This document shows positions 1 to 64,000 of a DNA stretch of 64,000 nucleotides, one piece after another. The translations under genes and the position numbers were made by a program. Under the pieces are notes generated by a model. The model was not told where the DNA came from. It searched no databases and saw only the letters and a program-made list of their open reading frames with translations. This DNA is from Runella rosea (GTDB taxonomy: Bacteria; Bacteroidota; Bacteroidia; Cytophagales; Spirosomataceae): assembly GCF_003325355.1 (NCBI RefSeq), contig NZ_CP030850.1, positions 5,139,501 to 5,203,500 of the forward strand, in the 5' to 3' direction. Within the stretch, counting starts at the first letter, position 1. Each line of letters begins with the position of its first letter.

Positions 1-239
1 CGTTCAAGGGCTTTCGACGTTCTGGCAAAAACCACTAAGCCGCTTACGGGGCGGTCTATGCGGTGAACCGTTCCCAAAAACACTTCACCGGGTTTTTCGT
101 ATTTTTCTTTGATGTAATCTTTTACCAGTTCCAACAGCGGAACATCGCCTGTAGAATCGCCTTGAACGAGGAGACCAGCGGGTTTATTGACGATAATGAG
201 GTGATTATCTTCGTATACTACGTGAAATGGCTTGGCCAT
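1..239 (-). CDS. RluA-family pseudouridine synthase, N-terminal part (cut by window edge)
   Basis: The minus-strand frame opens with ATG at 239 and runs off the left edge, giving 79 residues of the N-terminus. It begins MAKPFHVVYEDNHLIIVNKP, the usual start of the RluA catalytic domain, and contains HRIDRPVSGLVVF (about residues 59-71). This matches the HRLDxxTSGL motif of the family, whose aspartate (here D62) is the catalytic residue. These enzymes isomerise specific uridines in rRNA or tRNA to pseudouridine. No S4 domain precedes the catalytic domain, so it is more like the RluA/RluC-type short members. The RNA target cannot be deduced. It lies 118 bp downstream of panB in the same direction. 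Confidence 0.88.
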   Translation of the reverse strand, partial: MAKPFHVVYEDNHLIIVNKPAGLLVQGDSTGDVPLLELVKDYIKEKYEKPGEVFLGTVHRIDRPVSGLVVFARTSKALE

Positions 240-281
240 TGGAATCAAAAGTTAATAGTGAATGGCAGCTTGTCTGCCCTG

Positions 282-327
282 AATTGTTCATCACAAACTT
301 CGTTACGAACATCCGTTACGAACAATT
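282..327. terminator. Inverted repeat downstream of panB
   Basis: AATTGTTC (282-289) and GAACAATT (320-327) can pair as an 8-bp stem. The interior holds an 11-bp direct repeat, CGTTACGAACA, at 301-311 and 314-324. It sits between panB and the pseudouridine synthase gene. There is no clear T-run, so a terminator role is only a guess. Confidence 0.35.
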
Positions 328-357
328 AAATCTTAACGGAGAACCAGTGCTGATGGT

Positions 358-1182
358 TCAGTAAGATTCTTTTTCGTTCGGAAAATCGTTGGCTTTGACG
401 TCTTTGACGTAATTACTGACAGCATCCGTCATGATGCTGTGTAAATCGGCATAGCGCCTTAAAAAGCGTGGTTTAAATTCTTTGGTGATGCCCAGCATAT
501 CGTGAATCACCAGAATTTGCCCGTCGGCATGAGGCCCTGCGCCAATACCGATGGTTGGAATGCTGACACTTTCGGACACCTGCTTGGTCAGGCTCGAAGG
601 GATTTTTTCCAAGACCATCCCAAAACAACCGATTTCGTCCAGCATTTTGGCGTCTTGCAACAGCTTCTCGGCCTCGGCATTTTCTTTGGCGCGAACGGTA
701 TAGGTGCCAAATTTATAAATAGACTGGGGGGTTAGGCCCAAGTGACCCATCACAGGTACGCCAGCGCTCAGAATCCGAATAATGGATTCTTTTATTTCAA
801 GACCTCCTTCGAGCTTTACGGCGTGTGCGCCCGATTCTTTCATGATACGAATGGCCGAATCAAGCGCTGCGCGTGAATTTCCCTGATACGAACCGAAAGG
901 CAAATCGACCACCACAAAGGCTCGCTTCACGGCCCTAACAACGCCCTGAGCGTGATAAATCATTTGGTCGAGGGTGATGGGCAGCGTGGTTTCGTGGCCT
1001 GCAATGACATTGGAGGCCGAGTCGCCTACCAAAATAATGTCAATTCCAGCGGCATCTACAATGCGCGCCATGGAAAAATCGTAGGAGGTAAGGGCGGATA
1101 TTTTTTCGCCCCGGTTTTTCATTTCCTGTATGATGTGCGTGGTAACACGCTTTACTTCGAGGGAGGAAAGTTGAGTTGACAT
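358..1182 (-). CDS. panB: 3-methyl-2-oxobutanoate hydroxymethyltransferase (ketopantoate hydroxymethyltransferase)
   Basis: PanB catalyses the first committed step of pantothenate/CoA synthesis: transfer of a one-carbon unit from methylene-tetrahydrofolate to alpha-ketoisovalerate. The 274-residue protein has the family's usual length. Clear PanB segments are [28 protein letters not shown] (the Mg-binding aspartate, D54), [16 protein letters not shown] and [11 protein letters not shown] (second metal aspartate), followed by KLEGG and [14 protein letters not shown]. It is a cytoplasmic TIM-barrel enzyme. It is the fourth gene of a co-oriented run TPR-DUF4292-envC-panB, with a 67-bp gap from the EnvC-like gene. 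panC and panD are not in the window, so co-transcription with the envelope genes may be incidental. Confidence 0.96.
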
Positions 1183-1249
1183 TTTGATGTATAAGTTGTT
1201 GGTTACCTCTTATTTGTATTTGGTGTACAAATAATACTTTCCAGTTTTT

Positions 1250-2719
1250 TTACCTCGGACGAAGCCACGTTTCGGGATTGAGTTTGCTGGTATTTTTCCA
1301 AATCTGGAAATTCACTTCCGAAACCCCGTCCCCGTCGGTTGCTACCACGCCGATTGACTCGCGTGCTTTTAGCTTTTGTCCAGGACGAACATTGACATTC
1401 TTCAGTTTGGCGTATACGGTGTAAAAATCCCCGTGTTGTACAAATACCACATTGCGCATTACGCCCATGTTGGTTACGTCCATCACTACGCCGTCGTATA
1501 CAGTACGCACTGATGTGCCAGCATTGGTCTGAATATCTACTCCTTGGTTTTCTTGATAGACATTTTTGAGGACCTCTTTTGTTCCAAAACCATCGGAAAT
1601 AAATCCAGGAACGGGCCAAGGTAAACGACCACGGTTGGCGGCAAAAGAAGACGCTAACGTGACCTCTTCTTCGTTCATTCCTTCTTCGTTGATGGTTTCT
1701 TTTTTAACTTCGGGCTTCGCGGGGGGCGGTTCAGCTTTGGTAATTTCTTCGTTATTGTCTTTCTCTTTGGCTCTTTCGGCTGCCGCTTTGGCGGAGGCTT
1801 CGCGCTCGGCTCGCTCCCGAGCGGCTTTTTCGCGGGCGGCAGCGCGGGCGCGTTCACGTCGTTCTTCGATTTCGCGCTGAATAATGCGCGTCAAGGCATT
1901 CTCCAATTGTTTGTTGGCTTTTCGTACTTCGGCTACTTCGCCCTTAATTTCTGCTTCCCGACCACTCAATTCTTGGACCACTTTGTCTTTTTCGCCTTTC
2001 AGTTGTTCCAGATTTTTACTTTCGGCAATCCGCGTTTTAAGGGCATTTTCCTGGTCTTTTTTCTTGTTGCTGATGCTGTTTGACTTAGCAATCATGAGTG
2101 ATTGCACTTTTTTCATTTGGGTAACTTGCTTCTCCCGCTCGTCGGTGTATTGCTTCAAGTATTTGTAGCGAACCAAAAATTGATTGAAGGTAGGCGCCGA
2201 AAACAGAAAACTCAATTCGCTAAGGCTATTGTTGCGTTTTGAGGCGTTATAAATCATCCGAGCATACTCATCACGCAATTTGTCGAGGTCTTTGTCTAGG
2301 GCTACTTTGGCTTGTTGCAGTTCGGTAAGTTCAGAATCCATCAACTTTAAATCATCGTTGATGAGGTCTATTTTACGGTTTTGGGCATTGATTTGCTGTT
2401 TGATTGCCTTAAGTTGCCCTAAACTAGAGCGCTTTTGCTCGGTTGTTTGCTTTAAGATTCCCTGCAATTCTTGCAAACGCTCCATGTTTTCTCGTTTCTC
2501 TTTTTCAAGCTGTTGACGGCTTTTTTGGGCCATTGCTGAAAAACAGCAGATGAATAGCACCAATCCAATCAGTACGGGTAATTTAAACGCCAACGAAGTA
2601 TTGTGCTGAAAACTTCGTACATCACTTTTGCGCGCAGAAGTATTTTCAGCATAACAATCAAACCTTTTTTTACTCATAAATAGCTTATTCAACACAGCAG
2701 CAATACGTTTTAAAATCAT
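1250..2719 (-). CDS. EnvC-like murein hydrolase activator (coiled coil + degenerate LytM/M23 domain)
   Basis: Layout of the 489 residues: a hydrophobic export segment (about 47-65, ending FSAMAQ), a long coiled coil rich in Q, K, E and L (about 65-300), a low-complexity stretch of Arg/Ala/Glu and then Lys/Pro/Glu (about 285-345), and a C-terminal M23/LytM domain (about 365-489). In active M23 enzymes zinc is held by HxxxD and HxH. Here the first site reads NQGVDIQ and the last reads VNFQIW, so at least two histidines are missing, as in EnvC/NlpD activators. The likely role is activation of a cell-wall amidase during division, not cutting by itself. About 46 residues precede the export segment with no Met near it, so the true start is uncertain. 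The DUF4292 gene ends 8 bp upstream. Confidence 0.85.
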   Translation of the reverse strand: MILKRIAAVLNKLFMSKKRFDCYAENTSARKSDVRSFQHNTSLAFKLPVLIGLVLFICCFSAMAQKSRQQLEKEKRENMERLQELQGILKQTTEQKRSSLGQLKAIKQQINAQNRKIDLINDDLKLMDSELTELQQAKVALDKDLDKLRDEYARMIYNASKRNNSLSELSFLFSAPTFNQFLVRYKYLKQYTDEREKQVTQMKKVQSLMIAKSNSISNKKKDQENALKTRIAESKNLEQLKGEKDKVVQELSGREAEIKGEVAEVRKANKQLENALTRIIQREIEERRERARAAAREKAARERAEREASAKAAAERAKEKDNNEEITKAEPPPAKPEVKKETINEEGMNEEEVTLASSFAANRGRLPWPVPGFISDGFGTKEVLKNVYQENQGVDIQTNAGTSVRTVYDGVVMDVTNMGVMRNVVFVQHGDFYTVYAKLKNVNVRPGQKLKARESIGVVATDGDGVSEVNFQIWKNTSKLNPETWLRPR

Positions 2720-2727
2720 CTAATTCC

Positions 2728-3690
2728 CTATTTTCGCTCATATTTGGGTGGAACACTGAACGGAAAACTAAGCGTTTTTTCACTCAATTCCACTTTTTGA
2801 TGCTTTATCCGAAACACGGTCTGATACTGTAGCTTATCTTTTTCAGATTGATAATCCAACTGAATCAAACTGGTGTAAGGGAACAGATAATTGTTGAGTT
2901 GCGTAAAATCGTCGTAGTCGAGGGTTAGGGAGTTTTTGGTGGGCTGTTCGGTAACTAGCAATTTTTTCAAACGACGATTTTGCTCTCCAATGTAGCTTTC
3001 CAACATAATTTTTCCTTCCTGTTGGCGAAGCATAAAATAGTCCTTTTCCTTCTTAAACCGCTGATTTTCTTTCTTAGGAATCGGCATATTTCCGACTAAA
3101 ATAGACTGAATCAAATCAAAACTCAGTTGGAAATTAAATTTTTGGCTGAGTGTATTAAAATCGTACTGGTAATATTCTTTGTGGTAGCGATCTACAATTA
3201 AAATTGAATCGCGCGTGATGAGCCCTCGAACTACTTCAATGGGTCCAGCGACAATCGAAAGCCACAACACGCTGTCTTTAAGCATTCTAATGTTGATATT
3301 GGCGTTGTCTATATCTTGGTCTTTACTTTTGAACGACACTTTTGATTTGGCCGATAAGTACTTAAAATCAACCATTTCAACGTTTACCTTGGTTTCTTCT
3401 GGCTCTATAACGGGCGGAACTACCGCCACTGCTGTCGTATCTTTTTCCAACACCGCAACGGTGTCTTTGAGAACGGCCGCTAAAGTGTCGGCTGATGTTT
3501 CAGTTTTGTTTTTCTGCCGTGGCCGATGACAGGCCGAGAAAAGTAAAACCAAGATAATGGTACTGAATGTTAGGAGAGAATTCCAATGCGTGTTTGGGCC
3601 AGAGAGACATTTTTCAGTGCGTAAACGACCCGAAGAGACGCGGCGTACCTCAACAATAACTACATTAACTAATGGTACTTTAAGTTTCAT
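2728..3690 (-). CDS. DUF4292 family lipoprotein
   Basis: A 320-residue protein with a hydrophobic stretch ending in the lipobox-like LFSAC (about residues 50-54). After it come a Thr/Val-rich linker and a domain of alternating beta strands typical of DUF4292. DUF4292 proteins resemble LolA/LolB-type lipid-binding folds, and their role in Bacteroidota is unproven. About 49 residues precede the lipobox. This is long for a lipoprotein signal, and no ATG lies closer, so either a rare start codon is used or the N-terminus is unusual. It sits between the TPR protein (32 bp upstream) and the EnvC-like gene (8 bp downstream). From memory this three-gene order recurs in Bacteroidota, which suggests a joint envelope function. 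Confidence 0.8.
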   Translation of the reverse strand: MKLKVPLVNVVIVEVRRVSSGRLRTEKCLSGPNTHWNSLLTFSTIILVLLFSACHRPRQKNKTETSADTLAAVLKDTVAVLEKDTTAVAVVPPVIEPEETKVNVEMVDFKYLSAKSKVSFKSKDQDIDNANINIRMLKDSVLWLSIVAGPIEVVRGLITRDSILIVDRYHKEYYQYDFNTLSQKFNFQLSFDLIQSILVGNMPIPKKENQRFKKEKDYFMLRQQEGKIMLESYIGEQNRRLKKLLVTEQPTKNSLTLDYDDFTQLNNYLFPYTSLIQLDYQSEKDKLQYQTVFRIKHQKVELSEKTLSFPFSVPPKYERK

Positions 3691-3722
3691 ATTTTATAGA
3701 AAAAAACAGGTACGGATTGTTT

Positions 3723-5447
3723 TTATTCAATCAATTGACCTGTTGCAATTTTTTTGTCGATTTGGGAGGTGTTTTCTCCCATTGTTTTGGCTTTTTTCCA
3801 CTGTTCTACTGCTTTTTCACGTTCCCCCAATTGGTAAAGAACGTCGCCATAGTGTTCAATAATCGTTCCACTTACCCCTTTGCCCGAAGCAATGGCTTTT
3901 TCCAAATTTACCCGCGCTCCTTTGTAGTCTTTCATGACGTAGAGCACCCAAGCATAGGTATCCAAATACGTGGCGTTGTCGGGGTTTCGGCTTACTACCT
4001 GCGCGGCCATTTCTTTGGCTCGCTCCAGTTTGGCTTTCCGTAATGACAGAAAATAACTATAATTATTTTGAACGTGGTCGTTTTTGGGTTCTATTTTGAG
4101 GGCTTCTTCGTAGGCTTCGTCCGATTTTTCGTGCTCGCCCAAGCCATTGTATGCGTCGCCAAGCTGCGCATAAATCACGCCTTGCAGTTCTTTGTTTTCA
4201 GAAGTTAATTTTTGGGCTTCTTCGAGGGCATCTACAGCTTTTTGATAATTGCGTTTGACCAAATTAGCCGAGCCGTTGGAATACCAGAATAACCCTTGGT
4301 TGGGAAAGGTTTCCAGCGCCTGTTCTGAATGGGCCAACAAGCTATCAATTTGGTTGAGGTCACCATCTAATTGTAAAATCGCACCCCAAACTTCGTACAT
4401 CGAACTATTGATGCGAGAGGCTTTGACATACGCATCGCGGGCTTCAGATTTGCGGTCGGCTTTGGCCAATAAATCAGCGTAGACAACATAGGCCCGCATG
4501 TCTTTGGGGTGAGCTTTCACGATTTCGGCGGCTCGGTTGAGCACATCTTGGCGAGTTGCCTCGTCTTTTGCTTCGCGGAGGAGCCCGACCAGCGCCTGCA
4601 TTTTGGTGTCAATGTCGGCATTGGGATTATTAAACATCTGCCCGATTTGCTGCTCAGCGGCTTTGCTGTCTCCGTTTTGACGATAGATTTCAGCCAACAT
4701 CATGCGAGCATTTGCTTCGTCAGGGTTGATTTTTAACGCTTTTTCGAGCTGTTCTTTGGCGTCTTGAGGACGTTTGTCCATCATCAACAGCTGTGCCAGT
4801 TCTACCACATATTGGGCTTCGTTCGGCTCGGCGTTGATAAGTTTTTGGGCTTCTTCGACGGCTTTTTTGGGCTTATCGAGTTTGAGGTAAATGCGTTGTT
4901 TTTGATGTACCAAATCTTCGTCCACGCCCAAAGCCCGTTCTACGTCGTCGTAAGATTTGAGGGCTTCTTCGTATTTTTCATCCAGAATATAAACGGCGGC
5001 TAATTCAAGGCCGTATTCGGCGTTGTCGGAGCTTTGACGGATAATGTTGCGGTAGATTTCGGCGGCTTTAGGGTATTTGCGTTGTTGGGTATAAATTTCA
5101 GCTAGTTGGATGGCGTAAAATTTATTGTCGGGAGCAAGTTGGGCCGCTTTTTGTGAAAAAATAGCCGCTTCGTCCAAACGTTCGCGTTTGAGTAGGGTGC
5201 GCGCTAGCTCGTAGTTCAACGCTGGAACAGAGGCATCCACTTTCAACGCGGTTCGAAACACGCTGTCGGCCCTGATGTATTCTTCCATGGCCGCATATTT
5301 CATGCCTTCGGCCAGCAAAGATTCTAACTCAAATCGTTGTGATTTTTGGGCGTCGGTTTCGCTGACAGGCTTATTCTTTTGGGCCATTGCGAGCTGACCC
5401 AAAAATAAGAGTACCCAAATAAAGGGCGTGTGTTTCATTGGTTTCAA
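3723..5447 (-). CDS. Exported TPR-repeat protein
   Basis: A 574-residue protein with a signal peptide (residues 1-22, ending GQLAMAQ) and then a series of tetratricopeptide repeats, with recurring A..Y....P........L motifs from about residue 40 to the end (for example the repeats around ALKINPDEANARMMLAEIYR and ALKIEPKNDHVQNNYSYFL). TPR arrays are protein-binding scaffolds; nothing here shows an enzyme. It is the first gene of the run TPR-DUF4292-envC-panB and is likely periplasmic. Given its partners, a part in outer-membrane lipoprotein or peptidoglycan machinery is plausible but inferred. Confidence 0.85.
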   Translation of the reverse strand: MKPMKHTPFIWVLLFLGQLAMAQKNKPVSETDAQKSQRFELESLLAEGMKYAAMEEYIRADSVFRTALKVDASVPALNYELARTLLKRERLDEAAIFSQKAAQLAPDNKFYAIQLAEIYTQQRKYPKAAEIYRNIIRQSSDNAEYGLELAAVYILDEKYEEALKSYDDVERALGVDEDLVHQKQRIYLKLDKPKKAVEEAQKLINAEPNEAQYVVELAQLLMMDKRPQDAKEQLEKALKINPDEANARMMLAEIYRQNGDSKAAEQQIGQMFNNPNADIDTKMQALVGLLREAKDEATRQDVLNRAAEIVKAHPKDMRAYVVYADLLAKADRKSEARDAYVKASRINSSMYEVWGAILQLDGDLNQIDSLLAHSEQALETFPNQGLFWYSNGSANLVKRNYQKAVDALEEAQKLTSENKELQGVIYAQLGDAYNGLGEHEKSDEAYEEALKIEPKNDHVQNNYSYFLSLRKAKLERAKEMAAQVVSRNPDNATYLDTYAWVLYVMKDYKGARVNLEKAIASGKGVSGTIIEHYGDVLYQLGEREKAVEQWKKAKTMGENTSQIDKKIATGQLIE

Positions 5448-5562
5448 ATTAATCTCGTTGACTGGTGTGATTGAGGTTCGAAATTGAGATTCAATCTATT
5501 ATAAAAAACGAGATTAATGAAGCAAAATTGGAAGAATTTAGTCGTTTTACCAAAATTTATAA

Positions 5563-5600
5563 AAACCCCTCCTAAATCCTTTACTTGGAGAGGGGGGTTT
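5563..5600. terminator. Hairpin downstream of exodeoxyribonuclease III
   Basis: AAACCCC (5563-5569) pairs with GGGGTTT (5594-5600), and the inner TCC can pair with GGA. It belongs to a CCCCTCTCC/GGAGAGGGG type of palindrome; a second copy lies at 6429-6453 on the other side of the same gene. Its place just after the stop codon of the minus-strand gene fits a terminator or a dispersed palindromic repeat. Confidence 0.5.
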
Positions 5601-5614
5601 AAAGGCAGAGCCCT

Positions 5615-6388
5615 TCAAAAATCATTGTTTATTTCGAGCCAAACGGGGCAATGGTCGGAGTGGACCGCATCTGGCAGCTGGCGGCAGCTAAGCAGATGCG
5701 GGCGTAGGTTGTCGGTGACGGAGAGGTAATCTATGCGCCAGCCTTTGTTATTGACCCGAGCACCTGCCCGATAGCTCCACCAACTGTATTCCACCAAATC
5801 AGGATTTGTGTATCGAAATGCATCGGTAAAACCACTTTCAAACCATTGGGTCATCCATGCGCGTTCTTCGGGGAGGAAGCCCGTCGTGTTTTTTAGTCGG
5901 ACGGGGTCATGGATGTCAATTTCTTGATGGGCAATGTTATAATCTCCTACCACAATCAGTTGAGGGCGGGTTTGCTTGAGGGTGTTTATCCACTGATGAA
6001 AATCACCGAGAAACTGCATCTTTATGCCTTGACGTTCATCACCGCTGGTTCCTGACGGAAAATAGGCGTTTATGAGGGTCAGGCCGCCGATGTCGGCCCG
6101 AATTACGCGGCCTTCGTGGTCATAAAGGTCAATTCCGCAGCCAATTACGCAATTGTCTACGGGAATTCTGGAAAAAATGGCCACGCCGCTATAGCCTTTT
6201 TTTTGGGCGGCATTCCAGCCGATTAACTGATAGCCCAAGGCCTCAAATCCTGACAAATCGACTTGGTCGGGAGTGGCTTTGACCTCCTGAAAGCAGAGCA
6301 CATCAAACGACTTGGTCGAAAGCCATTCAACAAGTCCGTTGCGCATAGCGGCGCGTATGCCGTTGACGTTGTAAGATAGAATTTGCAT
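5615..6388 (-). CDS. xth: Exodeoxyribonuclease III (AP endonuclease)
   Basis: A 257-residue member of the exonuclease-endonuclease-phosphatase family; E. coli ExoIII has 268 residues. It acts in base excision repair, cutting 5' to abasic sites and trimming 3' ends. Diagnostic segments are ILSYNVNGIRAAM at the start, LCFQEVKA (catalytic Glu), YSGVAIFSR, VGDYNIAHQEIDI (Asp/Asn pair), WRIDYLSV and SDHCPVWLEI (Asp/His of the active site). An upstream frame extends to 6571, but it runs through a palindrome and the end of the permease gene. The ATG at 6388 gives a start directly on the conserved MQILSYN and is preferred. The gene is flanked on both sides by CCCCTCTCC-type palindromes. Confidence 0.95.
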   Translation of the reverse strand: MQILSYNVNGIRAAMRNGLVEWLSTKSFDVLCFQEVKATPDQVDLSGFEALGYQLIGWNAAQKKGYSGVAIFSRIPVDNCVIGCGIDLYDHEGRVIRADIGGLTLINAYFPSGTSGDERQGIKMQFLGDFHQWINTLKQTRPQLIVVGDYNIAHQEIDIHDPVRLKNTTGFLPEERAWMTQWFESGFTDAFRYTNPDLVEYSWWSYRAGARVNNKGWRIDYLSVTDNLRPHLLSCRQLPDAVHSDHCPVWLEINNDF

Positions 6389-6428
6389 GAAGAACTGGAG
6401 CCTCCCCGAATCAATGGGCTGCCCTCCC

Positions 6429-6453
6429 CCCCTCTCCTGAAGTAGGAGAGGGG
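6429..6453. repeat. CCCCTCTCCT/AGGAGAGGGG palindrome
   Basis: A perfect 10-bp stem (6429-6438 and 6444-6453) with a 5-base loop, GAAGT. It lies between the permease stop and the exonuclease start, and a related but less perfect palindrome lies past the other end of the exonuclease gene. It may act as a terminator for the permease gene or be a dispersed palindromic repeat. Confidence 0.6.
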
Positions 6454-6480
6454 AGTGTTTTATAAGGGTGAAATTTTTAT

Positions 6481-7677
6481 TTAAGCGGTGGCAGGCTTGG
6501 TCGATTTTTCGCTGAAGAATATCAAAAAGAGAACCAATACCCCCGCAGCAATGCCAGCAGGCACCATCCATACACTCAGCCAGTTGGTGATGTTTTCGGC
6601 GTTGGTATTGGCGGCTACTACTTTACCACCAATCCATGAGCCAATGCCCATGCCGAGGCCATAGGTAGCCAAGGTAATAAGGCCCTGCGCCTGCGATTTG
6701 ATGCGGTCGCCCGCTTTGGTATCAGTGTATATTTGTCCAGTGACAAAGAAAAAGTCAAAGCAAACGCCGTGTAATAAGATGGCGGCGTACAGCATCCATT
6801 CACTGGTATCAGCATCACCATAACCGAAGAAAAGGAAGCGAACAATCCACGAAATTAATCCAACCGCCAACATCCATTTAACGCCTAGCCTGCTGAATGC
6901 CAATGGAATCAATAGCATAAAAACTACTTCAGAGACTTGGCCCAGTGACATTTTGTTTTCCACGAATTCCATTCCTGAAGCGCGTAACGACGGATTGGCA
7001 AATGCGTAATAGAATGACAATGGAATGCAAATAGCAACCGAAGCAATAAAGAATATGACGAATGAACGGTCTTTGAACAACGAGAAGGCATCGGCTCCGA
7101 TGATTTGACCTATGTTCACTGGACCCGTGGCGCGCGGTGGCGTATTAGGCAAGGTGAAGGCAAGTAAACCTAAGATAATAGATGTGACAATCGAAATTTG
7201 AAAGATAGTTACTTGGTCGCCAACGTTTAAAAAACCCACTAAATTGGTGACGGCAATCCAAGCAATGGTTCCCATAACACGAATGGTAGGAAAGTCTTTT
7301 TCGGGAGAGGCAATGTGTCGCATGGAAATCGACGTAGTGAGGGCAATACACGGTGCAAAACACAAGCAATACGCTAAAATAACCCAGAAAAAAGTGCCAG
7401 CATCGTTGATTTGCGACAGCACAAAAAGCAATCCAGCACCTAACATGTTGAGCGCTCCTAACACTTTTTGGGCGGCAAAATAACGGTCGGCCACGGCTCC
7501 GATAAAGGGAGAAATAATCATGGCGATGGAGAAAGCGAGGTACGCATTCCCGATTTGGTCGCCAGTGGCGTTGAGTTGTTTGCCGAGATAGACACTCATT
7601 TGGCCGTACCAAGATCCCCACGTAAAAAATTGGAGGAACATCATTAACATCAATTGTATCCGGACGGAAGACTTCAT
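6481..7677 (-). CDS. Nucleoside:H+ symporter-type MFS permease
   Basis: A 398-residue polytopic membrane protein with about 12 hydrophobic segments. The N-terminus (RIQLMLMMFLQFFTWGSWYG) and the segments GNAYLAFSIAMIISPFIGAVADRYF and SPEKDFPTIRVMGTIAWIA are typical of the NHS family (NupG/XapB type) of the major facilitator superfamily, which imports nucleosides with protons. The substrate cannot be fixed from sequence, and Bacteroidota members are often annotated only as MFS transporters. No nucleoside catabolic gene is nearby. The start ATG at 7677 opens directly on the first membrane segment. Confidence 0.85.
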   Translation of the reverse strand: MKSSVRIQLMLMMFLQFFTWGSWYGQMSVYLGKQLNATGDQIGNAYLAFSIAMIISPFIGAVADRYFAAQKVLGALNMLGAGLLFVLSQINDAGTFFWVILAYCLCFAPCIALTTSISMRHIASPEKDFPTIRVMGTIAWIAVTNLVGFLNVGDQVTIFQISIVTSIILGLLAFTLPNTPPRATGPVNIGQIIGADAFSLFKDRSFVIFFIASVAICIPLSFYYAFANPSLRASGMEFVENKMSLGQVSEVVFMLLIPLAFSRLGVKWMLAVGLISWIVRFLFFGYGDADTSEWMLYAAILLHGVCFDFFFVTGQIYTDTKAGDRIKSQAQGLITLATYGLGMGIGSWIGGKVVAANTNAENITNWLSVWMVPAGIAAGVLVLFLIFFSEKSTKPATA

Positions 7678-7723
7678 AGGGGTTTTTAGGGTTGAGTTTT
7701 GAATGGGCGAAAATGATGGATTT

Positions 7724-7754
7724 TGGTTAGAAATTCAAATCCTTCGTAAATTTG
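7724..7754 (+). promoter_or_regulatory. Bacteroidota-type promoter of the DUF2905 gene
   Basis: TTTG at 7724-7727 and TAAATTTG at 7747-7754 are separated by exactly 19 bases, the Bacteroidota -33/-7 consensus (TTTG-N19-TAnnTTTG). The ATG of the next gene is at 7760, so the expected transcription start falls at or next to the start codon and the mRNA would be leaderless or nearly so. Confidence 0.75.
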
Positions 7755-7759
7755 GGCCT

Positions 7760-7984
7760 ATGAATCCTGCATTTGGCAAATATCTCATTGGCATTGGTCT
7801 CCTGATTGTGGTGGTTGGGGTAATTATCTATTTTTTTTCGGATAAGCTGCATTGGCTCGGCCAACTCCCCGGGGATATACGTATTAAGCGTGAAAAGTTT
7901 GGTTTTTACTTTCCCATCGTCACCTGTATTGTGTTGAGTGTGGTGCTCAATTTGATTATTTGGTTGGTACGGCGGTTTTTGTAA
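7760..7984 (+). CDS. DUF2905 small membrane protein
   Basis: A 74-residue protein that matches the DUF2905 pattern throughout: MNPAFGKYLIGIGLLIVVVG (first membrane helix), a short middle section with LPGDIRIKREKFGFYFPIVT, and a second helix ending in a basic tail. The central LPGDIRI....F.FYFP motif is the family signature. The function is unknown. A longer frame begins at 7703, but ATG 7760 fits the family start and lies 5 bp after a perfect promoter, so 7760 is chosen. It is transcribed divergently from the permease and stands alone. Confidence 0.9.
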   Translation: MNPAFGKYLIGIGLLIVVVGVIIYFFSDKLHWLGQLPGDIRIKREKFGFYFPIVTCIVLSVVLNLIIWLVRRFL

Positions 7985-8083
7985 CTAACTACTATCATGG
8001 TTAGATTAATGAGATTAATAGTGGTTGCTTTTGAAGCTACTTGCCGTTAAAAAATCAAATGGCTGACTATAGGTAAGCTTTTG

Positions 8084-8091
8084 TATTTTTG
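8084..8091 (+). promoter_or_regulatory. -7 box before the fused dehydrogenase gene
   Basis: TATTTTTG matches the TAnnTTTG -7 consensus and ends 4 bp before the ATG at 8096. No TTTG is found at the ideal -33 distance, so the call rests on the -7 box and its position alone. Confidence 0.4.
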
Positions 8092-8095
8092 CCCC

Positions 8096-10219
8096 ATGAA
8101 GCAACTCATCCAAAACCTTCAAAACGGTCAAACAATACTGGAAGAAGTGCCTGCACCGCAGGTGAAACGAGGGGCAGTGCTGATTCAAACGCGTCGAAGT
8201 TTAGTTTCTTTGGGAACCGAACGAATGCTCGTTGAATTTGGCAAAGCCAACCTCATCGAAAAGGCCCGTCAACAGCCTGAAAGGGTGAAAATGGTGCTGG
8301 ATAAAATCAAGTCTGACGGCCTGATGCCGACCTTGGAGGCTGTTTTTAACAAGCTTGGGCAGCCGCTTCCTTTGGGGTATTGCAATGTAGGTCAGGTGAT
8401 TGCGGTGGGAGAAGGCGTGACGGATATTCGCATCGGCGACCGTGTGGCCTCCAATGGCCCCCACGCCGAAATCGTTTGTGTGCCCCGTAATCTGGTGGCT
8501 AAAATTCCCGATAATATATCTGACGATGAAGCGGCATTTACAGTTATCGGTTCTATCGGTTTACAAGGGGTTCGGTTATTGAATCCAACCTTGGGAGAAA
8601 CCGTCGTGGTAATTGGCTTGGGGCTGATTGGGCTATTGACAGCCGAACTGCTTCGTTTGAACGGCTGTCGGGTCATTGGGTTTGATTTTGACGAGACTAA
8701 ACTCCGCATTGCGAGCGAAAAAGGCATCTTAGCCGCCAATCCTGCCGCAGGCACCGATCCCGTCAAGTGGGTAGAAAGCCTGACCAACGGCGTTGGCGCG
8801 GATGGTGTGGTGATTACGGCTTCGGCCAAAACGGATGAGATTATTTCACAAGCCGCCCGCATGTCACGCAAGCGCGGCCGTATTATCTTGGTAGGAGTCA
8901 TTGGACTTAATTTGAGCCGGGCGGAGTTTTACGAAAAAGAACTTTCATTTCAGGTGTCGTGCTCGTATGGCCCGGGCCGTTACGACGACGACTATGAGCA
9001 AAAAGGCGTCGATTATCCATTGCCGTTTGTTCGTTGGACCGAAAACCGCAATTTTCAAACCATTCTTCAGTTGATGGAATCGGGATTACTCGATGTAAAA
9101 CCTTTTATTACGGAACAGATTCCGCTGGAAGAATATCAAAAAATTTACGGTGATATGGGTAAAGGTGGGGCGATTGCCTCTCTGTTGGTTTATCCCGAAA
9201 AACCTTCAGCCGAGCGTACTGTCCGCCACCATGATATTTCTTTTGCGGGTCGAAAAGGAGTAGTCGGTATTATTGGTGCAGGAAATTTTACCAAAATGAC
9301 TTTGCTTCCTGCCTTAAAAAGCGGAGCAAGTGATGCAAATATTAAATACATTGCCAGTGCCAATGGACTGTCGGGAACGGCGTTGGCCCAAAAACACGGC
9401 ATTGCCCACAGCACAACGGATTATCATGAAATTTTAAATGATAACGACGTCGATTTGGTGATGATTACCACACGCCACAATCAACATGCCCGCCTGACGA
9501 TGGAGGCACTGAAGGCGGGGAAGCATGTGTTTGTGGAAAAACCTTTGGCGATTTTTGAAGAAGAAATGAGTCAACTCTTGGAAAGCTTTCAACTTGCCGA
9601 AAGTTTAAGTGTTACGGTTGGCTTTAATCGTCGTTTTTCTCCCCATGCGCTGAAAATGAAGTCGTTGCTGGGAGATGCACCCATGAACGTGATTGCTACC
9701 ATGAATGCTGGGTTTATTCCCGCCAACTCGTGGGTACACGATCGCGCCGTGGGCGGTGGACGTATCTTGGGTGAAGCTTGTCATTTTATTGATTTGATTA
9801 CGTACCTGACGGGCAGCCGCGTGACGGCGGTATGCATGAATGCCATGGGGCCACATGCTACCGAAACAACCGATAATGCGAACATTTTGTTGCGCTATGA
9901 AAATGGCTCAACGGGCGTCATTAATTATTTTTCCAACGGCCACAAATCTTATTCCAAAGAGCGGGTAGAAGTATATTCGCAGGAGCGAACGCTGATATTG
10001 GATAACTTCCGAACGCTGGAAGGCTATGGGTTCAAAGGATTTTCTAAGCTCAAAACAAGCCAAGACAAAGGACATAAAACACAATTTCAGGAACTGATAA
10101 AACGTATTCAAACAGGAGGTGCGCCGCTGATTCCGTTGGATGAAATTATCAACACTACTCAAGCCAGCTTTGCGGCTATTCGCAGCTTGAAAGAAGGTGC
10201 TTGGGTGCTACTAACCTAA
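8096..10219 (+). CDS. Bi-domain oxidoreductase (MDR dehydrogenase fused to Gfo/Idh/MocA)
   Basis: A 707-residue fusion. Residues about 1-365 form a medium-chain dehydrogenase: a GroES-like part with YCNVGQVIAVGEGVTDIRIG and GDRVA, then a nucleotide-binding fold with VVVIGLGLIGLLTAEL. Residues about 385-700 form a Gfo/Idh/MocA unit with VVGIIGAGNFTKMTLLPAL (NAD(P) binding) and GKHVFVEKPLA (the catalytic-lysine EKP motif). Such fusions are often found in polysaccharide biosynthesis clusters, where they are thought to oxidise or reduce sugars. Here no glycosyltransferase is adjacent, so the substrate is unknown. ATG 8096 is preferred to 8081 because it follows the -7 box and opens on the conserved MKQLIQN start. 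It is cytoplasmic. Confidence 0.85.
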   Translation: MKQLIQNLQNGQTILEEVPAPQVKRGAVLIQTRRSLVSLGTERMLVEFGKANLIEKARQQPERVKMVLDKIKSDGLMPTLEAVFNKLGQPLPLGYCNVGQVIAVGEGVTDIRIGDRVASNGPHAEIVCVPRNLVAKIPDNISDDEAAFTVIGSIGLQGVRLLNPTLGETVVVIGLGLIGLLTAELLRLNGCRVIGFDFDETKLRIASEKGILAANPAAGTDPVKWVESLTNGVGADGVVITASAKTDEIISQAARMSRKRGRIILVGVIGLNLSRAEFYEKELSFQVSCSYGPGRYDDDYEQKGVDYPLPFVRWTENRNFQTILQLMESGLLDVKPFITEQIPLEEYQKIYGDMGKGGAIASLLVYPEKPSAERTVRHHDISFAGRKGVVGIIGAGNFTKMTLLPALKSGASDANIKYIASANGLSGTALAQKHGIAHSTTDYHEILNDNDVDLVMITTRHNQHARLTMEALKAGKHVFVEKPLAIFEEEMSQLLESFQLAESLSVTVGFNRRFSPHALKMKSLLGDAPMNVIATMNAGFIPANSWVHDRAVGGGRILGEACHFIDLITYLTGSRVTAVCMNAMGPHATETTDNANILLRYENGSTGVINYFSNGHKSYSKERVEVYSQERTLILDNFRTLEGYGFKGFSKLKTSQDKGHKTQFQELIKRIQTGGAPLIPLDEIINTTQASFAAIRSLKEGAWVLLT

Positions 10220-10232
10220 AACCGTCAGACGA

Positions 10233-11405
10233 CTACGCACTTTCTTTTTTATTTTCCATCATCAACCCCACCATCATTACCAACGCTGATAAAATGATGA
10301 TTTGGATAATGAGCGATTTATTGACCAATGAGATGGTTTGCGAAGCAGGAATGCTCAAAAATAATAAAATCGTAATCAATCCACGCGGAGCGACAAAAAG
10401 TAACGGTGAAAGCTCTATTTTGTAGAATTTGAGCAGAATAGCCCGCAGACAAAAGATATTTATCACAATCCCTACGGCCCATCCAAGTGTACTGAGGTTC
10501 ATAATTTCGGCGGTTTCCATCAGGTAGCCAAAAAGCAGGAAAAACAGCACTCTAATTACAAACGTAGCCTCAATTGTGATTTCTTTAAATTTCTTCACTT
10601 CTCGGTCGAGTAGGTCTGGTTTCAGGCGCTGAATCCACTTAAAGCGTTTTATTTCGTCAAGATTTCCTAAGAATAACCCAAAAATCAGGATGAAAACGAG
10701 CGAAGGTAGATGATAGATTTTGGAAATATTATAAATCAAAATCACCAAAAGAATGATGGGGGCAAACTTGATGTGGTGGTCGATTTTGCTCAAAAGATAG
10801 GATAAACCACCCGTGGCCAGAAACGAAACAATAATGATGGTCATTAATTGCGCAAAGAAATGCCAAATAGAAGCCACGCCAAAACTATCATTAAAGACTA
10901 CAAAGTTGAAAAATATCACCCCTAAAATGTCCGAAAGGCTACTTTCGTAAATAATAAATTCTTTCTGATGATTCATCAAATTCTTGACGCTCGGAATGGC
11001 AATAGCGCTGCTGATTACGCAGAGCGGAATGGCGTTGGTGAGGCTGTCTTTAAAATTGATTCCGCCCCAAAAATGGAAAGCCGCCGCCGCCCCAAAAGCC
11101 AACAGAAGCATGGGCAACAATGCTACGGCAAAGGATTTTTTGATGAGCGGAAATTTCGTGGTATTTAACTCCAACTCTAATGAGCCTTCTAGTACAATGA
11201 GAATCAGTCCAATTGTTCCTAAAATGGGTAAAATAGGGCTAAGATTGGGAAGCGACAAGCCCGTAGTAAGCGCTACTTGCTTCACGAGCCACCCCATCAG
11301 CAGCAAAAGAATAACGGAAGGGACTTTGGTTTTAGAAGAGGTGATGTCAAAAACATAAGCAAGAAGAATCAGAACACAAACTGTGATTATAATTGCGGTT
11401 GTCAT
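10233..11405 (-). CDS. Cation:proton antiporter (CPA-type)
   Basis: A 390-residue membrane protein with about 11-12 hydrophobic segments. The pattern TKVPSVILLLLMGWLVK, then ILGTIGLILIVLEGSLELEL, fits the N-terminal half of sodium/hydrogen exchangers, and SLSDILGVIFFNFVVF carries the conserved acidic residue region of the ion pathway. It would exchange Na+ or K+ for protons across the inner membrane; which ion is moved cannot be read. There is no C-terminal TrkA-N domain. A frame from 11444 adds 13 residues, but ATG 11405 opens directly on the first helix and is preferred. It converges on the fused dehydrogenase gene, with stop codons 13 bp apart. Confidence 0.82.
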   Translation of the reverse strand: MTTAIIITVCVLILLAYVFDITSSKTKVPSVILLLLMGWLVKQVALTTGLSLPNLSPILPILGTIGLILIVLEGSLELELNTTKFPLIKKSFAVALLPMLLLAFGAAAAFHFWGGINFKDSLTNAIPLCVISSAIAIPSVKNLMNHQKEFIIYESSLSDILGVIFFNFVVFNDSFGVASIWHFFAQLMTIIIVSFLATGGLSYLLSKIDHHIKFAPIILLVILIYNISKIYHLPSLVFILIFGLFLGNLDEIKRFKWIQRLKPDLLDREVKKFKEITIEATFVIRVLFFLLFGYLMETAEIMNLSTLGWAVGIVINIFCLRAILLKFYKIELSPLLFVAPRGLITILLFLSIPASQTISLVNKSLIIQIIILSALVMMVGLMMENKKESA

Positions 11406-11450
11406 GTAAAGAATGGTTGGATACTTTACAATACTAACAAACACTTGCGT

Positions 11451-11498
11451 AAAAACAAAGGGTTAGACCAGCGATGGCCTAACCCTTTGTTTTTTTTC
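11451..11498. terminator. Bidirectional intrinsic terminator after degP
   Basis: A perfect 12-bp stem, ACAAAGGGTTAG (11455-11466) with CTAACCCTTTGT (11479-11490), is followed on the plus strand by eight T and on the minus strand by TTTTT. It lies between degP and the antiporter, both on the minus strand. Confidence 0.75.
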
Positions 11499-11500
11499 CT

Positions 11501-11547
11501 AACGTCGGCGAGGATTGGGCATCCCCGTTTAAAACCTCGCCGATGTT
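11501..11547. repeat. CGGCGAGG/CCTCGCCG hairpin
   Basis: Arms 11501-11513 and 11535-11547 pair at 12 of 13 positions, with a 21-base loop. The loop end and right arm (AAAACCTCG) resemble the hairpin at 15275-15310, which suggests a dispersed repeat family. It sits just after the degP stop codon, beside a stronger terminator. Confidence 0.55.
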
Positions 11548-11559
11548 GGTTGATAAGTC

Positions 11560-13083
11560 TTACAAATTAAATCCGAAAGAATAGACGTCTTCAGGATAAT
11601 CTAAATAAAGACCTTCCATCTGAACGCGAGCTCCTTTTTTCTCGGATAAAGCTGCCTTTAGTTCTTTGACCGAACGAACCGCCTTGTCGTTTACTTTCGT
11701 AATCACAAAACCTTCTTCTACCCCTACGCGGGCGAGTTTGCCAGCTTCCATCGCGGTTACTTTTACGCCGCCGCCGATGTTGGCGCGCTGAAGGCGCTGT
11801 ACTTCGCGGGGGTTAAGGTCGCTGAACTGGGCTCCTAATGAACTAAGGGCTACATCAGCTTCGTCAGTTTTGATGATTTCGCGTCCGCCTTCGCGGTTGC
11901 GGAGCATGACACTGTAGTCTTTTACGCTGCCTCCACGGTTAACGGTCAGAACAACACTTTCACCGGGACGCTTGCGGGCTACTAGCTCACGGAATTTGGG
12001 GTCAGAATCTACCTCAACACCGTCTACTTTCGTAATTACGTCACCTACTTTCAAGCCTGCATCTTTGGCGGCGCTGTTGCCTTCGCCAAAGCCTTGTACA
12101 TAAATCCCCGTGGCTACTTTTACGTCATACTGGTCGGCTTTTTTGCTATCGAGCTCTTCTGGAATGATACCAATGTAGCCGCGTTGTACACCGCCGTACT
12201 TGATGATGTCGCTGGATACTTTTTTCACTAAGCTCGAAGGCACTGCAAAGGCGTAACCTGCGTAGCTACCAGTAGGGCTGGCAATGGCGGTGTTGATACC
12301 CACCAATTCACCTTTCAGGTTGACCAAGGCACCACCTGAGTTGCCCGGGTTTACCACCGCATCCGTTTGGATAAAGGACTCCAGCGGGGTGTCACCTTTA
12401 AACTGGCTGCCGCGTGCGCGTGACTGTTGTTGAAACTTTTCGGCAAGGATTCCGATACCGCGTCCTTTGGCACTTACAATACCCGCCGTAACGGTCGATT
12501 CCAAATTAAACGGATTTCCTACGGCTACTACCCACTCACCTACTTTGATGGCGTCTGAGTTGCCAAACGCCAACGCAGGTAGGTCTTTGGCGGGAATCTG
12601 AATCACGGCAATATCGGTAGAAGGGTCAGTACCGATTACTTTGGCTTTGTAGGTGCGTTTGTTTGACATCACAACCTCCAGTTCTTCTGCACCTTCCACC
12701 ACGTGGTTGTTGGTAACGATGTAGCCATCCGCGCTGACAATCACGCCTGAGCCCGACGACTCTTGCTTTTGCGGACCGCTGCGTCGCATTCCGAAATCTT
12801 CGCCAAACAAGTCGAAGATGTCCATGCCGCGTTGTTGCGCTTGGCGCGTGGCCGAGGCTTTAATGTGTACTACGGCAGGGGTGGAAACTTCGGCGGCGTA
12901 CGTAAAATCGGCCGCTGCCCCGGGAGCAACTCCCCCAGTAAAACGATTCATTGAAGGAGCGCTTGCTTCTGTAAAAACGACATCTTTTGAGTCATCAATC
13001 CCGCCCAAAAGCTTTACACTTCCAACGGTAACTGCGCTTGAAATGAGCCCAACCAATGCCAATGATTTCCAATTCTGATTCAT
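11560..13083 (-). CDS. degP: Do family serine endopeptidase (DegP/HtrA-like)
   Basis: A periplasmic trypsin-like protease and chaperone that removes misfolded envelope proteins. Layout of the 507 residues: an N-terminal export/anchor helix (about 6-27), a protease domain (about 60-300) with the triad H127 (VTNNHVVEG), D157 (TDIAV) and S249 (VNPGNSGGALV), then two PDZ domains (about 305-400 and 415-505; the first contains YIGIIPEEL and DAGLKVGDVITKVDG). Length and layout match HtrA proteins with two PDZ domains. The gene is monocistronic: a strong hairpin follows it and a 393-bp divergent region separates it from ruvX. Confidence 0.95.
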   Translation of the reverse strand: MNQNWKSLALVGLISSAVTVGSVKLLGGIDDSKDVVFTEASAPSMNRFTGGVAPGAAADFTYAAEVSTPAVVHIKASATRQAQQRGMDIFDLFGEDFGMRRSGPQKQESSGSGVIVSADGYIVTNNHVVEGAEELEVVMSNKRTYKAKVIGTDPSTDIAVIQIPAKDLPALAFGNSDAIKVGEWVVAVGNPFNLESTVTAGIVSAKGRGIGILAEKFQQQSRARGSQFKGDTPLESFIQTDAVVNPGNSGGALVNLKGELVGINTAIASPTGSYAGYAFAVPSSLVKKVSSDIIKYGGVQRGYIGIIPEELDSKKADQYDVKVATGIYVQGFGEGNSAAKDAGLKVGDVITKVDGVEVDSDPKFRELVARKRPGESVVLTVNRGGSVKDYSVMLRNREGGREIIKTDEADVALSSLGAQFSDLNPREVQRLQRANIGGGVKVTAMEAGKLARVGVEEGFVITKVNDKAVRSVKELKAALSEKKGARVQMEGLYLDYPEDVYSFGFNL

Positions 13084-13476
13084 GACTTTTTATTTTGGTT
13101 TTGGTTTTATTTACTGTTTATTCTTAGGTTTTTGTGTTTTTGCAATTAACATGTCAAAAATGCATCGACATAACGTCTCTGGCAAAAAAATCGGTATCCA
13201 AATTTCTACTTTTTAACAATATTTAACAAGCAAAAGTTTGTACTTACTCAAGATATAAAATAATGATGCGAGGGGGCTTTAACTGCCAAATTGTCATTTG
13301 CTGGAAAGCCTTTTATGAACCAATTACGCCAAAGGCTGACGATTTTTCTGCTATATTTGTGATTTAATTGTCAATTTACCCTGTCATGAGCGCTGAGAGA
13401 ATATCAAATATAACGATTATTCTCGGCTTGTGTTTAGAAAAAATAAACGGGTAACGTACTTAAACAAAACAAACCA
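13084..13476. other. Divergent intergenic region degP/ruvX
   Basis: 393 bp without a credible gene, AT-rich. A -7 type box, TATATTTG, lies at 13352-13359 on the plus strand, 117 bp before ruvX, without a TTTG at the ideal -33 distance. No clear operator or minus-strand -7 box for degP was found. Confidence 0.5.
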
Positions 13477-13890
13477 ATGGGGCGAATTCTTGCCATTGAT
13501 TATGGCTCAAAACGAACCGGATTGGCAGTTACCGACCCGTTACGGATTATTGCGACGGCCTTGGAAACGGTACGCTCATTTGAATTAATTGATTTTTTGA
13601 AACGTTATACCGCCAATGAAACCGTGGATGTATTTGTGGTAGGGATGCCCCGTACATTGGAAAATACCGACACCAACAATACGCCGCACGTGAAGGGATT
13701 CATCAAACAACTCAAAAAAGCGTTTCCCGATACCCCCGTGTATGAACACGACGAGCGCTTTACCAGCAGCATGGCATTACAGACCATGATTTCGATGGGG
13801 TCTAAAAAAAGTGATCGCCGCAATAAAGGTAATATTGACAAAGTCAGTGCCACCATTATTTTGCAATCGTTTATTGAAAGCCAACGATGA
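13477..13890 (+). CDS. ruvX: Putative pre-16S rRNA nuclease / Holliday junction resolvase-like (YqgF)
   Basis: A 137-residue YqgF/RuvX protein with an RNase H fold. The family is needed for 5'-end maturation of 16S rRNA; a Holliday-junction role was the older proposal. Motifs: ILAIDYGSKRTGLAVTDPL at the start (catalytic D8), VVGMPRTLENTDT in the middle, DERFTSSMA (catalytic Glu) and DKVSATIILQSF (C-terminal catalytic Asp). The length is normal. It is followed by def (55 bp) in the same direction, a housekeeping pair. Confidence 0.94.
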   Translation: MGRILAIDYGSKRTGLAVTDPLRIIATALETVRSFELIDFLKRYTANETVDVFVVGMPRTLENTDTNNTPHVKGFIKQLKKAFPDTPVYEHDERFTSSMALQTMISMGSKKSDRRNKGNIDKVSATIILQSFIESQR

Positions 13891-13945
13891 AATCGTATCA
13901 TGGGTGTTTTGCCCGATAAACCATTAAAAAGGACAACGATTAACA

Positions 13946-14518
13946 ATGATTTTTCCAATAGTAGCTTATGGCGACCCCGTATTACGAAAAGTGGCTCGCC
14001 CCATTGAAAAAGACGAATTCAACCTGCCCGAGTTGGTAGAAAATATGTACCAAACCATGTACGATTCTTCGGGTATTGGTTTGGCGGCTCCGCAAATCGG
14101 ACAAAGTATCCGGTTGTTTGTGGTAGATGGTACGCCTCTTAATGAAGATGAAGAAGAGGAAGACAAAGACCCAAGTTTGGAAGGGTTTAAAAAAGTATTT
14201 ATTAATCCGCAGGTGTTGGAAGAAACGGGTGACGAATGGGCGTTTGAAGAAGGATGCCTCAGTATTCCGGGAATCAGAGCCGATGTATATCGTCCTGAAT
14301 TTATTAAAATCAAATACCGAGATATTGATTGGAATGAGCACGTAGACACCTTTGAAGGCATGGCGGCGCGTATCATTCAGCATGAATACGACCATTTGGA
14401 AGGTAAACTGTTTACGGACTATCTGCCAATGCTCAAACGGCAGATGCTCAAAAAACGCCTTACCGACATTACAAAGGGCAATGTCAAAGTGGATTACAAA
14501 ATGAGATTTCCTAAATAA
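13946..14518 (+). CDS. def: Peptide deformylase
   Basis: Removes the formyl group from the initiator methionine of new proteins. All three motifs are present: GIGLAAPQIGQ, EEGCLSIPG (metal-binding Cys) and QHEYDHLEG (two metal-binding His and the catalytic Glu). At 190 residues it is normal length, with a very acidic insertion (about residues 65-80, NEDEEEEDKD) between motifs 1 and 2. Such an insert is common in Bacteroidota deformylases as far as I recall. It lies between ruvX and an exonuclease gene and is likely co-transcribed with them (gaps of 55 and 14 bp). Confidence 0.97.
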   Translation: MIFPIVAYGDPVLRKVARPIEKDEFNLPELVENMYQTMYDSSGIGLAAPQIGQSIRLFVVDGTPLNEDEEEEDKDPSLEGFKKVFINPQVLEETGDEWAFEEGCLSIPGIRADVYRPEFIKIKYRDIDWNEHVDTFEGMAARIIQHEYDHLEGKLFTDYLPMLKRQMLKKRLTDITKGNVKVDYKMRFPK

Positions 14519-14532
14519 CCTCGAAACGCGAG

Positions 14533-15264
14533 ATGCAAGAACTTCGCCGAGTTGCCAAGAATATTCTTTTTATTGACCTGGAAACGGTGTCAGGAAAAGA
14601 GTCGTTTGATTTGCTAGACGAACGAATGCAGGAACAATGGCAACGAAAAGCGGCCAACATCCGCAATGACGAACACGTCTCGGCTTTTGACCTGTTTTAC
14701 CGTCGGGCGGCTATTTATTCTGAATTCGGCAAAATCATTTGCATCGGAGTAGGGGCGCTGTATTGGGTTTCTTCCGACGAGCAGCCACGCTTTAAAGTGA
14801 AGACCATTGCGGGCGACGACGAGAAGGCGATTTTGTTGGAATTTAAAGAGTTGATTGAAAAATATCCCCAAAACCAACTCGTTCTCTGCGCCCACAACGG
14901 CAAAGAGTTTGACTTCCCTTTTCTGTGTCGTCGAATGCTCGTCAATGGAATTACGCTGCCTGATTCTTTAAAACTTTCGGGTAAAAAACCGTGGGAAATT
15001 CTTCATCAGGACACACTCGATATGTGGCGTTTTGGCGATTATAAAAGCTTCGCACAGTTGGATTTATTGGCGGCGTTGTTTGGCATTCCGAGCAGCAAAT
15101 CAGACATCAGTGGCGAAGACGTTACCCGCGTTTATTACGCCGAAAAAGACCTTGACCGAATCCGTCGTTACTGTAAAGAAGACGTCGTGGTGTTGGCGCA
15201 ACTTTGGCTTCGCCTCAATCAATACGATACCATAAAGCCCGAGCTGATTGTACGGGCCGAATAA
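14533..15264 (+). CDS. 3'-5' exonuclease, predicted PolB-like RNase H fold
   Basis: A 243-residue protein with the DEDD exonuclease signatures: FIDLETVSG (D15 and E17, motif ExoI), CAHNGKEFDFPFLCRRM (ExoII region) and RYCKEDVVVLAQLW (YxxxD-like ExoIII region). It best fits the family of stand-alone exonuclease domains related to B-family DNA polymerases, likely acting on single-stranded DNA ends in repair. The substrate is not provable from sequence. It is the last gene of the ruvX-def-exonuclease run, 14 bp after def, and ends at a strong hairpin. Confidence 0.85.
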   Translation: MQELRRVAKNILFIDLETVSGKESFDLLDERMQEQWQRKAANIRNDEHVSAFDLFYRRAAIYSEFGKIICIGVGALYWVSSDEQPRFKVKTIAGDDEKAILLEFKELIEKYPQNQLVLCAHNGKEFDFPFLCRRMLVNGITLPDSLKLSGKKPWEILHQDTLDMWRFGDYKSFAQLDLLAALFGIPSSKSDISGEDVTRVYYAEKDLDRIRRYCKEDVVVLAQLWLRLNQYDTIKPELIVRAE

Positions 15265-15274
15265 AGACAACGAA

Positions 15275-15310
15275 CGTTGCCGAGGTCTTGGATTCAAAAC
15301 CTCGGCAACG
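15275..15310. terminator. Bidirectional terminator between convergent genes
   Basis: CGTTGCCGAGGT (15275-15286) pairs perfectly with ACCTCGGCAACG (15299-15310) around a 12-base loop, followed by ATTTATTTT. It separates the exonuclease gene from the convergent molybdenum hydroxylase gene. Confidence 0.8.
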
Positions 15311-15317
15311 ATTTATT

Positions 15318-17492
15318 TTAGCTTAACTTCAGCGGTAAGGTTCTCAAATTTTTACCCGTTAAATCAAAAACAGCCGCTGCAATCGCGGGCGCTACTGGCG
15401 CGAGCGGAGGCTCACCTACGCCGTAAGGCTCGGAGTGTCCTTCCAGAATAATTACCTCAATTTCAGGGGTATCTGAAAGTTTTGTCATGGGGTATTCGTG
15501 AAAATTGGTTGCGGTTATTTGCCCGTCTTTGATGGTTAAACCTTCATACAGCGCGGCCGTAATCCCCATCATGGTAGCACCTTCTACCTGCATCCGAATC
15601 CCCTCAGGATTGATGGCCAAGCCTGCGTCAAGCACCTGCGTTACCTTTTTTACCTGAATTTGGTTGTTAACTATCATCACTTCAATCACCGCCGCTGCAA
15701 TGCTCTTGCGGTCGTTGCCGATGGCGATACCTCGCCCAATCCCCGCCGCTTTGGGTTGATTCCACCCGCTCTTTTCAGCCAGCATTTCCAATACTTTTTT
15801 GTAACGTTGGTTGATTTGTTCGTTGCCAGCCAGCAACTCCAAACGCATTTTGAGCGGGTCTTTGCCCGTTTTATGGGCCAATTCGTTGATAAAGCTTTCG
15901 ATGGCAAACGTATTGGGAAACATCCCGACACTGCGCCAGATTCCAGTATGAACGGGTAGTTTATTTTGCCACAACGTGGCTGATTTATGCTCAATGTTGT
16001 ACAAAATACTGGCACCGTGGCCCGCCGACACAAAATCAGCGCCTAGTAGGGTATAGCCGATATTGGCAGGAATCGCCCCAAGAACCTGGTCGGGGGTGGC
16101 TTGGCTGTGGGTAATGGCCTCGATGGTGCCGTTTTCTCCAATTTTGGCCGCCAGTACATGGTGCGTTTGCGGACGATAAATGGCATTCTGAAATTCCTGT
16201 GTTCGCGTATTAAACACATGTACAGGCTTACCCACAATTTTGGCAATGCGAGCCACTTTTTCGGAATGTTTTGAATCAATCCTTCTGCCAAAACTACCGC
16301 CCGCGTAGGTGGTTTCGATGTTGAGTTGTTCAGTTTCTACATCAATGGCTTTGGCGATGGCACTTCTGAAAAGGGTGGAGGCTTGCGTACCCACGTACAT
16401 CGTGGCTTTGTCTTTTTCAACATGCGCCACGGCACCGTGTGGCTCCATGTGGGCGTGGGTGGCCAATGGTGTGCGGTATTCTTGTTTGAACACTTGGTTG
16501 GGCGCTTCTTCCAAAAGCGATTCGGGCGAGCCTTCGCTTTGAATGCGCACGTCTGTTCCGATGCCTACGGTAGTCAATGCTTCAAATTCAGCCTGTTGCC
16601 ATTTTTTTGGAACATCCCATTCGGCTTCTATTTTTTGCAATCCCATCTCGGCGGCATATCGGTTTTTGGCTACTACGGCCACCAACTCCTTATCCTCCAC
16701 GATTTTGACCACTCCGTTGACCTTTGCGGCTTCTTGGGTGTTGAGTTTTTTGAGGGTGCCGCCAATGTAGGGGGATTGGAGCATCACCGCATACAACATA
16801 TCTGGAAACGTTTGGTCTATGCCAAAAATGGGTTTGCCCGTCACTTTTGGCTTTAGATCGATGCGTTTTACGTCTTTTCCTACATATTTAAAGGCCGATG
16901 AAGGCTTTAATGCAGGTGTTTCGGGCGTTTCCCATTCTTGGGTAGAGGTGGAAATTTCATAATACGTAGCTTTATGAGTTCCCGACGTCATGATTCCATT
17001 TTCAACTTTGATACTTGCTACAGGTACGCCCCATTGTTTGGCGGCTTGGGCTTTTAGCATTTCGCGCAGGGTAGCGGCCACTTCTCGAATGGGCTTAAAC
17101 AACGATAAAGTGGTGTTGCTTCCGCCCGTTCCGAGCGAATCTTCCACGCCGTTGGCGGTATTGGCATGAACGACCTTGATTTGTTCGAGTGATACTTCTA
17201 GCTCCTCGGCAGCCAACATCGCTAATCCCGTAAAAATCCCCTGTCCCATCTCCAGCTTGGTAGATTTGTAGAGGATGGTGTTATCGGGCAATACTTCAAA
17301 CCAGAAGGATGGTTCCTGCGTTGAAACCAGGAGCGGGAAATCCATATTTTCCGCTTTTTGGGCCAAAAAACGACGAATAGGCCCCTTTGACGCAATAACC
17401 GCTACAACGGTTCCGCCAAAAATGATGGCTCCGCGTTGCAAGAATTTACGTCGAGAAAACTTCTTTTTTGTTTTTTTATCTTCGGTAGCCAT
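15318..17492 (-). CDS. Molybdenum hydroxylase large subunit (xanthine dehydrogenase family, IorB-like)
   Basis: A 724-residue molybdopterin-binding subunit resembling isoquinoline 1-oxidoreductase beta. It starts with a Tat signal (KKKFSRRKFLQRGAIIFGG), so the holoenzyme should be exported folded to the periplasm. Typical segments are EMGQGIFTGLAMLAAEEL, GTGGSNTTLS, YAGGSFGRRIDSKH (molybdopterin cytosine dinucleotide region) and the C-terminal GVGEPPLAPVAPAIA with the active-site Glu. IorB-type enzymes oxidise N-heterocycles or aldehydes; the substrate here is unknown. The 2Fe-2S subunit gene ends 4 bp upstream. A partner c-type cytochrome, seen in many such systems, is absent. Confidence 0.88.
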   Translation of the reverse strand: MATEDKKTKKKFSRRKFLQRGAIIFGGTVVAVIASKGPIRRFLAQKAENMDFPLLVSTQEPSFWFEVLPDNTILYKSTKLEMGQGIFTGLAMLAAEELEVSLEQIKVVHANTANGVEDSLGTGGSNTTLSLFKPIREVAATLREMLKAQAAKQWGVPVASIKVENGIMTSGTHKATYYEISTSTQEWETPETPALKPSSAFKYVGKDVKRIDLKPKVTGKPIFGIDQTFPDMLYAVMLQSPYIGGTLKKLNTQEAAKVNGVVKIVEDKELVAVVAKNRYAAEMGLQKIEAEWDVPKKWQQAEFEALTTVGIGTDVRIQSEGSPESLLEEAPNQVFKQEYRTPLATHAHMEPHGAVAHVEKDKATMYVGTQASTLFRSAIAKAIDVETEQLNIETTYAGGSFGRRIDSKHSEKVARIAKIVGKPVHVFNTRTQEFQNAIYRPQTHHVLAAKIGENGTIEAITHSQATPDQVLGAIPANIGYTLLGADFVSAGHGASILYNIEHKSATLWQNKLPVHTGIWRSVGMFPNTFAIESFINELAHKTGKDPLKMRLELLAGNEQINQRYKKVLEMLAEKSGWNQPKAAGIGRGIAIGNDRKSIAAAVIEVMIVNNQIQVKKVTQVLDAGLAINPEGIRMQVEGATMMGITAALYEGLTIKDGQITATNFHEYPMTKLSDTPEIEVIILEGHSEPYGVGEPPLAPVAPAIAAAVFDLTGKNLRTLPLKLS

Positions 17493-17496
17493 GTCG

Positions 17497-17970
17497 TTAC
17501 GCAGTTACGGTTTGAGAAAGTTGAGCGGCTCTTTTGATGGCTTTGATGATGCGGGGCTGCGTACCGCAACGGCAAATGTTGGTGATATTGTTTTTTATAT
17601 CTTCTTCGGTCGGGTTGGGGTTTTTCTCCAGAAAATTGGCGGCCGCCATCATAAACCCGGGCTGACAATAGCCGCATTGGGGCACGTTTTCTTCCATCCA
17701 TGCCTGCTGAATGGGGTGAAGTTTGTCCTCACTTTCCGATAAGCCTTCGAGCGTCGTCACTTTTTTTCCTGCCGCAAAACTTACAGGGATAGAACATGAA
17801 CGGTAGGCTTCGCCGTCGATGTGGAGCGTGCAAGCGCCGCAAAGTGCGGCCCCGCAGCCGAATTTTGTGGCTTTGAGGTTCAGTTCATCCCGAACTACCC
17901 AAAGCAACGGCATGGCGGGGTCTACGTCCACCTTTGCCGTTTTGCCATTGATATTAAAGTTGATTTCCAT
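17497..17970 (-). CDS. 2Fe-2S subunit of molybdenum hydroxylase (IorA-like)
   Basis: A 157-residue electron-transfer subunit with the two [2Fe-2S] sites of the xanthine oxidase family. Plant-type site: C39, C44, C47 and C59 (GCGAALCGACTLHIDG and the later RSC). Second site: C99, C102, C133 and C135 (QCGYCQPG and NICRCGT). It has no signal peptide, so it probably rides across the membrane with the Tat-tagged large subunit. It is the first gene of the two-gene operon. A 19-bp operator identical to the one before the TetR gene lies 27-45 bp upstream of its start, which points to TetR control. Confidence 0.93.
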   Translation of the reverse strand: MEINFNINGKTAKVDVDPAMPLLWVVRDELNLKATKFGCGAALCGACTLHIDGEAYRSCSIPVSFAAGKKVTTLEGLSESEDKLHPIQQAWMEENVPQCGYCQPGFMMAAANFLEKNPNPTEEDIKNNITNICRCGTQPRIIKAIKRAAQLSQTVTA

Positions 17971-17996
17971 TTGGTTTGGTTTGAATATTGATTTTT

Positions 17997-18015
17997 AGAT
18001 TGACTAATCACTCTA
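17997..18015 (-). promoter_or_regulatory. Operator copy 1 for the TetR regulator
   Basis: AGATTGACTAATCACTCTA, identical base for base to 19283-19301 before the TetR gene. The centre is an imperfect palindrome (GACT-AATC-ACTC, a TTGACnnnnnnGTCAA-like layout), as expected for a TetR dimer. It lies in the 61-bp gap before the 2Fe-2S subunit gene. Confidence 0.75.
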
Positions 18016-18031
18016 TTTTTTAGGTAAATTT

Positions 18032-18709
18032 TTAAAGGGTTTTTGTTAGTGCGACAAAGTCTTTTACTTCCAAAATGGGCTTTTGATAGCCTTTGGTGGC
18101 CACTTTAATCATGCCTTGTCCTAATTCTGCCAACGTACTTGCGGCCCCCGGAAATACCTTACGCAACACGGGATACAGCCAGCTTAAATACTTGTAGTAA
18201 GGAAGGGTATTCTTCAATCCGGGGGTGGGGTGCATATAACCGGGTCGGAAATTGTATACGGCCTTGAAAGGCAGTTTCATCAAATCATTTTCAGTTTTGC
18301 CTTTGACCCGCGCCCACATGCTGCGGCCTTTTTCGGTGCTGTCGGTGCCTGAGCCTGATACGTAGCAAAATGCCATGTCAGGGTTGAGTTTGCTCAATGT
18401 CTCGGCCACGTGCATCGTGAGCGTGTAGGTCATTTTGGTATATTCTTCTTCTTTCATCCCGACGGAAGAAACCCCCAAACAGAAAAAACAAGCGTCGTAA
18501 CCTTTCAATTGGGTTTTGATGGGCGAGACGTCGAAGAAATCTTGGTGAATGATTTCCTTTAATTTGGGATGGGTGAAGCCAGAAGGTTTGCGGTTGATAA
18601 TCAAAACTTCCTCAACTTCAGGGCTTTGTAGGCATTCGTGCAATACACCCTCACCGACCATGCCCGTGGCACCCGTGACAATGGCTCTTATTTTTTTGGT
18701 TTCTTTCAT
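18032..18709 (-). CDS. NAD(P)-binding epimerase/dehydratase-like protein
   Basis: A 225-residue Rossmann-fold protein. It starts with AIVTGATGMVGEGVL, the GxxGxxG dinucleotide motif of atypical short-chain dehydrogenases, and resembles NAD(P)H-binding (NmrA/YwnB-like) proteins. CYVSGSGTDSTEKG and FRPGYMHPTPGLKN are typical downstream segments of the family. The reaction is unknown. A longer frame reaches 18739 and would overlap the tetR stop; ATG 18709 lies 2 bp after that stop (18712) and is preferred. It forms a tight two-gene unit with tetR and is therefore probably controlled by it. Confidence 0.8.
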   Translation of the reverse strand: MKETKKIRAIVTGATGMVGEGVLHECLQSPEVEEVLIINRKPSGFTHPKLKEIIHQDFFDVSPIKTQLKGYDACFFCLGVSSVGMKEEEYTKMTYTLTMHVAETLSKLNPDMAFCYVSGSGTDSTEKGRSMWARVKGKTENDLMKLPFKAVYNFRPGYMHPTPGLKNTLPYYKYLSWLYPVLRKVFPGAASTLAELGQGMIKVATKGYQKPILEVKDFVALTKTL

Positions 18710-18711
18710 GG

Positions 18712-19275
18712 TTATTTTTGTTCGGTCAGCATATCCCAAAGCATTTCAAAGCCGTTTTCGATGATGGGTTTTTGTGCATCGGGGGGTAAGTTGACAACGT
18801 AATTATAGATGCCCATCAAGTGGCTGTTGGCCAACGTATAAATCAAATCAGTGGGTAAATCTTTGATGATTTTGGTGGCTTTTGCTTCTTCAATCAACTG
18901 AATGTGTTTCTGGGATTGCTCCATTAGAACCGATTCAGAGATTTGAAAAATATGCGGCGAAAAAAGCACCTGTTGGATATAATGGTTCTTTTCTCGGTTG
19001 TCTAAAGCCCAGTAAATGAAATAGATAAAGACTTTTTTTATGATGGTTTCGACACCATCCTCAGGAGTAATCTTTGAAAATAAAAATTGGTTTAAATCAT
19101 TTTTGATGGTGATGTATAATTCCTTTATCAGGTCTTCTTTGGTGGCAAAATAATGAAAAAGGGTTCCGTTGGATACCCCCGCTTCCTTAGCGATTTTGCT
19201 CGTGGGCGTACCATGAAAACCAAACTCCACAAAGAGCTTCAACGCACTCGCCAGTATCTGTTCTTTTTTATCCAT
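18712..19275 (-). CDS. TetR/AcrR family transcriptional regulator
   Basis: A 187-residue repressor. The N-terminal helix-turn-helix reads KEQILASALKLFVEFGFHGTPTSKIAKEAGVSNGTLFHYFATKEDLI, the standard TetR_N pattern; the rest is the variable ligand-binding domain. It is likely autoregulated: a 19-bp operator ends 8 bp upstream of its start and directly abuts a perfect promoter. The same 19 bp recurs before the molybdenum hydroxylase operon, so these genes probably form its local regulon. The ligand is unknown, perhaps the hydroxylase substrate. Confidence 0.93.
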   Translation of the reverse strand: MDKKEQILASALKLFVEFGFHGTPTSKIAKEAGVSNGTLFHYFATKEDLIKELYITIKNDLNQFLFSKITPEDGVETIIKKVFIYFIYWALDNREKNHYIQQVLFSPHIFQISESVLMEQSQKHIQLIEEAKATKIIKDLPTDLIYTLANSHLMGIYNYVVNLPPDAQKPIIENGFEMLWDMLTEQK

Positions 19276-19282
19276 TTACACT

Positions 19283-19301
19283 AGATTGACTAATCACTCT
19301 A
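19283..19301 (-). promoter_or_regulatory. Operator copy 2 for the TetR regulator
   Basis: The same 19 bases as at 17997-18015. It begins one base downstream of the tetR -7 box (minus strand) and covers the expected transcription start, so bound repressor would block initiation. Confidence 0.8.
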
Positions 19302-19332
19302 CAAAAGTAAGGTTTGTATCGGGCTTTCCAAA
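19302..19332 (-). promoter_or_regulatory. Bacteroidota-type promoter of tetR
   Basis: On the minus strand TTTG (19332-19329) and TACTTTTG (19309-19302) are separated by exactly 19 bases, matching TTTG-N19-TAnnTTTG. The operator follows at once. Confidence 0.8.
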
Positions 19333-19476
19333 TTTGTTTTTGGGTTTTATTATTGAACGCCAGTTAGAGATAACTCACGCTTGTTACTTCTTGAAACGGA
19401 ATACCACTTGATAACTATTTGTTCTGCAACCAAAAGAAAGGCTTATTTTAGTGCCAAAACAACTTTCAGGTTTGCC

Positions 19477-20001
19477 ATGAAAAAGGTACTTTACTTAACA
19501 CTTCTTACTTTCGTATTAGGCTGCAAAGGCGAAGACCAACCCACCATTGATCCTGAAATCTTAAAACCACTTCTAAACGGGTATTTTGAGTATTTTCCCA
19601 AGCCCATCGACTACTTTACCTCCCGCATTACCTGCAAAGAAGGTCACATGATTATCTCTAAAGCTTTTATTACAAAAAAGGATGAGAAAACCCTCACCAT
19701 TCAATTTGTTTACGTTGGTAAATGCGCAGGACTCAACCCCAACCCTGGTAACGATTATGAAATAAAGGCTACTTTTACCTCCCCAATGCCTAAACAGGAA
19801 GCTACGCGTTATCGTATTGATTTTAGTGGAGTATGTGATTCGGCCATCCCGGCAGAACCTCAACTTGTTGGCAAAAAATTGGATGGGTATGCTTATTTGA
19901 CTCCTGACCTTGGCGAGTTTGTGATTAATCTTCCCGTTTCTGTAAACAATGTACCTCAAAAAATTACTTCCAAAATGGATATTAGAAGCGATAAGTTTTA
20001 G
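19477..20001 (+). CDS. Putative lipoprotein of unknown function
   Basis: A 174-residue protein with a lipoprotein signal (MKKVLYLTLLTFVLGC, cysteine at residue 16) followed by a globular part of alternating beta strands with three further cysteines. I do not recognise a family. ATG 19477 is chosen over an upstream frame from 19381 because the lipoprotein signal starts there. It stands alone between the divergent TetR unit and a convergent orphan gene, and a long hairpin follows its stop codon. Confidence 0.72.
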   Translation: MKKVLYLTLLTFVLGCKGEDQPTIDPEILKPLLNGYFEYFPKPIDYFTSRITCKEGHMIISKAFITKKDEKTLTIQFVYVGKCAGLNPNPGNDYEIKATFTSPMPKQEATRYRIDFSGVCDSAIPAEPQLVGKKLDGYAYLTPDLGEFVINLPVSVNNVPQKITSKMDIRSDKF

Positions 20002-20019
20002 ATGTGATGTCTATCTAAA

Positions 20020-20078
20020 CCTTGGTCCGTGTCCTCACTTTTCATATAGATAAGGGTCTGAGAGGACACAGACCAAGG
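20020..20078. terminator. Long hairpin after the lipoprotein gene
   Basis: CCTTGGTC..TGTCCTC (20020-20036) pairs with GAGGACACAGACCAAGG (20062-20078) at 16 of 17 positions around a 25-base loop. It sits 19 bp after the stop codon. It has no good T-run, so it may be a repeat rather than an intrinsic terminator. Confidence 0.55.
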
Positions 20079-20136
20079 AAAAGGGTTCAACATCGCCTTC
20101 ATGGCTTGGCCTACGGCCACCACGAATGCTTAGTTA

Positions 20137-20150
20137 TTAGCTGCCGTATT
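20137..20150. repeat. Left inverted repeat of the low-GC orphan gene
   Basis: TTAGCTGCCGTATT. Together with 20785-20798 it forms a 14-bp inverted pair with one mismatch. It contains the stop codon of the enclosed gene (read on the minus strand as GGC AGC TAA). Confidence 0.65.
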
Positions 20151-20784
20151 TTTCGTTCGGGTGTATAAGTTTATAAATTTCGTCTGTTTCCAATTTGTTT
20201 TTCAAGTCATTTGAAATTCTGTATGTTCCGTCATTCAAAATTTCTATTTCCTTGCTGTCAATAGCTGACAATATTTCTGTCGCAAAGTTTTTAAGTTGTT
20301 TGTGATAAAACTCAAATTCAGTTGAACATTTTTCATATTCAGCTTTCCAATTGTCGCCATAGAATGTTTTCAAATATCCTTCGCCTGTCCAATGTAAATA
20401 GTTAAGTCCTAAATTTCCTAAAAATTTGTATTCATATCTTCTTTCCCCATTCTCTTGGTAAACCCCACAATATAAATGATAAATTTTGTCAAGATTAAGG
20501 TCTGTTTTTTCTGGTTGAGTTAGGAAGTCGTTTAAAATTCTTTTTAGTTTCCACGTTTCAAATTGTCCTTCTTCAATAATTCTGGTCTTTATTAAGTCTG
20601 GTAATTTTGCTATGTTATATTTATCTTTGAAATTCAACTCAATTAAATTAAAATATGTTTCGCTGCCAAGTTGTTGCTCTAAATCTGGTTGCGAATAAAT
20701 AAAATTCTCTAAGTCTTCAACAGATTTATCTCCATTAAGAAATTTATAAAATTCTATTTTATTGTTGTCAGACACGGTTGTCAT
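20137..20784 (-). CDS. Hypothetical protein, low-GC, possible gene cassette
   Basis: A 215-residue soluble protein rich in Lys, Glu, Asn, Tyr and Phe, with no signal peptide, membrane segment or motif I recognise. Its codons are far more AT-rich than those of the neighbouring genes, a sign of recent acquisition. The gene is bounded exactly by a 14-bp inverted repeat with TTAGCTGCC ends: one arm overlaps the stop codon, the other lies directly upstream of the ATG. The size, acidic/AT-rich nature and boundaries recall single-gene cassettes or small defence/immunity genes, but no function can be assigned. Confidence 0.7.
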   Translation of the reverse strand: MTTVSDNNKIEFYKFLNGDKSVEDLENFIYSQPDLEQQLGSETYFNLIELNFKDKYNIAKLPDLIKTRIIEEGQFETWKLKRILNDFLTQPEKTDLNLDKIYHLYCGVYQENGERRYEYKFLGNLGLNYLHWTGEGYLKTFYGDNWKAEYEKCSTEFEFYHKQLKNFATEILSAIDSKEIEILNDGTYRISNDLKNKLETDEIYKLIHPNEKYGS

Positions 20785-20798
20785 AATATGGCAGCTAA
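20785..20798. repeat. Right inverted repeat of the low-GC orphan gene
   Basis: AATATGGCAGCTAA, complementary to 20137-20150 at 13 of 14 positions. It begins directly upstream of the start codon of the orphan gene. Confidence 0.65.
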
Positions 20799-20896
20799 CT
20801 CGCTAATTCACGCATGTTTTAGCGTTTTATCTGCAATCTAAATGCTTCAATTTTAAAATGCAAAGTTTCAAGGTGTATCCTTATCGCGCAACAACC

Positions 20897-22039
20897 CTAC
20901 ACTTTCTGCAAAAGCGTCAGCAGTTTTCTGTCTAATTTTTGGCCTTGGAAATTTTCGTAGTCAACGTCGCTTCGGCCAGAATTGAGCAAACCAAAGGAGC
21001 CGTCAAATTCCCATAATGCAAAGCCGATTCCGTTTTCGCTCAGAATGCCAAGCAAATCTTTGAACCACGCCAAAAATACAGCGTGTGGCGTTTTGTTAAA
21101 ACAGCCGCATTCACCACAGTGAACACCCGTACCGCTGTTTTTGAGGTCAATCCACGGTTGAAATTTGTCTTCCAACATTTTGCGGCTCAGGTTTTGGTCG
21201 CCCACTTTTCCGGGCCAAATGGGAACGGGCAGGCTTTCTGGGTCTTTGTACACCCATGAGGCTTTGTAATGCGAGATGATGGAGGGCGTATAGCCTCGGC
21301 AACTTTGGCCCACTTCCAAATCTGAAATACCCGTAATCACATCATTGCCAACGTTGTTGCCATCGGCAATGATTAAGTGTTTTTTATTGACTCCTTTGAT
21401 GGTATTGTAGGCCGCCAGAATCATCTTGCGGTACATTTCGGGTTCCAATTTGGTTTTTTTGCCCAATTGGTCGTTCATGTCGTCGCGCCAACTGGGTTCG
21501 TTGAGGAGGTCAAAACTGATTTTTTTGGAAGACGTATCTTTGAATTTTTTCGCCCAAAATTCCCAATGATAGCAGAAGTCACTCAGCGCCTGTTCGTTGG
21601 TCCACAGGTTGTAAGGCTCCACAAAACCCGCGTTGATGCAATAGCCTGGCGCGCGGTGGAGATTGAGCGAAACGTGATGGTTGTATTTCTGCGCCCAATA
21701 GACCAACTGCTCGATACGGTCGGTCATTTGGGTATCTATGTTTCTAATCTCGTCGATTCGGATGTTTTTGGAGCGGTCAAATTTCAGATAAGCGGGGTAT
21801 GCCATCGGAATTCGGACAAAGTCAAAGCCCCAATCTTCCATCCATTTAAAATACACTTCGGGCGTTTGCGGGCGGCTTTTGGCGGGGTCGGGCGAAAAGA
21901 AATCCAGCACATTGAAGCCTTTCCATTGTGGCAATCTGTTCTTTTTCTTCACTGGTCCAGTCATACTTCCGTTCGTCAAAGCGACCGTAGCCAGTGAACT
22001 GTTTTTAATAAAAGTGCGGCGATTGATGCGATTTTCCAT
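20897..22039 (-). CDS. GH5-type glycoside hydrolase, exported
   Basis: A 380-residue (beta/alpha)8 glycosidase. After a Tat-like leader (RINRRTFIKNSSLATVALTNG) come the GH5 landmarks: FDFVRIPMAYPAYLKF, HHVSLNLHRAPGYCIN, ISFDLLNEPSWRDD (acid/base Glu in NEP) and GVHCGECGCFNKT (nucleophile Glu region), then FALWEFDGSFG. It acts on a beta-glycan; whether cellulose, mannan, xylan or xyloglucan cannot be told. ATG 22039 starts on the leader and is preferred to 22081. It lies close to the glucuronoxylan locus and in the same direction, but a plus-strand lipoprotein gene separates them. Confidence 0.85.
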   Translation of the reverse strand: MENRINRRTFIKNSSLATVALTNGSMTGPVKKKNRLPQWKGFNVLDFFSPDPAKSRPQTPEVYFKWMEDWGFDFVRIPMAYPAYLKFDRSKNIRIDEIRNIDTQMTDRIEQLVYWAQKYNHHVSLNLHRAPGYCINAGFVEPYNLWTNEQALSDFCYHWEFWAKKFKDTSSKKISFDLLNEPSWRDDMNDQLGKKTKLEPEMYRKMILAAYNTIKGVNKKHLIIADGNNVGNDVITGISDLEVGQSCRGYTPSIISHYKASWVYKDPESLPVPIWPGKVGDQNLSRKMLEDKFQPWIDLKNSGTGVHCGECGCFNKTPHAVFLAWFKDLLGILSENGIGFALWEFDGSFGLLNSGRSDVDYENFQGQKLDRKLLTLLQKV

Positions 22040-22359
22040 TGTGTATAGTATTTCAACATTTTTGTGGACACAGAGTTGCATGGAGCGGTCCGATGCAGCT
22101 TATTATTGCTGATTTTCAGAGAGTTATGTTTAGCGCCCTCCATAATGCCCTGGTCTGCCTTTATACAAAGTTTATATGAGAAAGTTGGGGAGACACAGAC
22201 AAAGGTAAAGGGGGCACAGAAAAGGCAAAAATTATTCTTATACGTTTTTTGATTCCTTTTTGATATAAAAAATCAACTAATTACAACCATAGAAGATGGA
22301 TTTACGTCTTTAATTTCTAATATTAGTCACATTTTTGGCAATATGTCATTTCAAGTGCC
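22040..22359. other. Intergenic region upstream of the GH5 gene
   Basis: 320 bp between the divergent GH5 gene and a small lipoprotein gene. It is AT-rich on the right half. No convincing TAnnTTTG box, operator or coding region was seen. Confidence 0.4.
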
Positions 22360-22776
22360 ATGAAAAAACTAATGATTTTATTCACTTTCACTTTTTTGAT
22401 TGCGTGTAATCGCCCTGAACTAAAAGTTAATTCGTACTTCGCAAGGGGAGTTTTGATAGATCGTAAGTTTTGTTCTTCTGATTCCTCTCAAAGCTACTGG
22501 ATTTTTAATATTACTAATCCATATGGAGATAGTAGTATGAAGGTATTTGGCGAAAAAATAGTGCTAAATGATACTCTGTATAATCGAGTAGTGAAAGTGA
22601 AAAATTTACCTACTTATTACATTGCTCCAAATATTAAATATAAGCCCGTCTTTTTCAATCAGAAGTATATTCTGGAATTTGAGGTATCTGAAAATCCTTT
22701 ATTGGACTGCTTTCGTAATACAAATATTAGTAATTCTCCTGAGCTTAATGTTAAACAAATAAGTGTAACAAATTAA
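22360..22776 (+). CDS. Small putative lipoprotein
   Basis: A 138-residue protein with a lipoprotein signal (MKKLMILFTFTFLIAC, cysteine at 16) and a beta-rich remainder. No family is recognised. The gene is AT-rich compared with its neighbours and points the opposite way to the flanking carbohydrate genes. It is convergent with the cupin gene, with 20 bp between stop codons. Its relation to the polysaccharide locus is unknown. Confidence 0.65.
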   Translation: MKKLMILFTFTFLIACNRPELKVNSYFARGVLIDRKFCSSDSSQSYWIFNITNPYGDSSMKVFGEKIVLNDTLYNRVVKVKNLPTYYIAPNIKYKPVFFNQKYILEFEVSENPLLDCFRNTNISNSPELNVKQISVTN

Positions 22777-22796
22777 CACACATACTCTACTAACAC

Positions 22797-23588
22797 TCAC
22801 TCAAACTGAAAAGCAAAATAAGTACACGAGCCTTTGCTTGTATTTTGAAGACCGTGCGGCACGTTAGAGTTGAGGAAAATGATATCCCCTACTTTTGAGT
22901 CATGCCATACACCATCAATGATTTCTTTGGCTTGGCTATCGGCTTCGCCTTCCTGACTGTTGACCAACATCAAAATCTCGGCGGCCGGGTGGCGGTGCGC
23001 GGGGTGGCTCATCCAATTGCCCGTGAGGGTCGTTACGTGCATTTCAAAACGCTTGCTCATGCTCGTTGGACGGTCGAAAAAATTCCTTCTTCCGCCTTTG
23101 TCATGGCCTTTAAATTCGGTTTCGTCCCAGTTGAGCAGCAGCGAACCACCCGCCGTTTTGCCTCTTTCGATGTCAAGTGGCGCGACCGAATTGAGCTGAA
23201 AAACGTAGTATGTAACGGGCGTATCGGTATTGTTGACCACACTGCGTTTATCGCCCGACATGATAAGCGCAATGCCTCCCGGCTTCAACTCTTTGGTTTT
23301 GCCTTCTACGGTCACGGTCAGTATACCTTCTTTGATGATGAGAAGTTCCTCATTCTCTTGGGTATATTCACTGTCACGCATTCTGCTTTTGGGATTCACG
23401 GTCGTAGCGTGGACTTTGAATAACTTGAAATGTGGCGTAGTGCCTTCCAAAATGGAACGGGCTTCGCCTTTCGGTCTTTTGATTATCTGCGCGTCTGACC
23501 ATTTGTAGACTTTGGAGGCAACTGGCTCAGCGGTTTGCGCAAAAACAAGGTGGCTTACCAGAAATAGTAGGAAAAGTAGCTTTGTCAT
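22797..23588 (-). CDS. Exported two-cupin protein
   Basis: A 263-residue protein with a signal peptide (about 1-17, ending LVFAQ). It holds two cupin barrels: the first around ENEELLIIKEGILTVTVEGKTKELKPGG, the second with HPAHRHPAAEILMLVNSQEGEA and later NSNVPHGLQN, which supply the His/Glu metal ligands. Cupins in sugar-acid loci include KdgF-like enzymes that linearise unsaturated uronates and proteins that bind or isomerise sugars. The periplasmic location and the uronate setting make a uronate-handling role possible but unproven. It is the last gene of the ten-gene minus-strand run. Confidence 0.78.
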   Translation of the reverse strand: MTKLLFLLFLVSHLVFAQTAEPVASKVYKWSDAQIIKRPKGEARSILEGTTPHFKLFKVHATTVNPKSRMRDSEYTQENEELLIIKEGILTVTVEGKTKELKPGGIALIMSGDKRSVVNNTDTPVTYYVFQLNSVAPLDIERGKTAGGSLLLNWDETEFKGHDKGGRRNFFDRPTSMSKRFEMHVTTLTGNWMSHPAHRHPAAEILMLVNSQEGEADSQAKEIIDGVWHDSKVGDIIFLNSNVPHGLQNTSKGSCTYFAFQFE

Positions 23589-23772
23589 CGGTAAAAGATT
23601 CGATTTAGGGGTTAGACCGATTTTTTCTTAAGTGCTTTGCACCAGAGGTTTTGATAAAACCTTAGCGTATTGATAAGAAAGGTTAAAAGGGAATAAGTAT
23701 AATGGTGTTGTATTAATAAATTGATAGACAGATGTTTATAATACAAAAAAAGACTGGCGTTTAAGTGACCGA

Positions 23773-25311
23773 TTACTGCCCTGCTTTTTCGTATTTTAGC
23801 ATCTTGCTTGCCCGAGGGATAAAATGCTGAAAGTTGGGTTGGTCGGTATGCCCGCCGTCGTGCTGCCGCCACGACAGTTGCCCGTCGTGCATACTCGTAA
23901 GCATGGGCGGCATTTTTTCTTTCATGGGGTCATTTGAAACCCCTAAATCTTTTGCCCCCAAGAGTTTATAAGCGGCACCAGCGGCAATCGTTGCCATAAA
24001 ACTGCCTTGTTGGTCAAGCCATTTGGCATCGCCTTTTTCGGGAATACCGTAACTCACATAACACAGGCGAGGCGCGCAAAGCGCAATTAATTCGTGCGAA
24101 TCTACCGATAAGTCGCAACCTGTTTTTTTGCCAAAACCAGATTCTTCGGTGCCGTATTTTAGATAATTTCCGGCCATCCAATGATACTCACTGCTAGCCG
24201 TCAGGCTTTCGACGGCTTCGCCAAATACTCTGCGGTGCAAGGTCGTTCCGCCTTTTCCAGACGAGGCAATCAGCCCTAGGGCAAAACGTGGCTCAAAAGC
24301 CAAGGTCACTAAAGCCGCTTTTCCATAACGGGAAACGCCTTCGATGCCCACTTTTTTGGCATCTACGGCGGGGTCGGTTTCTAAATAATCTAAGCCGCGC
24401 GCCGCACCCCACGCCCACGCCCGGAGCGAGCCCCAATCGTCGGGTTTGCGGTATTGACCTTTGTTGACCAAACCAATGATTCCTTTCGTCAATCCCGCGC
24501 CATTGTCTGCTTGAATACTCGCAGGGTCGATGGTGCAATATCCCCAACCTGCGGCTAATAATTGTTCTGTGCCCGGAGAGTCGCCTGTGGGAAGGGGAGC
24601 GAAGAAATTGGGAAGGGATGCGCGGGCAACGGGGCTGTAAGCGGGATATTTATCAAAAATGGCCTTCATTTCGGGATTACTTTTGATGAGCATTTCTTTG
24701 AACGCCGCGTTGATTTTTTCAAAGTCATCGTTGTTGGGTTGGGCAGGTGATGGGAAAGACGGGCGACCAAACATCATCAACACTGGAACAGGGCCTTTTA
24801 CGTTGGTCGGAACCACCAACATCATGTTGATGTCTACTTTGATGGAAGGGTAGGCACTGTTGTCTATGTGACCTGTTAATTTTTTAGCTACTACCGGAAT
24901 GCGGCCCACAAATTCATTGTCTGCGGCTTCCACTTTCCATGTTACTTTTGGGATATTTTTTGGAAGCCTTCCGTATACTTCGCGTTCAAATTCTTCGATG
25001 ATTTCGGGGCGGCGCTGTGCCCACCACACATCGGCCGAGGTTACTTTATTACCATTTTTCAAGGTTAGAATATCGGGCAAAGCAGGGCAGGGGTTAGCCG
25101 TTGATTCGTTATAATTGGCGTGATTGGGCGCTGATTCATTGCCGCTGGGGCCAGGCCGCAGGGTCTTGATGCCCAATTGCTGCTTCATGTTGGCATGGTC
25201 GGCGGCGGTGAGCTTATTGAGGCTGTCGCGTTGAGCCGTTGTAAGACCAAATTGAGCAAAGGCCGAAAAAGGTAAGAGGCAGAAAAGTAAGAATTGGTTT
25301 AAGGATTTCAT
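23773..25311 (-). CDS. CE15-type glucuronoyl esterase
   Basis: A 512-residue alpha/beta hydrolase with a signal peptide (1-20, ending SAFAQ). The nucleophile motif GVSRYGKAALVTLAFEPR corresponds to the GCSRNGKGA element of carbohydrate esterase family 15. ASSGKGGTTLHRRVFGEAVESL and SSEYHWMAGNY follow, as in CE15, and the catalytic His is likely in QHDGGHTD near the C-terminus. CE15 enzymes cut the ester between 4-O-methyl-glucuronate on xylan and lignin alcohols. The GH67 alpha-glucuronidase and UxuA nearby support this assignment. An acetyl-xylan esterase label is the main alternative. Confidence 0.85.
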   Translation of the reverse strand: MKSLNQFLLFCLLPFSAFAQFGLTTAQRDSLNKLTAADHANMKQQLGIKTLRPGPSGNESAPNHANYNESTANPCPALPDILTLKNGNKVTSADVWWAQRRPEIIEEFEREVYGRLPKNIPKVTWKVEAADNEFVGRIPVVAKKLTGHIDNSAYPSIKVDINMMLVVPTNVKGPVPVLMMFGRPSFPSPAQPNNDDFEKINAAFKEMLIKSNPEMKAIFDKYPAYSPVARASLPNFFAPLPTGDSPGTEQLLAAGWGYCTIDPASIQADNGAGLTKGIIGLVNKGQYRKPDDWGSLRAWAWGAARGLDYLETDPAVDAKKVGIEGVSRYGKAALVTLAFEPRFALGLIASSGKGGTTLHRRVFGEAVESLTASSEYHWMAGNYLKYGTEESGFGKKTGCDLSVDSHELIALCAPRLCYVSYGIPEKGDAKWLDQQGSFMATIAAGAAYKLLGAKDLGVSNDPMKEKMPPMLTSMHDGQLSWRQHDGGHTDQPNFQHFIPRASKMLKYEKAGQ

Positions 25312-25460
25312 TTTAAGGGAGTTGAATTTATGGGTTTTTCATTCCTTTAAGATACTCGCCCACGCCAAACAATGTCCTTCAAAAGAAAAAGGAGTTTGTT
25401 CAAGCGTTGGCGGCGACGAGCGCATTTATACGCTACTTCGGTCAGCGTTAATTTAGAAAT

Positions 25461-26090
25461 TTACTTGACGGCTGTATATACGCGGGTGTTTTTAAAAGTG
25501 CCCTGTTCCACCACATTTTTGTTGTGGGCGCAGATGAAAAGCCCGACCAGCAGTTCTTCGGGAAAATCAAAATCGGGTACTTCGACCGTCCAGAAGGGAT
25601 TGCCGAGTTTGGCAACCGAAATAAAATAGCTTCGGCCCCGCCGTTCCAATTGTAAAATATCGGGGTTTATCACGGGCGATTTTACTTCTTCTATGTTGGT
25701 TCCGTTCTTTTTGCGGTATTGAAACGCCGTCAGGCCGTCGCCATGAACGGTCAGGCAGACCATTGCGGCGCTTGTATCGGTGCTGGTGCGGGCCATCCAG
25801 CCTATTTTCCGGTGCAGGTCGGTGCCTGTACCCACGAGGGCAGCTTGGGTGTGCAGGATAAAATCACCTTTTAGTTTTTTCCAAACAAAATGAACCTCGT
25901 CTTTCTTAAACCACACATTTTCGCCCGAACCCGATAGTTTATAGGTCTGAGTGGCGTTGTCGTAAGTGGCGGTTCCAGCGTGGAGTACCTTCCCGATGTC
26001 GTCGTGGTTTTCGAAAATACCCACGGGTTTTTGGGCCGCCGAAGTGAGTGAAAATAATCCAACTACTAACAGCAAAGCGTAAGATTTCAT
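25461..26090 (-). CDS. Exported jelly-roll protein (DUF1349/LamG-like)
   Basis: A 209-residue protein with a signal peptide (about 1-19, ending SLTSAAQ). The rest is beta-rich, with ENVWFKKDEVHFVWKKLKGD and KIGWMARTSTDTSAAMVCLTV, resembling concanavalin-like/DUF1349 sugar-binding folds. It is probably periplasmic or surface-bound and may bind a glycan; a lyase or hydrolase role cannot be excluded. Similar proteins have, as I recall, been mislabelled as TolR-like transporters. It lies between the CE15 esterase (149 bp) and the thioredoxin-like gene (24 bp). Confidence 0.7.
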   Translation of the reverse strand: MKSYALLLVVGLFSLTSAAQKPVGIFENHDDIGKVLHAGTATYDNATQTYKLSGSGENVWFKKDEVHFVWKKLKGDFILHTQAALVGTGTDLHRKIGWMARTSTDTSAAMVCLTVHGDGLTAFQYRKKNGTNIEEVKSPVINPDILQLERRGRSYFISVAKLGNPFWTVEVPDFDFPEELLVGLFICAHNKNVVEQGTFKNTRVYTAVK

Positions 26091-26114
26091 CGGTAAGGAC
26101 GGGGTTAGGTAGGT

Positions 26115-27389
26115 TTAATCAATCAATTTTAGCAATTCAGTAAGCGTGTTGGGAGAGCTGGGACGAGAGGCGTCGGCGGCGACAATTTTGCCGTCTTTAT
26201 CAATAATCATGTAACGTGGAATACCTGTGATGGCAAATTTATTGAGAAGCTGCGCACTACGCGCTCCGTTTACGTGGCCGTGTTCACCCGGAAGTTGTAG
26301 TTCTTGAAGGGCTTTTTTCCAGAGTTGGGGGTTTTGGTCGATAGATATGTAGAGGAAAACGATTTTCTTTAACTGTTTTTCCGTCAGCTTTTCGTGCATG
26401 ATTTTAGAATGCGGAAACTCCGCCCGACAGGGGCCGCACCAACTCGCCCAAAAGTCTACATAAACGACTTTCCCCTTGAAATCAGACAGGTAAAAACTCT
26501 TCCCGTCGATAGATGAAAATGCAATTTCGTCCCCTTTGGGGGCGGCTTTTGTTGGCTCAGGCGTTGATTTTTTCTCTTCTTTTCGGGTGATTACTTCGTA
26601 ACATTTTTGGGTAGCCAATGCTGTATAGCGCTCGGTTTGGGGCAGGCTTTTTAAAACATCGAGGGTATTTGTTACGGCTTCTTTGGGGGTAGTGATGCAG
26701 TTGTCGCGTAGTAATCGGCAGAGATAAAAAGGAAGCAAATTACCCGTTAGGTATCGCTTGGCAAAAGCTACTTTATCATTCATGGCCGCCGACAAGTCGG
26801 CATATTTATTGAACGCGTGTTCTCTGGAATTAAAATAAGTGACAAATACGGGCAAAAAATCACGGAAAGGGGTTGTTAAGAAAGCCTCTTCGTCGGCGAT
26901 TTTTTTCGGGTCGAGGGCCTCGGTCATTACGTTAGGGAGTGCCGCCATTTTGAGGTTTTTGGTGTCGGCATTGCTACGGGTTATGGCGTAGTTGAGTAGC
27001 CAATACCAATAATTCCAGCGGGCGGTGTTTTCGACGTAACGTTTGAAGGAATCGGAAAAAGTTGAAAAGTTGGGATGGTTTTTTAAAAATGTTATCTGCT
27101 GGTTCCGGGCCTTAAAGAGTTCAATTTCCCGCATGTCAACGGTTTGGGAAAACAATAGTTCATACTGTTTTTTTTGATCGAAATCATTGGCGAATTTTTG
27201 CTGAAATTCTTCCCAAAAGGCTTTCTGGTTGGCATTTTCCCACAAGGCATTATACTGCTTAATCACACTGGGAGCCGTACCCTGTTGGAAAATATCAACC
27301 GAATCCCGACTGGCAAAAGCAGTTATGGTTTGGGCAAAGAGATAACCTGTAAGCAAAAAACATCCGAAAAACAAAAGTAAAAATCTCAT
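26115..27389 (-). CDS. TlpA-like thioredoxin-fold protein
   Basis: A 424-residue exported protein (signal peptide 1-20, ending GYLFAQ). The first 270 residues are helical and unassigned, as in many Bacteroidota TlpA-family proteins. The C-terminal third is a thioredoxin domain with VVYVDFWASWCGPCRAEFPH, a CGPC redox site, and a cis-Pro region at ITGIPRYMIID. It probably reduces or isomerises disulphides in the periplasm. Within the glucuronoxylan locus it may help fold secreted enzymes. The upstream SDR gene ends 73 bp away. Confidence 0.83.
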   Translation of the reverse strand: MRFLLLFFGCFLLTGYLFAQTITAFASRDSVDIFQQGTAPSVIKQYNALWENANQKAFWEEFQQKFANDFDQKKQYELLFSQTVDMREIELFKARNQQITFLKNHPNFSTFSDSFKRYVENTARWNYWYWLLNYAITRSNADTKNLKMAALPNVMTEALDPKKIADEEAFLTTPFRDFLPVFVTYFNSREHAFNKYADLSAAMNDKVAFAKRYLTGNLLPFYLCRLLRDNCITTPKEAVTNTLDVLKSLPQTERYTALATQKCYEVITRKEEKKSTPEPTKAAPKGDEIAFSSIDGKSFYLSDFKGKVVYVDFWASWCGPCRAEFPHSKIMHEKLTEKQLKKIVFLYISIDQNPQLWKKALQELQLPGEHGHVNGARSAQLLNKFAITGIPRYMIIDKDGKIVAADASRPSSPNTLTELLKLID

Positions 27390-27462
27390 CTTAATAGGTA
27401 GTTAACTGGGTTGGTGGTGCGATAAATACCTTTGTTAGAGAGCATTTATCGTACCACAAATG

Positions 27463-28266
27463 TTAAAACCCGATAGAATTGCCCCCATCGACTGGCAATG
27501 AAGCGCCCGTGATGTAAGCAGCGGCCTCGGAGGCTAAAAAGACGGCGGCCCAGCCGATGTCCTGCGGCTTGCCAAATTTGCCCATGGGTGTTCGGTTGAG
27601 GGCGCGGTTCATGCGGTCGGGGTCGCTGCTCATGGCGGTTTTCATCATGTTGGTTTCGATAAAGCCCGGTGCAATGGCGTTGACGCGAACGTTGTATTTT
27701 GAAAATTCAGAAGCCAACACTTTCACCATTCCTTCCACACCTGATTTGGACGCGGCATAGGCCACCACGCGATCGATGCCGTAATAGGCCGCCATGGATG
27801 AAATCATCAATATGGAGCCGCTTTGGCGGGCAACCATGCGTTTGGCGCAGGCGCGGGTAAGGGCAAAAACAGCATTGAGGTTGGTATGGATGATGCGGTC
27901 AAAATCAGCATCTGTGACTTCCAACGCGGGTTTTTTCATGTTGATGCCCGCATTGTTGACCAGAATATCTATTTCACCGTAGGTGTTTACAATGGTTTCG
28001 ACAAGGCCTTCCAAGGTGTCTAATTCCGTGACGTCATTTACGACGTAATGGGCCGATGTACCCAAGGCCGCCGTGGCCTCCTGAAGAGCGTGCTCGCGTC
28101 GGCCGGTGATGATGACCGTGGCGCCGGCGTGGGTCATGCATTGGGCAATATCATAGCCAATACCGCTGCCGCCGCCCGTGATAAGCGCAATTTTTCCCTC
28201 CAATGAAAAAACGGATTGGGGGTTTACTAAGGTGAGAGATTCGGTTAATTGTTCTTTCTCTGTCAT
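27463..28266 (-). CDS. SDR family oxidoreductase, candidate fructuronate reductase
   Basis: A 267-residue short-chain dehydrogenase with ALITGGGSGIGYDIA (TGxxxGxG cofactor loop), NNAG, ISSMAAYYG (Ser) and YAASK (catalytic Tyr/Lys). It overlaps the GH67 gene by 4 bp (ATGA), showing translational coupling. Next to alpha-glucuronidase and mannonate dehydratase, the missing step is fructuronate to mannonate (the UxuB reaction), and SDR-type enzymes can do this. A gluconate 5-dehydrogenase or KduD-like role is the main alternative. It is cytoplasmic with no signal peptide. The family call is firm; the substrate is inferred. Confidence 0.85.
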   Translation of the reverse strand: MTEKEQLTESLTLVNPQSVFSLEGKIALITGGGSGIGYDIAQCMTHAGATVIITGRREHALQEATAALGTSAHYVVNDVTELDTLEGLVETIVNTYGEIDILVNNAGINMKKPALEVTDADFDRIIHTNLNAVFALTRACAKRMVARQSGSILMISSMAAYYGIDRVVAYAASKSGVEGMVKVLASEFSKYNVRVNAIAPGFIETNMMKTAMSSDPDRMNRALNRTPMGKFGKPQDIGWAAVFLASEAAAYITGASLPVDGGNSIGF

Positions 28267-30377
28267 CGCAAATGATAAATTTCTACTAATTTTTTAACTT
28301 CATTTAAGGTTCTTTGCGGAGGCGTTAAGGGCTTCGGAAGGGGCATTTTGGAATATTCTCCGAAGTATAAAACACACGCATCGCGCCACCATAAGGCTTC
28401 TTTTTCCTGTATTTTCAATCTTCCTTTTACGTTTTCAAAGATTTCGGGGTCAACGTTTGCTTTGAGGCTTTCCCAAGTCTTTTGCAAGTTTCCGACCTGC
28501 ACCGGGCCGTCGTAATAACGCACACACAACTCATCCCAAAGACTGCGGCCGGTACTCAGTTTTTTGGACCAGGGCACGTGATGAAACCAAAGCAAATAGT
28601 CGAGCGGGCATTGTTCGGGGTTTCCCCACTTTTGTTGGACTTCGGGGCTGTAAAGTTGCAAGGCATTGCTCAACTTACCTGTTCGGTCAAAACCCAGTCC
28701 AATGGAATCAGCACGGTGATAATACACCGATGTCCAGTCGGGGCGGGCACTTTTGGCGAGCCAAGGCTCTGGCCCGTAGTGGTGACTTTCGCCCATCATG
28801 TGAGACGTTCCCAAGGGGTAGGTATAACTCACGTAGATAGGATGTGATTTCAACATCATGTCGGAGATTTTCTGCTCCGTTTGTTTGGTTTGGGTCAGGG
28901 TCATTCGAATCCATTCCGAAGCAATCTGCTCCGATGAAAGCGTGTGGTCCCAAGCTAATCGGCCAAAAGCGTACCAGTTGCTTTGGTTGAAGGGATGCCC
29001 GCACCAATTGACATCTGAACCCGTGTTGGCCACGCCGGCCATTAAGGAGTACTGGGCGTTATACAAACTTCCGTCAATGACTTTGGCCACGGTAGAGCCC
29101 TGCCCTTTGGCGTAGGTATCTGTATCCAAACATTCTTTGAACATCGGTGCCAAATAGGTCAGGTGAGTGGATTGTCCCAAATACTCTTGCGTAATCTGAA
29201 ATTCCATGCCCAACGTTGTTTTGGGAAAAGCTCCAAACATAGGATGAAAAGGTTCCCGAGGCATAAAATCAATGGGGCCATTTTTGACTTGGACAATCAC
29301 TTTAGGGTCGAATGTACCGTCGAGGGGTTTGAATTGAGCGTAGCCCTCCTTGAAACGGTCGCCGTTGGGGTCGGCATTGTATACAAATGCCCGCCAGATA
29401 ACAATGCCGCTGAATGGACGCATGGCTTCGGCTAGCATGTTGGCGCCGTCGGCGTGGGTGCGGCCGTAATCCTGCGGGCCAGGTTCGCCTTCTGAATTGG
29501 CTTTGACCAAATACCCACCAAAATCAGGAATGTATTGGTGAATCTCTTTGGTTTTGTCGTTCCACCATTTGCGCACTTCGGGGTCGAGCGGGTCGGAGGT
29601 TTTGAGTCCGCCGAGGGTGCGGGGTGAGCGGAAGTTGACCGAAATAAATACCTTGATGCCATAAGGACGAAGCACATCAGCCACGGCTTTGATTTTTTCT
29701 AAATATTCAGCGGTCAGAAACCTAGAACTTGCATTGACGTTGTTGATGGAGGTGGCGTTGATTCCTATCGAGGCATTGGCGCGGGCGTACATCACATAAC
29801 GTGGGTCTATGCGATGAGGCAGTTCGTTCCATTTCCACATCGACGAGCCTGCATAGCCGCGCTCTACGGTTCCGTTGGCGTTGTCCCAGTGGTTAAGCAT
29901 TCGAATTTTTACTTTAGGACTGCTTGTGATGGAAAGCTTGGCGAGCGATTTGCCCATTTGAATGGCTCTCAACAATTCAAACGCTCCGTACAATACGCCC
30001 GTTTCAGACTTAGAGGAGATGACGATGTTGCCTTTTTCGGCATAAATCTCATATCCTTCGTTGGAAATATTGGCACTTGAAGGGGCATTTTGGTTCACAT
30101 TGAGAAGAATGCCACCCGTTGATGTTGCCGTTTTTAGGATGGTAACTTTTTTGCCCAACAATCCTTGTAAGCCCGTTTGAAGTTCTTCAGTGGCAATTTT
30201 TAGGGTTTGATTATCAGATGAAACTGCAATGAATTTTGTAAATGGAGCATAGCTTTCCCGCTGCTTGGCATCTTTGATTAAATCGTAATTGAGCCAAAGC
30301 CGTGAGCCGTCATCGGCAAGGGCGGCGGTGGAGAGTAGCAGGAGAAATAGAAAGAAATATCTTGTCATTGATTTCAT
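28263..30377 (-). CDS. GH67 alpha-glucuronidase, exported
   Basis: A 704-residue protein with a signal peptide (about 1-22, ending TAALA). GH67 landmarks: GVLYGAFELLRAIQMG, RMLNHWDNANGTVERGYAG, YLVKANSEGEPGPQDYGRTH (acid/base Glu region), GVANTGSDVNWCGHPFNQSN and YFGEYSKMPLP. Length is normal for GH67. It removes 4-O-methyl-glucuronic acid from the non-reducing end of xylo-oligosaccharides, so it acts after an endoxylanase, here in the periplasm. UxuA lies 60 bp upstream and the SDR gene overlaps its 3' end by 4 bp, which ties release of glucuronate to its breakdown. Confidence 0.95.
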   Translation of the reverse strand: MKSMTRYFFLFLLLLSTAALADDGSRLWLNYDLIKDAKQRESYAPFTKFIAVSSDNQTLKIATEELQTGLQGLLGKKVTILKTATSTGGILLNVNQNAPSSANISNEGYEIYAEKGNIVISSKSETGVLYGAFELLRAIQMGKSLAKLSITSSPKVKIRMLNHWDNANGTVERGYAGSSMWKWNELPHRIDPRYVMYARANASIGINATSINNVNASSRFLTAEYLEKIKAVADVLRPYGIKVFISVNFRSPRTLGGLKTSDPLDPEVRKWWNDKTKEIHQYIPDFGGYLVKANSEGEPGPQDYGRTHADGANMLAEAMRPFSGIVIWRAFVYNADPNGDRFKEGYAQFKPLDGTFDPKVIVQVKNGPIDFMPREPFHPMFGAFPKTTLGMEFQITQEYLGQSTHLTYLAPMFKECLDTDTYAKGQGSTVAKVIDGSLYNAQYSLMAGVANTGSDVNWCGHPFNQSNWYAFGRLAWDHTLSSEQIASEWIRMTLTQTKQTEQKISDMMLKSHPIYVSYTYPLGTSHMMGESHHYGPEPWLAKSARPDWTSVYYHRADSIGLGFDRTGKLSNALQLYSPEVQQKWGNPEQCPLDYLLWFHHVPWSKKLSTGRSLWDELCVRYYDGPVQVGNLQKTWESLKANVDPEIFENVKGRLKIQEKEALWWRDACVLYFGEYSKMPLPKPLTPPQRTLNEVKKLVEIYHLR

Positions 30378-30437
30378 TTGGCTAAAGCCATTGTTTATTT
30401 TTATCTCCAGCTAAAGCAGGAGGCAATTCCGCCCTTA

Positions 30438-31649
30438 TTAAATGCTTTTTTCAATCCCTAACTCTAAACCCCGCAATTCGGCCAAGCCTTTTAAACGACC
30501 AATGGCCGAATAACCTGGATAAGATTTGTCTTTTCCTGTTTTGTACAAATCGTCCAGCATTTGATGTCCGTGGTCGGGGCGCATCGGAATCATAGCGTCC
30601 TTTTGTCCCTGTTTCTTTCTCCTTTTTCCTTCCAGCACAAAGGCTTTTACCACTTCGTACATGTCTACATCACCCGTCAAATGGGCGGCTTCGTGGAAAT
30701 TCAAAGGATTGTCCTCCCGCTTGGTCGTTCTCAAATGCACAAAATGGATACGGTCGCCGAAGCGTTCTACCATTTTTGATAAATTATTGTCGGACCGTAC
30801 ACCCAGCGAGCCGGTACAAAACGTGATGCCATTGGCGCGTACCTTGCAGGCATCCATCAATTGCGCCAAATCAGATTCCGTACTGACTACCCTCGGTAAT
30901 CCTAAAAGTGGTTTCGGTGGGTCGTCAGGGTGAATGCAGAGATTCACGCCAACTTCTTCGGCCACGGGAGCTACCTGCTGAATAAAATAATACAGATTCT
31001 CGCGTAACTCTTTGTCACCGATGTGTTTATAATTATTCAGTAATCCCTGAAACGTGGCCAGTTCAAATGCTTCATTGGAGCCAGGTAGGCCCAATAAAAC
31101 CGTATTCTGGAGCGTGGCTATTTCCTCCGCCGTCATGGCGGTAAACTTGCGTTTGGCCGCTTCTTGTACTTCGGGCGTGTAATCGGCTTCGGCATTGGCC
31201 CGTTGGAGAATGCACAGGTCAAACACCGCAAAATCTTCCCACACAAAACGCAGGGCGAGGGAGCCATCGGGCATTTCGTAGTGCAGGTTGGTGCGTGACC
31301 AATCTAGCACTGGCATGAAGTTATAACACACCGTTTTGATGCCGCAGGCCGCTAAGTTGCGCAACGATATTTTGTAGTTTTCGATATATTGCGCCCGACT
31401 CGGCAGACCTTTTTTGATGTCTTCGTGAACGGGCAGGCTCTCTACTACTTCCCACGTGAGCGGGGTATAGCGGTCATTGTCTGCTTCGATGAGTTGAATA
31501 CGTTGTTGAATAGCCTCGACAGACCAAACTTCCCCAACGGGGATTTGGTGTAAGGCCGTAACAATGCCCGTGCATCCCGCCTGACGAATATCCATCAGTG
31601 AAACGGGGTCGTTTGGCCCGAACCAACGCATGGTTTGAATAAATGTCAT
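30438..31649 (-). CDS. uxuA: Mannonate dehydratase
   Basis: Converts D-mannonate to 2-keto-3-deoxy-D-gluconate. The 403-residue protein opens with [21 protein letters not shown] and [15 protein letters not shown], the clear UxuA start. [17 protein letters not shown] and [14 protein letters not shown] carry metal-binding and substrate residues, and [15 protein letters not shown] is near the C-terminus. Length is close to the E. coli enzyme. It is cytoplasmic. In this operon it takes glucuronate released by GH67 (after isomerisation and reduction) towards KDG. UxaC, KdgK and KdgA are not in the window. Confidence 0.96.
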
Positions 31650-31741
31650 AAATTAGTAGTCAGTAGTCAGGATGGGGTCGCCGATGCGGTGAGTAGTCAG
31701 GAGGTATTCTCATTTCTCGCTACTAACTACTCGCTCCTCCT

Positions 31742-32638
31742 TTATTCACTTTTATATTTTTCAAATAGGCTTGCCACATTTGCCGTTTGGTGGTTGCCAG
31801 CGTGGACTAATACGCGATACCGCAGGGTGAGTTTTTCTCCTTTTTTCATCACCGTTGCTTTGTCATCCTGCGGCCAATACATGGGCGTGGGAGAAAAGAA
31901 ACCATAATCACGGGTGAACCACGGTGAAGGGTACCAGGGGTTGGAAGGGTGCTGCATAATGGTCATACCTTCCACTTTGTCGCCTCTTTTGCCGGAGCAA
32001 TCTATCCACGGTGATTTTATCCCAAACGTTCCTTTTTCGGCTTGATTTCCTTCGGCGTTGATCATGGTGCCTCCGTTGATAACCGCCAAATCTGGGTCCA
32101 TGCGTCCGCTGAAAAGAGAGTGGTTGGTTTTCAAAATGGTCACATCCATGAGGGTCTCCATGGTGACGTTAAAATCAATTTGGTACAGGTCTTTGGAAGG
32201 AGCTGTAATGGTGATGGTACGGAAGTCTTTGATGGGGGCGTTGGCTTCGGGGCGACGCCAAATGCACTCATTTTCAATCACAACCTTGTCTCCTCCTGAT
32301 TGAACAATATCAGCTCGTAACGAAATAATCTGACCTTTTTCTAGGCCTTCTTGCCAATAATTGCCACCGTTTACTTTATCACATCCGAAAAATAAGGAGC
32401 TGTGGTGCGGGTAATTTCCGTTACGCATGGAGGTCACACTTGCATTAGAAGGTCCGTTGACGGGATAGAAAAACGGGTATTTTTCATCCTGCGAAAAAAT
32501 GTAGCTCGTAAAAAAGTTATTGTTGATTGTGATGTCAATTTTGGAATTGAGCTTCTGAGCCGTAATTTTTGTTTGGGCCTGGCTCGCCATACTTGAAAAT
32601 ACGGCTGCGAAAAAGAGAATCTGTTTGATATAATGCAT
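31742..32638 (-). CDS. Exported DUF6807 (PmoA-like) protein
   Basis: A 298-residue protein with a signal peptide (about 1-22, ending SMASQAQ). The body is beta-rich with the family landmarks YPFFYPVNGPSNASVTSMRN, YPHHSSLFFGCDKVNGGNYW and SPWFTRDYGFFSPTPMYW. The family is common in Bacteroidota next to Gfo/Idh/MocA oxidoreductases and sugar-acid genes. Its activity is not established as far as I know. It lies just downstream of two Tat-exported oxidoreductases, so all three may act together on a sugar in the periplasm. A 142-bp repeat element sits between it and the oxidoreductase gene. Confidence 0.78.
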   Translation of the reverse strand: MHYIKQILFFAAVFSSMASQAQTKITAQKLNSKIDITINNNFFTSYIFSQDEKYPFFYPVNGPSNASVTSMRNGNYPHHSSLFFGCDKVNGGNYWQEGLEKGQIISLRADIVQSGGDKVVIENECIWRRPEANAPIKDFRTITITAPSKDLYQIDFNVTMETLMDVTILKTNHSLFSGRMDPDLAVINGGTMINAEGNQAEKGTFGIKSPWIDCSGKRGDKVEGMTIMQHPSNPWYPSPWFTRDYGFFSPTPMYWPQDDKATVMKKGEKLTLRYRVLVHAGNHQTANVASLFEKYKSE

Positions 32639-32680
32639 GGATTAAGATATAAATAATAGTATAAATCATTTGGTTTATCC

Positions 32681-32824
32681 CGTAGGGGCGGGCCTTGCGT
32701 CCGCCCCTTTTTGTTCTTTGTGTAAACTATCGCGCGGGCGCAAACGGTAACGTACGGGGCGTCATGAGTGGACGCAAACGGAACGTACGGGACGCTATGG
32801 GTGGACGCGAGGCCCACCCCTACG
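32681..32824. repeat. 144-bp palindromic repeat element with terminal inverted repeats
   Basis: The ends (32681-32705 and 32800-32824) are inverted repeats matching at 22 of 25 positions. The left end itself folds into AGGGGCGG/CCGCCCCT (32684-32691, 32701-32708) followed by a T-run. The middle is a tandem repeat of about 33 bp (32737-32770 and 32771-32803). The right end contains the TAG stop of the upstream oxidoreductase gene (32820-32822). The layout fits a MITE-like or REP-like element. Confidence 0.7.
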
Positions 32825-33977
32825 CTTTCAAATGAATTTGTTGCGCCTGTTTCTGCGCTTTGATAGACAGTTCCGCTGCCAATAAACAATGGGCTTGCGG
32901 CATGGCCGTTTCAGTCCGGTTGATTACATCATCTACCAACTGACGACCGTAAGGCAATTCCTGCTGCGTGCAGTCAATGTAGCGCGTCTCTTTGTGGTCG
33001 GTCAGAAACAGGTGATTGCCACCTTCACGCCCGCCAATGTCGATGTTTTTACGAATTTCGATGAATCCATCGGTGCCCAAAATTGTCAGGCGACCGTCGC
33101 CCCATGTTTTGAGTCCGTCGGGGGTGAACCAGTCTACTCGAATATAACCCATACCGCCGTTGCCGCGGAGCATCACATCGCCGAAGTCCTCAAAGTCAGG
33201 GTATTGCGGATAGTGCGTGTTGCCCACCTGCGACGCCACGATTTCGGCTTGGGTAGAGTTGGTGAAGAATAGATATTGGTCAAACTGGTGAGAACCGATG
33301 TCGCAAATGATGCCCCCAAACTGCTCTTTGTGAAAAAACCACTCGGGACGTGTTTTGGGGTTCATGCGGTGCGGGCCCATTCCGATGGTTTGAATAACTT
33401 TACCGATAGCGCCTGCTTTGACCAATTCTCCTGCTTTTACGGTTGCGCGGTTTTCGAGGCGTTCGCTATACATGATGGAGTAGATACGTCCCGTTTGTTT
33501 CTGTACCTTCCGTACTTCGGCGAGTTGTTCGAGGGTGGTAATGCCGGGTTTGTCCGACATAAAATCTTTACCGCTTTTCATTACCCGAACACCCAACGGA
33601 GCGCGCTCGTTGGCAATGGCCGAGCTTAGCACCAATTGGATGGATTTGTCATCCAAAATTTCTTTTTCGCCCGAAGCGAGCTTAGCTTTAGGGTGGCGTT
33701 TGGCAAATGCCGCTACTAAATCAGGCTCTTTGGCATAATACGAAACCAATTCTCCACCTCCGCGAATTACCGCTTCCACTTGTCCATAAATATGGCCGTG
33801 GTTCATACCGATGACCGCAAATTTAATGCGTGGTGTATCGTACTGGATAATGGGAGAAGGAGCTACTTTTTCGGTTTTAATATGGCCGAAAGAATCGGTG
33901 GAAAGTATGGGAAGGGCCATGAGGCCAGCGGCCGATTCTTTCAAAAATGTGCGTCGTTGGTTATCGGAATTTTTCAT
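32820..33977 (-). CDS. Gfo/Idh/MocA oxidoreductase, Tat-exported (1)
   Basis: A 385-residue protein. It starts with a Tat-type leader (NQRRTFLKESAAGLMALPIL), then the Rossmann fold (KFAVIGMNHGHIYGQVEAVI) and the C-terminal alpha/beta domain (GIICDIGSHQFDQYLFF). The usual EKP motif reads SDKPGITT, with the lysine kept. Exported Gfo/Idh/MocA proteins in Bacteroidota can carry a tightly bound cofactor and oxidise or reduce glycosides in the periplasm. The substrate here is unknown. The stop codon lies inside a palindromic repeat element, so the extreme C-terminus (LKA) may have been reset by its insertion. Confidence 0.87.
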   Translation of the reverse strand: MKNSDNQRRTFLKESAAGLMALPILSTDSFGHIKTEKVAPSPIIQYDTPRIKFAVIGMNHGHIYGQVEAVIRGGGELVSYYAKEPDLVAAFAKRHPKAKLASGEKEILDDKSIQLVLSSAIANERAPLGVRVMKSGKDFMSDKPGITTLEQLAEVRKVQKQTGRIYSIMYSERLENRATVKAGELVKAGAIGKVIQTIGMGPHRMNPKTRPEWFFHKEQFGGIICDIGSHQFDQYLFFTNSTQAEIVASQVGNTHYPQYPDFEDFGDVMLRGNGGMGYIRVDWFTPDGLKTWGDGRLTILGTDGFIEIRKNIDIGGREGGNHLFLTDHKETRYIDCTQQELPYGRQLVDDVINRTETAMPQAHCLLAAELSIKAQKQAQQIHLKA

Positions 33978-33990
33978 GAGTGATTGGGTT

Positions 33991-34023
33991 ACCCTTGATA
34001 AGGCTCAAAACCTTATCAAGGGT
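33991..34023. terminator. Hairpin between the two Gfo/Idh/MocA genes
   Basis: ACCCTTGATAAGG (33991-34003) pairs perfectly with CCTTATCAAGGGT (34011-34023) around a 7-base loop, CTCAAAA. It fills most of the 52-bp gap. There is no T-run on the coding strand, so it may trim or stabilise the mRNA rather than end it. Confidence 0.55.
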
Positions 34024-34029
34024 TGAATA

Positions 34030-35436
34030 TTACATCTTGATATTGGTCGTACCGTAAGGCTTACGTTGTGGGCGGCTTAGCATGGCGTTGGCTTCGTTGT
34101 CGTTGACAAAACGTTCGGCTTTAGGGTCCCACTGCAATTTACGGGGCAATTTCATGGCAATGTGACTTACCAAGCATACGCTGCACGCGCGGTGACCAAT
34201 CTCAACGGGCGAAATCGGCGCTTTACGCGTTTTGATGCATTCGAGCCAGTTGCCGTGTTGCTCCTCGCTTTTATACAAATGAATTTCGTTCTCACCGATG
34301 ACCGACGTCAGAATTTTAGGGTCGCTGGCATCTAGTGCTTTGCTACTTTTAGCTTTTGAGACGGGGTCGCTGGCTGAAGCCACATAGTCGCCACGAGATA
34401 CAAAAATCCAACCTTCGGTTCCTTCATAACGGATACCGTTGGGGAAGCCTCCGCTGGTGTACATCGTGATGCCGTTGGCGTATTCGGCTTTGACCATGAA
34501 ATCGCCGTGAACATTCCAGAGACCCGATTTTGGAAATTCAGCCACGGCTTGTACCGAAATAGGTCCCGTCAGTTCGGTGTCCATTCCCCACGCGGCAGAG
34601 TCAAAGTGATGTTGTCCCCAACCCGTAATCATTCCCGCGCCAAACTGCTCGATGCGCAGCCAGCCAGGTCGGCCATAACCCTGCTGCGGGTGAACGCCGA
34701 TTTCGGTATAAGGCATTTCGGGGGTTGAGCCGAGCCACATATCATAATTAAAGCCTTTAGGAACGGGCATTGTGGGGGCCGAAGGCCCTGACGGGTCGCC
34801 GGGAAGACCTACTTTGACAGTGTGCAGCTTTCCGATGCGACCGTTGCGGACCAATTCCGCCGCAATTCTGAATTGGGGAGAAGAGCGTTGCTGTGTTCCT
34901 ACTTGTAGAATTGTGCCTTTTTTCTGGATAACATCGCTCAACATTCGGCCTTCGGCAATGGTCAAAGACGTTGGTTTTTGGAGGTAAACGTCCTTGCCAG
35001 CGAGGGCGGCTTCAATGGCAGGCTGCGAATGCCAGTGGTCTGGCGTGCTGATGATGACGGCGTCGATGTCTTTGTTGAGTAACATCTCGCGGTAGTCGTC
35101 GTACATTTTGGCTTCTACGTAGTTAGCGTTGCCCGTCTTTTTGGCGTAATAGCCTTCCACCAGTTTTTTGCCATCCACTAGGCGATTTTTGTCAAGGTCA
35201 CAGACCGCAATCATACGTGCTACGTCGTGTTGGAGGGTGCCGACCATATCGTGGTCTCGGCCGATACGTCCGCAGCCTATTTGACCGATATTGATTTTAT
35301 TGCTGGGCGCATTTTTGCCAAATACGGAAGCTGGAACAATGGTCGGAACGCCAATGACGGTGGAAGCTACCGCACCTTTGGCCGTCAGCGAGAGGAATTC
35401 CCTTCGCGAAACAGAGGTTTTTGGTTCTTTTGACAT
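34030..35436 (-). CDS. Gfo/Idh/MocA oxidoreductase, Tat-exported (2)
   Basis: A 468-residue protein with a clear Tat leader (SVSRREFLSLTAKGAVAST) ending near residue 40. The Rossmann start is KINIGQIGCGRIGRDHDMV. VIISTPDHWHSQPAIEAALAGK and DVYLQKPTSL (catalytic Lys in the QKP motif) follow, then GWGQHHFDSAAWGMDTE of the C-terminal domain. This long exported subtype is abundant in Bacteroidota polysaccharide loci and has been linked to periplasmic redox steps on sugars (3-keto-glycoside chemistry in some cases). It is the first gene of the ten-gene minus-strand run and diverges from the LacI-type regulator, so it is the likeliest direct target. Confidence 0.87.
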   Translation of the reverse strand: MSKEPKTSVSRREFLSLTAKGAVASTVIGVPTIVPASVFGKNAPSNKINIGQIGCGRIGRDHDMVGTLQHDVARMIAVCDLDKNRLVDGKKLVEGYYAKKTGNANYVEAKMYDDYREMLLNKDIDAVIISTPDHWHSQPAIEAALAGKDVYLQKPTSLTIAEGRMLSDVIQKKGTILQVGTQQRSSPQFRIAAELVRNGRIGKLHTVKVGLPGDPSGPSAPTMPVPKGFNYDMWLGSTPEMPYTEIGVHPQQGYGRPGWLRIEQFGAGMITGWGQHHFDSAAWGMDTELTGPISVQAVAEFPKSGLWNVHGDFMVKAEYANGITMYTSGGFPNGIRYEGTEGWIFVSRGDYVASASDPVSKAKSSKALDASDPKILTSVIGENEIHLYKSEEQHGNWLECIKTRKAPISPVEIGHRACSVCLVSHIAMKLPRKLQWDPKAERFVNDNEANAMLSRPQRKPYGTTNIKM

Positions 35437-35625
35437 AGAAAGGTTGGGGTTTCTTTTAACGTAAAAGTTGAAAATGAATGCCTTTTAAAATAAATATGTT
35501 TTTAACTTAGAAACAGGGTATTCAAATTGTACAATTTTTGAGTTAGATTTCTTGCCAAGTATTTAAATTGTGAGGGAAGACAAAGGTCAAAACATGGTTA
35601 ATGTTAGACTAAGAACGCTAGATTT

Positions 35626-35656
35626 CAAAGATATTACCTAATTTTTTCGATTAAAA
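35626..35656 (-). promoter_or_regulatory. Candidate promoter of the glucuronoxylan operon
   Basis: On the minus strand TATCTTTG (35633-35626) matches TAnnTTTG; 19 bases upstream lies TTTT (35656-35653), three of four matches to TTTG. It would give a leader of roughly 180 nt before the first oxidoreductase gene. Confidence 0.5.
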
Positions 35657-35672
35657 TACTAAAAAAGTCTAT

Positions 35673-35686
35673 CGAAAACGTTTTCG
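35673..35686. promoter_or_regulatory. LacI-type operator between divergent units
   Basis: CGAAAACGTTTTCG is a perfect 14-bp palindrome with the central CG typical of LacI-family operators. It lies between the candidate minus-strand promoter (35626-35656) and a plus-strand -7 box (35728-35735), so one bound dimer could control both the catabolic operon and the regulator. The rest of the 383-bp gap is AT-rich; a 14-bp direct repeat, ATTTTTCGATTAAA, occurs at 35643 and 35764. Confidence 0.78.
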
Positions 35687-35727
35687 GAAACGCAACCGAT
35701 AGATATAATTAAATGAGATATTTTATA

Positions 35728-35735
35728 TATTTTTG
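35728..35735 (+). promoter_or_regulatory. -7 box of the LacI-type regulator gene
   Basis: TATTTTTG matches TAnnTTTG and would give a leader of about 80 nt before ATG 35820. No TTTG is found at the ideal -33 distance. Confidence 0.45.
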
Positions 35736-35819
35736 TGAAATTGTATAAAAGTAAACGCTTAATATTTTTCGATTAAAGAAAATTTATTTTACTTACAAAC
35801 TTGGAAAAATGTAATTTTG

Positions 35820-36980
35820 ATGGTAGCGTGTGAAAAATGCGGTAGCGATAAGAATGTCATAAAATCGGGGTTTATAAGAGGTCAGCAGCGACTCTACTGC
35901 AAGTCTTGTGAGGTTCATTTTACCATGAATTTACCTCAAAAAGGTGTAAATAAACCCATTCGACAAGTTACGATTGTCGACATTGCCAAGGCTTTAGGCG
36001 TGGCACCCTCTACGGTTTCGCGGGCGTTGAATGGAAGCTCGGATATAAATCCGCAGACGCGTCAGGAGATTTTGCGGGTAGCAACTGAAATGGATTATCG
36101 GCCTAATCTGCTGGCACAGAGCCTTCACCGTGGTGAGACCCACACCATCGGTGTCGTGATTCCCGATATTGAGCGCCCTTTTTTTGCGGCGGTCTTGGCA
36201 GGTATTCAGAAAGTGGCAACCGAGGCCGGCTACCGGGTGATGATTTGCCAATCGAACGAATCACACTCGACCGAAACCCTTAACGTACAGGCATTAGTGG
36301 CTAGTAGGGTTGATGGATTACTGATTAGTCATTCTAAAGAAACAACCTCGTTTGAACACATCAAACTTCAACTCAAAAAAGGGTTGCCTATTGTCCATTT
36401 TGACCGGGTTTGTTACGACATCGAAACCTCAAAAGTGGTTCAGGAAGATTTTGATGGGAGTTTTGCCTTGGTCGAACACCTCATTTTGCAGGGGTGCCGG
36501 AGGATTGCGGTATGTGCTGGGCCTCGGGAATTATTGATAAGCACGACCCGCCTGAATGGCTACAAAGCAGCATTGGCCAAATACGGAATTCCGTTGGATG
36601 AAGAGTTGATTTATCACAGCAATTTCAAGAAAGGAGAGCCGCTACTTGCCTTGAAAGCTTGGTTGGATTTAGACCCAAAACCAGACGGAATTTTTGCAGT
36701 TCATTACGCGAATGCGGTTGATATGATTATGGAACTGAAAAGGCTTAAAATTCAAATTCCCGAACAAATCGCCGTGGTAGGTTTTGGTGATGAACTTATT
36801 GCTTCGCTGATTGAGCCATCCTTGACGGTTTTCCACCTTTTTCCGTTTAATGTTGGCGAAACCGCCGCTACTTTGTTGATTGACAACATCATACACAAAG
36901 ATACGTTTGAGCCAGTAGTAAAAAAAGTCAAAGGAGAATTGATTATTCGGCAGTCTTCCTTGCGAACTACATCCCTTTAG
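35820..36980 (+). CDS. LacI-family regulator with N-terminal InsA-like zinc ribbon
   Basis: A 386-residue protein with three parts. Residues 4-34 are a four-cysteine zinc ribbon (C4, C7, C27, C30; CEKCGSDKNVIKSG and GQQRLYCKSC) that resembles the N-terminus of IS1 InsA proteins, not anything usual in LacI. Residues about 50-75 are the LacI helix-turn-helix (VDIAKALGVAPSTVSRALNG), followed by the hinge helix region NLLAQSLHRG. Residues about 105-386 are the periplasmic-binding-protein-like sensor (TIGVVIPDIERPFF). It likely represses or activates the divergent glucuronoxylan genes through the palindrome at 35673. ATG 35820 is preceded by an in-frame TTG. Its 3' end overlaps the convergent NFACT gene by 14 bp. 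Confidence 0.9.
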   Translation: MVACEKCGSDKNVIKSGFIRGQQRLYCKSCEVHFTMNLPQKGVNKPIRQVTIVDIAKALGVAPSTVSRALNGSSDINPQTRQEILRVATEMDYRPNLLAQSLHRGETHTIGVVIPDIERPFFAAVLAGIQKVATEAGYRVMICQSNESHSTETLNVQALVASRVDGLLISHSKETTSFEHIKLQLKKGLPIVHFDRVCYDIETSKVVQEDFDGSFALVEHLILQGCRRIAVCAGPRELLISTTRLNGYKAALAKYGIPLDEELIYHSNFKKGEPLLALKAWLDLDPKPDGIFAVHYANAVDMIMELKRLKIQIPEQIAVVGFGDELIASLIEPSLTVFHLFPFNVGETAATLLIDNIIHKDTFEPVVKKVKGELIIRQSSLRTTSL

Positions 36981-38580
36981 GTTCAATCATTACGACTTCC
37001 TCTTTGTCCAAAATCACTTCGCCTTCGGGCAGGCCTTTGGGTTTGCGCACATACTTTTTGGGAGTCACAATGACGGGGCAAAGTGTTTCGTTGCGGCGTT
37101 TGGAATACCACGCGGCGATTTGGGCCGCTCGCTCAATGACGCTATTCGGGAATTTTTTGCCCGCTTTGTACTTTACCACCACGTGCGAGCCTGCTACGTC
37201 GCGGGCGTGGAGCCATAGGTCTTCTTTGTAGGCGTATTTTTTGGTCAGCAGATCGTTATTTTTGGCGTTTTTGCCAATTAAAATTACGTAGCCTTCAAAC
37301 TCGGTATGTTTGAAGAGTTGCGTAGGTGATAGAATGGGAGCGTCGCTCAGAAGACTATTGGTTTTTAAGTATTTGCGTAATAGTTTCAGTGATTCAAATT
37401 CCTCAATGGTGCTGACATGATTTTTGAGTTCTTCCAATTCGCCTTCTCGTAGGGCAATGTTTTCCTGCAATTTTTCGATTTCAATGCGTTCGTTTTTGGA
37501 TTTTCGGTAATACGTTTCTGCGTTGCGTTGGGGCGTTAGGTCGGGTTTTAATTTAATTTCGATGTCTTGATTTCGGTAAAAATCAAACAGCGTCACGCGC
37601 TCGGCCCGCTCGGGAATTTGGTGAAGGTTGGCCATCAAAATGTGTCCTATTTCTTCGTTTTTCACCTCGCCATCAATGCCCAACAGTTTCTGAAATGCTT
37701 CTTCGAGGTAATGTTCAGTTCGTTGAATGCGTTTTTGTAAAATTTTGAGCGCGTCACCTTTTTCTTTGGCAATGACCCCTACGCGGTTGTAAGTGGTGTA
37801 AAAATCGTTGAGTGCCGCAATGACATTGGTGTGTTCGCGCATTACTTCGCCCAGCGGAACGAGCGTAAGCGTGGGCTGGTGATGCCACAGACTGATTTTA
37901 AACGCAGGACGAGAGAGGAGATTTAAGGTTTCCTGAATAATTTGCCAGCGTTGCTCAGGAGAATATCCGTCAGTTGGTTTTGAACCGACCGACGGGCCTG
38001 ATTGGGCAGGTATGGCTTCGAACTGTTCTGCTAAATATGCATTGATTTCTTTGCCAAAAGTAGGAAACACTTTGCGGTGGTCGTAATTCGCGGCTTGATA
38101 GGCTTCCCAGGTCTGGTCGAGTTCCCGGTCGAGTTCTGATAAATGCAGGTTATTGTCGGAAACGAGCCGGTTATGAAATAAATCTGTCACCTCGTCCCCC
38201 TGAAACACAACGGCATTGGAACGATTACCGAATAATTTAAAAACCACGGTGTAATTATTCTCCAAAACCAATCCAAAAGCCCGCTCATTTTTGAACTGAC
38301 GTACATCAATGACGGCTAAATCATACAGATTTTCGAACAAATCCGCGCTATTTTGACGGGCACGGTTGAAGTCTTCGGGAAAGTTGAGGCAGGCAAAATC
38401 GGGGCGGAGCGTGGCGCGAATGAAAAAAGGGCGGTAATAATTGTTTTTCCCACGAGCGTGCGCCAGAATGATGACCAATTCATCTTTTTCCTGACTAAAA
38501 CATTCCATAAACTTCAAACCCGTAGTTTCTTGACGAAGCGCTTCGGTCAAGTGCCGTAAAAAATGGTAATTCTGATGCAT
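36967..38580 (-). CDS. NFACT-family protein (RqcH/FbpA-like)
   Basis: A 537-residue protein with the N-terminal NFACT-N fold, a central coiled coil (about residues 290-400) and the C-terminal NFACT-R domain (DLWLHARDVAGSHVVVKY and VIERAAQIAAWYSKRRNETLCPVIVTPKKYVRKPKG). NFACT proteins bind the large ribosomal subunit with trapped peptidyl-tRNA; RqcH adds alanine tails that mark stalled chains for decay. Whether this Bacteroidota form is active in tailing is not known to me. The gene stands alone, converges on the LacI-type gene with a 14-bp overlap, and has a -7 box close to its ATG. ClpP, one protease for such substrates, is encoded just upstream. Confidence 0.87.
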   Translation of the reverse strand: MHQNYHFLRHLTEALRQETTGLKFMECFSQEKDELVIILAHARGKNNYYRPFFIRATLRPDFACLNFPEDFNRARQNSADLFENLYDLAVIDVRQFKNERAFGLVLENNYTVVFKLFGNRSNAVVFQGDEVTDLFHNRLVSDNNLHLSELDRELDQTWEAYQAANYDHRKVFPTFGKEINAYLAEQFEAIPAQSGPSVGSKPTDGYSPEQRWQIIQETLNLLSRPAFKISLWHHQPTLTLVPLGEVMREHTNVIAALNDFYTTYNRVGVIAKEKGDALKILQKRIQRTEHYLEEAFQKLLGIDGEVKNEEIGHILMANLHQIPERAERVTLFDFYRNQDIEIKLKPDLTPQRNAETYYRKSKNERIEIEKLQENIALREGELEELKNHVSTIEEFESLKLLRKYLKTNSLLSDAPILSPTQLFKHTEFEGYVILIGKNAKNNDLLTKKYAYKEDLWLHARDVAGSHVVVKYKAGKKFPNSVIERAAQIAAWYSKRRNETLCPVIVTPKKYVRKPKGLPEGEVILDKEEVVMIEPKGM

Positions 38581-38584
38581 GGCA

Positions 38585-38592
38585 CAAAGGTA
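38585..38592 (-). promoter_or_regulatory. -7 box of the NFACT gene
   Basis: On the minus strand this reads TACCTTTG, a full TAnnTTTG match ending 4 bp before the ATG at 38580, so the message should be nearly leaderless. No TTTG occurs at the ideal -33 distance. Upstream is a short GCAGTA-type tandem repeat (about 38606-38630). Confidence 0.5.
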
Positions 38593-38641
38593 GTCAGCAG
38601 TTCAGAGTAGGCAGTAGGCAGTAAGCAGTATTTTTCAAAAT

Positions 38642-38673
38642 AAAAGGCAGTACGGATTTTCGCACTGCCTTTT
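38642..38673. terminator. Hairpin between clpP and the NFACT gene
   Basis: AAAAGGCAGT (38642-38651) pairs perfectly with ACTGCCTTTT (38664-38673) around a 12-base loop. It lies downstream of clpP on the minus strand; A/T tracts on both sides allow termination in either direction. Confidence 0.7.
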
Positions 38674-38721
38674 AAAAGAACTTAGACTGCCTACTGTAAA
38701 CTGTCGCACGGGCGGGCCCCG

Positions 38722-39396
38722 CTACTTTTCTCTGGTCAGTACCTCGTCGATTAAGCCGTACTCTTTGGCTTCGAAGGCGCGCATCCATTTGTCGCGGTCA
38801 GAATCTGCCTCGATTTGCTGAATGGTTTGACCAGTGTGATTGGCCAGAATTTCGTAAAGCTCTTCGCGTAATTTTACGATTTCACGCGCTGTGATTTCGA
38901 TGTCAACAGATTGACCCTGAGCGCCGCCAGAAGGTTGGTGAATCATGATACGGGCGTGTGGGAGTGCCGCACGTTTGCCCGCCGCACCACCTGCCAACAA
39001 TACCGCACCCATCGAAGCCGCCAAGCTGGTGCATACTGTGGCTACATCTGGGCGAACGTACTGCATGGTGTCATAAATTCCCATCCCAGCGTATACCGAG
39101 CCCCCAGGGCTGTTGATGTACATCAGAATATCTTTTTTAGGGTCTGCTGATTCCAAAAATAATAATTGAGCTACCACAATGTTGGCGATTTGGTCGTCAA
39201 CGGGCATTCCAAAAAAGATAATACGGTCGGCCATGAGGCGAGAAAAAACATCGACCTCACGGAAGTTCATCGGGCGCTCTTCAATGATGGCGCGCGTCAT
39301 GTTTTCAACGGTATGATTTACGTAGCCATCTACTGTAAGGCCACTCATACCCAAATGTTTAACTGCGTACTTTCTAAACTCTTGTCCGTGATTCAT
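38722..39396 (-). CDS. clpP: ATP-dependent Clp protease proteolytic subunit
   Basis: A 224-residue ClpP serine protease, the barrel that degrades proteins fed by ClpX or ClpA/C. Key parts: [40 protein letters not shown] (oxyanion region), [15 protein letters not shown] (catalytic Ser), [10 protein letters not shown] (catalytic His) and [10 protein letters not shown] (catalytic Asp region). The N-terminal extension of about 30 residues before the fold is a little long. The TAG stop lies in a GC-rich stretch (38698-38724) related to the repeat element at 32681-32824. tig and clpX, common neighbours, are absent. Confidence 0.97.
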
Positions 39397-39811
39397 GGTT
39401 ACTGATTTATGTGCTTCGGCACAGTTAATGGTTAATGATTATTGTTAAGGTCGTCTTTAGTACATGAGCGATACTCTAATGAACACTAAAAAATGGTCAC
39501 TTGGTTCGACGGACAAAAATGCAGAATTTAGTCTTTGATTGTTGTCAGTTTAGCCAACAAATTATCAGAATTACTTATATCAGCCCAAAACGATTGAAAT
39601 TCAGCCACTTTCAGAAGAAACAATTGGGCATTCAATGGGCCTGAATTATAAAAATAGAGGACGAATGCAAAATTTTGTTTTACAAAAAGACGTTGATAAA
39701 GCAACAGGTTTGCAAAAATGAAGAATCCGAAAAAGAACATCCTCTGAATCAATAAAACAAGCTTTATTGATTCAGAGGATGTAATAAATAAAACAGACGC
39801 TGATTTATTTA
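39397..39811. other. Intergenic region upstream of clpP
   Basis: 415 bp without a credible gene. A 74-codon minus-strand frame (39528-39752) begins inside the hairpin at 39738-39781 and has the composition of noise. No clear clpP promoter box was found. Confidence 0.45.
39738..39781. terminator. Perfect 19-bp hairpin after the basic-tailed protein gene
   Basis: Positions 39738-39756 pair perfectly with 39763-39781 around a 6-base loop, ACAAGC. On the minus strand it is followed by TTCTTTTT. It lies 30 bp after the stop codon of the gene at 39812-40303. Confidence 0.8.
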
Positions 39812-40303
39812 TTATTCACCGTCTTTTACTTTTGGTTTACGTCCGCGTGGTTTTCCTGTATAAGCTGGTTTTTCTGCCGATTGTTTGCTCCCCTGATCTT
39901 TGACTAACTGTAGTTCATAAGCCGTTACACCTTCATATTCAAATGAATTGATGATGAAACTGTATTTAGTGGTAGCATAATCAACGCCGCCTGAATTTAA
40001 AATAATGCCCAATGGAATACTATAACTCTTTGCTGCTTTGGTCATTTTGAATACATCCGATTCATCAGAAGTGGCAGGTACTAAATAAAGGGACGATAAT
40101 TTGCGTTTGCCAGCTTGAGATCCAATCTTGAAATGAGTATTTGATGGATCGAATCCTAATTTATCAACCGTCTTATCGGGAAAAACAAGTTTCCCAGCTG
40201 GAGAAATGTATCCTTTAAGAATCGTAGGTTTACTTACTTTTTTTTCAACAACAGGCTTACTGTTTTCCTTGGGGGAAAAGAATTTGAGTGATGTGATTTT
40301 CAT
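39812..40303 (-). CDS. Conserved-looking small protein with AT-hook-like tail
   Basis: A 163-residue soluble protein. The N-terminus is basic (KITSLKFFSPKEN). The middle (about 28-130) looks like one folded domain with SPAGKLVFPDKTVDKLGFD and SIPLGIILNSGGVDYATTKY. The tail ends KPAYTGKPRGRKPKVKDGE, where PRGRKPK resembles the RGRP core of AT-hooks. A DNA-binding role is therefore possible. I do not recognise a named family. It stands alone, with a -7 type box TATGTTTG (40341-40334, minus strand) upstream and a perfect 19-bp hairpin downstream. Confidence 0.72.
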   Translation of the reverse strand: MKITSLKFFSPKENSKPVVEKKVSKPTILKGYISPAGKLVFPDKTVDKLGFDPSNTHFKIGSQAGKRKLSSLYLVPATSDESDVFKMTKAAKSYSIPLGIILNSGGVDYATTKYSFIINSFEYEGVTAYELQLVKDQGSKQSAEKPAYTGKPRGRKPKVKDGE

Positions 40304-40747
40304 GAAAAATTATATTTTAGTGTTAAAAGTATACAAACATACAAGCAATTAAGAATTTGCCGTATATTTTTTCAAAAAAATTAATTACTAAAATTAAATA
40401 TACCTAGTTTGATTTTGTTCAAAAATTAAAAATTTGCCTCTTAAAAGTGTATTTTATGAGCCTTTGTGTGGTAACTGTAGTAGGCCATACTACCTCACCT
40501 TTATTAAATTTAATCGAATTTTAATTTCGATTTGTTGCCTTTTTCTTTCCATTTTTCAGTTAAAAAAAGATATATTTTTGTTGAATACCTGCTATTGGGG
40601 CTGATTTGGATGTTTTTTGTTAAAACGAATTGGTAGATAAAATGTTTATTTTAACTGATTTGGATATGTTTTTTTTAACTTTTATAAAAGCGTGTTTACT
40701 TTTGTTGCAGGATTAATTATAAAATAGCGGTGGAAGCAAAAATAGTA
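40304..40747. other. AT-rich divergent region upstream of the SprT-like gene
   Basis: 444 bp of strongly AT-rich DNA with no gene. It holds a -7 box on the minus strand (40334-40341), a -7 box TACTTTTG on the plus strand (40697-40704), and an imperfect direct repeat beginning CTGATTTGGAT (about 40600-40625 and 40655-40680). Confidence 0.5.
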
Positions 40748-41341
40748 ATGCGGAAGATTTTAGAGGAACATGTACCTGCCGCCTCAGTAGCCTATTGTTA
40801 CGGTTTATGGGAACGTTATCAGTTCGATTTCGTGGCTTCCAAGCCTCGACGGACACGTTTGGGCGATTTTAGGGCACAATCTGGCCACCGTGAACGAATT
40901 ACGGTCAATGTGAATTTGAATCCGTATAATTTTTTAATTACGTATTTGCACGAAGTGGCGCATTTGGAGGTGTATCGTAAATATAAACGTCGGCAGCCAC
41001 CACATGGAAAAGCGTGGAAAAATCATTTTTCTGGATTACTTATTCCCGTTATGAACGAAAATAATTTCCCACTTTCGGTCTTGACCCCGCTTCTAAAATA
41101 CGCACAAAACCCAACCGCCTCTACTGGAACACACTTGCCACTAATGCAGGCACTTAAAAATATTGATGCACCCCAAACAGATTTGGTCATGGTCAGTCAA
41201 GTGTCAGAAGGGCAGCTTTTTCGCTTGAATCAAAAAGTTTTTGTTCGGGGTATATTACGTCGTACACGCGTCGTTTGTGTAGAAGAAGCGTCTCAAAAAA
41301 AATATTTGGTGGCGGCCCATGCTTGGGTAGAAAAAGTATAA
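40748..41341 (+). CDS. SprT-like metalloprotease-domain protein
   Basis: A 197-residue protein with the zinc protease signature HEVAH (H68, E69, H72; TYLHEVAHLEVY) and a third ligand in PPHGKAWK (H86), the SprT/Spartan pattern. Eukaryotic Spartan cuts DNA-protein crosslinks; the role of bacterial SprT is not settled. There is no signal peptide. The C-terminal zinc ribbon of Spartan is absent; a beta-rich domain (FVRGILRRTRVVCVEEA) follows instead. ATG 40748 is used; a GTG at 40730 in the same frame would add six residues. It lies 23 bp before porU in the same direction, possibly co-transcribed. Confidence 0.83.
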   Translation: MRKILEEHVPAASVAYCYGLWERYQFDFVASKPRRTRLGDFRAQSGHRERITVNVNLNPYNFLITYLHEVAHLEVYRKYKRRQPPHGKAWKNHFSGLLIPVMNENNFPLSVLTPLLKYAQNPTASTGTHLPLMQALKNIDAPQTDLVMVSQVSEGQLFRLNQKVFVRGILRRTRVVCVEEASQKKYLVAAHAWVEKV

Positions 41342-41364
41342 AATTTTAAAGTGGAGCTAGAAAA

Positions 41365-44300
41365 GTGAAGAAAACAACTACACAAAATTGTGCTAAAAAA
41401 ACAAAAATAAAAAAGGTAGATATATATCTTTCTACTCGTCGTTATTTTCGTTTTTTGTCTTGTTATTTAGCTTTTTATTTTACGATGCAGACCTCTTTTT
41501 TTGCCTATTCCCAAACTTCCGTTTTGAGTGAAGGACGTTGGTTTAAGATGGGAGTTACGCAAACGGGAGTATATAAGATTGATGCCGCATTTTTACGAAA
41601 AATGGGCATTAATCCAACCGAGGTAAACCCTAAAAATATGCGTTTGTTTGGCAATGGAGGGGCGATGCTTCCACAGTTGAATAAGGCCTTGAGGGCGACT
41701 GATTTGATTGAAAATGCGGTGCTGGTAAAAGGAGAAAATGACGGCCGTTTTGATGACGAAGATGCCCTGATTTTTTTTGGCAAAAGTCCGCACGAAATTA
41801 GCTATGATTCTACCCACAAACGTTTTTATCATCAACTGAATATCTATTCTGATACTACTTTTTATTTCCTTCAAATCGGCACCCAGCCAGGCTTGCGCAT
41901 TCAGAGCCAAAAATCGGGAGCGACTGGCCAATTGTTGACTATTTTTGATGATTATGTATTTCTGGAAAGTGAACTCTATAACCGTGTGCAATCGGGTAGA
42001 GAATGGTGGGGCGAATATTTCGGTACGCAGACACGGCAGGAGTTTAATGCTGATTTGAGTGGTGTTGTACCCGACAGCCCCTTGAAACTGACAGCTGCGA
42101 CTGTGGCGTCAGCGCAAGTGGTGACGAAATTTTTGTTTGCTATCAATGGGCAAGCCATAGGAGAACAAACAATGGGTACGGTGTCGGCGATGAGTGCCAC
42201 AAATCGATACGATTTGAGAGGGCAAAGAACGCTGCAAACACACACGGGTAAACTGCCTCTAAACGCTGCCAACCCTGCCCGCGTGACAATCGCTGCTACG
42301 TTTGACAAAGCGGGCCAATCCAATGCTGACGGTTACTTGGATTTTATGGGGTTGCAGGTGCAGCGAACGTTGCGGCTCAATGATCAAACGCTCGTCTTTC
42401 AGAACCTCAGCTCACTTACGCAAGATTCTGTTCGGTACGTTATCAGTCAAGCCAACCCGCAGATGCAGTTGTGGGAGATTACGGAACCGCTTCGCCCGCG
42501 AGCGCAGTCGTATTCCTTAAATGGAACGGAGGCCACTTTTGGCGCGGCTGGAAAAACCTTGAAACGGTTTGTGTTGTTTGCCGAAAATCAATTGAAAACG
42601 CCAGTTTCTTTTCAGGTGGTTCGGAATCAAAGTATAAGAAGCCTATCTACGCCCGACATGGTTGTGGTGACAGCGCCTGCGTGGGAAAAACAGGCCCAAA
42701 AACTGGCGGATTTTCGTCAACAAAATGATGGCTTAGACGTAAAGGTAGTGACTACGGTTGAGATTTATAACGAATTTGCTTCTGGCCAACCCGATCCAAC
42801 AGCCATTCGGGACTTTACAAAGTATCTTAAAAACAAACAGCCTGAAAAACTGAAGTATTTGCTGCTTTTTGGGGATGCGAGCTATGATTTCAAAAATAAC
42901 CTAAAAGCCATTTCGTCCTCCGAACTGGCCAATTTTGTGCCAGCGTATGAAAGTAGGGAATCGGCGCATCCCGTACGTAGTTTTTCTTCCGACGATTATT
43001 ATGGATTTCTGAAGCCCGATGATGGCGAATGGAAAGAAGATTTTGCAGGAAATCATACGTTGGACATTGGCATAGGGCGGCTGCCCGTCAAAACTATTGC
43101 TGAAGCCGAAACGGCAGTGAGCAAAATCATACGCTACAACGCCAAACGCTCGAAGGGAGATTGGCGCCAACGAATCGCTTTTGTGGCCGATGATGGAGAT
43201 GATAATCTTCACCAGAAAGATGCCGACGATTTGTCTAAAATAGTAGCAGAATTGGCCCCAAGGTATGCCTTGCACAAAGTGTACGTGGATGGTTACCCTC
43301 AGTTTGGCTCTACTATCCAACGTGCTCCCGGTGCGGGCCAAGCCGTTGACCGTTATGTAAATGAAGGCGCATTGATCGTAAACTATACTGGACACGGAGG
43401 CATTTCTACGTGGTCGGATGAACAGATTGTAACCTTGCAAAATCTGTTTAATTGGCGTAATTTGGACAATATGCCCCTGATTATTACGGCCACTTGTGAG
43501 TTTGGTCGCTACGATAATCCTGGGGAGGCATCTGGTGCAGAAATTTCGGTGTTGAGCCCGCGTGGTGGGGCCATTGCCATGCTTACTACTTCGCGCCCCG
43601 TATATGCTAATACCAATTTTTTGGTAAACGCCGCGTTTTACCGCGCCGTTTTTGAACCCCAAAATGGGAAAATGCCGCGTTTGGGAGATGTTATCCGTAT
43701 GACCAAAAACAAAAGTGTTTATGACGTACTCAACCGTAACTTTACCTTGTTGGGTGACCCATCGCTACAATTAAATTATGGAGATTATCAGGTGAGTGTT
43801 ATGGCAAATGATACCCTCAAAGCGGGTCAATTGGCCAAACTGTCGGGGGAGATACAAAAAGATGGGGCAACGGTAACGGATTTTACGGGAACAGCCATCG
43901 TCACCGTTTACGACAAGGAAAGTAAGCTTTTGACGCTCGGCGATAAAGCACGCGGAGAGGCTCCCAACATTACTCCTGCCAATCCAAAAATGCAATATGG
44001 CTTGTACGATAAAAAATTGTTTGAAGGAAAAGTAAGCGTAAAAGCAGGAAAGTTTAATGTCCAGTTTATTGTTCCTAAAAACATTTCGCCGTCGTTTAGC
44101 AACGGAAAAATTGAAGTGTATGCGGTAAAAGCCGACAGCCTCCGCGATGCCGTCGGGGGAACTAAGCGTGTAATGGTAGGTGGAAGCGGGTCATTGCAGA
44201 ACGATACCAAACCGCCGCAGATGCAACTGTACCTAAACGATGAGTTGTTTGTGGACGGCAGTCAAGTGGAAGATAGCCCCCTTTTTGTAGCCAAATTAAG

Positions 44301-44844
44301 TGATGAAAATGGCCTGAATTTTGCAGCAAATATGACATTGACCCTGAACGATACGTTGAGTATTAAGGTGAATGATTATTTTTTGGCCGATAAAGACGAT
44401 TACCGTTCGGGCCGAATTTTGTTTCCTTTTCATCGGTTGCCTACGGGCGAATATACCGTTAAATTGAAAGTGGAAGATACGTACAATAATACGAGCGAGG
44501 GTGCGTTGAGGTTTAGAGTAGGCGAAGAAATAAAATTGATTAAGACAGTCATTGCGTATCCTAATCCATTTGTTGAACAGACTAAGTTTCAACTCGAACT
44601 CGTTGACGAAGGGGATGATGTAGAAGTAACCCTTCAGATTTTTGACCTAAATGGGAAAATGATTTGTACCGCAGCGCAAACAATTTATAACTCAGACAAG
44701 CTTTTGGAGGTGTTTACGTGGAACGGAAAAAATCAATCAATCCAAAATGTTCCAGCGGGCGTATATATTTACAGAATGGAAGTACACTCACTAACCCGCC
44801 AACAAACTCAGCGTCAAAGCGGTAAGTTAGTAATGGTAAAATAG
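41365..44844 (+). CDS. porU: Type IX secretion system sortase PorU (C25 peptidase)
   Basis: A 1159-residue gingipain-like protease that removes the C-terminal signal of type IX cargo at the cell surface and attaches anionic lipopolysaccharide. It has an export segment (about 27-50, ending FFAYSQ), a long beta-rich N-terminal half, the C25 domain with VNYTGHGGISTWSDEQ (catalytic His) and IITATCEFGRYDNPGE (catalytic Cys), Ig-like parts, and a C-terminal domain starting VIAYPNPFVEQTKF that resembles a type IX sorting domain, which PorU keeps. The start codon is GTG at 41365 with GGAG about 10 bp upstream. No ATG lies before the export segment. porV follows 118 bp downstream. Confidence 0.93.
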   Translation: MKKTTTQNCAKKTKIKKVDIYLSTRRYFRFLSCYLAFYFTMQTSFFAYSQTSVLSEGRWFKMGVTQTGVYKIDAAFLRKMGINPTEVNPKNMRLFGNGGAMLPQLNKALRATDLIENAVLVKGENDGRFDDEDALIFFGKSPHEISYDSTHKRFYHQLNIYSDTTFYFLQIGTQPGLRIQSQKSGATGQLLTIFDDYVFLESELYNRVQSGREWWGEYFGTQTRQEFNADLSGVVPDSPLKLTAATVASAQVVTKFLFAINGQAIGEQTMGTVSAMSATNRYDLRGQRTLQTHTGKLPLNAANPARVTIAATFDKAGQSNADGYLDFMGLQVQRTLRLNDQTLVFQNLSSLTQDSVRYVISQANPQMQLWEITEPLRPRAQSYSLNGTEATFGAAGKTLKRFVLFAENQLKTPVSFQVVRNQSIRSLSTPDMVVVTAPAWEKQAQKLADFRQQNDGLDVKVVTTVEIYNEFASGQPDPTAIRDFTKYLKNKQPEKLKYLLLFGDASYDFKNNLKAISSSELANFVPAYESRESAHPVRSFSSDDYYGFLKPDDGEWKEDFAGNHTLDIGIGRLPVKTIAEAETAVSKIIRYNAKRSKGDWRQRIAFVADDGDDNLHQKDADDLSKIVAELAPRYALHKVYVDGYPQFGSTIQRAPGAGQAVDRYVNEGALIVNYTGHGGISTWSDEQIVTLQNLFNWRNLDNMPLIITATCEFGRYDNPGEASGAEISVLSPRGGAIAMLTTSRPVYANTNFLVNAAFYRAVFEPQNGKMPRLGDVIRMTKNKSVYDVLNRNFTLLGDPSLQLNYGDYQVSVMANDTLKAGQLAKLSGEIQKDGATVTDFTGTAIVTVYDKESKLLTLGDKARGEAPNITPANPKMQYGLYDKKLFEGKVSVKAGKFNVQFIVPKNISPSFSNGKIEVYAVKADSLRDAVGGTKRVMVGGSGSLQNDTKPPQMQLYLNDELFVDGSQVEDSPLFVAKLSDENGLNFAANMTLTLNDTLSIKVNDYFLADKDDYRSGRILFPFHRLPTGEYTVKLKVEDTYNNTSEGALRFRVGEEIKLIKTVIAYPNPFVEQTKFQLELVDEGDDVEVTLQIFDLNGKMICTAAQTIYNSDKLLEVFTWNGKNQSIQNVPAGVYIYRMEVHSLTRQQTQRQSGKLVMVK

Positions 44845-44864
44845 ATTTTGAAAATAGTAATTAA

Positions 44865-44872
44865 TATCTTTG
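44865..44872 (+). promoter_or_regulatory. -7 box before porV
   Basis: TATCTTTG followed by CA, a full TAnnTTTG match about 90 bp upstream of the porV ATG. The nearest TTTG (44847-44850) is only 14 bases upstream rather than 19. It suggests that porV has its own promoter besides read-through from porU. Confidence 0.5.
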
Positions 44873-44962
44873 CACAATCTTAAACAGAACTCTATTTTTG
44901 AAACGCCCTTATCGTGGTTCAGCGCAGAAAGGTACGGGTAGTAGTGGCAAACAAATTTCCTT

Positions 44963-46135
44963 ATGACAAGAAAAATCTCTCCCCTTTTTACAATTGTGGG
45001 TTTTTGCGTTTCCTTCAGTTCACTAGCACAGATTACTTCCGGTGGTCAAGATAGCACAGGCGGACGCCCTGTAATAGCCTCCGTTCCCTTTGCTGCTTTT
45101 ACGCCCGATGCGCGTAGTGCCGCTATGGGAGATGCTGGTGCTGCCTTGAGTGCCGATGCCAACTCGGTGTATTGGGGTGCCGCAAAACTGGTTCATGCCC
45201 CAAAAGAATACGGAGTAGCTCTCTCTTATACGCCATGGCTTCGCAACATTACCGAAGATATGTCTTTTGCGTATTTGTCGGGTTTTAAGAAAATCGGTAA
45301 AAACCAAGCCGTTGGATTGAGCTTGATGTATTTTGACCACGGCAAATTTGAAGCCCGCAACAACTTCGGTACCCCGTTGGGCGATTATTATTCCAATGAA
45401 TTTTATGGTTCAGTGGCGTATTCTCGAAAATTGACCGATAAATTTTCGATGGGCTTGAACGTAAAATACATCGTTTCCAACTTAGGAAATGGCGTTCAAT
45501 TACTGGGCGGTTCGGCCCTAAAGGCGGGGCAGACGGCAGCGGGAGATATCAGCGCGTTTTATCAAACCGAAAATGTGGATGAAGGCACTGGAAAAGGCTG
45601 GAATTATTCGGCCGCGTTGATGTTGCAAAACATTGGCGGTAAAGTTAATTACGGAGGCACCACGAGCGGTTTTATTCCAACTACCTTCAAATTGGGCGGA
45701 ACGGCAACGCGTCATATCGATCCGTTAAATAAAATTACTTTTGCATTGGATTTGAATAAACTCATGATTCCTACGCCAGGCGGTACCGCTTCTGGTCAGG
45801 ATGTGGGGACTATTTCGGCCATGTTTAAATCTTTCGGCGATGCGCCGGGCGGTTTCAGCGAAGAAGTTCGTGAGTTTATGATTTCTACGGGGGTTGAATA
45901 CTGGTACAACGAAGCATTTGCTTTCCGTTTTGGATATTTCAACGAAACCAAAACCAAAGGAAATCGTAAGTATTTCACGGTGGGTTTTGGCGCTCGTATT
46001 CAGCAGCGCTACGGCATCGACTTTGCTTACCTGATGCCCCAAACGCAAGGAAGTCCTTTGGCCAATACCTTCCGAGTGTCGTTGGTAGTAGATGTATTCA
46101 AAAAGGCGGCTGAAGTAGTAGAAGACATCGAATAA
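44963..46135 (+). CDS. porV: Type IX secretion system outer-membrane protein PorV
   Basis: A 390-residue beta-barrel (FadL-like) with a signal peptide (about 1-22, ending SSLAQ). PorV landmarks: SVPFAAFTPDARSAAMGDAG, SVYWGAAKL, FAYLSGFKKIGKNQAVG and the closing RVSLVVDVFKKAAE. PorV binds cargo leaving the Sov pore and hands it to PorU, the gene product encoded just upstream. The porU-porV order is conserved in Bacteroidota with type IX secretion. Sov, PorK-N and other parts are elsewhere. A 14-bp hairpin follows the gene. Confidence 0.94.
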   Translation: MTRKISPLFTIVGFCVSFSSLAQITSGGQDSTGGRPVIASVPFAAFTPDARSAAMGDAGAALSADANSVYWGAAKLVHAPKEYGVALSYTPWLRNITEDMSFAYLSGFKKIGKNQAVGLSLMYFDHGKFEARNNFGTPLGDYYSNEFYGSVAYSRKLTDKFSMGLNVKYIVSNLGNGVQLLGGSALKAGQTAAGDISAFYQTENVDEGTGKGWNYSAALMLQNIGGKVNYGGTTSGFIPTTFKLGGTATRHIDPLNKITFALDLNKLMIPTPGGTASGQDVGTISAMFKSFGDAPGGFSEEVREFMISTGVEYWYNEAFAFRFGYFNETKTKGNRKYFTVGFGARIQQRYGIDFAYLMPQTQGSPLANTFRVSLVVDVFKKAAEVVEDIE

Positions 46136-46155
46136 GCGTCGCTAAAACATATTTG

Positions 46156-46190
46156 AAAAGGCAGTCTGCAACCGCAGACTGCCTTTTTTT
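46156..46190. terminator. Bidirectional terminator after porV
   Basis: AAAAGGCAGTCTGC (46156-46169) pairs perfectly with GCAGACTGCCTTTT (46174-46187) around a 4-base loop, followed by TTT. It serves convergent porV and the next minus-strand gene. Confidence 0.88.
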
Positions 46191-47133
46191 ATTGCAGCTG
46201 CAACGTATCCCGAAGCGAACGATTTTCGGGTGCATTTTGTGTCCAATAGGCTGATAAAAGCGTCTTTTTATGAATCGCTCGGGTGGTGAGCAGTTTTCCC
46301 CTACTTGGGTAGGTATCTTCCCAACCTGTAATGCGGTGCGGGAAATTTTCTTCAAACACAACTTGTAGGATGCGGCCCTCAGCATAAGCTATTTTGTAAA
46401 CCTTCAGGGATTTACCTGGAAAGACATTGCCCTTATAGGGCTCCATTGACGCCATAGCGGCCATCGGTGCTATCTTTTGGTGGCGCAACCGAGCCGTTTT
46501 GGTGCCCGGAATGATATTGATTGAACCGAGGGGTAATCGACTGGGGGTAAGGCGAAGACGCGTCCAAATTTCGTCTTCCAGCAACGCTTTTTCGGAGGTA
46601 TAGTCTTCGGATACATTGTCTTCGAAGTACGAACGCCCCGTTACTTTGTATCCATTGTTTTGATAATTAAGCTGCGTGAATGTGTGCCCGCACCAGTCCT
46701 GACTTGTGGTCGAAACTTTGAGGGTTTGAGGAAAGAGCGCAGGGTCGATCGGGGTAAAAACAGACGTATAAATAGAATAGTCATAAATACCCGTAACGAT
46801 GCGATGAATAGCATTCAATTTCAAAACGGGCGTTGATTTGTGACGGTTTTCTTCTTTATCGAGTTTTACCTGCGTATCGGTTCGGAAGTCTTCGGTAACA
46901 AAAACCAGCACGGCTTCGCCGGGGTTTAATGCGCCGTAATGAGCTTGTTGAAGCGCGTAGGTGCTAATTTCGGCTTTGCCTTTAAACCAATATTCTCCGA
47001 AGGTTTTTCGGTCAAAATCGGTTGAAGAGGAGGCGGGTGGCGGTGTTTTCTGAAAAACGGTAGACCCAGTCAGCAATGCGGTTGCCACGCACAGAATGAC
47101 CACAATGCCCAGAAAATAGGTTTTGACAAACAT
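46189..47133 (-). CDS. Conserved Bacteroidota protein of unknown function, membrane-anchored or exported
   Basis: A 314-residue protein with one N-terminal hydrophobic segment (about 4-23, YFLGIVVILCVATALLTG) and a soluble domain. Marked stretches are GEYWFKGKAEISTYALQQAHYG, GEAVLVFVTEDF, SQDWCGHTFTQLNYQNNGY and GWEDTYPSRGKLLTTRA. From memory such proteins are found in many Bacteroidota and are sometimes labelled septum formation inhibitor Maf, but the Maf signature is not visible here. It lies in the periplasm or on its face of the membrane. It is the second gene after a small lipoprotein gene on the minus strand, separated by a strong hairpin. Confidence 0.75.
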   Translation of the reverse strand: MFVKTYFLGIVVILCVATALLTGSTVFQKTPPPASSSTDFDRKTFGEYWFKGKAEISTYALQQAHYGALNPGEAVLVFVTEDFRTDTQVKLDKEENRHKSTPVLKLNAIHRIVTGIYDYSIYTSVFTPIDPALFPQTLKVSTTSQDWCGHTFTQLNYQNNGYKVTGRSYFEDNVSEDYTSEKALLEDEIWTRLRLTPSRLPLGSINIIPGTKTARLRHQKIAPMAAMASMEPYKGNVFPGKSLKVYKIAYAEGRILQVVFEENFPHRITGWEDTYPSRGKLLTTRAIHKKTLLSAYWTQNAPENRSLRDTLQLQ

Positions 47134-47136
47134 AAA

Positions 47137-47178
47137 AAAGTGTTTTAGTAAAAATAGATAATTTTACCAAAACACTTT
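47137..47178. terminator. Hairpin between two envelope protein genes
   Basis: AAAGTGTTTTAGTAAAAAT (47137-47155) pairs with ATTTTACCAAAACACTTT (47161-47178), with one mismatch and one bulge. It ends the lipoprotein gene and lies 3 bp before the start codon of the next gene. Confidence 0.7.
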
Positions 47179-47203
47179 AAAAAAGAAGAGCAATTGCCCC
47201 TTT

Positions 47204-47725
47204 TTAGAGCAATAAAGGCACCGAAATGGTATCGCTTTCTACGGCATTGCTCACGTTTAAGGCGCGGTCGCGTATGCGTATCTGAAACTTAACGGTTGTC
47301 ATGCGGGCGTTTCTTGCGTAAGGAAAATATACCGCGTAGTCTAATTTGCCTTCGATTGGGCCTCTTTTACGGTCTGGCTTTAAGACAGGAAAGAATATTT
47401 TAGAGTTGGCCGCAAGAACGACCTCTTCAAATTGATTGCCGCTTACTTTTCTAAACGTGCGCAGTTCATAATTTCCCCATGTACCGTAGTTTGGATTGTT
47501 ACGGTTGTCGGTACTTTCGCCCAAATCACCATCACCGTCTTTAAAATCAATGGTAATGACTACCGAATCTTGCTTTGATTGTGAGAAGGGCTCAATAACC
47601 TCAAATTTGTCCATGCTATTGAACACAATTTCTGGAACGGGACTGTAATCGGGAGGGGTCCAACAACTGGTGGTTGCCGCAGAAAATATTAGTAACGTAA
47701 GGAAAAAACGAATGATAGTCTTCAT
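47204..47725 (-). CDS. Putative lipoprotein with a beta-sandwich domain
   Basis: A 173-residue protein with a lipoprotein signal (LLIFSAATTSC, cysteine at residue 21). The rest is beta-rich with a DGDGDLGE stretch (about 64-71), which resembles a calcium-binding loop, and a closing TVKFQIRIRDRALNVSNAVE typical of Ig-like folds. The function is unknown; it is probably anchored in the outer membrane. It diverges from the acyl-protein synthetase-like gene, with only 42 bp between the starts. Confidence 0.78.
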   Translation of the reverse strand: MKTIIRFFLTLLIFSAATTSCWTPPDYSPVPEIVFNSMDKFEVIEPFSQSKQDSVVITIDFKDGDGDLGESTDNRNNPNYGTWGNYELRTFRKVSGNQFEEVVLAANSKIFFPVLKPDRKRGPIEGKLDYAVYFPYARNARMTTVKFQIRIRDRALNVSNAVESDTISVPLLL

Positions 47726-47767
47726 GGTTGGTAAAGTTATCCGTAATTTGTAAAAAAGTCAAATTTG

Positions 47768-48799
47768 ATGAATCGTCGTCAAGAGTTAAAACAGTTAATA
47801 AAAAATGTCACGCCCGATACCTTCGAGGACGTTGCATTAGCGGTTTTTCGTTGGCAAGCCGTTTCCAATTTTATTTATCGGGAATATTTAAGCCATTTAC
47901 GCTGTCATCCTGACAAGGTGCAGTCGCTGACGCAGATTCCTTTTATGCCGATTGGATTTTTCAAAAAACATACCGTGCTCACCGAATCGCCCAGTGTTCA
48001 GACCACTTTTGAAAGCAGCGGAACGACTGGCGCTCAAACCAGTCGGCATCACGTAGCAGACTTGGATTGGTACACCGACATCAGCATCCGTATTTTTGAA
48101 CAAACGTACGGCCCGTTGTCGAATTGCCATTTGTTAGCCCTTTTACCTTCCTATCTTGAACGAAATAACTCGTCTTTGGTGTATATGGTTCAACAATTTA
48201 TTGCGCAGACCCATTCGTCGGTTTCGGGTTTTTTCCTGCACAATGTGGATGAATTGTTGATAACTCTCAAAAACCTCGCCCAAAACTCCGACGGGCGTAC
48301 CGTGATTTTGTGGGGAGTTACCTTTGCGTTGCTGGATTTGGCCGAATCTGCGATGCCGCAAGACTTGGAATATCTCCAAGATCTTTCAGGTCTGATGGTG
48401 ATGGAAACAGGCGGTATGAAAGGCCGCCGCCGCGAAATGCTCCGCGAGGAAGTACATGAAGTGCTGACAAAAGCCTTTGGGGTAAAAGTGATTCATTCGG
48501 AGTACGGCATGACCGAGCTGCTTTCACAATCTTATTCAAAAGGCGATGGTATTTTTGACGCTTCGGCTACGATGCGCATTTTATTGCGGGATATCAACGA
48601 CCCCCGGGCTGTGTATAACAACCCCCAGTCGGGGCTTCGTTATGGCGGCATCAATGTCGTTGATTTAGCCAATCTGGATTCTTGTGCCTTTATTGAAACG
48701 CAGGATTTAGGACGTTTTGTGGGTGAAAATGCCACCCAGTTTGAAGTAATCGGGCGTTTTGATAATTCAGACGTTAGAGGATGTAATCTGTTGATTTAA
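47768..48799 (+). CDS. LuxE-like acyl-protein synthetase
   Basis: A 343-residue protein of the adenylate-forming LuxE/PaaK-like type. TTFESSGTTGAQTSRHH is the ATP-binding loop (SSGTTG), and VMETGGMKGRRREM and VIHSEYGMTELLSQSY are further conserved motifs (YGMTE). LuxE activates fatty acids as acyl-AMP and passes them to a protein cysteine. No luciferase or reductase gene is nearby, so the acyl acceptor is unknown. ATG 47768 follows an in-frame TTG at 47765. Conserved single-copy relatives are, as I recall, common in Bacteroidota. Confidence 0.82.
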   Translation: MNRRQELKQLIKNVTPDTFEDVALAVFRWQAVSNFIYREYLSHLRCHPDKVQSLTQIPFMPIGFFKKHTVLTESPSVQTTFESSGTTGAQTSRHHVADLDWYTDISIRIFEQTYGPLSNCHLLALLPSYLERNNSSLVYMVQQFIAQTHSSVSGFFLHNVDELLITLKNLAQNSDGRTVILWGVTFALLDLAESAMPQDLEYLQDLSGLMVMETGGMKGRRREMLREEVHEVLTKAFGVKVIHSEYGMTELLSQSYSKGDGIFDASATMRILLRDINDPRAVYNNPQSGLRYGGINVVDLANLDSCAFIETQDLGRFVGENATQFEVIGRFDNSDVRGCNLLI

Positions 48800-48858
48800 A
48801 GTGTGTTAGGTGGTGGTTGTGTCTCGAATTTATCAAAACAGAAGGTATACACAGCACA

Positions 48859-50238
48859 CTAAGTTATGATCTCCCACGTCACTTCCATGAAATCACTCGC
48901 GGGGGCATTACACGTAGAACATACGTACCGAGCGGGTAAAGGTGGGGCAACGTCGGCTACGGTGAGGCAATGTTTGCACCGCATCACTTTTTCAGTCATC
49001 ACGGGTTTGAGGGTTGCCGTTGTTCGCAGAATCCCTGCTTTTTTTTCGGTGGACAACTGCTCGTAGTATTTTTGGGTCAAACGCCTCAATACTTCGGGGA
49101 GATTTTTGCGGGCCACGTCGGCCGCAAAGGTTTCCCATTCGGTATTTCCAATGAAAAAATCTGGAGAATGAACAATGCGAAAGCGCTGATAATCAGTAGA
49201 TAGTGGTTCGATGACAATCGTAGAAGTGGTATCGGCATTCCGTTGACCGATGCTGAAACTCAAACTTGAGGTACGAATGCGGGTGCGCTCAAAGGCATCG
49301 ACGAGTTCGGTTTTGAGGCGCAGGGCGGCGGCATCGGCATCGGGGAGTTGCCAATTGAGCTCAAGCGACGAATAATGCGTATGAATGCCCCAAAGACCCA
49401 ATAATTTCTCCCACTGATAAATGGTTTCTTTCGGAATATCGCGGACAATAAACGTTTTGAAAGGAGTAGGGTAGAGACGGCCGATTTTGGTGTCTTTGCA
49501 AAGCTGGCAGAGGGCGTCAATAAACGACGCTTCAAACTCATTGTCGCGCTGATAAAGCCCAATCCAGTAGCGTTCGTCGTAACGATAAATGCCCTCGTGG
49601 TGCGGATAGGGCTTGGGCGTAAGTTTTAATTCTTTCTGAATACGGCGTGTTCGTCCCGAAAATTGGGTCGTAACGGTTTGAAATAATTTATCAAAACTAT
49701 CAATAGACTCGGGGCCTTTTAACGTATTTTCGATGGTGCGGACCCAGTCGGGGATTTGCTCGCCATCTATCAATTCTGGCCATACCTGTAAGGTGCCCAA
49801 AGCGGGTAAATTGACCGCCAAGTACCAAAAAGAAGGAGTGGGAGAAGCCACAAAATTGAGTTCGCCCGTCAGCGGACGAATCAGCTCCTGCGTTGGGTCA
49901 ATGAGGTTAAGTTTGAGACTGGGTTGAAAGTCAAACGAATCCAAAATGTCTAAATAATCACCTGAGCGTAACCACGATAATTTAGGAAAAATGTTTTGCG
50001 CCACTACCGACGAAACAATGTTGGGGTGAGCGGGAATGGCCTCTTCTACCTGAAAACCCTGCAAACCAAGTTGCAGACGAAGTGCCGAAAGCTGGGAGTC
50101 AGTGCATGGTAAGAGCAAATCCTGCCGAAATCCTACCTCTATTTTGCTCAGCGCCCATTGCCGCGACAAAGCCGCCAATTGTTGAAGTTCGTCGGGGGTT
50201 ACTACCCCGCCGGGGGTTAAAATACGTAGGTAAGCCAT
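48859..50238 (-). CDS. Rubredoxin-tailed protein related to nitrite/sulfite reductases, without sirohaem cysteines
   Basis: A 459-residue protein. The start (YLRILTPGGVVTPDELQQLAAL then KIEVGFRQDLLL) matches the ferredoxin-like half-domain of sirohaem nitrite/sulfite reductases, and a second such half occurs around residues 170-400. The four cysteines that bind the 4Fe-4S/sirohaem centre are absent: the only others are one at about residue 50 and a CQLC pair mid-protein. The last 40 residues are a rubredoxin with C421, C424, C440 and C443 (MRCKHC and YVCSTC). It is the last gene of the nitrate reductase unit, which suggests electron transfer rather than nitrite reduction. The family placement is moderately sure, the role open. 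Confidence 0.72.
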   Translation of the reverse strand: MAYLRILTPGGVVTPDELQQLAALSRQWALSKIEVGFRQDLLLPCTDSQLSALRLQLGLQGFQVEEAIPAHPNIVSSVVAQNIFPKLSWLRSGDYLDILDSFDFQPSLKLNLIDPTQELIRPLTGELNFVASPTPSFWYLAVNLPALGTLQVWPELIDGEQIPDWVRTIENTLKGPESIDSFDKLFQTVTTQFSGRTRRIQKELKLTPKPYPHHEGIYRYDERYWIGLYQRDNEFEASFIDALCQLCKDTKIGRLYPTPFKTFIVRDIPKETIYQWEKLLGLWGIHTHYSSLELNWQLPDADAAALRLKTELVDAFERTRIRTSSLSFSIGQRNADTTSTIVIEPLSTDYQRFRIVHSPDFFIGNTEWETFAADVARKNLPEVLRRLTQKYYEQLSTEKKAGILRTTATLKPVMTEKVMRCKHCLTVADVAPPLPARYVCSTCNAPASDFMEVTWEIIT

Positions 50239-50270
50239 TGGTTTTGGATTATTTATTCTGATGCCTTGTG

Positions 50271-51059
50271 CTACATTTTTTCCACTTTATACAAATATAC
50301 TTTGACTTCTTGAGCGGCATCTTCTTTCAGCGTAATATTTGCGTCGAAAAGGTGATTCTGCAAATCTTCATAAAGTTTGATGGATTTCCACAGCGCTGCC
50401 ACCAAATCGGTTTTGGTCATTGGGACTACTGTTTTGCGCAGTTCTGCAAAGTCTTCTAGGGCCAGTTTCGTTTCCACTTTTCGGACACCGCGCGGTTGAT
50501 TGCCGTTTTTGATGTGTAATAAAGGTCCTAAAACCATCATTCGAATAAAGCCCAGAAAATCAAAGGCTTCAAGCAATTCTCCTCTTCCAATTTTCAGGGT
50601 GGCATAATGAATCCAAACCCAAAATCGGTCTTCAATCCATTGATAATCAGGGTAAGGCCACACGGCCTGGGTTTCTTGGATGATGTTGGTCAGTTGATGG
50701 TCGCGCTCCCACACGACCACTGGATTTTCTATGCGATGATGAAATTCATCCAGCGTCAAAAATTTGATGTCTACGTGCAGAAGCGGATTGTTGTACAAAC
50801 AAATTAATAACCGCGTCTCGCCCACGTGCTCGCCCGTGAAGGCAGAAAGGACCGTCCCCAGCTGATTGGCTACGGCTTTCATTTGCTCAGGATTATCAGA
50901 AATTTTGGTGGTAGAAACCAACACAAGGTCTAAATCTGAAAACGAATCTGTTTCATGGGTAATCCAAGAGCCCGCGATCGCAAGGCCGAGCATATCCGTT
51001 GATTCCTGTAAAACCGCAATGGCGTTGTTAATAAATGATTGAAAAATAGCGTGTTGCAT
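50271..51059 (-). CDS. Nucleotidyltransferase-fold protein
   Basis: A 262-residue protein with the nucleotidyltransferase signature GSWITHETDSFSDLDLVLV (GS...DxD; about residues 29-47) and a further acidic residue in HVDIKFLTLDEF, followed by a helical C-terminal half. This is the layout of aminoglycoside adenylyltransferases and many uncharacterised relatives, so resistance should not be assumed. It lies between the nitrate reductase gene (133 bp) and the rubredoxin-tailed gene (32 bp), which hints at protein nucleotidylation or metabolite modification tied to nitrogen supply. ATG 51059 is preferred to the TTG at 51080. Confidence 0.78.
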   Translation of the reverse strand: MQHAIFQSFINNAIAVLQESTDMLGLAIAGSWITHETDSFSDLDLVLVSTTKISDNPEQMKAVANQLGTVLSAFTGEHVGETRLLICLYNNPLLHVDIKFLTLDEFHHRIENPVVVWERDHQLTNIIQETQAVWPYPDYQWIEDRFWVWIHYATLKIGRGELLEAFDFLGFIRMMVLGPLLHIKNGNQPRGVRKVETKLALEDFAELRKTVVPMTKTDLVAALWKSIKLYEDLQNHLFDANITLKEDAAQEVKVYLYKVEKM

Positions 51060-51192
51060 ATTTGCGTTCGTTTTGGGCAATTATTGCAAAACCTTTTCCC
51101 AAAATCGAAAGTTCGTACTGTACAATATTTATTTTTTTATACTCTTACTTCTAATTTTGTACCTCCTACTTCTTACCTCCGACCTTTCACTT

Positions 51193-54100
51193 CTACTTCC
51201 TCGCTTCTGCCCTCTCACTTCTCCTTTCAAGCATTGCTTTTACCTCTGGTTTACAGCTCCCGCAACCCGTTCCAGCCCCCGTTTGTTGACAAAGCGTCTG
51301 AAAATCAGTGCAACCGCCCGCGATGGCGTCGCGCAGGTTTCCGTCGCCTACGTTGTTGCATGAGCAGACCGTTTTTCCTTTGAGTGCAGGGGCAGATTTA
51401 CCGCTTCGGAGCAATTTGAGCCGTTTTTCCGAAAGTTCGGTTTGGTGCTGAATCAATGATTTGAATTCTGTAAATTCCGATTTGTCTCCCAGCAAAATGG
51501 CCCCGACGAGTTTATCGCCGTGAATGATACATTTTTTGTAATATCGTTTTTGTTTGTCCATAAATAGAACTTCTTCGTATTCGGCACCAGCCCCGTTGGC
51601 GGGGATTTCGGTCATGCCCAACGAGCATAAATCTAGGCCTTCCATTTTCAGGATATTCATGGAAATGGTGGGCCGATAATAACTTTGAATATCGCCGTTG
51701 AAATAGGCGCATAATGCTTCGGCTTGCTCCTCCGCGGCGGCCGTAATTCCAAATTGTTGCCCCTCAACTTCGGCAACCTCGCCGATGGCAAAGATGGCAG
51801 GGTCGGAGGTTTGGAGATAGGCATTCACTACTATCCCGCGTTGTACATCCAAACCCGCTTTACGGGCGATTTCGACGTTGGGCGTCGTGCCAATTGTTAG
51901 TACAACGGCATCACAGTCAATGACTTGGCCTGAGGTTAGGCGAACGCTGCCGACTTGGTTGTTTTGACCCGCTAAGTATTTGACTTCGTCGTTGTAATAA
52001 ATATCAATGCTGCGGTCTTTGAGTTCTTCGTGTAAAAGAGTGCTCGCGGTAGCGTCCAATTGACGGTTCATCAGGCGTGAAGCTCGGTGAATGACGGTGG
52101 CCTTGTGGCCTAGTTGGCGCAACGAAGCCGCCAATTCTAGTCCCAATAAACCGCCGCCCACGATGACGATGTGTTTTGCCTGACCAATTCCCAAATGATG
52201 CGTTAAACCGTCGGCATCTTGCCGCGTACGCATGGTAAAAACGCCCTCTAAGGATACGTCATAATCTTTGGGCGTGGCCGAACGACTGCCCGTGGCAATA
52301 ACGAGGCGGTCGTAGGGATGGAGATTGCCTTTTGAATCAAGAACGGTTTTTTGGACACGGTCAATGTGCTCAATGCTGAGGCCTTCGTACAGATGCACCA
52401 AAGCCCGCTCGTCGTCCTGCATTTTGAGCAATTTCTCCCAACGCATGGTGCCGCTGATATAGTCGGGCAGCATCACGCGGTTATAAAAAGCAAACGGCTC
52501 TTTGCTGAATACGTGAATTTCGTCGGTAAGGTTATGCTGGCGGTGGGCCGTCACGAATTTATACGCCGCTGCTCCCGCCCCCACGACGATGATACGCTCC
52601 CTGATTTTTTTAAATTTCTTGACTTCAACCGCCGCGTATTTAAAGTCAGGCTCTTTGGAATAAGGGTCAACCAAGTCGCTCGTAATGTTGTTGGCGCGTG
52701 CGGCTGTACTTTGAATTATTTTCCCCCAGTGCATGGGCAAAAACACCACTCCTTGCCGAATATCGTCTGTGATTTTGGCGGGCACTTGCACCTGTCCGCG
52801 TGGGTTTTGTATGGTGACAATGTCGCCTTCTTTGATGCCGCGTTCGTGGGCATCAGCGGGGTTTATTTCCAAAAAAGCCTTCGGAATGTGCTGATTCAGT
52901 TTATTGACCCGACCCGTTTTTGTCATCGTGTGCCACTGGTCACGAATACGACCCGTGGTCAATACCAACGGAAAATCATCGCTGAGCGGCTCGGATTGGT
53001 TGCCGTCTGGGATGGTTTTGATTTGTGCTTTATGAGAAGGGGTATAAAATTGATGATCGGTAAACAGGCGCGGTGTTCCGTTAGATTCTGCTGTTGGGAC
53101 GGGCCATTGCAGGGTACCTTGGGTGCGTAGCCGCTCGTGCGAAAGTCCGCTGATATCTACGTTGGTTCCTTTGGTAAGGCAAACGTGCTCGTCGTAGATT
53201 TCTGATGCATTTCGGTAATTAAAAGCGTGGCCGAAACCCATTTTATGGGCAAATTTGACGATGATTTCGCTATCGGGGAGGGCTTCTCCCACGGGTTCGT
53301 TGAATTGACTGAGGTACGAAACTCGCCGCTCGGAGTTGGTCATGGTCCCCGTTTTTTCGCCCCATGCGGCGGCGGGTAGTACTAAGTCGGCGTAAGCAAC
53401 CGTATCTGAACGATTGGAAACATCCTGCACCACCACGAACTTGGCCGCCTTCAGGGCCTCTTCTATGAGGTGCGCGTTGGGCAGGCTCACCAGCGGATTA
53501 GTACACATAATCCAGATGGCTTTCATGCGGCCATCTTTAAGCGCCTCAAACATTTCGGTAGCCGTCAATCCCGGTTTGGGGTTCAGCGCTGGAACTCCCC
53601 AAAAATCAGCTACTTCTTGCCGGTGAGCAGGGTCGGCTAAGTTGCGGTGCGCGGGCAAGAGATTCGACAGCCCTCCTACTTCCCGACCGCCCATTGCGTT
53701 GGGCTGACCAGTCAATGAAAATGGCCCTGAGCCTGCTTTTCCAATGTGGCCTGTAATTAAATGAAGGTTGAGTAATGCCAAATTTTTGTTGACCCCAATC
53801 ACACTTTGGTTGAACCCCATAGCCCACATGGAGATAAATCCCTTGGATTTTCCGATGTATTCTACGGCTTGGTGAATATCGTGGAGGCTGATGCCGCATA
53901 TTTTGGCTGCTTCGCGCATGTCACGCTCGGTGACCTGTAAGCGATAGGTATCGAAGCCTTCGGTGTGATTTTTGATAAAATGCTCGTCAATGTATCCTCT
54001 CGAAATCAATCCTTTGGCGATGGCGTTGAGCAACACCACGTCGGTTCCGGGCTTGATTTGAAGGTGAAGGTCGGCCATGCGGGCGGTATCCGTGCGGCGC

Positions 54101-54714
54101 GGGTCGACCACGATAAATTTAACTCGTGGGTTGGTGGCTTTGTGCGCCTCCATGCGTCGAAACACAATAGGGTGGTTCCACGCAGGATTGGAGCCCGCAA
54201 TCAGAAAGCAATCCGCCAATTCGATGTCTTCGTAGCTGCACGGTACGGAGTCTTCGCCCAAGGCCATTTTGTATCCCACCACCGCCGACGACATACAAAG
54301 GCGAGAGTTGGTATCGAGGTTATTTGAACCGATAAAACCTTTGATGAGCTTATTGACTACGTAATATTCTTCGGTTAAACACTGGCCAGAGGCATAAAAG
54401 CCTACAGAATCGGGGCCGTATTTATCGATAAAGGTTTTAAAAACCGCCGCCGCCCGCTCCAGTGCCGTGTCCCACGTAACCCGTTGCAGGGGCGCCTGAC
54501 GATTGCGGCGCATTTGAGGATACAGCAATCGGTCTGTTGTATCCATGACGGTATAGTGCAAATTTCGCCCTTTAGAACAAAGCATCCCTTTGCTCGATGG
54601 GTGGTCAGGGTCACCCTCCACGGAAATATGTCCGTCGCGGGTTTTCTGAACCACTACCCCGCAGCCGACGCCGCAGTAGCAGCAAGTGGTTTTATGTGCT
54701 GTTGTTCCTTTCAT
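51193..54714 (-). CDS. nasA: Single-chain assimilatory nitrate reductase (Mo domain + FAD/NAD reductase + BFD domain)
   Basis: 1173 residues in three parts. Residues about 1-690 are a molybdopterin oxidoreductase: a 4Fe-4S site at C11, C14, C18 and C46 (CCYCGVGCG), the likely Mo-ligand Cys in NSRLCMSSAV (C140) and a C-terminal MGD-binding part. Residues about 705-1090 are a NirB-like pyridine nucleotide-disulphide oxidoreductase with FAD (RIIVVGAGAAAYKFV) and NAD (HIVIVGGGLLGLELAASL) folds. Residues about 1115-1158 are a BFD-type 2Fe-2S domain (C1117, C1119, C1151, C1154). NAD(P)H could thus feed nitrate reduction within one chain; catalytic and reductase parts are separate genes in Klebsiella and Bacillus. 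It has no Tat signal, so it is cytoplasmic. The narK-like gene ends 31 bp upstream. Confidence 0.9.
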   Translation of the reverse strand: MKGTTAHKTTCCYCGVGCGVVVQKTRDGHISVEGDPDHPSSKGMLCSKGRNLHYTVMDTTDRLLYPQMRRNRQAPLQRVTWDTALERAAAVFKTFIDKYGPDSVGFYASGQCLTEEYYVVNKLIKGFIGSNNLDTNSRLCMSSAVVGYKMALGEDSVPCSYEDIELADCFLIAGSNPAWNHPIVFRRMEAHKATNPRVKFIVVDPRRTDTARMADLHLQIKPGTDVVLLNAIAKGLISRGYIDEHFIKNHTEGFDTYRLQVTERDMREAAKICGISLHDIHQAVEYIGKSKGFISMWAMGFNQSVIGVNKNLALLNLHLITGHIGKAGSGPFSLTGQPNAMGGREVGGLSNLLPAHRNLADPAHRQEVADFWGVPALNPKPGLTATEMFEALKDGRMKAIWIMCTNPLVSLPNAHLIEEALKAAKFVVVQDVSNRSDTVAYADLVLPAAAWGEKTGTMTNSERRVSYLSQFNEPVGEALPDSEIIVKFAHKMGFGHAFNYRNASEIYDEHVCLTKGTNVDISGLSHERLRTQGTLQWPVPTAESNGTPRLFTDHQFYTPSHKAQIKTIPDGNQSEPLSDDFPLVLTTGRIRDQWHTMTKTGRVNKLNQHIPKAFLEINPADAHERGIKEGDIVTIQNPRGQVQVPAKITDDIRQGVVFLPMHWGKIIQSTAARANNITSDLVDPYSKEPDFKYAAVEVKKFKKIRERIIVVGAGAAAYKFVTAHRQHNLTDEIHVFSKEPFAFYNRVMLPDYISGTMRWEKLLKMQDDERALVHLYEGLSIEHIDRVQKTVLDSKGNLHPYDRLVIATGSRSATPKDYDVSLEGVFTMRTRQDADGLTHHLGIGQAKHIVIVGGGLLGLELAASLRQLGHKATVIHRASRLMNRQLDATASTLLHEELKDRSIDIYYNDEVKYLAGQNNQVGSVRLTSGQVIDCDAVVLTIGTTPNVEIARKAGLDVQRGIVVNAYLQTSDPAIFAIGEVAEVEGQQFGITAAAEEQAEALCAYFNGDIQSYYRPTISMNILKMEGLDLCSLGMTEIPANGAGAEYEEVLFMDKQKRYYKKCIIHGDKLVGAILLGDKSEFTEFKSLIQHQTELSEKRLKLLRSGKSAPALKGKTVCSCNNVGDGNLRDAIAGGCTDFQTLCQQTGAGTGCGSCKPEVKAMLERRSERAEARK

Positions 54715-54745
54715 AATAGGCTTACAATAAACTAGGTGGTTAGCG

Positions 54746-56050
54746 TTACGCCGTTTGTAGCTCAGTTTCTACCTGTTCAACGGTCACCGTTCTACCGAAA
54801 TTAACCAAAAACAACAACAAGCCAACCACCGCGACGATACCGCCGATGTACATAAATGCCTGTCCGTAAGAAATAGACTGAGATTTAAATAAGAAGCCCA
54901 TCAACATTCCTCCCACGTTGCCACCAGCACCGACTACGCCCGATATTACCCCGACTGCTTTGGGATTAATAAACGGTACGATGGCATACGTACCGCCATT
55001 GGCCATTTTCAAAAACATCGCAAAAGTGAGCATCGACACAATGGCCATCGTCAGATTTCCTGATTGTGCAAAAAGTAAAATTCCTAATCCTTCTAACAAT
55101 AACATTGAAGCCAGCATGATGCCTTTTCCGCGCATCCCGTACTTTTGACCTATTTTGTCGGCGACAATTCCGCCCACTGCGCGGGCAAAAATATTCATAA
55201 ATCCAAACAGCATGGCCCAGAAACCCGCTTCGGTTTCTTCCATGTGGAAGTTGTCAAAGAAATAAAGTGCTGCTACGCCATCGAAGGTAATTTCCATGCC
55301 AAAGCAGCAGGCATAGGCAATGGCCAAGGCCCAAACGCGAACGTCGGCGCAGGCTTGCCAAAACGGAACGCTTGATTTAGCGGCGGCGGTACGGTTGATT
55401 TCGTCGTAGTTGCCAGCGGGGGTATCTTTTGTGTATTTCCAGTAAATAAAGGCCATCACCAACATCATCAGTCCTGGAACAATCATGGCCAAACGCCACG
55501 CATCGGCTTTGACAAACCCAAATCCGATGATGGTAGCCATAATAAGTGGCATGGCCAACTGCGTGATGCCACCACCAAGGTTACCCCAGCCACCAGCTAC
55601 GGCATTCGCCGTTCCTTTGATGTTCGGGGCAAACATAGCCGAAGTATGAAATTGCGTGATGACAAACGAGGCACCAATGACGCCAATGGCCAAACGAAAA
55701 AGTAAAAAGGAAGTGTAATCATGCGCCAAACCGATGAGCATTACGGGTAGTGAACCAATCAACAGCAAAGCGGTGTAGGTTTTGCGCGGCCCCCAACTGT
55801 CGCAGAGTTTTCCGATGATGAGGCGGGCGAAAATGGTGGCTGATACCGCCGCAATGATGGTGTTTCCTACCTGAGGCTTGGTCAATCCCAAATCGGCCCG
55901 AATGGCAGGCATCAGGGGCGCTATGCCAAACCACCCAAAGAAACAGACGAAAAAAGTCATCCACGTAATGTGGAACGTACGCATTTGGACGCCGCTGAAA
56001 CTGAAGACGTTTAGCTGAGGAAGGGGTTGGTTGTTAAGTGGTTGACCCAT
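54746..56050 (-). CDS. NarK/NasA-type nitrate/nitrite MFS transporter
   Basis: A 434-residue protein with about 12 membrane helices. The nitrate porter traits are present: RTFHITWMTFFVCFFGWFGIAPLMPAIR in the first helix, FITQFHTSAMFAPNIKGTANAVAGGWGNLGGG (nitrate signature 1) and, in the second half, GVISGVVGAGGNVGGMLMGF (signature 2). It probably imports nitrate (or exports nitrite) across the inner membrane. It is the first gene of the unit narK-nasA-nucleotidyltransferase-rubredoxin protein and comes in addition to a complete ABC nitrate importer next door, giving the cell two uptake routes. Confidence 0.92.
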   Translation of the reverse strand: MGQPLNNQPLPQLNVFSFSGVQMRTFHITWMTFFVCFFGWFGIAPLMPAIRADLGLTKPQVGNTIIAAVSATIFARLIIGKLCDSWGPRKTYTALLLIGSLPVMLIGLAHDYTSFLLFRLAIGVIGASFVITQFHTSAMFAPNIKGTANAVAGGWGNLGGGITQLAMPLIMATIIGFGFVKADAWRLAMIVPGLMMLVMAFIYWKYTKDTPAGNYDEINRTAAAKSSVPFWQACADVRVWALAIAYACCFGMEITFDGVAALYFFDNFHMEETEAGFWAMLFGFMNIFARAVGGIVADKIGQKYGMRGKGIMLASMLLLEGLGILLFAQSGNLTMAIVSMLTFAMFLKMANGGTYAIVPFINPKAVGVISGVVGAGGNVGGMLMGFLFKSQSISYGQAFMYIGGIVAVVGLLLFLVNFGRTVTVEQVETELQTA

Positions 56051-56106
56051 GACGCTTGCTTGGTTGATTGTAAAACGTAAAGCTGGCGTAAAGGCGTGAA
56101 GCGATG

Positions 56107-56114
56107 CAAAAGTA
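56107..56114 (-). promoter_or_regulatory. -7 box of the narK-nasA unit
   Basis: On the minus strand TACTTTTG followed by CA, a full TAnnTTTG match. TTTG lies 15 bases upstream (56133-56130), shorter than the ideal 19. The leader to ATG 56050 would be about 50 nt. Confidence 0.55.
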
Positions 56115-56439
56115 GAAAGCCGTGTGCCACAAACCGTGATGAATGTTCAACCGTCTTTTCCTCCCAAAGAAAAGGCTTGTTACATATCACTGACTGTGAC
56201 TTAGACTTGGATACCTGCATCGGTTGAGCGCCGCCACGCTGTACCGATTTGGTATATCAAACGTACAAAATAATCGAGTATACTCAAAGTAATTTATGAG
56301 TATTTTTCACTAAAATGAAAAATTTCTTCAAAATTTTATACTTAATTTTGCTTAAAATGCAAAATATGTTTTTAATTTAAGTAATTTTAAAACTAATATT
56401 GCGGAAATTACTCAATTTTATAATTTATCAAAAAATGTA

Positions 56440-56472
56440 AAACCTGTCAGGTTTTGAAGTCCTGACAGGTTT
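56440..56472. terminator. Hairpin after the nrt ABC genes
   Basis: AAACCTGTCAGG (56440-56451) pairs perfectly with CCTGACAGGTTT (56461-56472) around a 9-base loop. It lies 31 bp past the stop codon of the ATPase gene. AACCTGTCAGG palindromes are, as I recall, dispersed in several Bacteroidota genomes. Confidence 0.65.
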
Positions 56473-56502
56473 GCGCTGCTTCTGTTGTGGTGTACTTGCC
56501 AA

Positions 56503-57360
56503 TTAATCGTCTTCAATCGAAAACTTATCGAACAATAAGCTCATTAACCGGTCGTGGATTTCCATGTAGGCAGGGTCATGGACAATATCCTTTTTGTTAC
56601 GGGGCCGTGGAAGCCGTACATCAACGATTTCTTTGATGGTGGCGGCAGGGCCGTTGTTCATGACCACCACGCGGTCGGAAAGGAAAATGGCCTCTTCGAT
56701 GTCGTGCGTCACCATCACAATGGTTTTGTTGCGGTTGTCAAGATTCCAGAGTTTGAGCAGTTCAATGTGCATGGAGCCTTTTGTCAACGCATCCAACGCC
56801 CCGAACGGCTCATCGAGCAACAAAATGCTCGGATTGATGGCAAACGCCCGGGCAATGGCTACACGTTGTTTCATACCGCCCGAAAGTTGACCCGGAAGTT
56901 TGTCTTTGTGCGGCCAAAGGTTGACCATTTTGAGGTTTTCTTCGGTGATTTCGCGCTTTTCAGCCGATGTTTTCCCCTTAAATACGGAATCAACGGCTTC
57001 GTAAATGTTTTGATAAACGCTGAGCCAAGGCAGTAAAGAATAGTTTTGGAAAACAATACCACGGTCGGGACCAGGCCCTTTTACGAGGTTGCCGTTGGCC
57101 ATTACCGTGCCGCTTGTGGGCTGGGTCATGCCCGAAATTGTACCCATAAGTGTGGATTTGCCGCAGCCAGAATGGCCGATAAGTGCCACAATTTCACCTT
57201 TTTGAATGGTCAAATCGATGTCTTTGATGGCCGTAAATACGCCTTTAGGGGTTTTAAAAGCTACCGAAATGTCTTTCACTTCAATGGAAGCGGGGCGTGA
57301 TTGGATTTTATGAAACTCACTCGCGGAGTCGACGGGAGCGGAGATAGGATGAATAGTCAT
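56503..57360 (-). CDS. nrtD: Nitrate ABC transporter, ATP-binding protein
   Basis: A 285-residue ATPase of the nitrate/sulfonate/taurine importer group. Walker A is GHSGCGKST, the signature is LSGGMKQRVAIARA, Walker B is ILLLDEPFGALDALTKG and the switch His is in VTHDIEEAIFLSD. The Q-loop segment FQNYSLLPWLSVYQNI fits NrtD/SsuB-type proteins. It has no NrtA-like extension, so it is NrtD rather than NrtC. ATG 57360 is chosen over 57429 because the protein similarity begins near it. It is the last of four co-oriented genes porin-nrtA-nrtB-nrtD. Confidence 0.9.
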   Translation of the reverse strand: MTIHPISAPVDSASEFHKIQSRPASIEVKDISVAFKTPKGVFTAIKDIDLTIQKGEIVALIGHSGCGKSTLMGTISGMTQPTSGTVMANGNLVKGPGPDRGIVFQNYSLLPWLSVYQNIYEAVDSVFKGKTSAEKREITEENLKMVNLWPHKDKLPGQLSGGMKQRVAIARAFAINPSILLLDEPFGALDALTKGSMHIELLKLWNLDNRNKTIVMVTHDIEEAIFLSDRVVVMNNGPAATIKEIVDVRLPRPRNKKDIVHDPAYMEIHDRLMSLLFDKFSIEDD

Positions 57361-57456
57361 GTTATGAGTGGTTAGTGAATAGAGGATGTGGTTGGTGAGG
57401 GTACTTTTGAAATGTAATTTACTAAGCACCGGTCACTGACCACCAACTACCATTTA

Positions 57457-58239
57457 TTAAGCAAATGCAAATCGTTTTTGAAGCCAATCAAAACCCTTGT
57501 CGAGCAGTAACCCTACCGTGCCGATGATTAAGATGGCCGAGAGGATTTTCTCTAAGCTGAGTGCGTTCCAACTGTCCCACACAAAAAAGCCAATTCCGAC
57601 GCCTCCAGAGAGCATTTCGCCCGCCACAATCACCATCCACGCCACGCCGATGCTCAGGCGTAACCCAGTGATAATGTGCGGTAAAGCAAACGGTATAATG
57701 ACTTTGGTGATGTATTTCCAACGGGAAAAGCCGTAGGCCTTCGCCACGTTTTTGTGGTCTTGCGGAATCGAGGCCACCCCGAAGGCAGTATTGATTAATG
57801 TGGGCCATAAGCTGGTGACAAAAATGATAAAAATAGTTGCGCCCTCGGCGGCTTTGAATGCCAACAATCCCAACGGAAACCATGCCAACGGCGATACTGG
57901 GCGCAAAATCTGGATAATCGGGTTGATGAGCCGGAAGGCTGTTTTGCTGGAGCCTATAAGCAGCCCAAGGGGAATGGCTACGAGGCTGCCCAATCCAAAA
58001 CCGCTGAATACGCGGATGAGTGAGCTGACCAGTTGATTTCCAATGCCTTTGTCATTGGGGCCGTAGTCGTAGAAAGGAGTGGCGAGCATTTCGTTGAAAA
58101 CCGCCCAAGTCATCAGAGGCGACGGAATTTCGCTGTTGGTAAGGACGGAAATGCCCCACCAAGCGCCGATTAAAATGACCGCACTACCTATGCCAAACAG
58201 CAATGGGAGGTAGGTTTGTAGATTGAGTAATTTCTTCAT
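57457..58239 (-). CDS. nrtB: Nitrate ABC transporter, permease protein
   Basis: A 260-residue inner-membrane permease with about six helices. The conserved cytoplasmic loop that contacts the ATPase is present around VAKAYGFSRWKYITKVIIPFALPHIITGLR (EAA-like motif), followed by IGVAWMVIVAGEML, typical of NrtB/SsuC permeases. nrtA ends 41 bp upstream and nrtD starts 96 bp downstream. The substrate, nitrate, is inferred from NrtA and the adjacent nitrate reductase. Confidence 0.9.
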   Translation of the reverse strand: MKKLLNLQTYLPLLFGIGSAVILIGAWWGISVLTNSEIPSPLMTWAVFNEMLATPFYDYGPNDKGIGNQLVSSLIRVFSGFGLGSLVAIPLGLLIGSSKTAFRLINPIIQILRPVSPLAWFPLGLLAFKAAEGATIFIIFVTSLWPTLINTAFGVASIPQDHKNVAKAYGFSRWKYITKVIIPFALPHIITGLRLSIGVAWMVIVAGEMLSGGVGIGFFVWDSWNALSLEKILSAILIIGTVGLLLDKGFDWLQKRFAFA

Positions 58240-58280
58240 TTTCGTAATTTTAATGGTTGATATTGAATTACTTACAATGA

Positions 58281-59486
58281 TTATTTCTTTGCGGAAGCCA
58301 GATATGCAGGTATGTTGCTCGGGTCAAAGATCACATCATAAGTGGTTTTGAAAGCCTTCATGTCGTCGGTCATGACGGGGACTTTGGCTTCGCGGGCTAC
58401 TTCGGCGTAGAGGTCGTCCAAGATGAGTTTTTCGGCAATACCTTTAAAGTCGGGATTAGATTTTAACATTCCGAACCGAACGTATTGCGCCAAAAACCAC
58501 ATTCCGTGTACTTTGCGGGGCGTGTTGACAAAACCTTTATTGTAAAAAGTCATGTAATCGTCTTTGTATTTCTGAACGCCCAATTCGCAACCTAAATCGT
58601 TGGAACCCAGCAAACGGGCTTCAATGACGGGCAAAGCGGCGTTGACGTAATAAGGTTTGGAAAGCCAGCCCGCCGCTTTTTTGCGGTTGCCCATGTTGTC
58701 GAGCCACTGACAGGCTTCTAAGACGGCTTTCATGACATTTTTGAGGTTTTCGCGCTCTTTGGTAGCAAATTGCTTATTGACAACCAATGCTTTTTCGGGG
58801 TGGTGTTTCCAAATATCCTGCGTAGCAATCTGCGTAAAACCTATGTTTTGTGTAGCGGCTACGCCGTTCCAAGGTTCGCCCACGCAGTAGCCTTCCATGT
58901 TGTCTACGCGCATATTGGCCACCATTTGCGGCGGTGGAATCGTGATAATTCCCACTGATTTCTGGTTAATACCTGCAGCAGCCATCCAGTTGCGGAGCCA
59001 AATGTCGTGCGTGCCGCCCGGAAAAGTCATGGCAAAAGTTACTTCTTTGCGGGCTTGTACTTGCTTGACGGCGGCGGCTACTTTGTTCATTTCTTTGAAA
59101 CCTACTAATCCGCAAAAATCTTTGGAGAGGGTAATGGCTTGGCCGTTGTTGTTCAAGACCATCGCAATCTGCATTTCGGAGCCGGCTTTTCCGCCCAAGC
59201 CAGTATAGACCGAGAAAGGCATCCCAAACAGGCAATGTGCGCCGTCGAGCTCACCGTTTAATATTTTGTCGCGGATATTGGCCCAAGAGGCTTCTTTGGA
59301 AAGAACCACATCAACTCCGTATTTCTGAAATAACCCCAACTCTTTGGCGGCCACTAGGGGGGCGCAGTCGGTAAGGGGAATAAAGCCTAATTTTACTTGG
59401 GGCAACACGGCTTTGCGCATCGACATTCCAGCCATTAAAATAAGGGCGGCCAACGACGCTAGAATGATTTTATAGGTAGTTTTCAT
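58281..59486 (-). CDS. nrtA: Nitrate ABC transporter, substrate-binding protein
   Basis: A 401-residue periplasmic binding protein of the NrtA/CmpA family. An N-terminal hydrophobic segment (about 4-22, IILASLAALILMAGMSM) exports it. Typical segments are KLGFIPLTDCAPLVAAKELGLF, DGAHCLFGMPFSVYTGLG, MTFPGGTHDIWLRNWMAAAG and VDNMEGYCVGEPWNGVAA. CmpA binds bicarbonate and NrtA nitrate; the gene setting supports nitrate. ATG 59486 opens on the export signal and is preferred to 59510. A 15-bp perfect hairpin separates it from the porin gene. Confidence 0.92.
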   Translation of the reverse strand: MKTTYKIILASLAALILMAGMSMRKAVLPQVKLGFIPLTDCAPLVAAKELGLFQKYGVDVVLSKEASWANIRDKILNGELDGAHCLFGMPFSVYTGLGGKAGSEMQIAMVLNNNGQAITLSKDFCGLVGFKEMNKVAAAVKQVQARKEVTFAMTFPGGTHDIWLRNWMAAAGINQKSVGIITIPPPQMVANMRVDNMEGYCVGEPWNGVAATQNIGFTQIATQDIWKHHPEKALVVNKQFATKERENLKNVMKAVLEACQWLDNMGNRKKAAGWLSKPYYVNAALPVIEARLLGSNDLGCELGVQKYKDDYMTFYNKGFVNTPRKVHGMWFLAQYVRFGMLKSNPDFKGIAEKLILDDLYAEVAREAKVPVMTDDMKAFKTTYDVIFDPSNIPAYLASAKK

Positions 59487-59567
59487 TGGATAAGGACATG
59501 GGAAGAGCAAACGCTGGGTATGGCCCGCGTAAACTGCTTTTGGGGTGATACTGATTGGTTAATTTTA

Positions 59568-59600
59568 AGACATTCCAAGTTTACGAAACTTGGAATGTCT
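59568..59600. terminator. Perfect 15-bp hairpin between porin and nrtA
   Basis: AGACATTCCAAGTTT (59568-59582) pairs perfectly with AAACTTGGAATGTCT (59586-59600) around a 3-base loop. It lies just after the porin stop codon and may uncouple porin from nrtA expression. Confidence 0.75.
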
Positions 59601-59612
59601 GTCCTGCCGTAG

Positions 59613-61157
59613 TTATTGTTTAATCGCTACGGGTTTTGTATAGAAGAAATCGGGGCGAATATTGAGCATCAAATAGGCCCAATTGGCACTGTGTTTGGCT
59701 TTGTCCATCGTTCCCAATTTTGCATATTCGAGGCTATTGGAGCCTTGTAGATAGCAATAGCCTAATTCTATGTTAGTGAACTTGTTGAGGTTGTAGTTAA
59801 TGATAAAATCAAATTCGTTGCCCAGCTGACGACTGATTTTGCCTCCTGCGGCGTCCAAGACGTTTTTCATGTCATTGGCCAAGGCAAAATTGTGAATATC
59901 GAAGGTGAAGTATAAGTTAGGATTAGCCACGTACTTTGTCTTGAAAAAAGCATTTCCTAAACCACCAGCGGGTGCGCCAGTACCTACGTAGAAATAATCC
60001 ATGTAGCCCCAGTGTTTGTGCGGAGTGCCGTACAGCGGGTCAAACCGGTGATCTTTGCCATCGGGCGAAATGGTGTTGTTGCCCGAAAGGATTTCATAGC
60101 CTGGCCCAAAGGAGAATTTGCCTTTTTGAATCGAAACATTGGCCCCGTAGTGGTGCGCGCTCAGGCTTTGGCCGTCGCGATTTTTGCCGCCCTGCTTGTA
60201 AGCAAACGCCTGCCAAGCAATTTTACCTAATTTTGAAGAAGCATTTCCAATCAATCCCGTAAGCATGGCTCCGTAAGTAATGCGACTATTGACGCCCTCT
60301 ACGTCGTACCTGCGGCCATACACTACGCCGTTGGCGGTGCTACCGAGGCTGTCTATACGGTACTTCTGAAAATCGTCTTTGAAGAAGAGGCCCGAGAATT
60401 TTGTTTGTCCAAATTTACGGCTTACATAAAGCATTTGCATGGATTTGAACATTTGATTTTGGCCGTTGGTACTGAGTGGAGATGCCAACACGGGTGCGCC
60501 GCCCTTACCTGAAGTCGGAATAAAATCGGTCGGAATACTCACAAAAGCGCCTTTGGAATTGGCGACCGTGGTGGGTGCATTGCCCGCCGCGTAGAAAGTA
60601 CCCGCTCGGCCAAAGGCGTCGGAATTTTGGTTGAATGCTGCGCCCAAATCAATTTGCCAACCGTTTTTCATGGCTTTGAGCAGTGCCATGTCAAACCGCC
60701 GCCCTTGCTGGAGCCAGTCCAAATTGCCGAGCAAACGTACATCGTCATAGATTAACTCCTGACGTCCTATTTTAAGAGATAAGTTGTCGAATGCCTTGAA
60801 TTTGAGGGTGGTATCGGCGCTGTTGGCCAGAATGACTTCGGCCCAAGCTTCGTGTAAAAATAACTTTGAGCCATCGGTATTATTGATGGAAGCGGCGTCT
60901 TGGCCCCAGACCCTTACATCACGAACGTTTACACCAAACGTTAGTCGATCCCATTTGTAGCCAAAGATAAGGCTGGTGCGTTGGGAAGTGAAGGCCGCAG
61001 GCTTTGTACCTGTTTTGGCAAGATTGCCTACTCCATCTCTAATTTCAGTTCGTGTTCGGAGTTGACCTTGCAACGAAAGTTGCGCATGAGTAGTTTTGCT
61101 TAACGCAAAGATTAAAAGAACCGCGCCAAAGCACTTGACGTGTAATGGTTTTTTCAT
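59613..61157 (-). CDS. Outer-membrane porin of the alginate-export family
   Basis: A 514-residue protein with a signal peptide (about 1-25, ending KTTHAQ) and a body of amphipathic strands. SLQGQLRTRTEIRDG, SLKIGRQELIYDDVRLLGNLDWLQQGRRFD and the C-terminal YLMLNIRPDFFY are typical of alginate_exp-type barrels. It should form an outer-membrane channel. Its place at the head of the nrtABD genes suggests passage of nitrate or a partner ion rather than alginate. This is inference; the barrel type is well supported. It is followed by a strong hairpin and preceded by a 512-bp AT-rich region. Confidence 0.83.
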   Translation of the reverse strand: MKKPLHVKCFGAVLLIFALSKTTHAQLSLQGQLRTRTEIRDGVGNLAKTGTKPAAFTSQRTSLIFGYKWDRLTFGVNVRDVRVWGQDAASINNTDGSKLFLHEAWAEVILANSADTTLKFKAFDNLSLKIGRQELIYDDVRLLGNLDWLQQGRRFDMALLKAMKNGWQIDLGAAFNQNSDAFGRAGTFYAAGNAPTTVANSKGAFVSIPTDFIPTSGKGGAPVLASPLSTNGQNQMFKSMQMLYVSRKFGQTKFSGLFFKDDFQKYRIDSLGSTANGVVYGRRYDVEGVNSRITYGAMLTGLIGNASSKLGKIAWQAFAYKQGGKNRDGQSLSAHHYGANVSIQKGKFSFGPGYEILSGNNTISPDGKDHRFDPLYGTPHKHWGYMDYFYVGTGAPAGGLGNAFFKTKYVANPNLYFTFDIHNFALANDMKNVLDAAGGKISRQLGNEFDFIINYNLNKFTNIELGYCYLQGSNSLEYAKLGTMDKAKHSANWAYLMLNIRPDFFYTKPVAIKQ

Positions 61158-61669
61158 AAATTTGTAATGTTTTAAGTTAATCCCTAATTTAAAACTGCTA
61201 ATAGCCCCGTCAGAACCGCCATTCTGCGGGGTTTTTCTTTTTCCTTACCAACGAGCGTCCGCCAACGCTGCTGTAAGTTTACGTAAGAGCTACCGATGTT
61301 TATGAGGTGGGAATGAATGTGTTTCTTTGAAAAGTACTATTTAAAAAAGAGGTGATTCTATAAAGGTAAATTCTTGTAAAAAACTTAATCAAAAAATATA
61401 GTTCTTTAAAAAAACATTATTAGAAAAGTTTATACATTTACTTTTGATTTTTATCAGAATAATATTTGTCTTTCTTACCTGCTTAATAATTTTACTTAAA
61501 GGTATATTGAAAATGAACTTTCTCCAAATATTACATTCATTTTTTAGATGAAAATATGAAAGTTCTTTATTTTTTATAAAAGTTTCTTTTAAAAAGTACT
61601 ATTTTTAAGTTTAAAAGTTGAAAAAATTGAAATTTTAGTTTTTTTAAACTAAGTAATTTTTAAGTAATT
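61158..61669. other. AT-rich divergent region porin/TrpD2-like
   Basis: 512 bp with no gene. It contains the hairpin at 61204-61243, a 13-bp direct repeat AAAAGTACTATTT (about 61331 and 61593) and long A/T tracts. No full TAnnTTTG promoter could be placed for either flanking gene. Confidence 0.5.
61204..61243 (+). terminator. Terminator-shaped hairpin in the porin leader, plus-strand orientation
   Basis: CCCCG-t-CAGAA (61205-61215) pairs with TTCTG-CGGGG (61222-61231), 10 bp with one bulge and a 6-base loop, followed by TTTTTCTTTTT on the plus strand. No plus-strand gene precedes it. On the minus strand it lies in the 5' leader of the porin gene, 47 bp before the ATG. Confidence 0.6.
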
Positions 61670-62944
61670 GTGACAGATCTTAATTTCGCTATAAAATACA
61701 ATTTGAATACTGCGCTGGCCAAAGGAATTAAGCAGGCGGGTATTGGCAAGCATGGTAGCAAGCCACTCTCTTCAGAGTTGGTGGAAGAGTGTTTGCAGGA
61801 ATTGCACGGTGGTCAGTCTAATGACCTACAGAAAGGAGCGTTTTTTGGCGCCTTGATGATGAAAGGCCCCACTGAGGCAGAACTCAAACTGGAAGCATAC
61901 ATTGGCAAGCACGCCTTTGCTAACCCCGTTTTTTTTCTCAATAAGCTGTGTCCTGATTTACCCCAGCACCTCTTTCCGATTGGCGTAAAGTTGTTGAACG
62001 GAAAATCGTTGCAGGTATCGGAGGCACATCAGTTGGGTGACTTCCTGATGTCTGATGAACTGTGTGAAACTTTTCGGGGGATGGCAGTCAGCATTTTGCG
62101 GGTGCGTTATGAAACAAATGACGAATACCAAGGCTTGCACAATGCCGTCATGAGTACGTATGCTCCGGGTTTTCAGCGGCACGTCAAAACGAAGTTTCCG
62201 ATTGTTCAATTGGCGGAGCCTTTCGATGGTGTAGAGCATTCTTATATGATTACGCCTTTGCTAGCGTATTTTTTTCAAGAACGAAATTACAATGCCGTCA
62301 CGGCCATCGGACGCTCTTCTGGGCCGAAGTATACTTTCAATTCCCACGATCTATATCTTTATTTGGGCAGTTGGCTGCTGGCCGATAATCATGAGTTGTT
62401 GGAAATGAATCCGACGTTTGGGTGGGTGCTTGACCAAAAAGCATTATCTCCCCCGTTGGACAAGTGGGTGGAGCGCCGCCGGACCACCATCAAGCGTCCG
62501 TTTTTGGCCACCCTCGAAAAAGTCTTAAATCCTTGCGGAGCCCGTATTTTAGTGACGTCGGTATTTCATATTACGTATCAGATGAAGATGGCGGAGTTGG
62601 CCCTGATGGCAGGATTTGATGGGGTAATGGTGCTGAAACGTGGGCTAGAAGGCAGCCTTGCGCCTGCTACTTCCAAAGCAAGCGGGTTGCTGTGTGCGGT
62701 ACGTAATTCAAACGGTCACTTATTTTTTACTCGTTTGGAGCATGATTTTCCCGCGTTTGAACAATTCCGCACAGAAACCGACGACGAAATAGCATCGCCT
62801 ACGGCCGAAATAAATGCTGCTTTGATTCGAAAATACTTGCACAACGGGCGTACTGATTACGCCGATTTTGATAACCGGGTAAACTTCGCCAAAGCCCTGT
62901 ATATGCGTGGCTTAGATTGGATTGAAAGCCAGATTGGGTATTGA
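61670..62944 (+). CDS. TrpD2/YbiB-like glycosyltransferase family 3 protein
   Basis: A 424-residue protein with an N-terminal helical domain (about 10-85; LHGGQSNDLQKGAFFGALMMKG) and a nucleoside-phosphorylase-like C-terminal domain, the layout of anthranilate phosphoribosyltransferase. The TrpD glycine loop is not recognisable, so it fits the TrpD2/YbiB branch, where E. coli YbiB binds DNA rather than making tryptophan. No trp gene is nearby. The start codon is GTG at 61670 and no ATG is available upstream. It is divergent from the nitrate porin, and a 13-bp hairpin follows. Confidence 0.72.
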   Translation: MTDLNFAIKYNLNTALAKGIKQAGIGKHGSKPLSSELVEECLQELHGGQSNDLQKGAFFGALMMKGPTEAELKLEAYIGKHAFANPVFFLNKLCPDLPQHLFPIGVKLLNGKSLQVSEAHQLGDFLMSDELCETFRGMAVSILRVRYETNDEYQGLHNAVMSTYAPGFQRHVKTKFPIVQLAEPFDGVEHSYMITPLLAYFFQERNYNAVTAIGRSSGPKYTFNSHDLYLYLGSWLLADNHELLEMNPTFGWVLDQKALSPPLDKWVERRRTTIKRPFLATLEKVLNPCGARILVTSVFHITYQMKMAELALMAGFDGVMVLKRGLEGSLAPATSKASGLLCAVRNSNGHLFFTRLEHDFPAFEQFRTETDDEIASPTAEINAALIRKYLHNGRTDYADFDNRVNFAKALYMRGLDWIESQIGY

Positions 62945-62948
62945 TGGG

Positions 62949-62990
62949 GTAGACATTGGACAATTGATTAGCTCAGCGTCCAATGTCTAC
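62949..62990. terminator. Bidirectional terminator between TrpD2-like gene and mnmA
   Basis: GTAGACATTGGAC (62949-62961) pairs perfectly with GTCCAATGTCTAC (62978-62990) around a 16-base loop, followed by TATTTATTTTCTTCTTTTT. It lies between convergent genes. Confidence 0.82.
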
Positions 62991-63013
62991 TATTTATTTT
63001 CTTCTTTTTCAAT

Positions 63014-64000
63014 TTACTGCCGAAAGCTCTTGCTGATCCAGCCGCCGCCTACCACGTCGTCGCCTTCGTAGAAAACGGCCGCTTGCCCAGGAGCAATGGC
63101 GCTGACCGGGTCATGAAACAATACCTGAATGCGGTCGTCGCTTTCCTGTATAATTGTGGCGGGGGTCCCTTCGTGCTTGTACCGGACTTTGGTCACGGTC
63201 TCTAGCGGCCCTTCGATACGGGCGTATTTTTGAAGATTAAGTTTTGAGACGTACATGCCGTCGCGTTCGAGGTCTTTGTCAATGCCCAAAACCACTTCAT
63301 TGGTATCCTTGCGGATTTCGGTCACAAATACGGGATAGCCCAGCGCAATGCCCAAGCCTTTGCGTTGGCCGATGGTATAAAAAGGATATCCTTCGTGTTT
63401 GCCCACGACCGTGCCGTCTTGCATCACATAATTGCCGCCCATTACTTGGCTTTCAAGCTCAGGCATACGACGTTTAAGAAACCCCCGGTAATCGTTATCG
63501 GGCACGAAACAGATTTCGTAGCTTTCTGATTTATTGACCAAATCCATGAACCCGCGCTCTTTGGCCATCTCCCTAATTTCGGTTTTGCGCAAGTGTCCGA
63601 GCGGAAGTTTGGTCCGCGACAGGCTTTCCTGCGACACACCCCACAATACATAACTTTGGTCTTTCCACGTATCCACTCCTTTAGACACAATGAACCGGTC
63701 GTTTTCTTGACGCATATTGGCGTAGTGACCCGTGGCAATAAATTCACAATCGAGGCGGTCGGCGCGGCGCAATAGTGCGTCCCATTTGATGTGGGTATTG
63801 CACAAAACGCAAGGGTTAGGTGTGCGGCCTTCGAGGTACTCTCCCGTAAAATGGTCGATGACGTAATCGCCAAATTCCGTCCTGATGTCTAATATGTAAT
63901 GAGGGAAGCCCAGTTCGACGGCCACGGTACGGGCGTCGTTGATGGAATCAAGGGAGCAGCAGCCTGTTTCTTTTTTTGAGCCGCCACTGCCGGCATAATC
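63014..64000 (-). CDS. mnmA: tRNA-specific 2-thiouridylase MnmA (N-terminus beyond window)
   Basis: Adds sulphur to U34 of Glu, Gln and Lys tRNAs. The frame is open to the right edge and reads 328 residues of the protein; the N-terminal PP-loop (SGGVDSS region) lies outside the window. Visible landmarks are GSGGSKKETGCCSLDSIND, GRTPNPCVLCNTHIKW (catalytic Cys), FIATGHYA, SESYEICFVPDNDYRGFL (second Cys, persulphide carrier), YTIGQRKGLGIA and the C-terminal VLFHDPVSAIAPGQAAVFY. A GTG at 63925 could look like a start but is internal, since the conserved CCSLD motif lies upstream of it. Confidence 0.95.
   Translation of the reverse strand, partial: DYAGSGGSKKETGCCSLDSINDARTVAVELGFPHYILDIRTEFGDYVIDHFTGEYLEGRTPNPCVLCNTHIKWDALLRRADRLDCEFIATGHYANMRQENDRFIVSKGVDTWKDQSYVLWGVSQESLSRTKLPLGHLRKTEIREMAKERGFMDLVNKSESYEICFVPDNDYRGFLKRRMPELESQVMGGNYVMQDGTVVGKHEGYPFYTIGQRKGLGIALGYPVFVTEIRKDTNEVVLGIDKDLERDGMYVSKLNLQKYARIEGPLETVTKVRYKHEGTPATIIQESDDRIQVLFHDPVSAIAPGQAAVFYEGDDVVGGGWISKSFRQ

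Follow-up and report, generated by a model that had tools for sequence, protein, structure and literature searches.

The regulator encoded at 35820..36980 (+ strand) of the Runella rosea window, which is the whole stretch of 64,000 nucleotides that was analysed, is a LacI-type protein with a four-cysteine ribbon ahead of its helix-turn-helix (HTH). We propose, with a probability of about two in three, that this ribbon acts as an extra DNA-reading head, which would read about 5 bp outside each half-site of the operator. The proposal is built on comparison of upstream sequences, in which the outer arms CTAYC/GRTAG of a 34-bp operator-like element are associated more with the ribbon than with the recognition helix.

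The open reading frame as listed opens at a TTG at 35817, with the ATG at 35820 and the final base of the stop codon at 36980. The product of 386 aa is assigned by the frame itself, by Pfam LacI and Peripla_BP matches and by homologues, among which the nearest named protein comes from Runella aurantiaca (98% identical). The N-terminal ribbon occupies residues 1–34 (MVACEKCGSDKNVIKSGFIRGQQRLYCKSCEVHF; 35820..35921, + strand) and contains C4, C7, C27 and C30, with RGxQR before the third cysteine. Residues 35–50 (35922..35969, +) form a linker from ribbon to HTH, judged variable by predicted-structure confidence and pN/pS, and residues 51–96 (35970..36107, +) match the LacI HTH (PF00356; 48.1 bits, cut-off 27). 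Periplasmic-binding-protein domains make up most of the protein beyond the HTH, including the sensor domain PF13377 (Peripla_BP_3; residues 218–380, 103.5 bits, cut-off 26.5). The architecture described in the earlier note, a C4/C7/C27/C30 ribbon followed by a LacI HTH and a sensor domain, is thus confirmed by the frame and both Pfam matches. In two AlphaFold models the ribbon is predicted to form three strands (13–19, 22–27 and 32–35/36), with block pLDDT values of about 75–87 for residues 1–30, and the linker falls below 50 at residues 38–45 in one model and 41–46 in the other. At its 3' end the regulator gene overlaps a convergent NFACT-family gene by 14 bp (36967–36980).

The ribbon is conserved among relatives of this protein. 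Of 3,629 homologues found, 120 were listed, and CxxC..CxxC stands at the N-terminus in 116 of them; the other four may be late start calls, as the sequence starts within the ribbon in P0072, at the last ribbon residues in P0077 and P0105, and in the linker in P0086. In a 31-sequence alignment, which left out the Aquirufa-type sequences with V at position 23, residues C4, C7, G17, R20, G21, Q23, R24, C27, C30 and F34 are invariant, and a chance motif was rejected as the origin of the ribbon pattern on account of these residues. Every one of the 80 named loci, retrieved with core patterns as the best 80 of 154, has the ribbon too. For Runella and Emticicia respectively, pN/pS values are 0.25 and 0.19 in the ribbon codons, 0.51 and 0.39 in the linker and 0.13 and 0.11 in the HTH; by this measure the ribbon codons are under purifying selection.

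A mis-called start, with the first ~35 residues untranslated and the protein beginning at M36, is hardly credible. A TAnnTTTG-like string at 35812–35819 directly abuts the ATG, and four of the 120 listed homologues begin inside or after the ribbon, as this explanation would predict. However, the string occurs at that place in just two of nine Runella sequences checked, and the explanation was rejected because of the purifying selection on the ribbon codons and the invariant cysteines. Two possibilities raised in the earlier note, a downstream start and a ribbon absent from all orthologues, are therefore not upheld, the former in view of the ribbon-codon pN/pS of 0.19–0.25 and the cysteines invariant across 31 relatives, the latter in view of the listed homologues (116 of 120) and the named loci (80 of 80) with a ribbon.

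In a census of this architecture, which had been put forward as a check, a match spanning ribbon and HTH was detected in 48 of 291 genomes of the order sample (E <= 1e-14). In the phylum sample, five of 296 genomes had such a match in a frame of LacI length, and the remaining matches there were mostly to the HTH, a few being ribbons in short frames (143–147 aa). Seven of nine matches span the ribbon in another family of the class (147 genomes). The Runella genome itself encodes two LacIs with the ribbon and four matches to LacI that lack it, besides one standalone ribbon protein. Its second ribbon LacI (L280:9477-10628) adjoins SusC/SusD-type genes and has no clear 34-bp site upstream. In trees, ribbon-less proteins nest among ribbon proteins, which implies at least one loss or a second gain.

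Compared with LacI/GalR regulators such as PurR, CcpA and RbsR, the protein shares the HTH, the hinge and the periplasmic-binding-protein-like sensor. Among the structural matches listed, complexes of PurR and RbsR with operators rank best, and the listed alignments cover about 270–350 columns, roughly the LacI part alone. The differences are the extra N-terminal ribbon and linker, about 50 residues together, and the outer arms in the operator-like element. Among the papers listed in literature searches, judged by titles and the opening lines of abstracts, none described a LacI protein with a zinc ribbon.

The resemblance of the ribbon to the start of IS1 InsA proteins, suggested in the earlier note, is borderline by profile score. 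A 46-aa piece scores 28.7 bits against NF050000 (NCBIfam IS1/IS1595 zinc-binding domain; cut-off 28), the four zinc-type cysteines expected of this domain are present, and 30 of 31 alignment members match it at E <= 1e-3. The score drops to 23.6 bits with the whole regulator as query, and the isolated piece reaches 13.0 bits against the PF03811 InsA domain, below the Pfam gathering cut-off of 26.1, so that the regulator stands at the edge of the first model and under the second. No full-length IS1 transposase match was obtained, NF033558 giving 24.1 bits over residues 4–72 only (cut-off 100). Searched against PDB sequences, the ribbon piece gave five chance-level matches (best E 0.51), and a fold search with the N-terminal 97 residues returned LacI headpieces, mostly over 46–50 columns; a plant Dof zinc finger at rank 50 of that list (E 0.34) was discounted as a match. 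A search for ribbon-only proteins gave one candidate.

Like IS1 InsA, the regulator has a four-cysteine ribbon ahead of an HTH, and InsA presumably also has QR before its third cysteine. Unlike InsA, it shows no match to a catalytic part, its gene keeps a conserved chromosomal place, and its HTH is of the LacI type. The same genome encodes a standalone InsA-like protein of 140 aa (L007:1486-1905) with an IS1-type ribbon (42.2 bits to NF050000), which carries QR before the third cysteine and then an HTH-like part, but lacks the LacI sensor domain of the regulator. This protein has 1,679 matches, several of which are named IS1 family transposase, and its 140 aa leave little room for a catalytic domain. 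Descent of the ribbon from a transposase is plausible, though the transfer may have run either way.

Between the regulator gene and the divergent UxuA/GH67 cluster lies a single 34-bp element, CTATCGAAAACGTTTTCGGAAACGCAACCGATAG (35669..35702), of the form CTATCG-N22-CGATAG, which is a candidate operator on grounds of sequence conservation; with up to three mismatches allowed, the pattern has no other match in the genome. It is contained in the region 35640–35740 that had been singled out by the earlier note. The left outer arm CTATC (35669..35673) and the right outer arm GATAG (35698..35702) are the proposed ribbon contacts. A palindromic operator with a central CG near the regulator's own gene is a trait of LacI/GalR proteins, and this candidate site would supply it. 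Candidate -7 boxes were found for the regulator promoter (TATTTTTG; 35728..35735, + strand) and for the divergent operon (TATCTTTG; 35626..35633, - strand), both of the TAnnTTTG type, which we take to be the -7 box motif. With such candidate boxes on both sides, the element would lie beside both divergent promoters.

A site with at least 16 of the 22 fixed positions was found in 96 of the 105 ribbon genes tested. The nine genes below this threshold are six Aquirufa-type genes and L184, with one arm only, and L002/L185, the ribbon paralogue of the Runella genome and its relative, with no clear site upstream. The Aquirufa-type ribbon LacIs (L075, L083, L139, L174, L175 and L177) have RGKVR in place of RGxQR, together with the single arm (CCGATAGGT). 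Across 81 distinct sites there is covariation about the centre at positions 6/29, 7/28 and 8/27, with the observed value reached in 0 of 2000 shuffles; these counts are inflated by shared descent, and two alternative centres, which serve as control, gave nothing comparable to the true centre.

The 34-bp pattern, at up to two mismatches, occurs in 30 of 48 ribbon-positive versus 0 of 243 ribbon-negative genomes of the 291-genome order sample, a comparison of which the presence half is partly circular and the absence half is not, as the pattern was derived from main-clade ribbon genes. The reversed pattern was found in none of the 291 genomes. In the phylum sample the pattern occurs in six of 296 genomes. 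Four of these are among the five ribbon-positive genomes, and the other two have no ribbon-LacI match. In these last two (G067 and G157; L298 and L299), the hits lie, by eye, in TATCGAAATCG-type repeat-like DNA.

The divergent cluster, on the - strand, starts with a Gfo/Idh/MocA oxidoreductase (34033..35436), followed by a second Gfo/Idh/MocA-type oxidoreductase (32823..33977), a DUF6807 protein (31745..32638), the D-mannonate dehydratase UxuA (30441..31649), a GH67 family protein of the alpha-glucuronidase type (28266..30377) and an SDR oxidoreductase (27466..28266). Among the 80 named loci (best 80 of 154), 73 contain at least one of these six genes, always on the opposite strand, with UxuA in 65, GH67 in 56 and SDR in 54; none was found in the examined DNA of L009–L011, L021, L044, L045 and L077. 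Other ribbon LacIs adjoin other loci, several with SusC/SusD-type genes. Three genomes of the order sample (G335, G539 and G560) contain a second 34-bp site about 15–16 kb away, which in both examined genomes of the trio precedes an ORF that is xylulokinase-like by eye; at L186 a xylose-isomerase-like ORF comes after it. In a distant ribbon-LacI genome the second 34-bp site (G150:C3:331726-331759; L297) and the regulator are separated by about 36 kb, and an ORF close to the site resembles a beta-helix protein by eye. The UxuA/GH67 cluster and the xylulokinase-like second sites point to glucuronate or glucuronoxylan use, for which the protein is most likely the LacI-type regulator. The earlier suggestion of sugar regulation thus agrees with the hexuronate/xylan-type cluster opposite the gene, and the UxuA and GH67 neighbours suggest that the protein responds to a sugar or a related effector.

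The pattern CTAYCG-N22-CGRTAG lies upstream of 79 of 110 ribbon genes versus 0 of 85 others at up to one mismatch of 12, and of 92 versus 2 at up to two mismatches, for a pattern that is mainly main-clade and whose Y/R degeneracy was added after distant sites were seen. After reduction at 80% identity, the counts at up to one mismatch are 19 of 32 ribbon and 0 of 55 non-ribbon genes, and shuffled upstream regions give about 0.2 per 110. TATCG-N22-CGATA, at up to one mismatch, is found in 89 of 110 ribbon genes versus 1 of 85 non-ribbon genes. Other spacings from 16 to 32 give 0–3 ribbon genes each, except 16 (33 genes) and 26 (14 genes), which we attribute to the recurrence of CG every 6 bp. 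Recognition helices differ among the 96 ribbon genes that have a site (APSTV 46, ASSTV 19, SNSTV 12, SPSTV 11, others 8). Of eight distant ribbon genes (L091, L269 and L285–L290), four have CTATCG arms at up to one mismatch (L091, L269, L285 and L286), L290 fits less well, L288 has one arm, and no site was found upstream of L287 and L289.

An orthologous susCD locus, in which SusD is 56–74% identical between ribbon and ribbon-less loci and other SusDs are at 24–34%, offers a closer comparison. Its ribbon regulators have the arms at 0–1 mismatch (L165, L286 and L269) or two mismatches (L142), whereas L092 and L267, which lack the ribbon, each carry a pair of GGGAA-N2-TTCCC sites and no paired arms. 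The cores of L269 (ribbon) and L267 (ribbon-less) are 78% identical and have the same SKSTVSR helix. Pairs of GGGAA-N2-TTCCC sites separated by 20 or 22 bp precede 19 of 27 ribbon-less genes of the L092/L267-type genus; the string is unmatched in the other eight, some of which carry variants. The ribbon-less group with such pairs comprises the upstream regions L247–L256 and L259–L267. In an independent-pairs test, the arms agree with the ribbon in 2.1 of three ribbon/no-ribbon contrasts on average and oppose it in 0.0, the three contrasts being too few for significance (median p 0.5).

As a control, we used 41 non-redundant ribbon-less LacI genes from the same taxonomic family as Runella, of which 36 distinct sites were aligned, anchored on their own consensus (left arm). 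The control sites show the same layout with CG every 6 bp, and one of them is a perfect 34-bp palindrome; for example, the ribbon-less L201 carries TTTACGCAACCGTTCCCGGGAACGGTTGCGTAAA in the same 34-bp layout. The elements upstream of L201, L005, L192 and L193 are about 30–34 bp long with CG every 6 bp, and resemble a pair of ordinary LacI operators that overlap at an offset of 12 bp. Since ribbon-less LacIs have equally long elements, the idea that the ribbon causes the 34-bp length was dropped, and only the outer arms remain attributable to the ribbon. In these alignments neither the length nor the possession of an arm is ribbon-specific, and the two sets of elements differ in the arm word and in the right arm. 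Ribbon genes have 1.2–2.0 bits at positions 13–16 on both sides (CTATCG/CGATAG), whereas the controls have 1.0–2.0 bits in the left arm TTTAC and 0.2–0.6 bits in the right arm (14–17), with an anchoring that favours the left. The second DNA contact envisaged in the earlier note is consequently supported by outer arms that track the ribbon, but its proposal of a longer operator as such did not survive this control.

These controls also bear on an alternative that we consider unlikely, namely that the LacI HTH itself reads the arms while the ribbon has another role, for example in protein contacts or folding. The element would then be two overlapping operators 12 bp apart, occupied by two dimers or in alternative registers, which would fit the 34-bp layout of ribbon-less LacIs such as L201, the likeness of the outer half-sites to ordinary LacI half-sites with their own conserved flank, and the single-operator variants in Aquirufa-type genes and L184. 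However, the arm word remains CTAYC across different recognition helices, ribbon-less orthologues with the same helix have no paired arms, and the LacI code published in PMC2978694 ties the recognition helix mainly to half-site positions 4–6, with positions 7 and 8 unmentioned in its text.

The four invariant cysteines could also belong to a metal or redox sensor, in which zinc loss or cysteine oxidation would alter LacI DNA binding. We regard this as quite improbable: among ten neighbours scanned with Pfam, eight matched and one is thioredoxin-like, and no metal transporter or redox regulator was found among the eight. Moreover, the conserved RGxQR would be unneeded for metal binding and would better fit a DNA contact. 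The reading of the ribbon as an additional DNA-reading head has a point against it as well, since the ribbon-less controls have a conserved left arm of their own (TTTAC), and this slightly lowers our confidence in it.

Each monomer consists, in order of sequence, of the IS1-like four-cysteine ribbon, the variable linker, the LacI HTH and the sensor domain. The cysteines would bind zinc, the HTH would read GGNAAC-type half-sites, and the ribbon, on its ~15-residue linker, would read the CTAYC word just outside each of them, so that each half-site would grow from about 6 to about 11 bp. By analogy, this may resemble InsA, which needs its zinc finger as well as its HTH to bind the IS1 ends (PMC12428005). 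A longer half-site would give higher specificity and keep ribbon regulators apart from ribbon-less LacIs with the same helix. In the simplest mode, both divergent promoters would be repressed, and a sugar acid on the sensor domain would release the protein and lift the repression.

LacI regulators are a textbook case of specificity attributed to the recognition helix and hinge. We tentatively suggest, at slightly below even odds, that the ribbon is a portable specificity tag, whose LacI demands a constant 5-bp word, CTAYC, outside the half-site. If true, several LacIs with the same helix could run in one genome without cross-talk, and the family would provide a natural example of regulators gaining new DNA words with the helix unchanged. 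L269 with the ribbon and L267 without it are a natural pair for direct comparison, and the 34-bp element may mark hexuronate/xylose regulons in Cytophagales.
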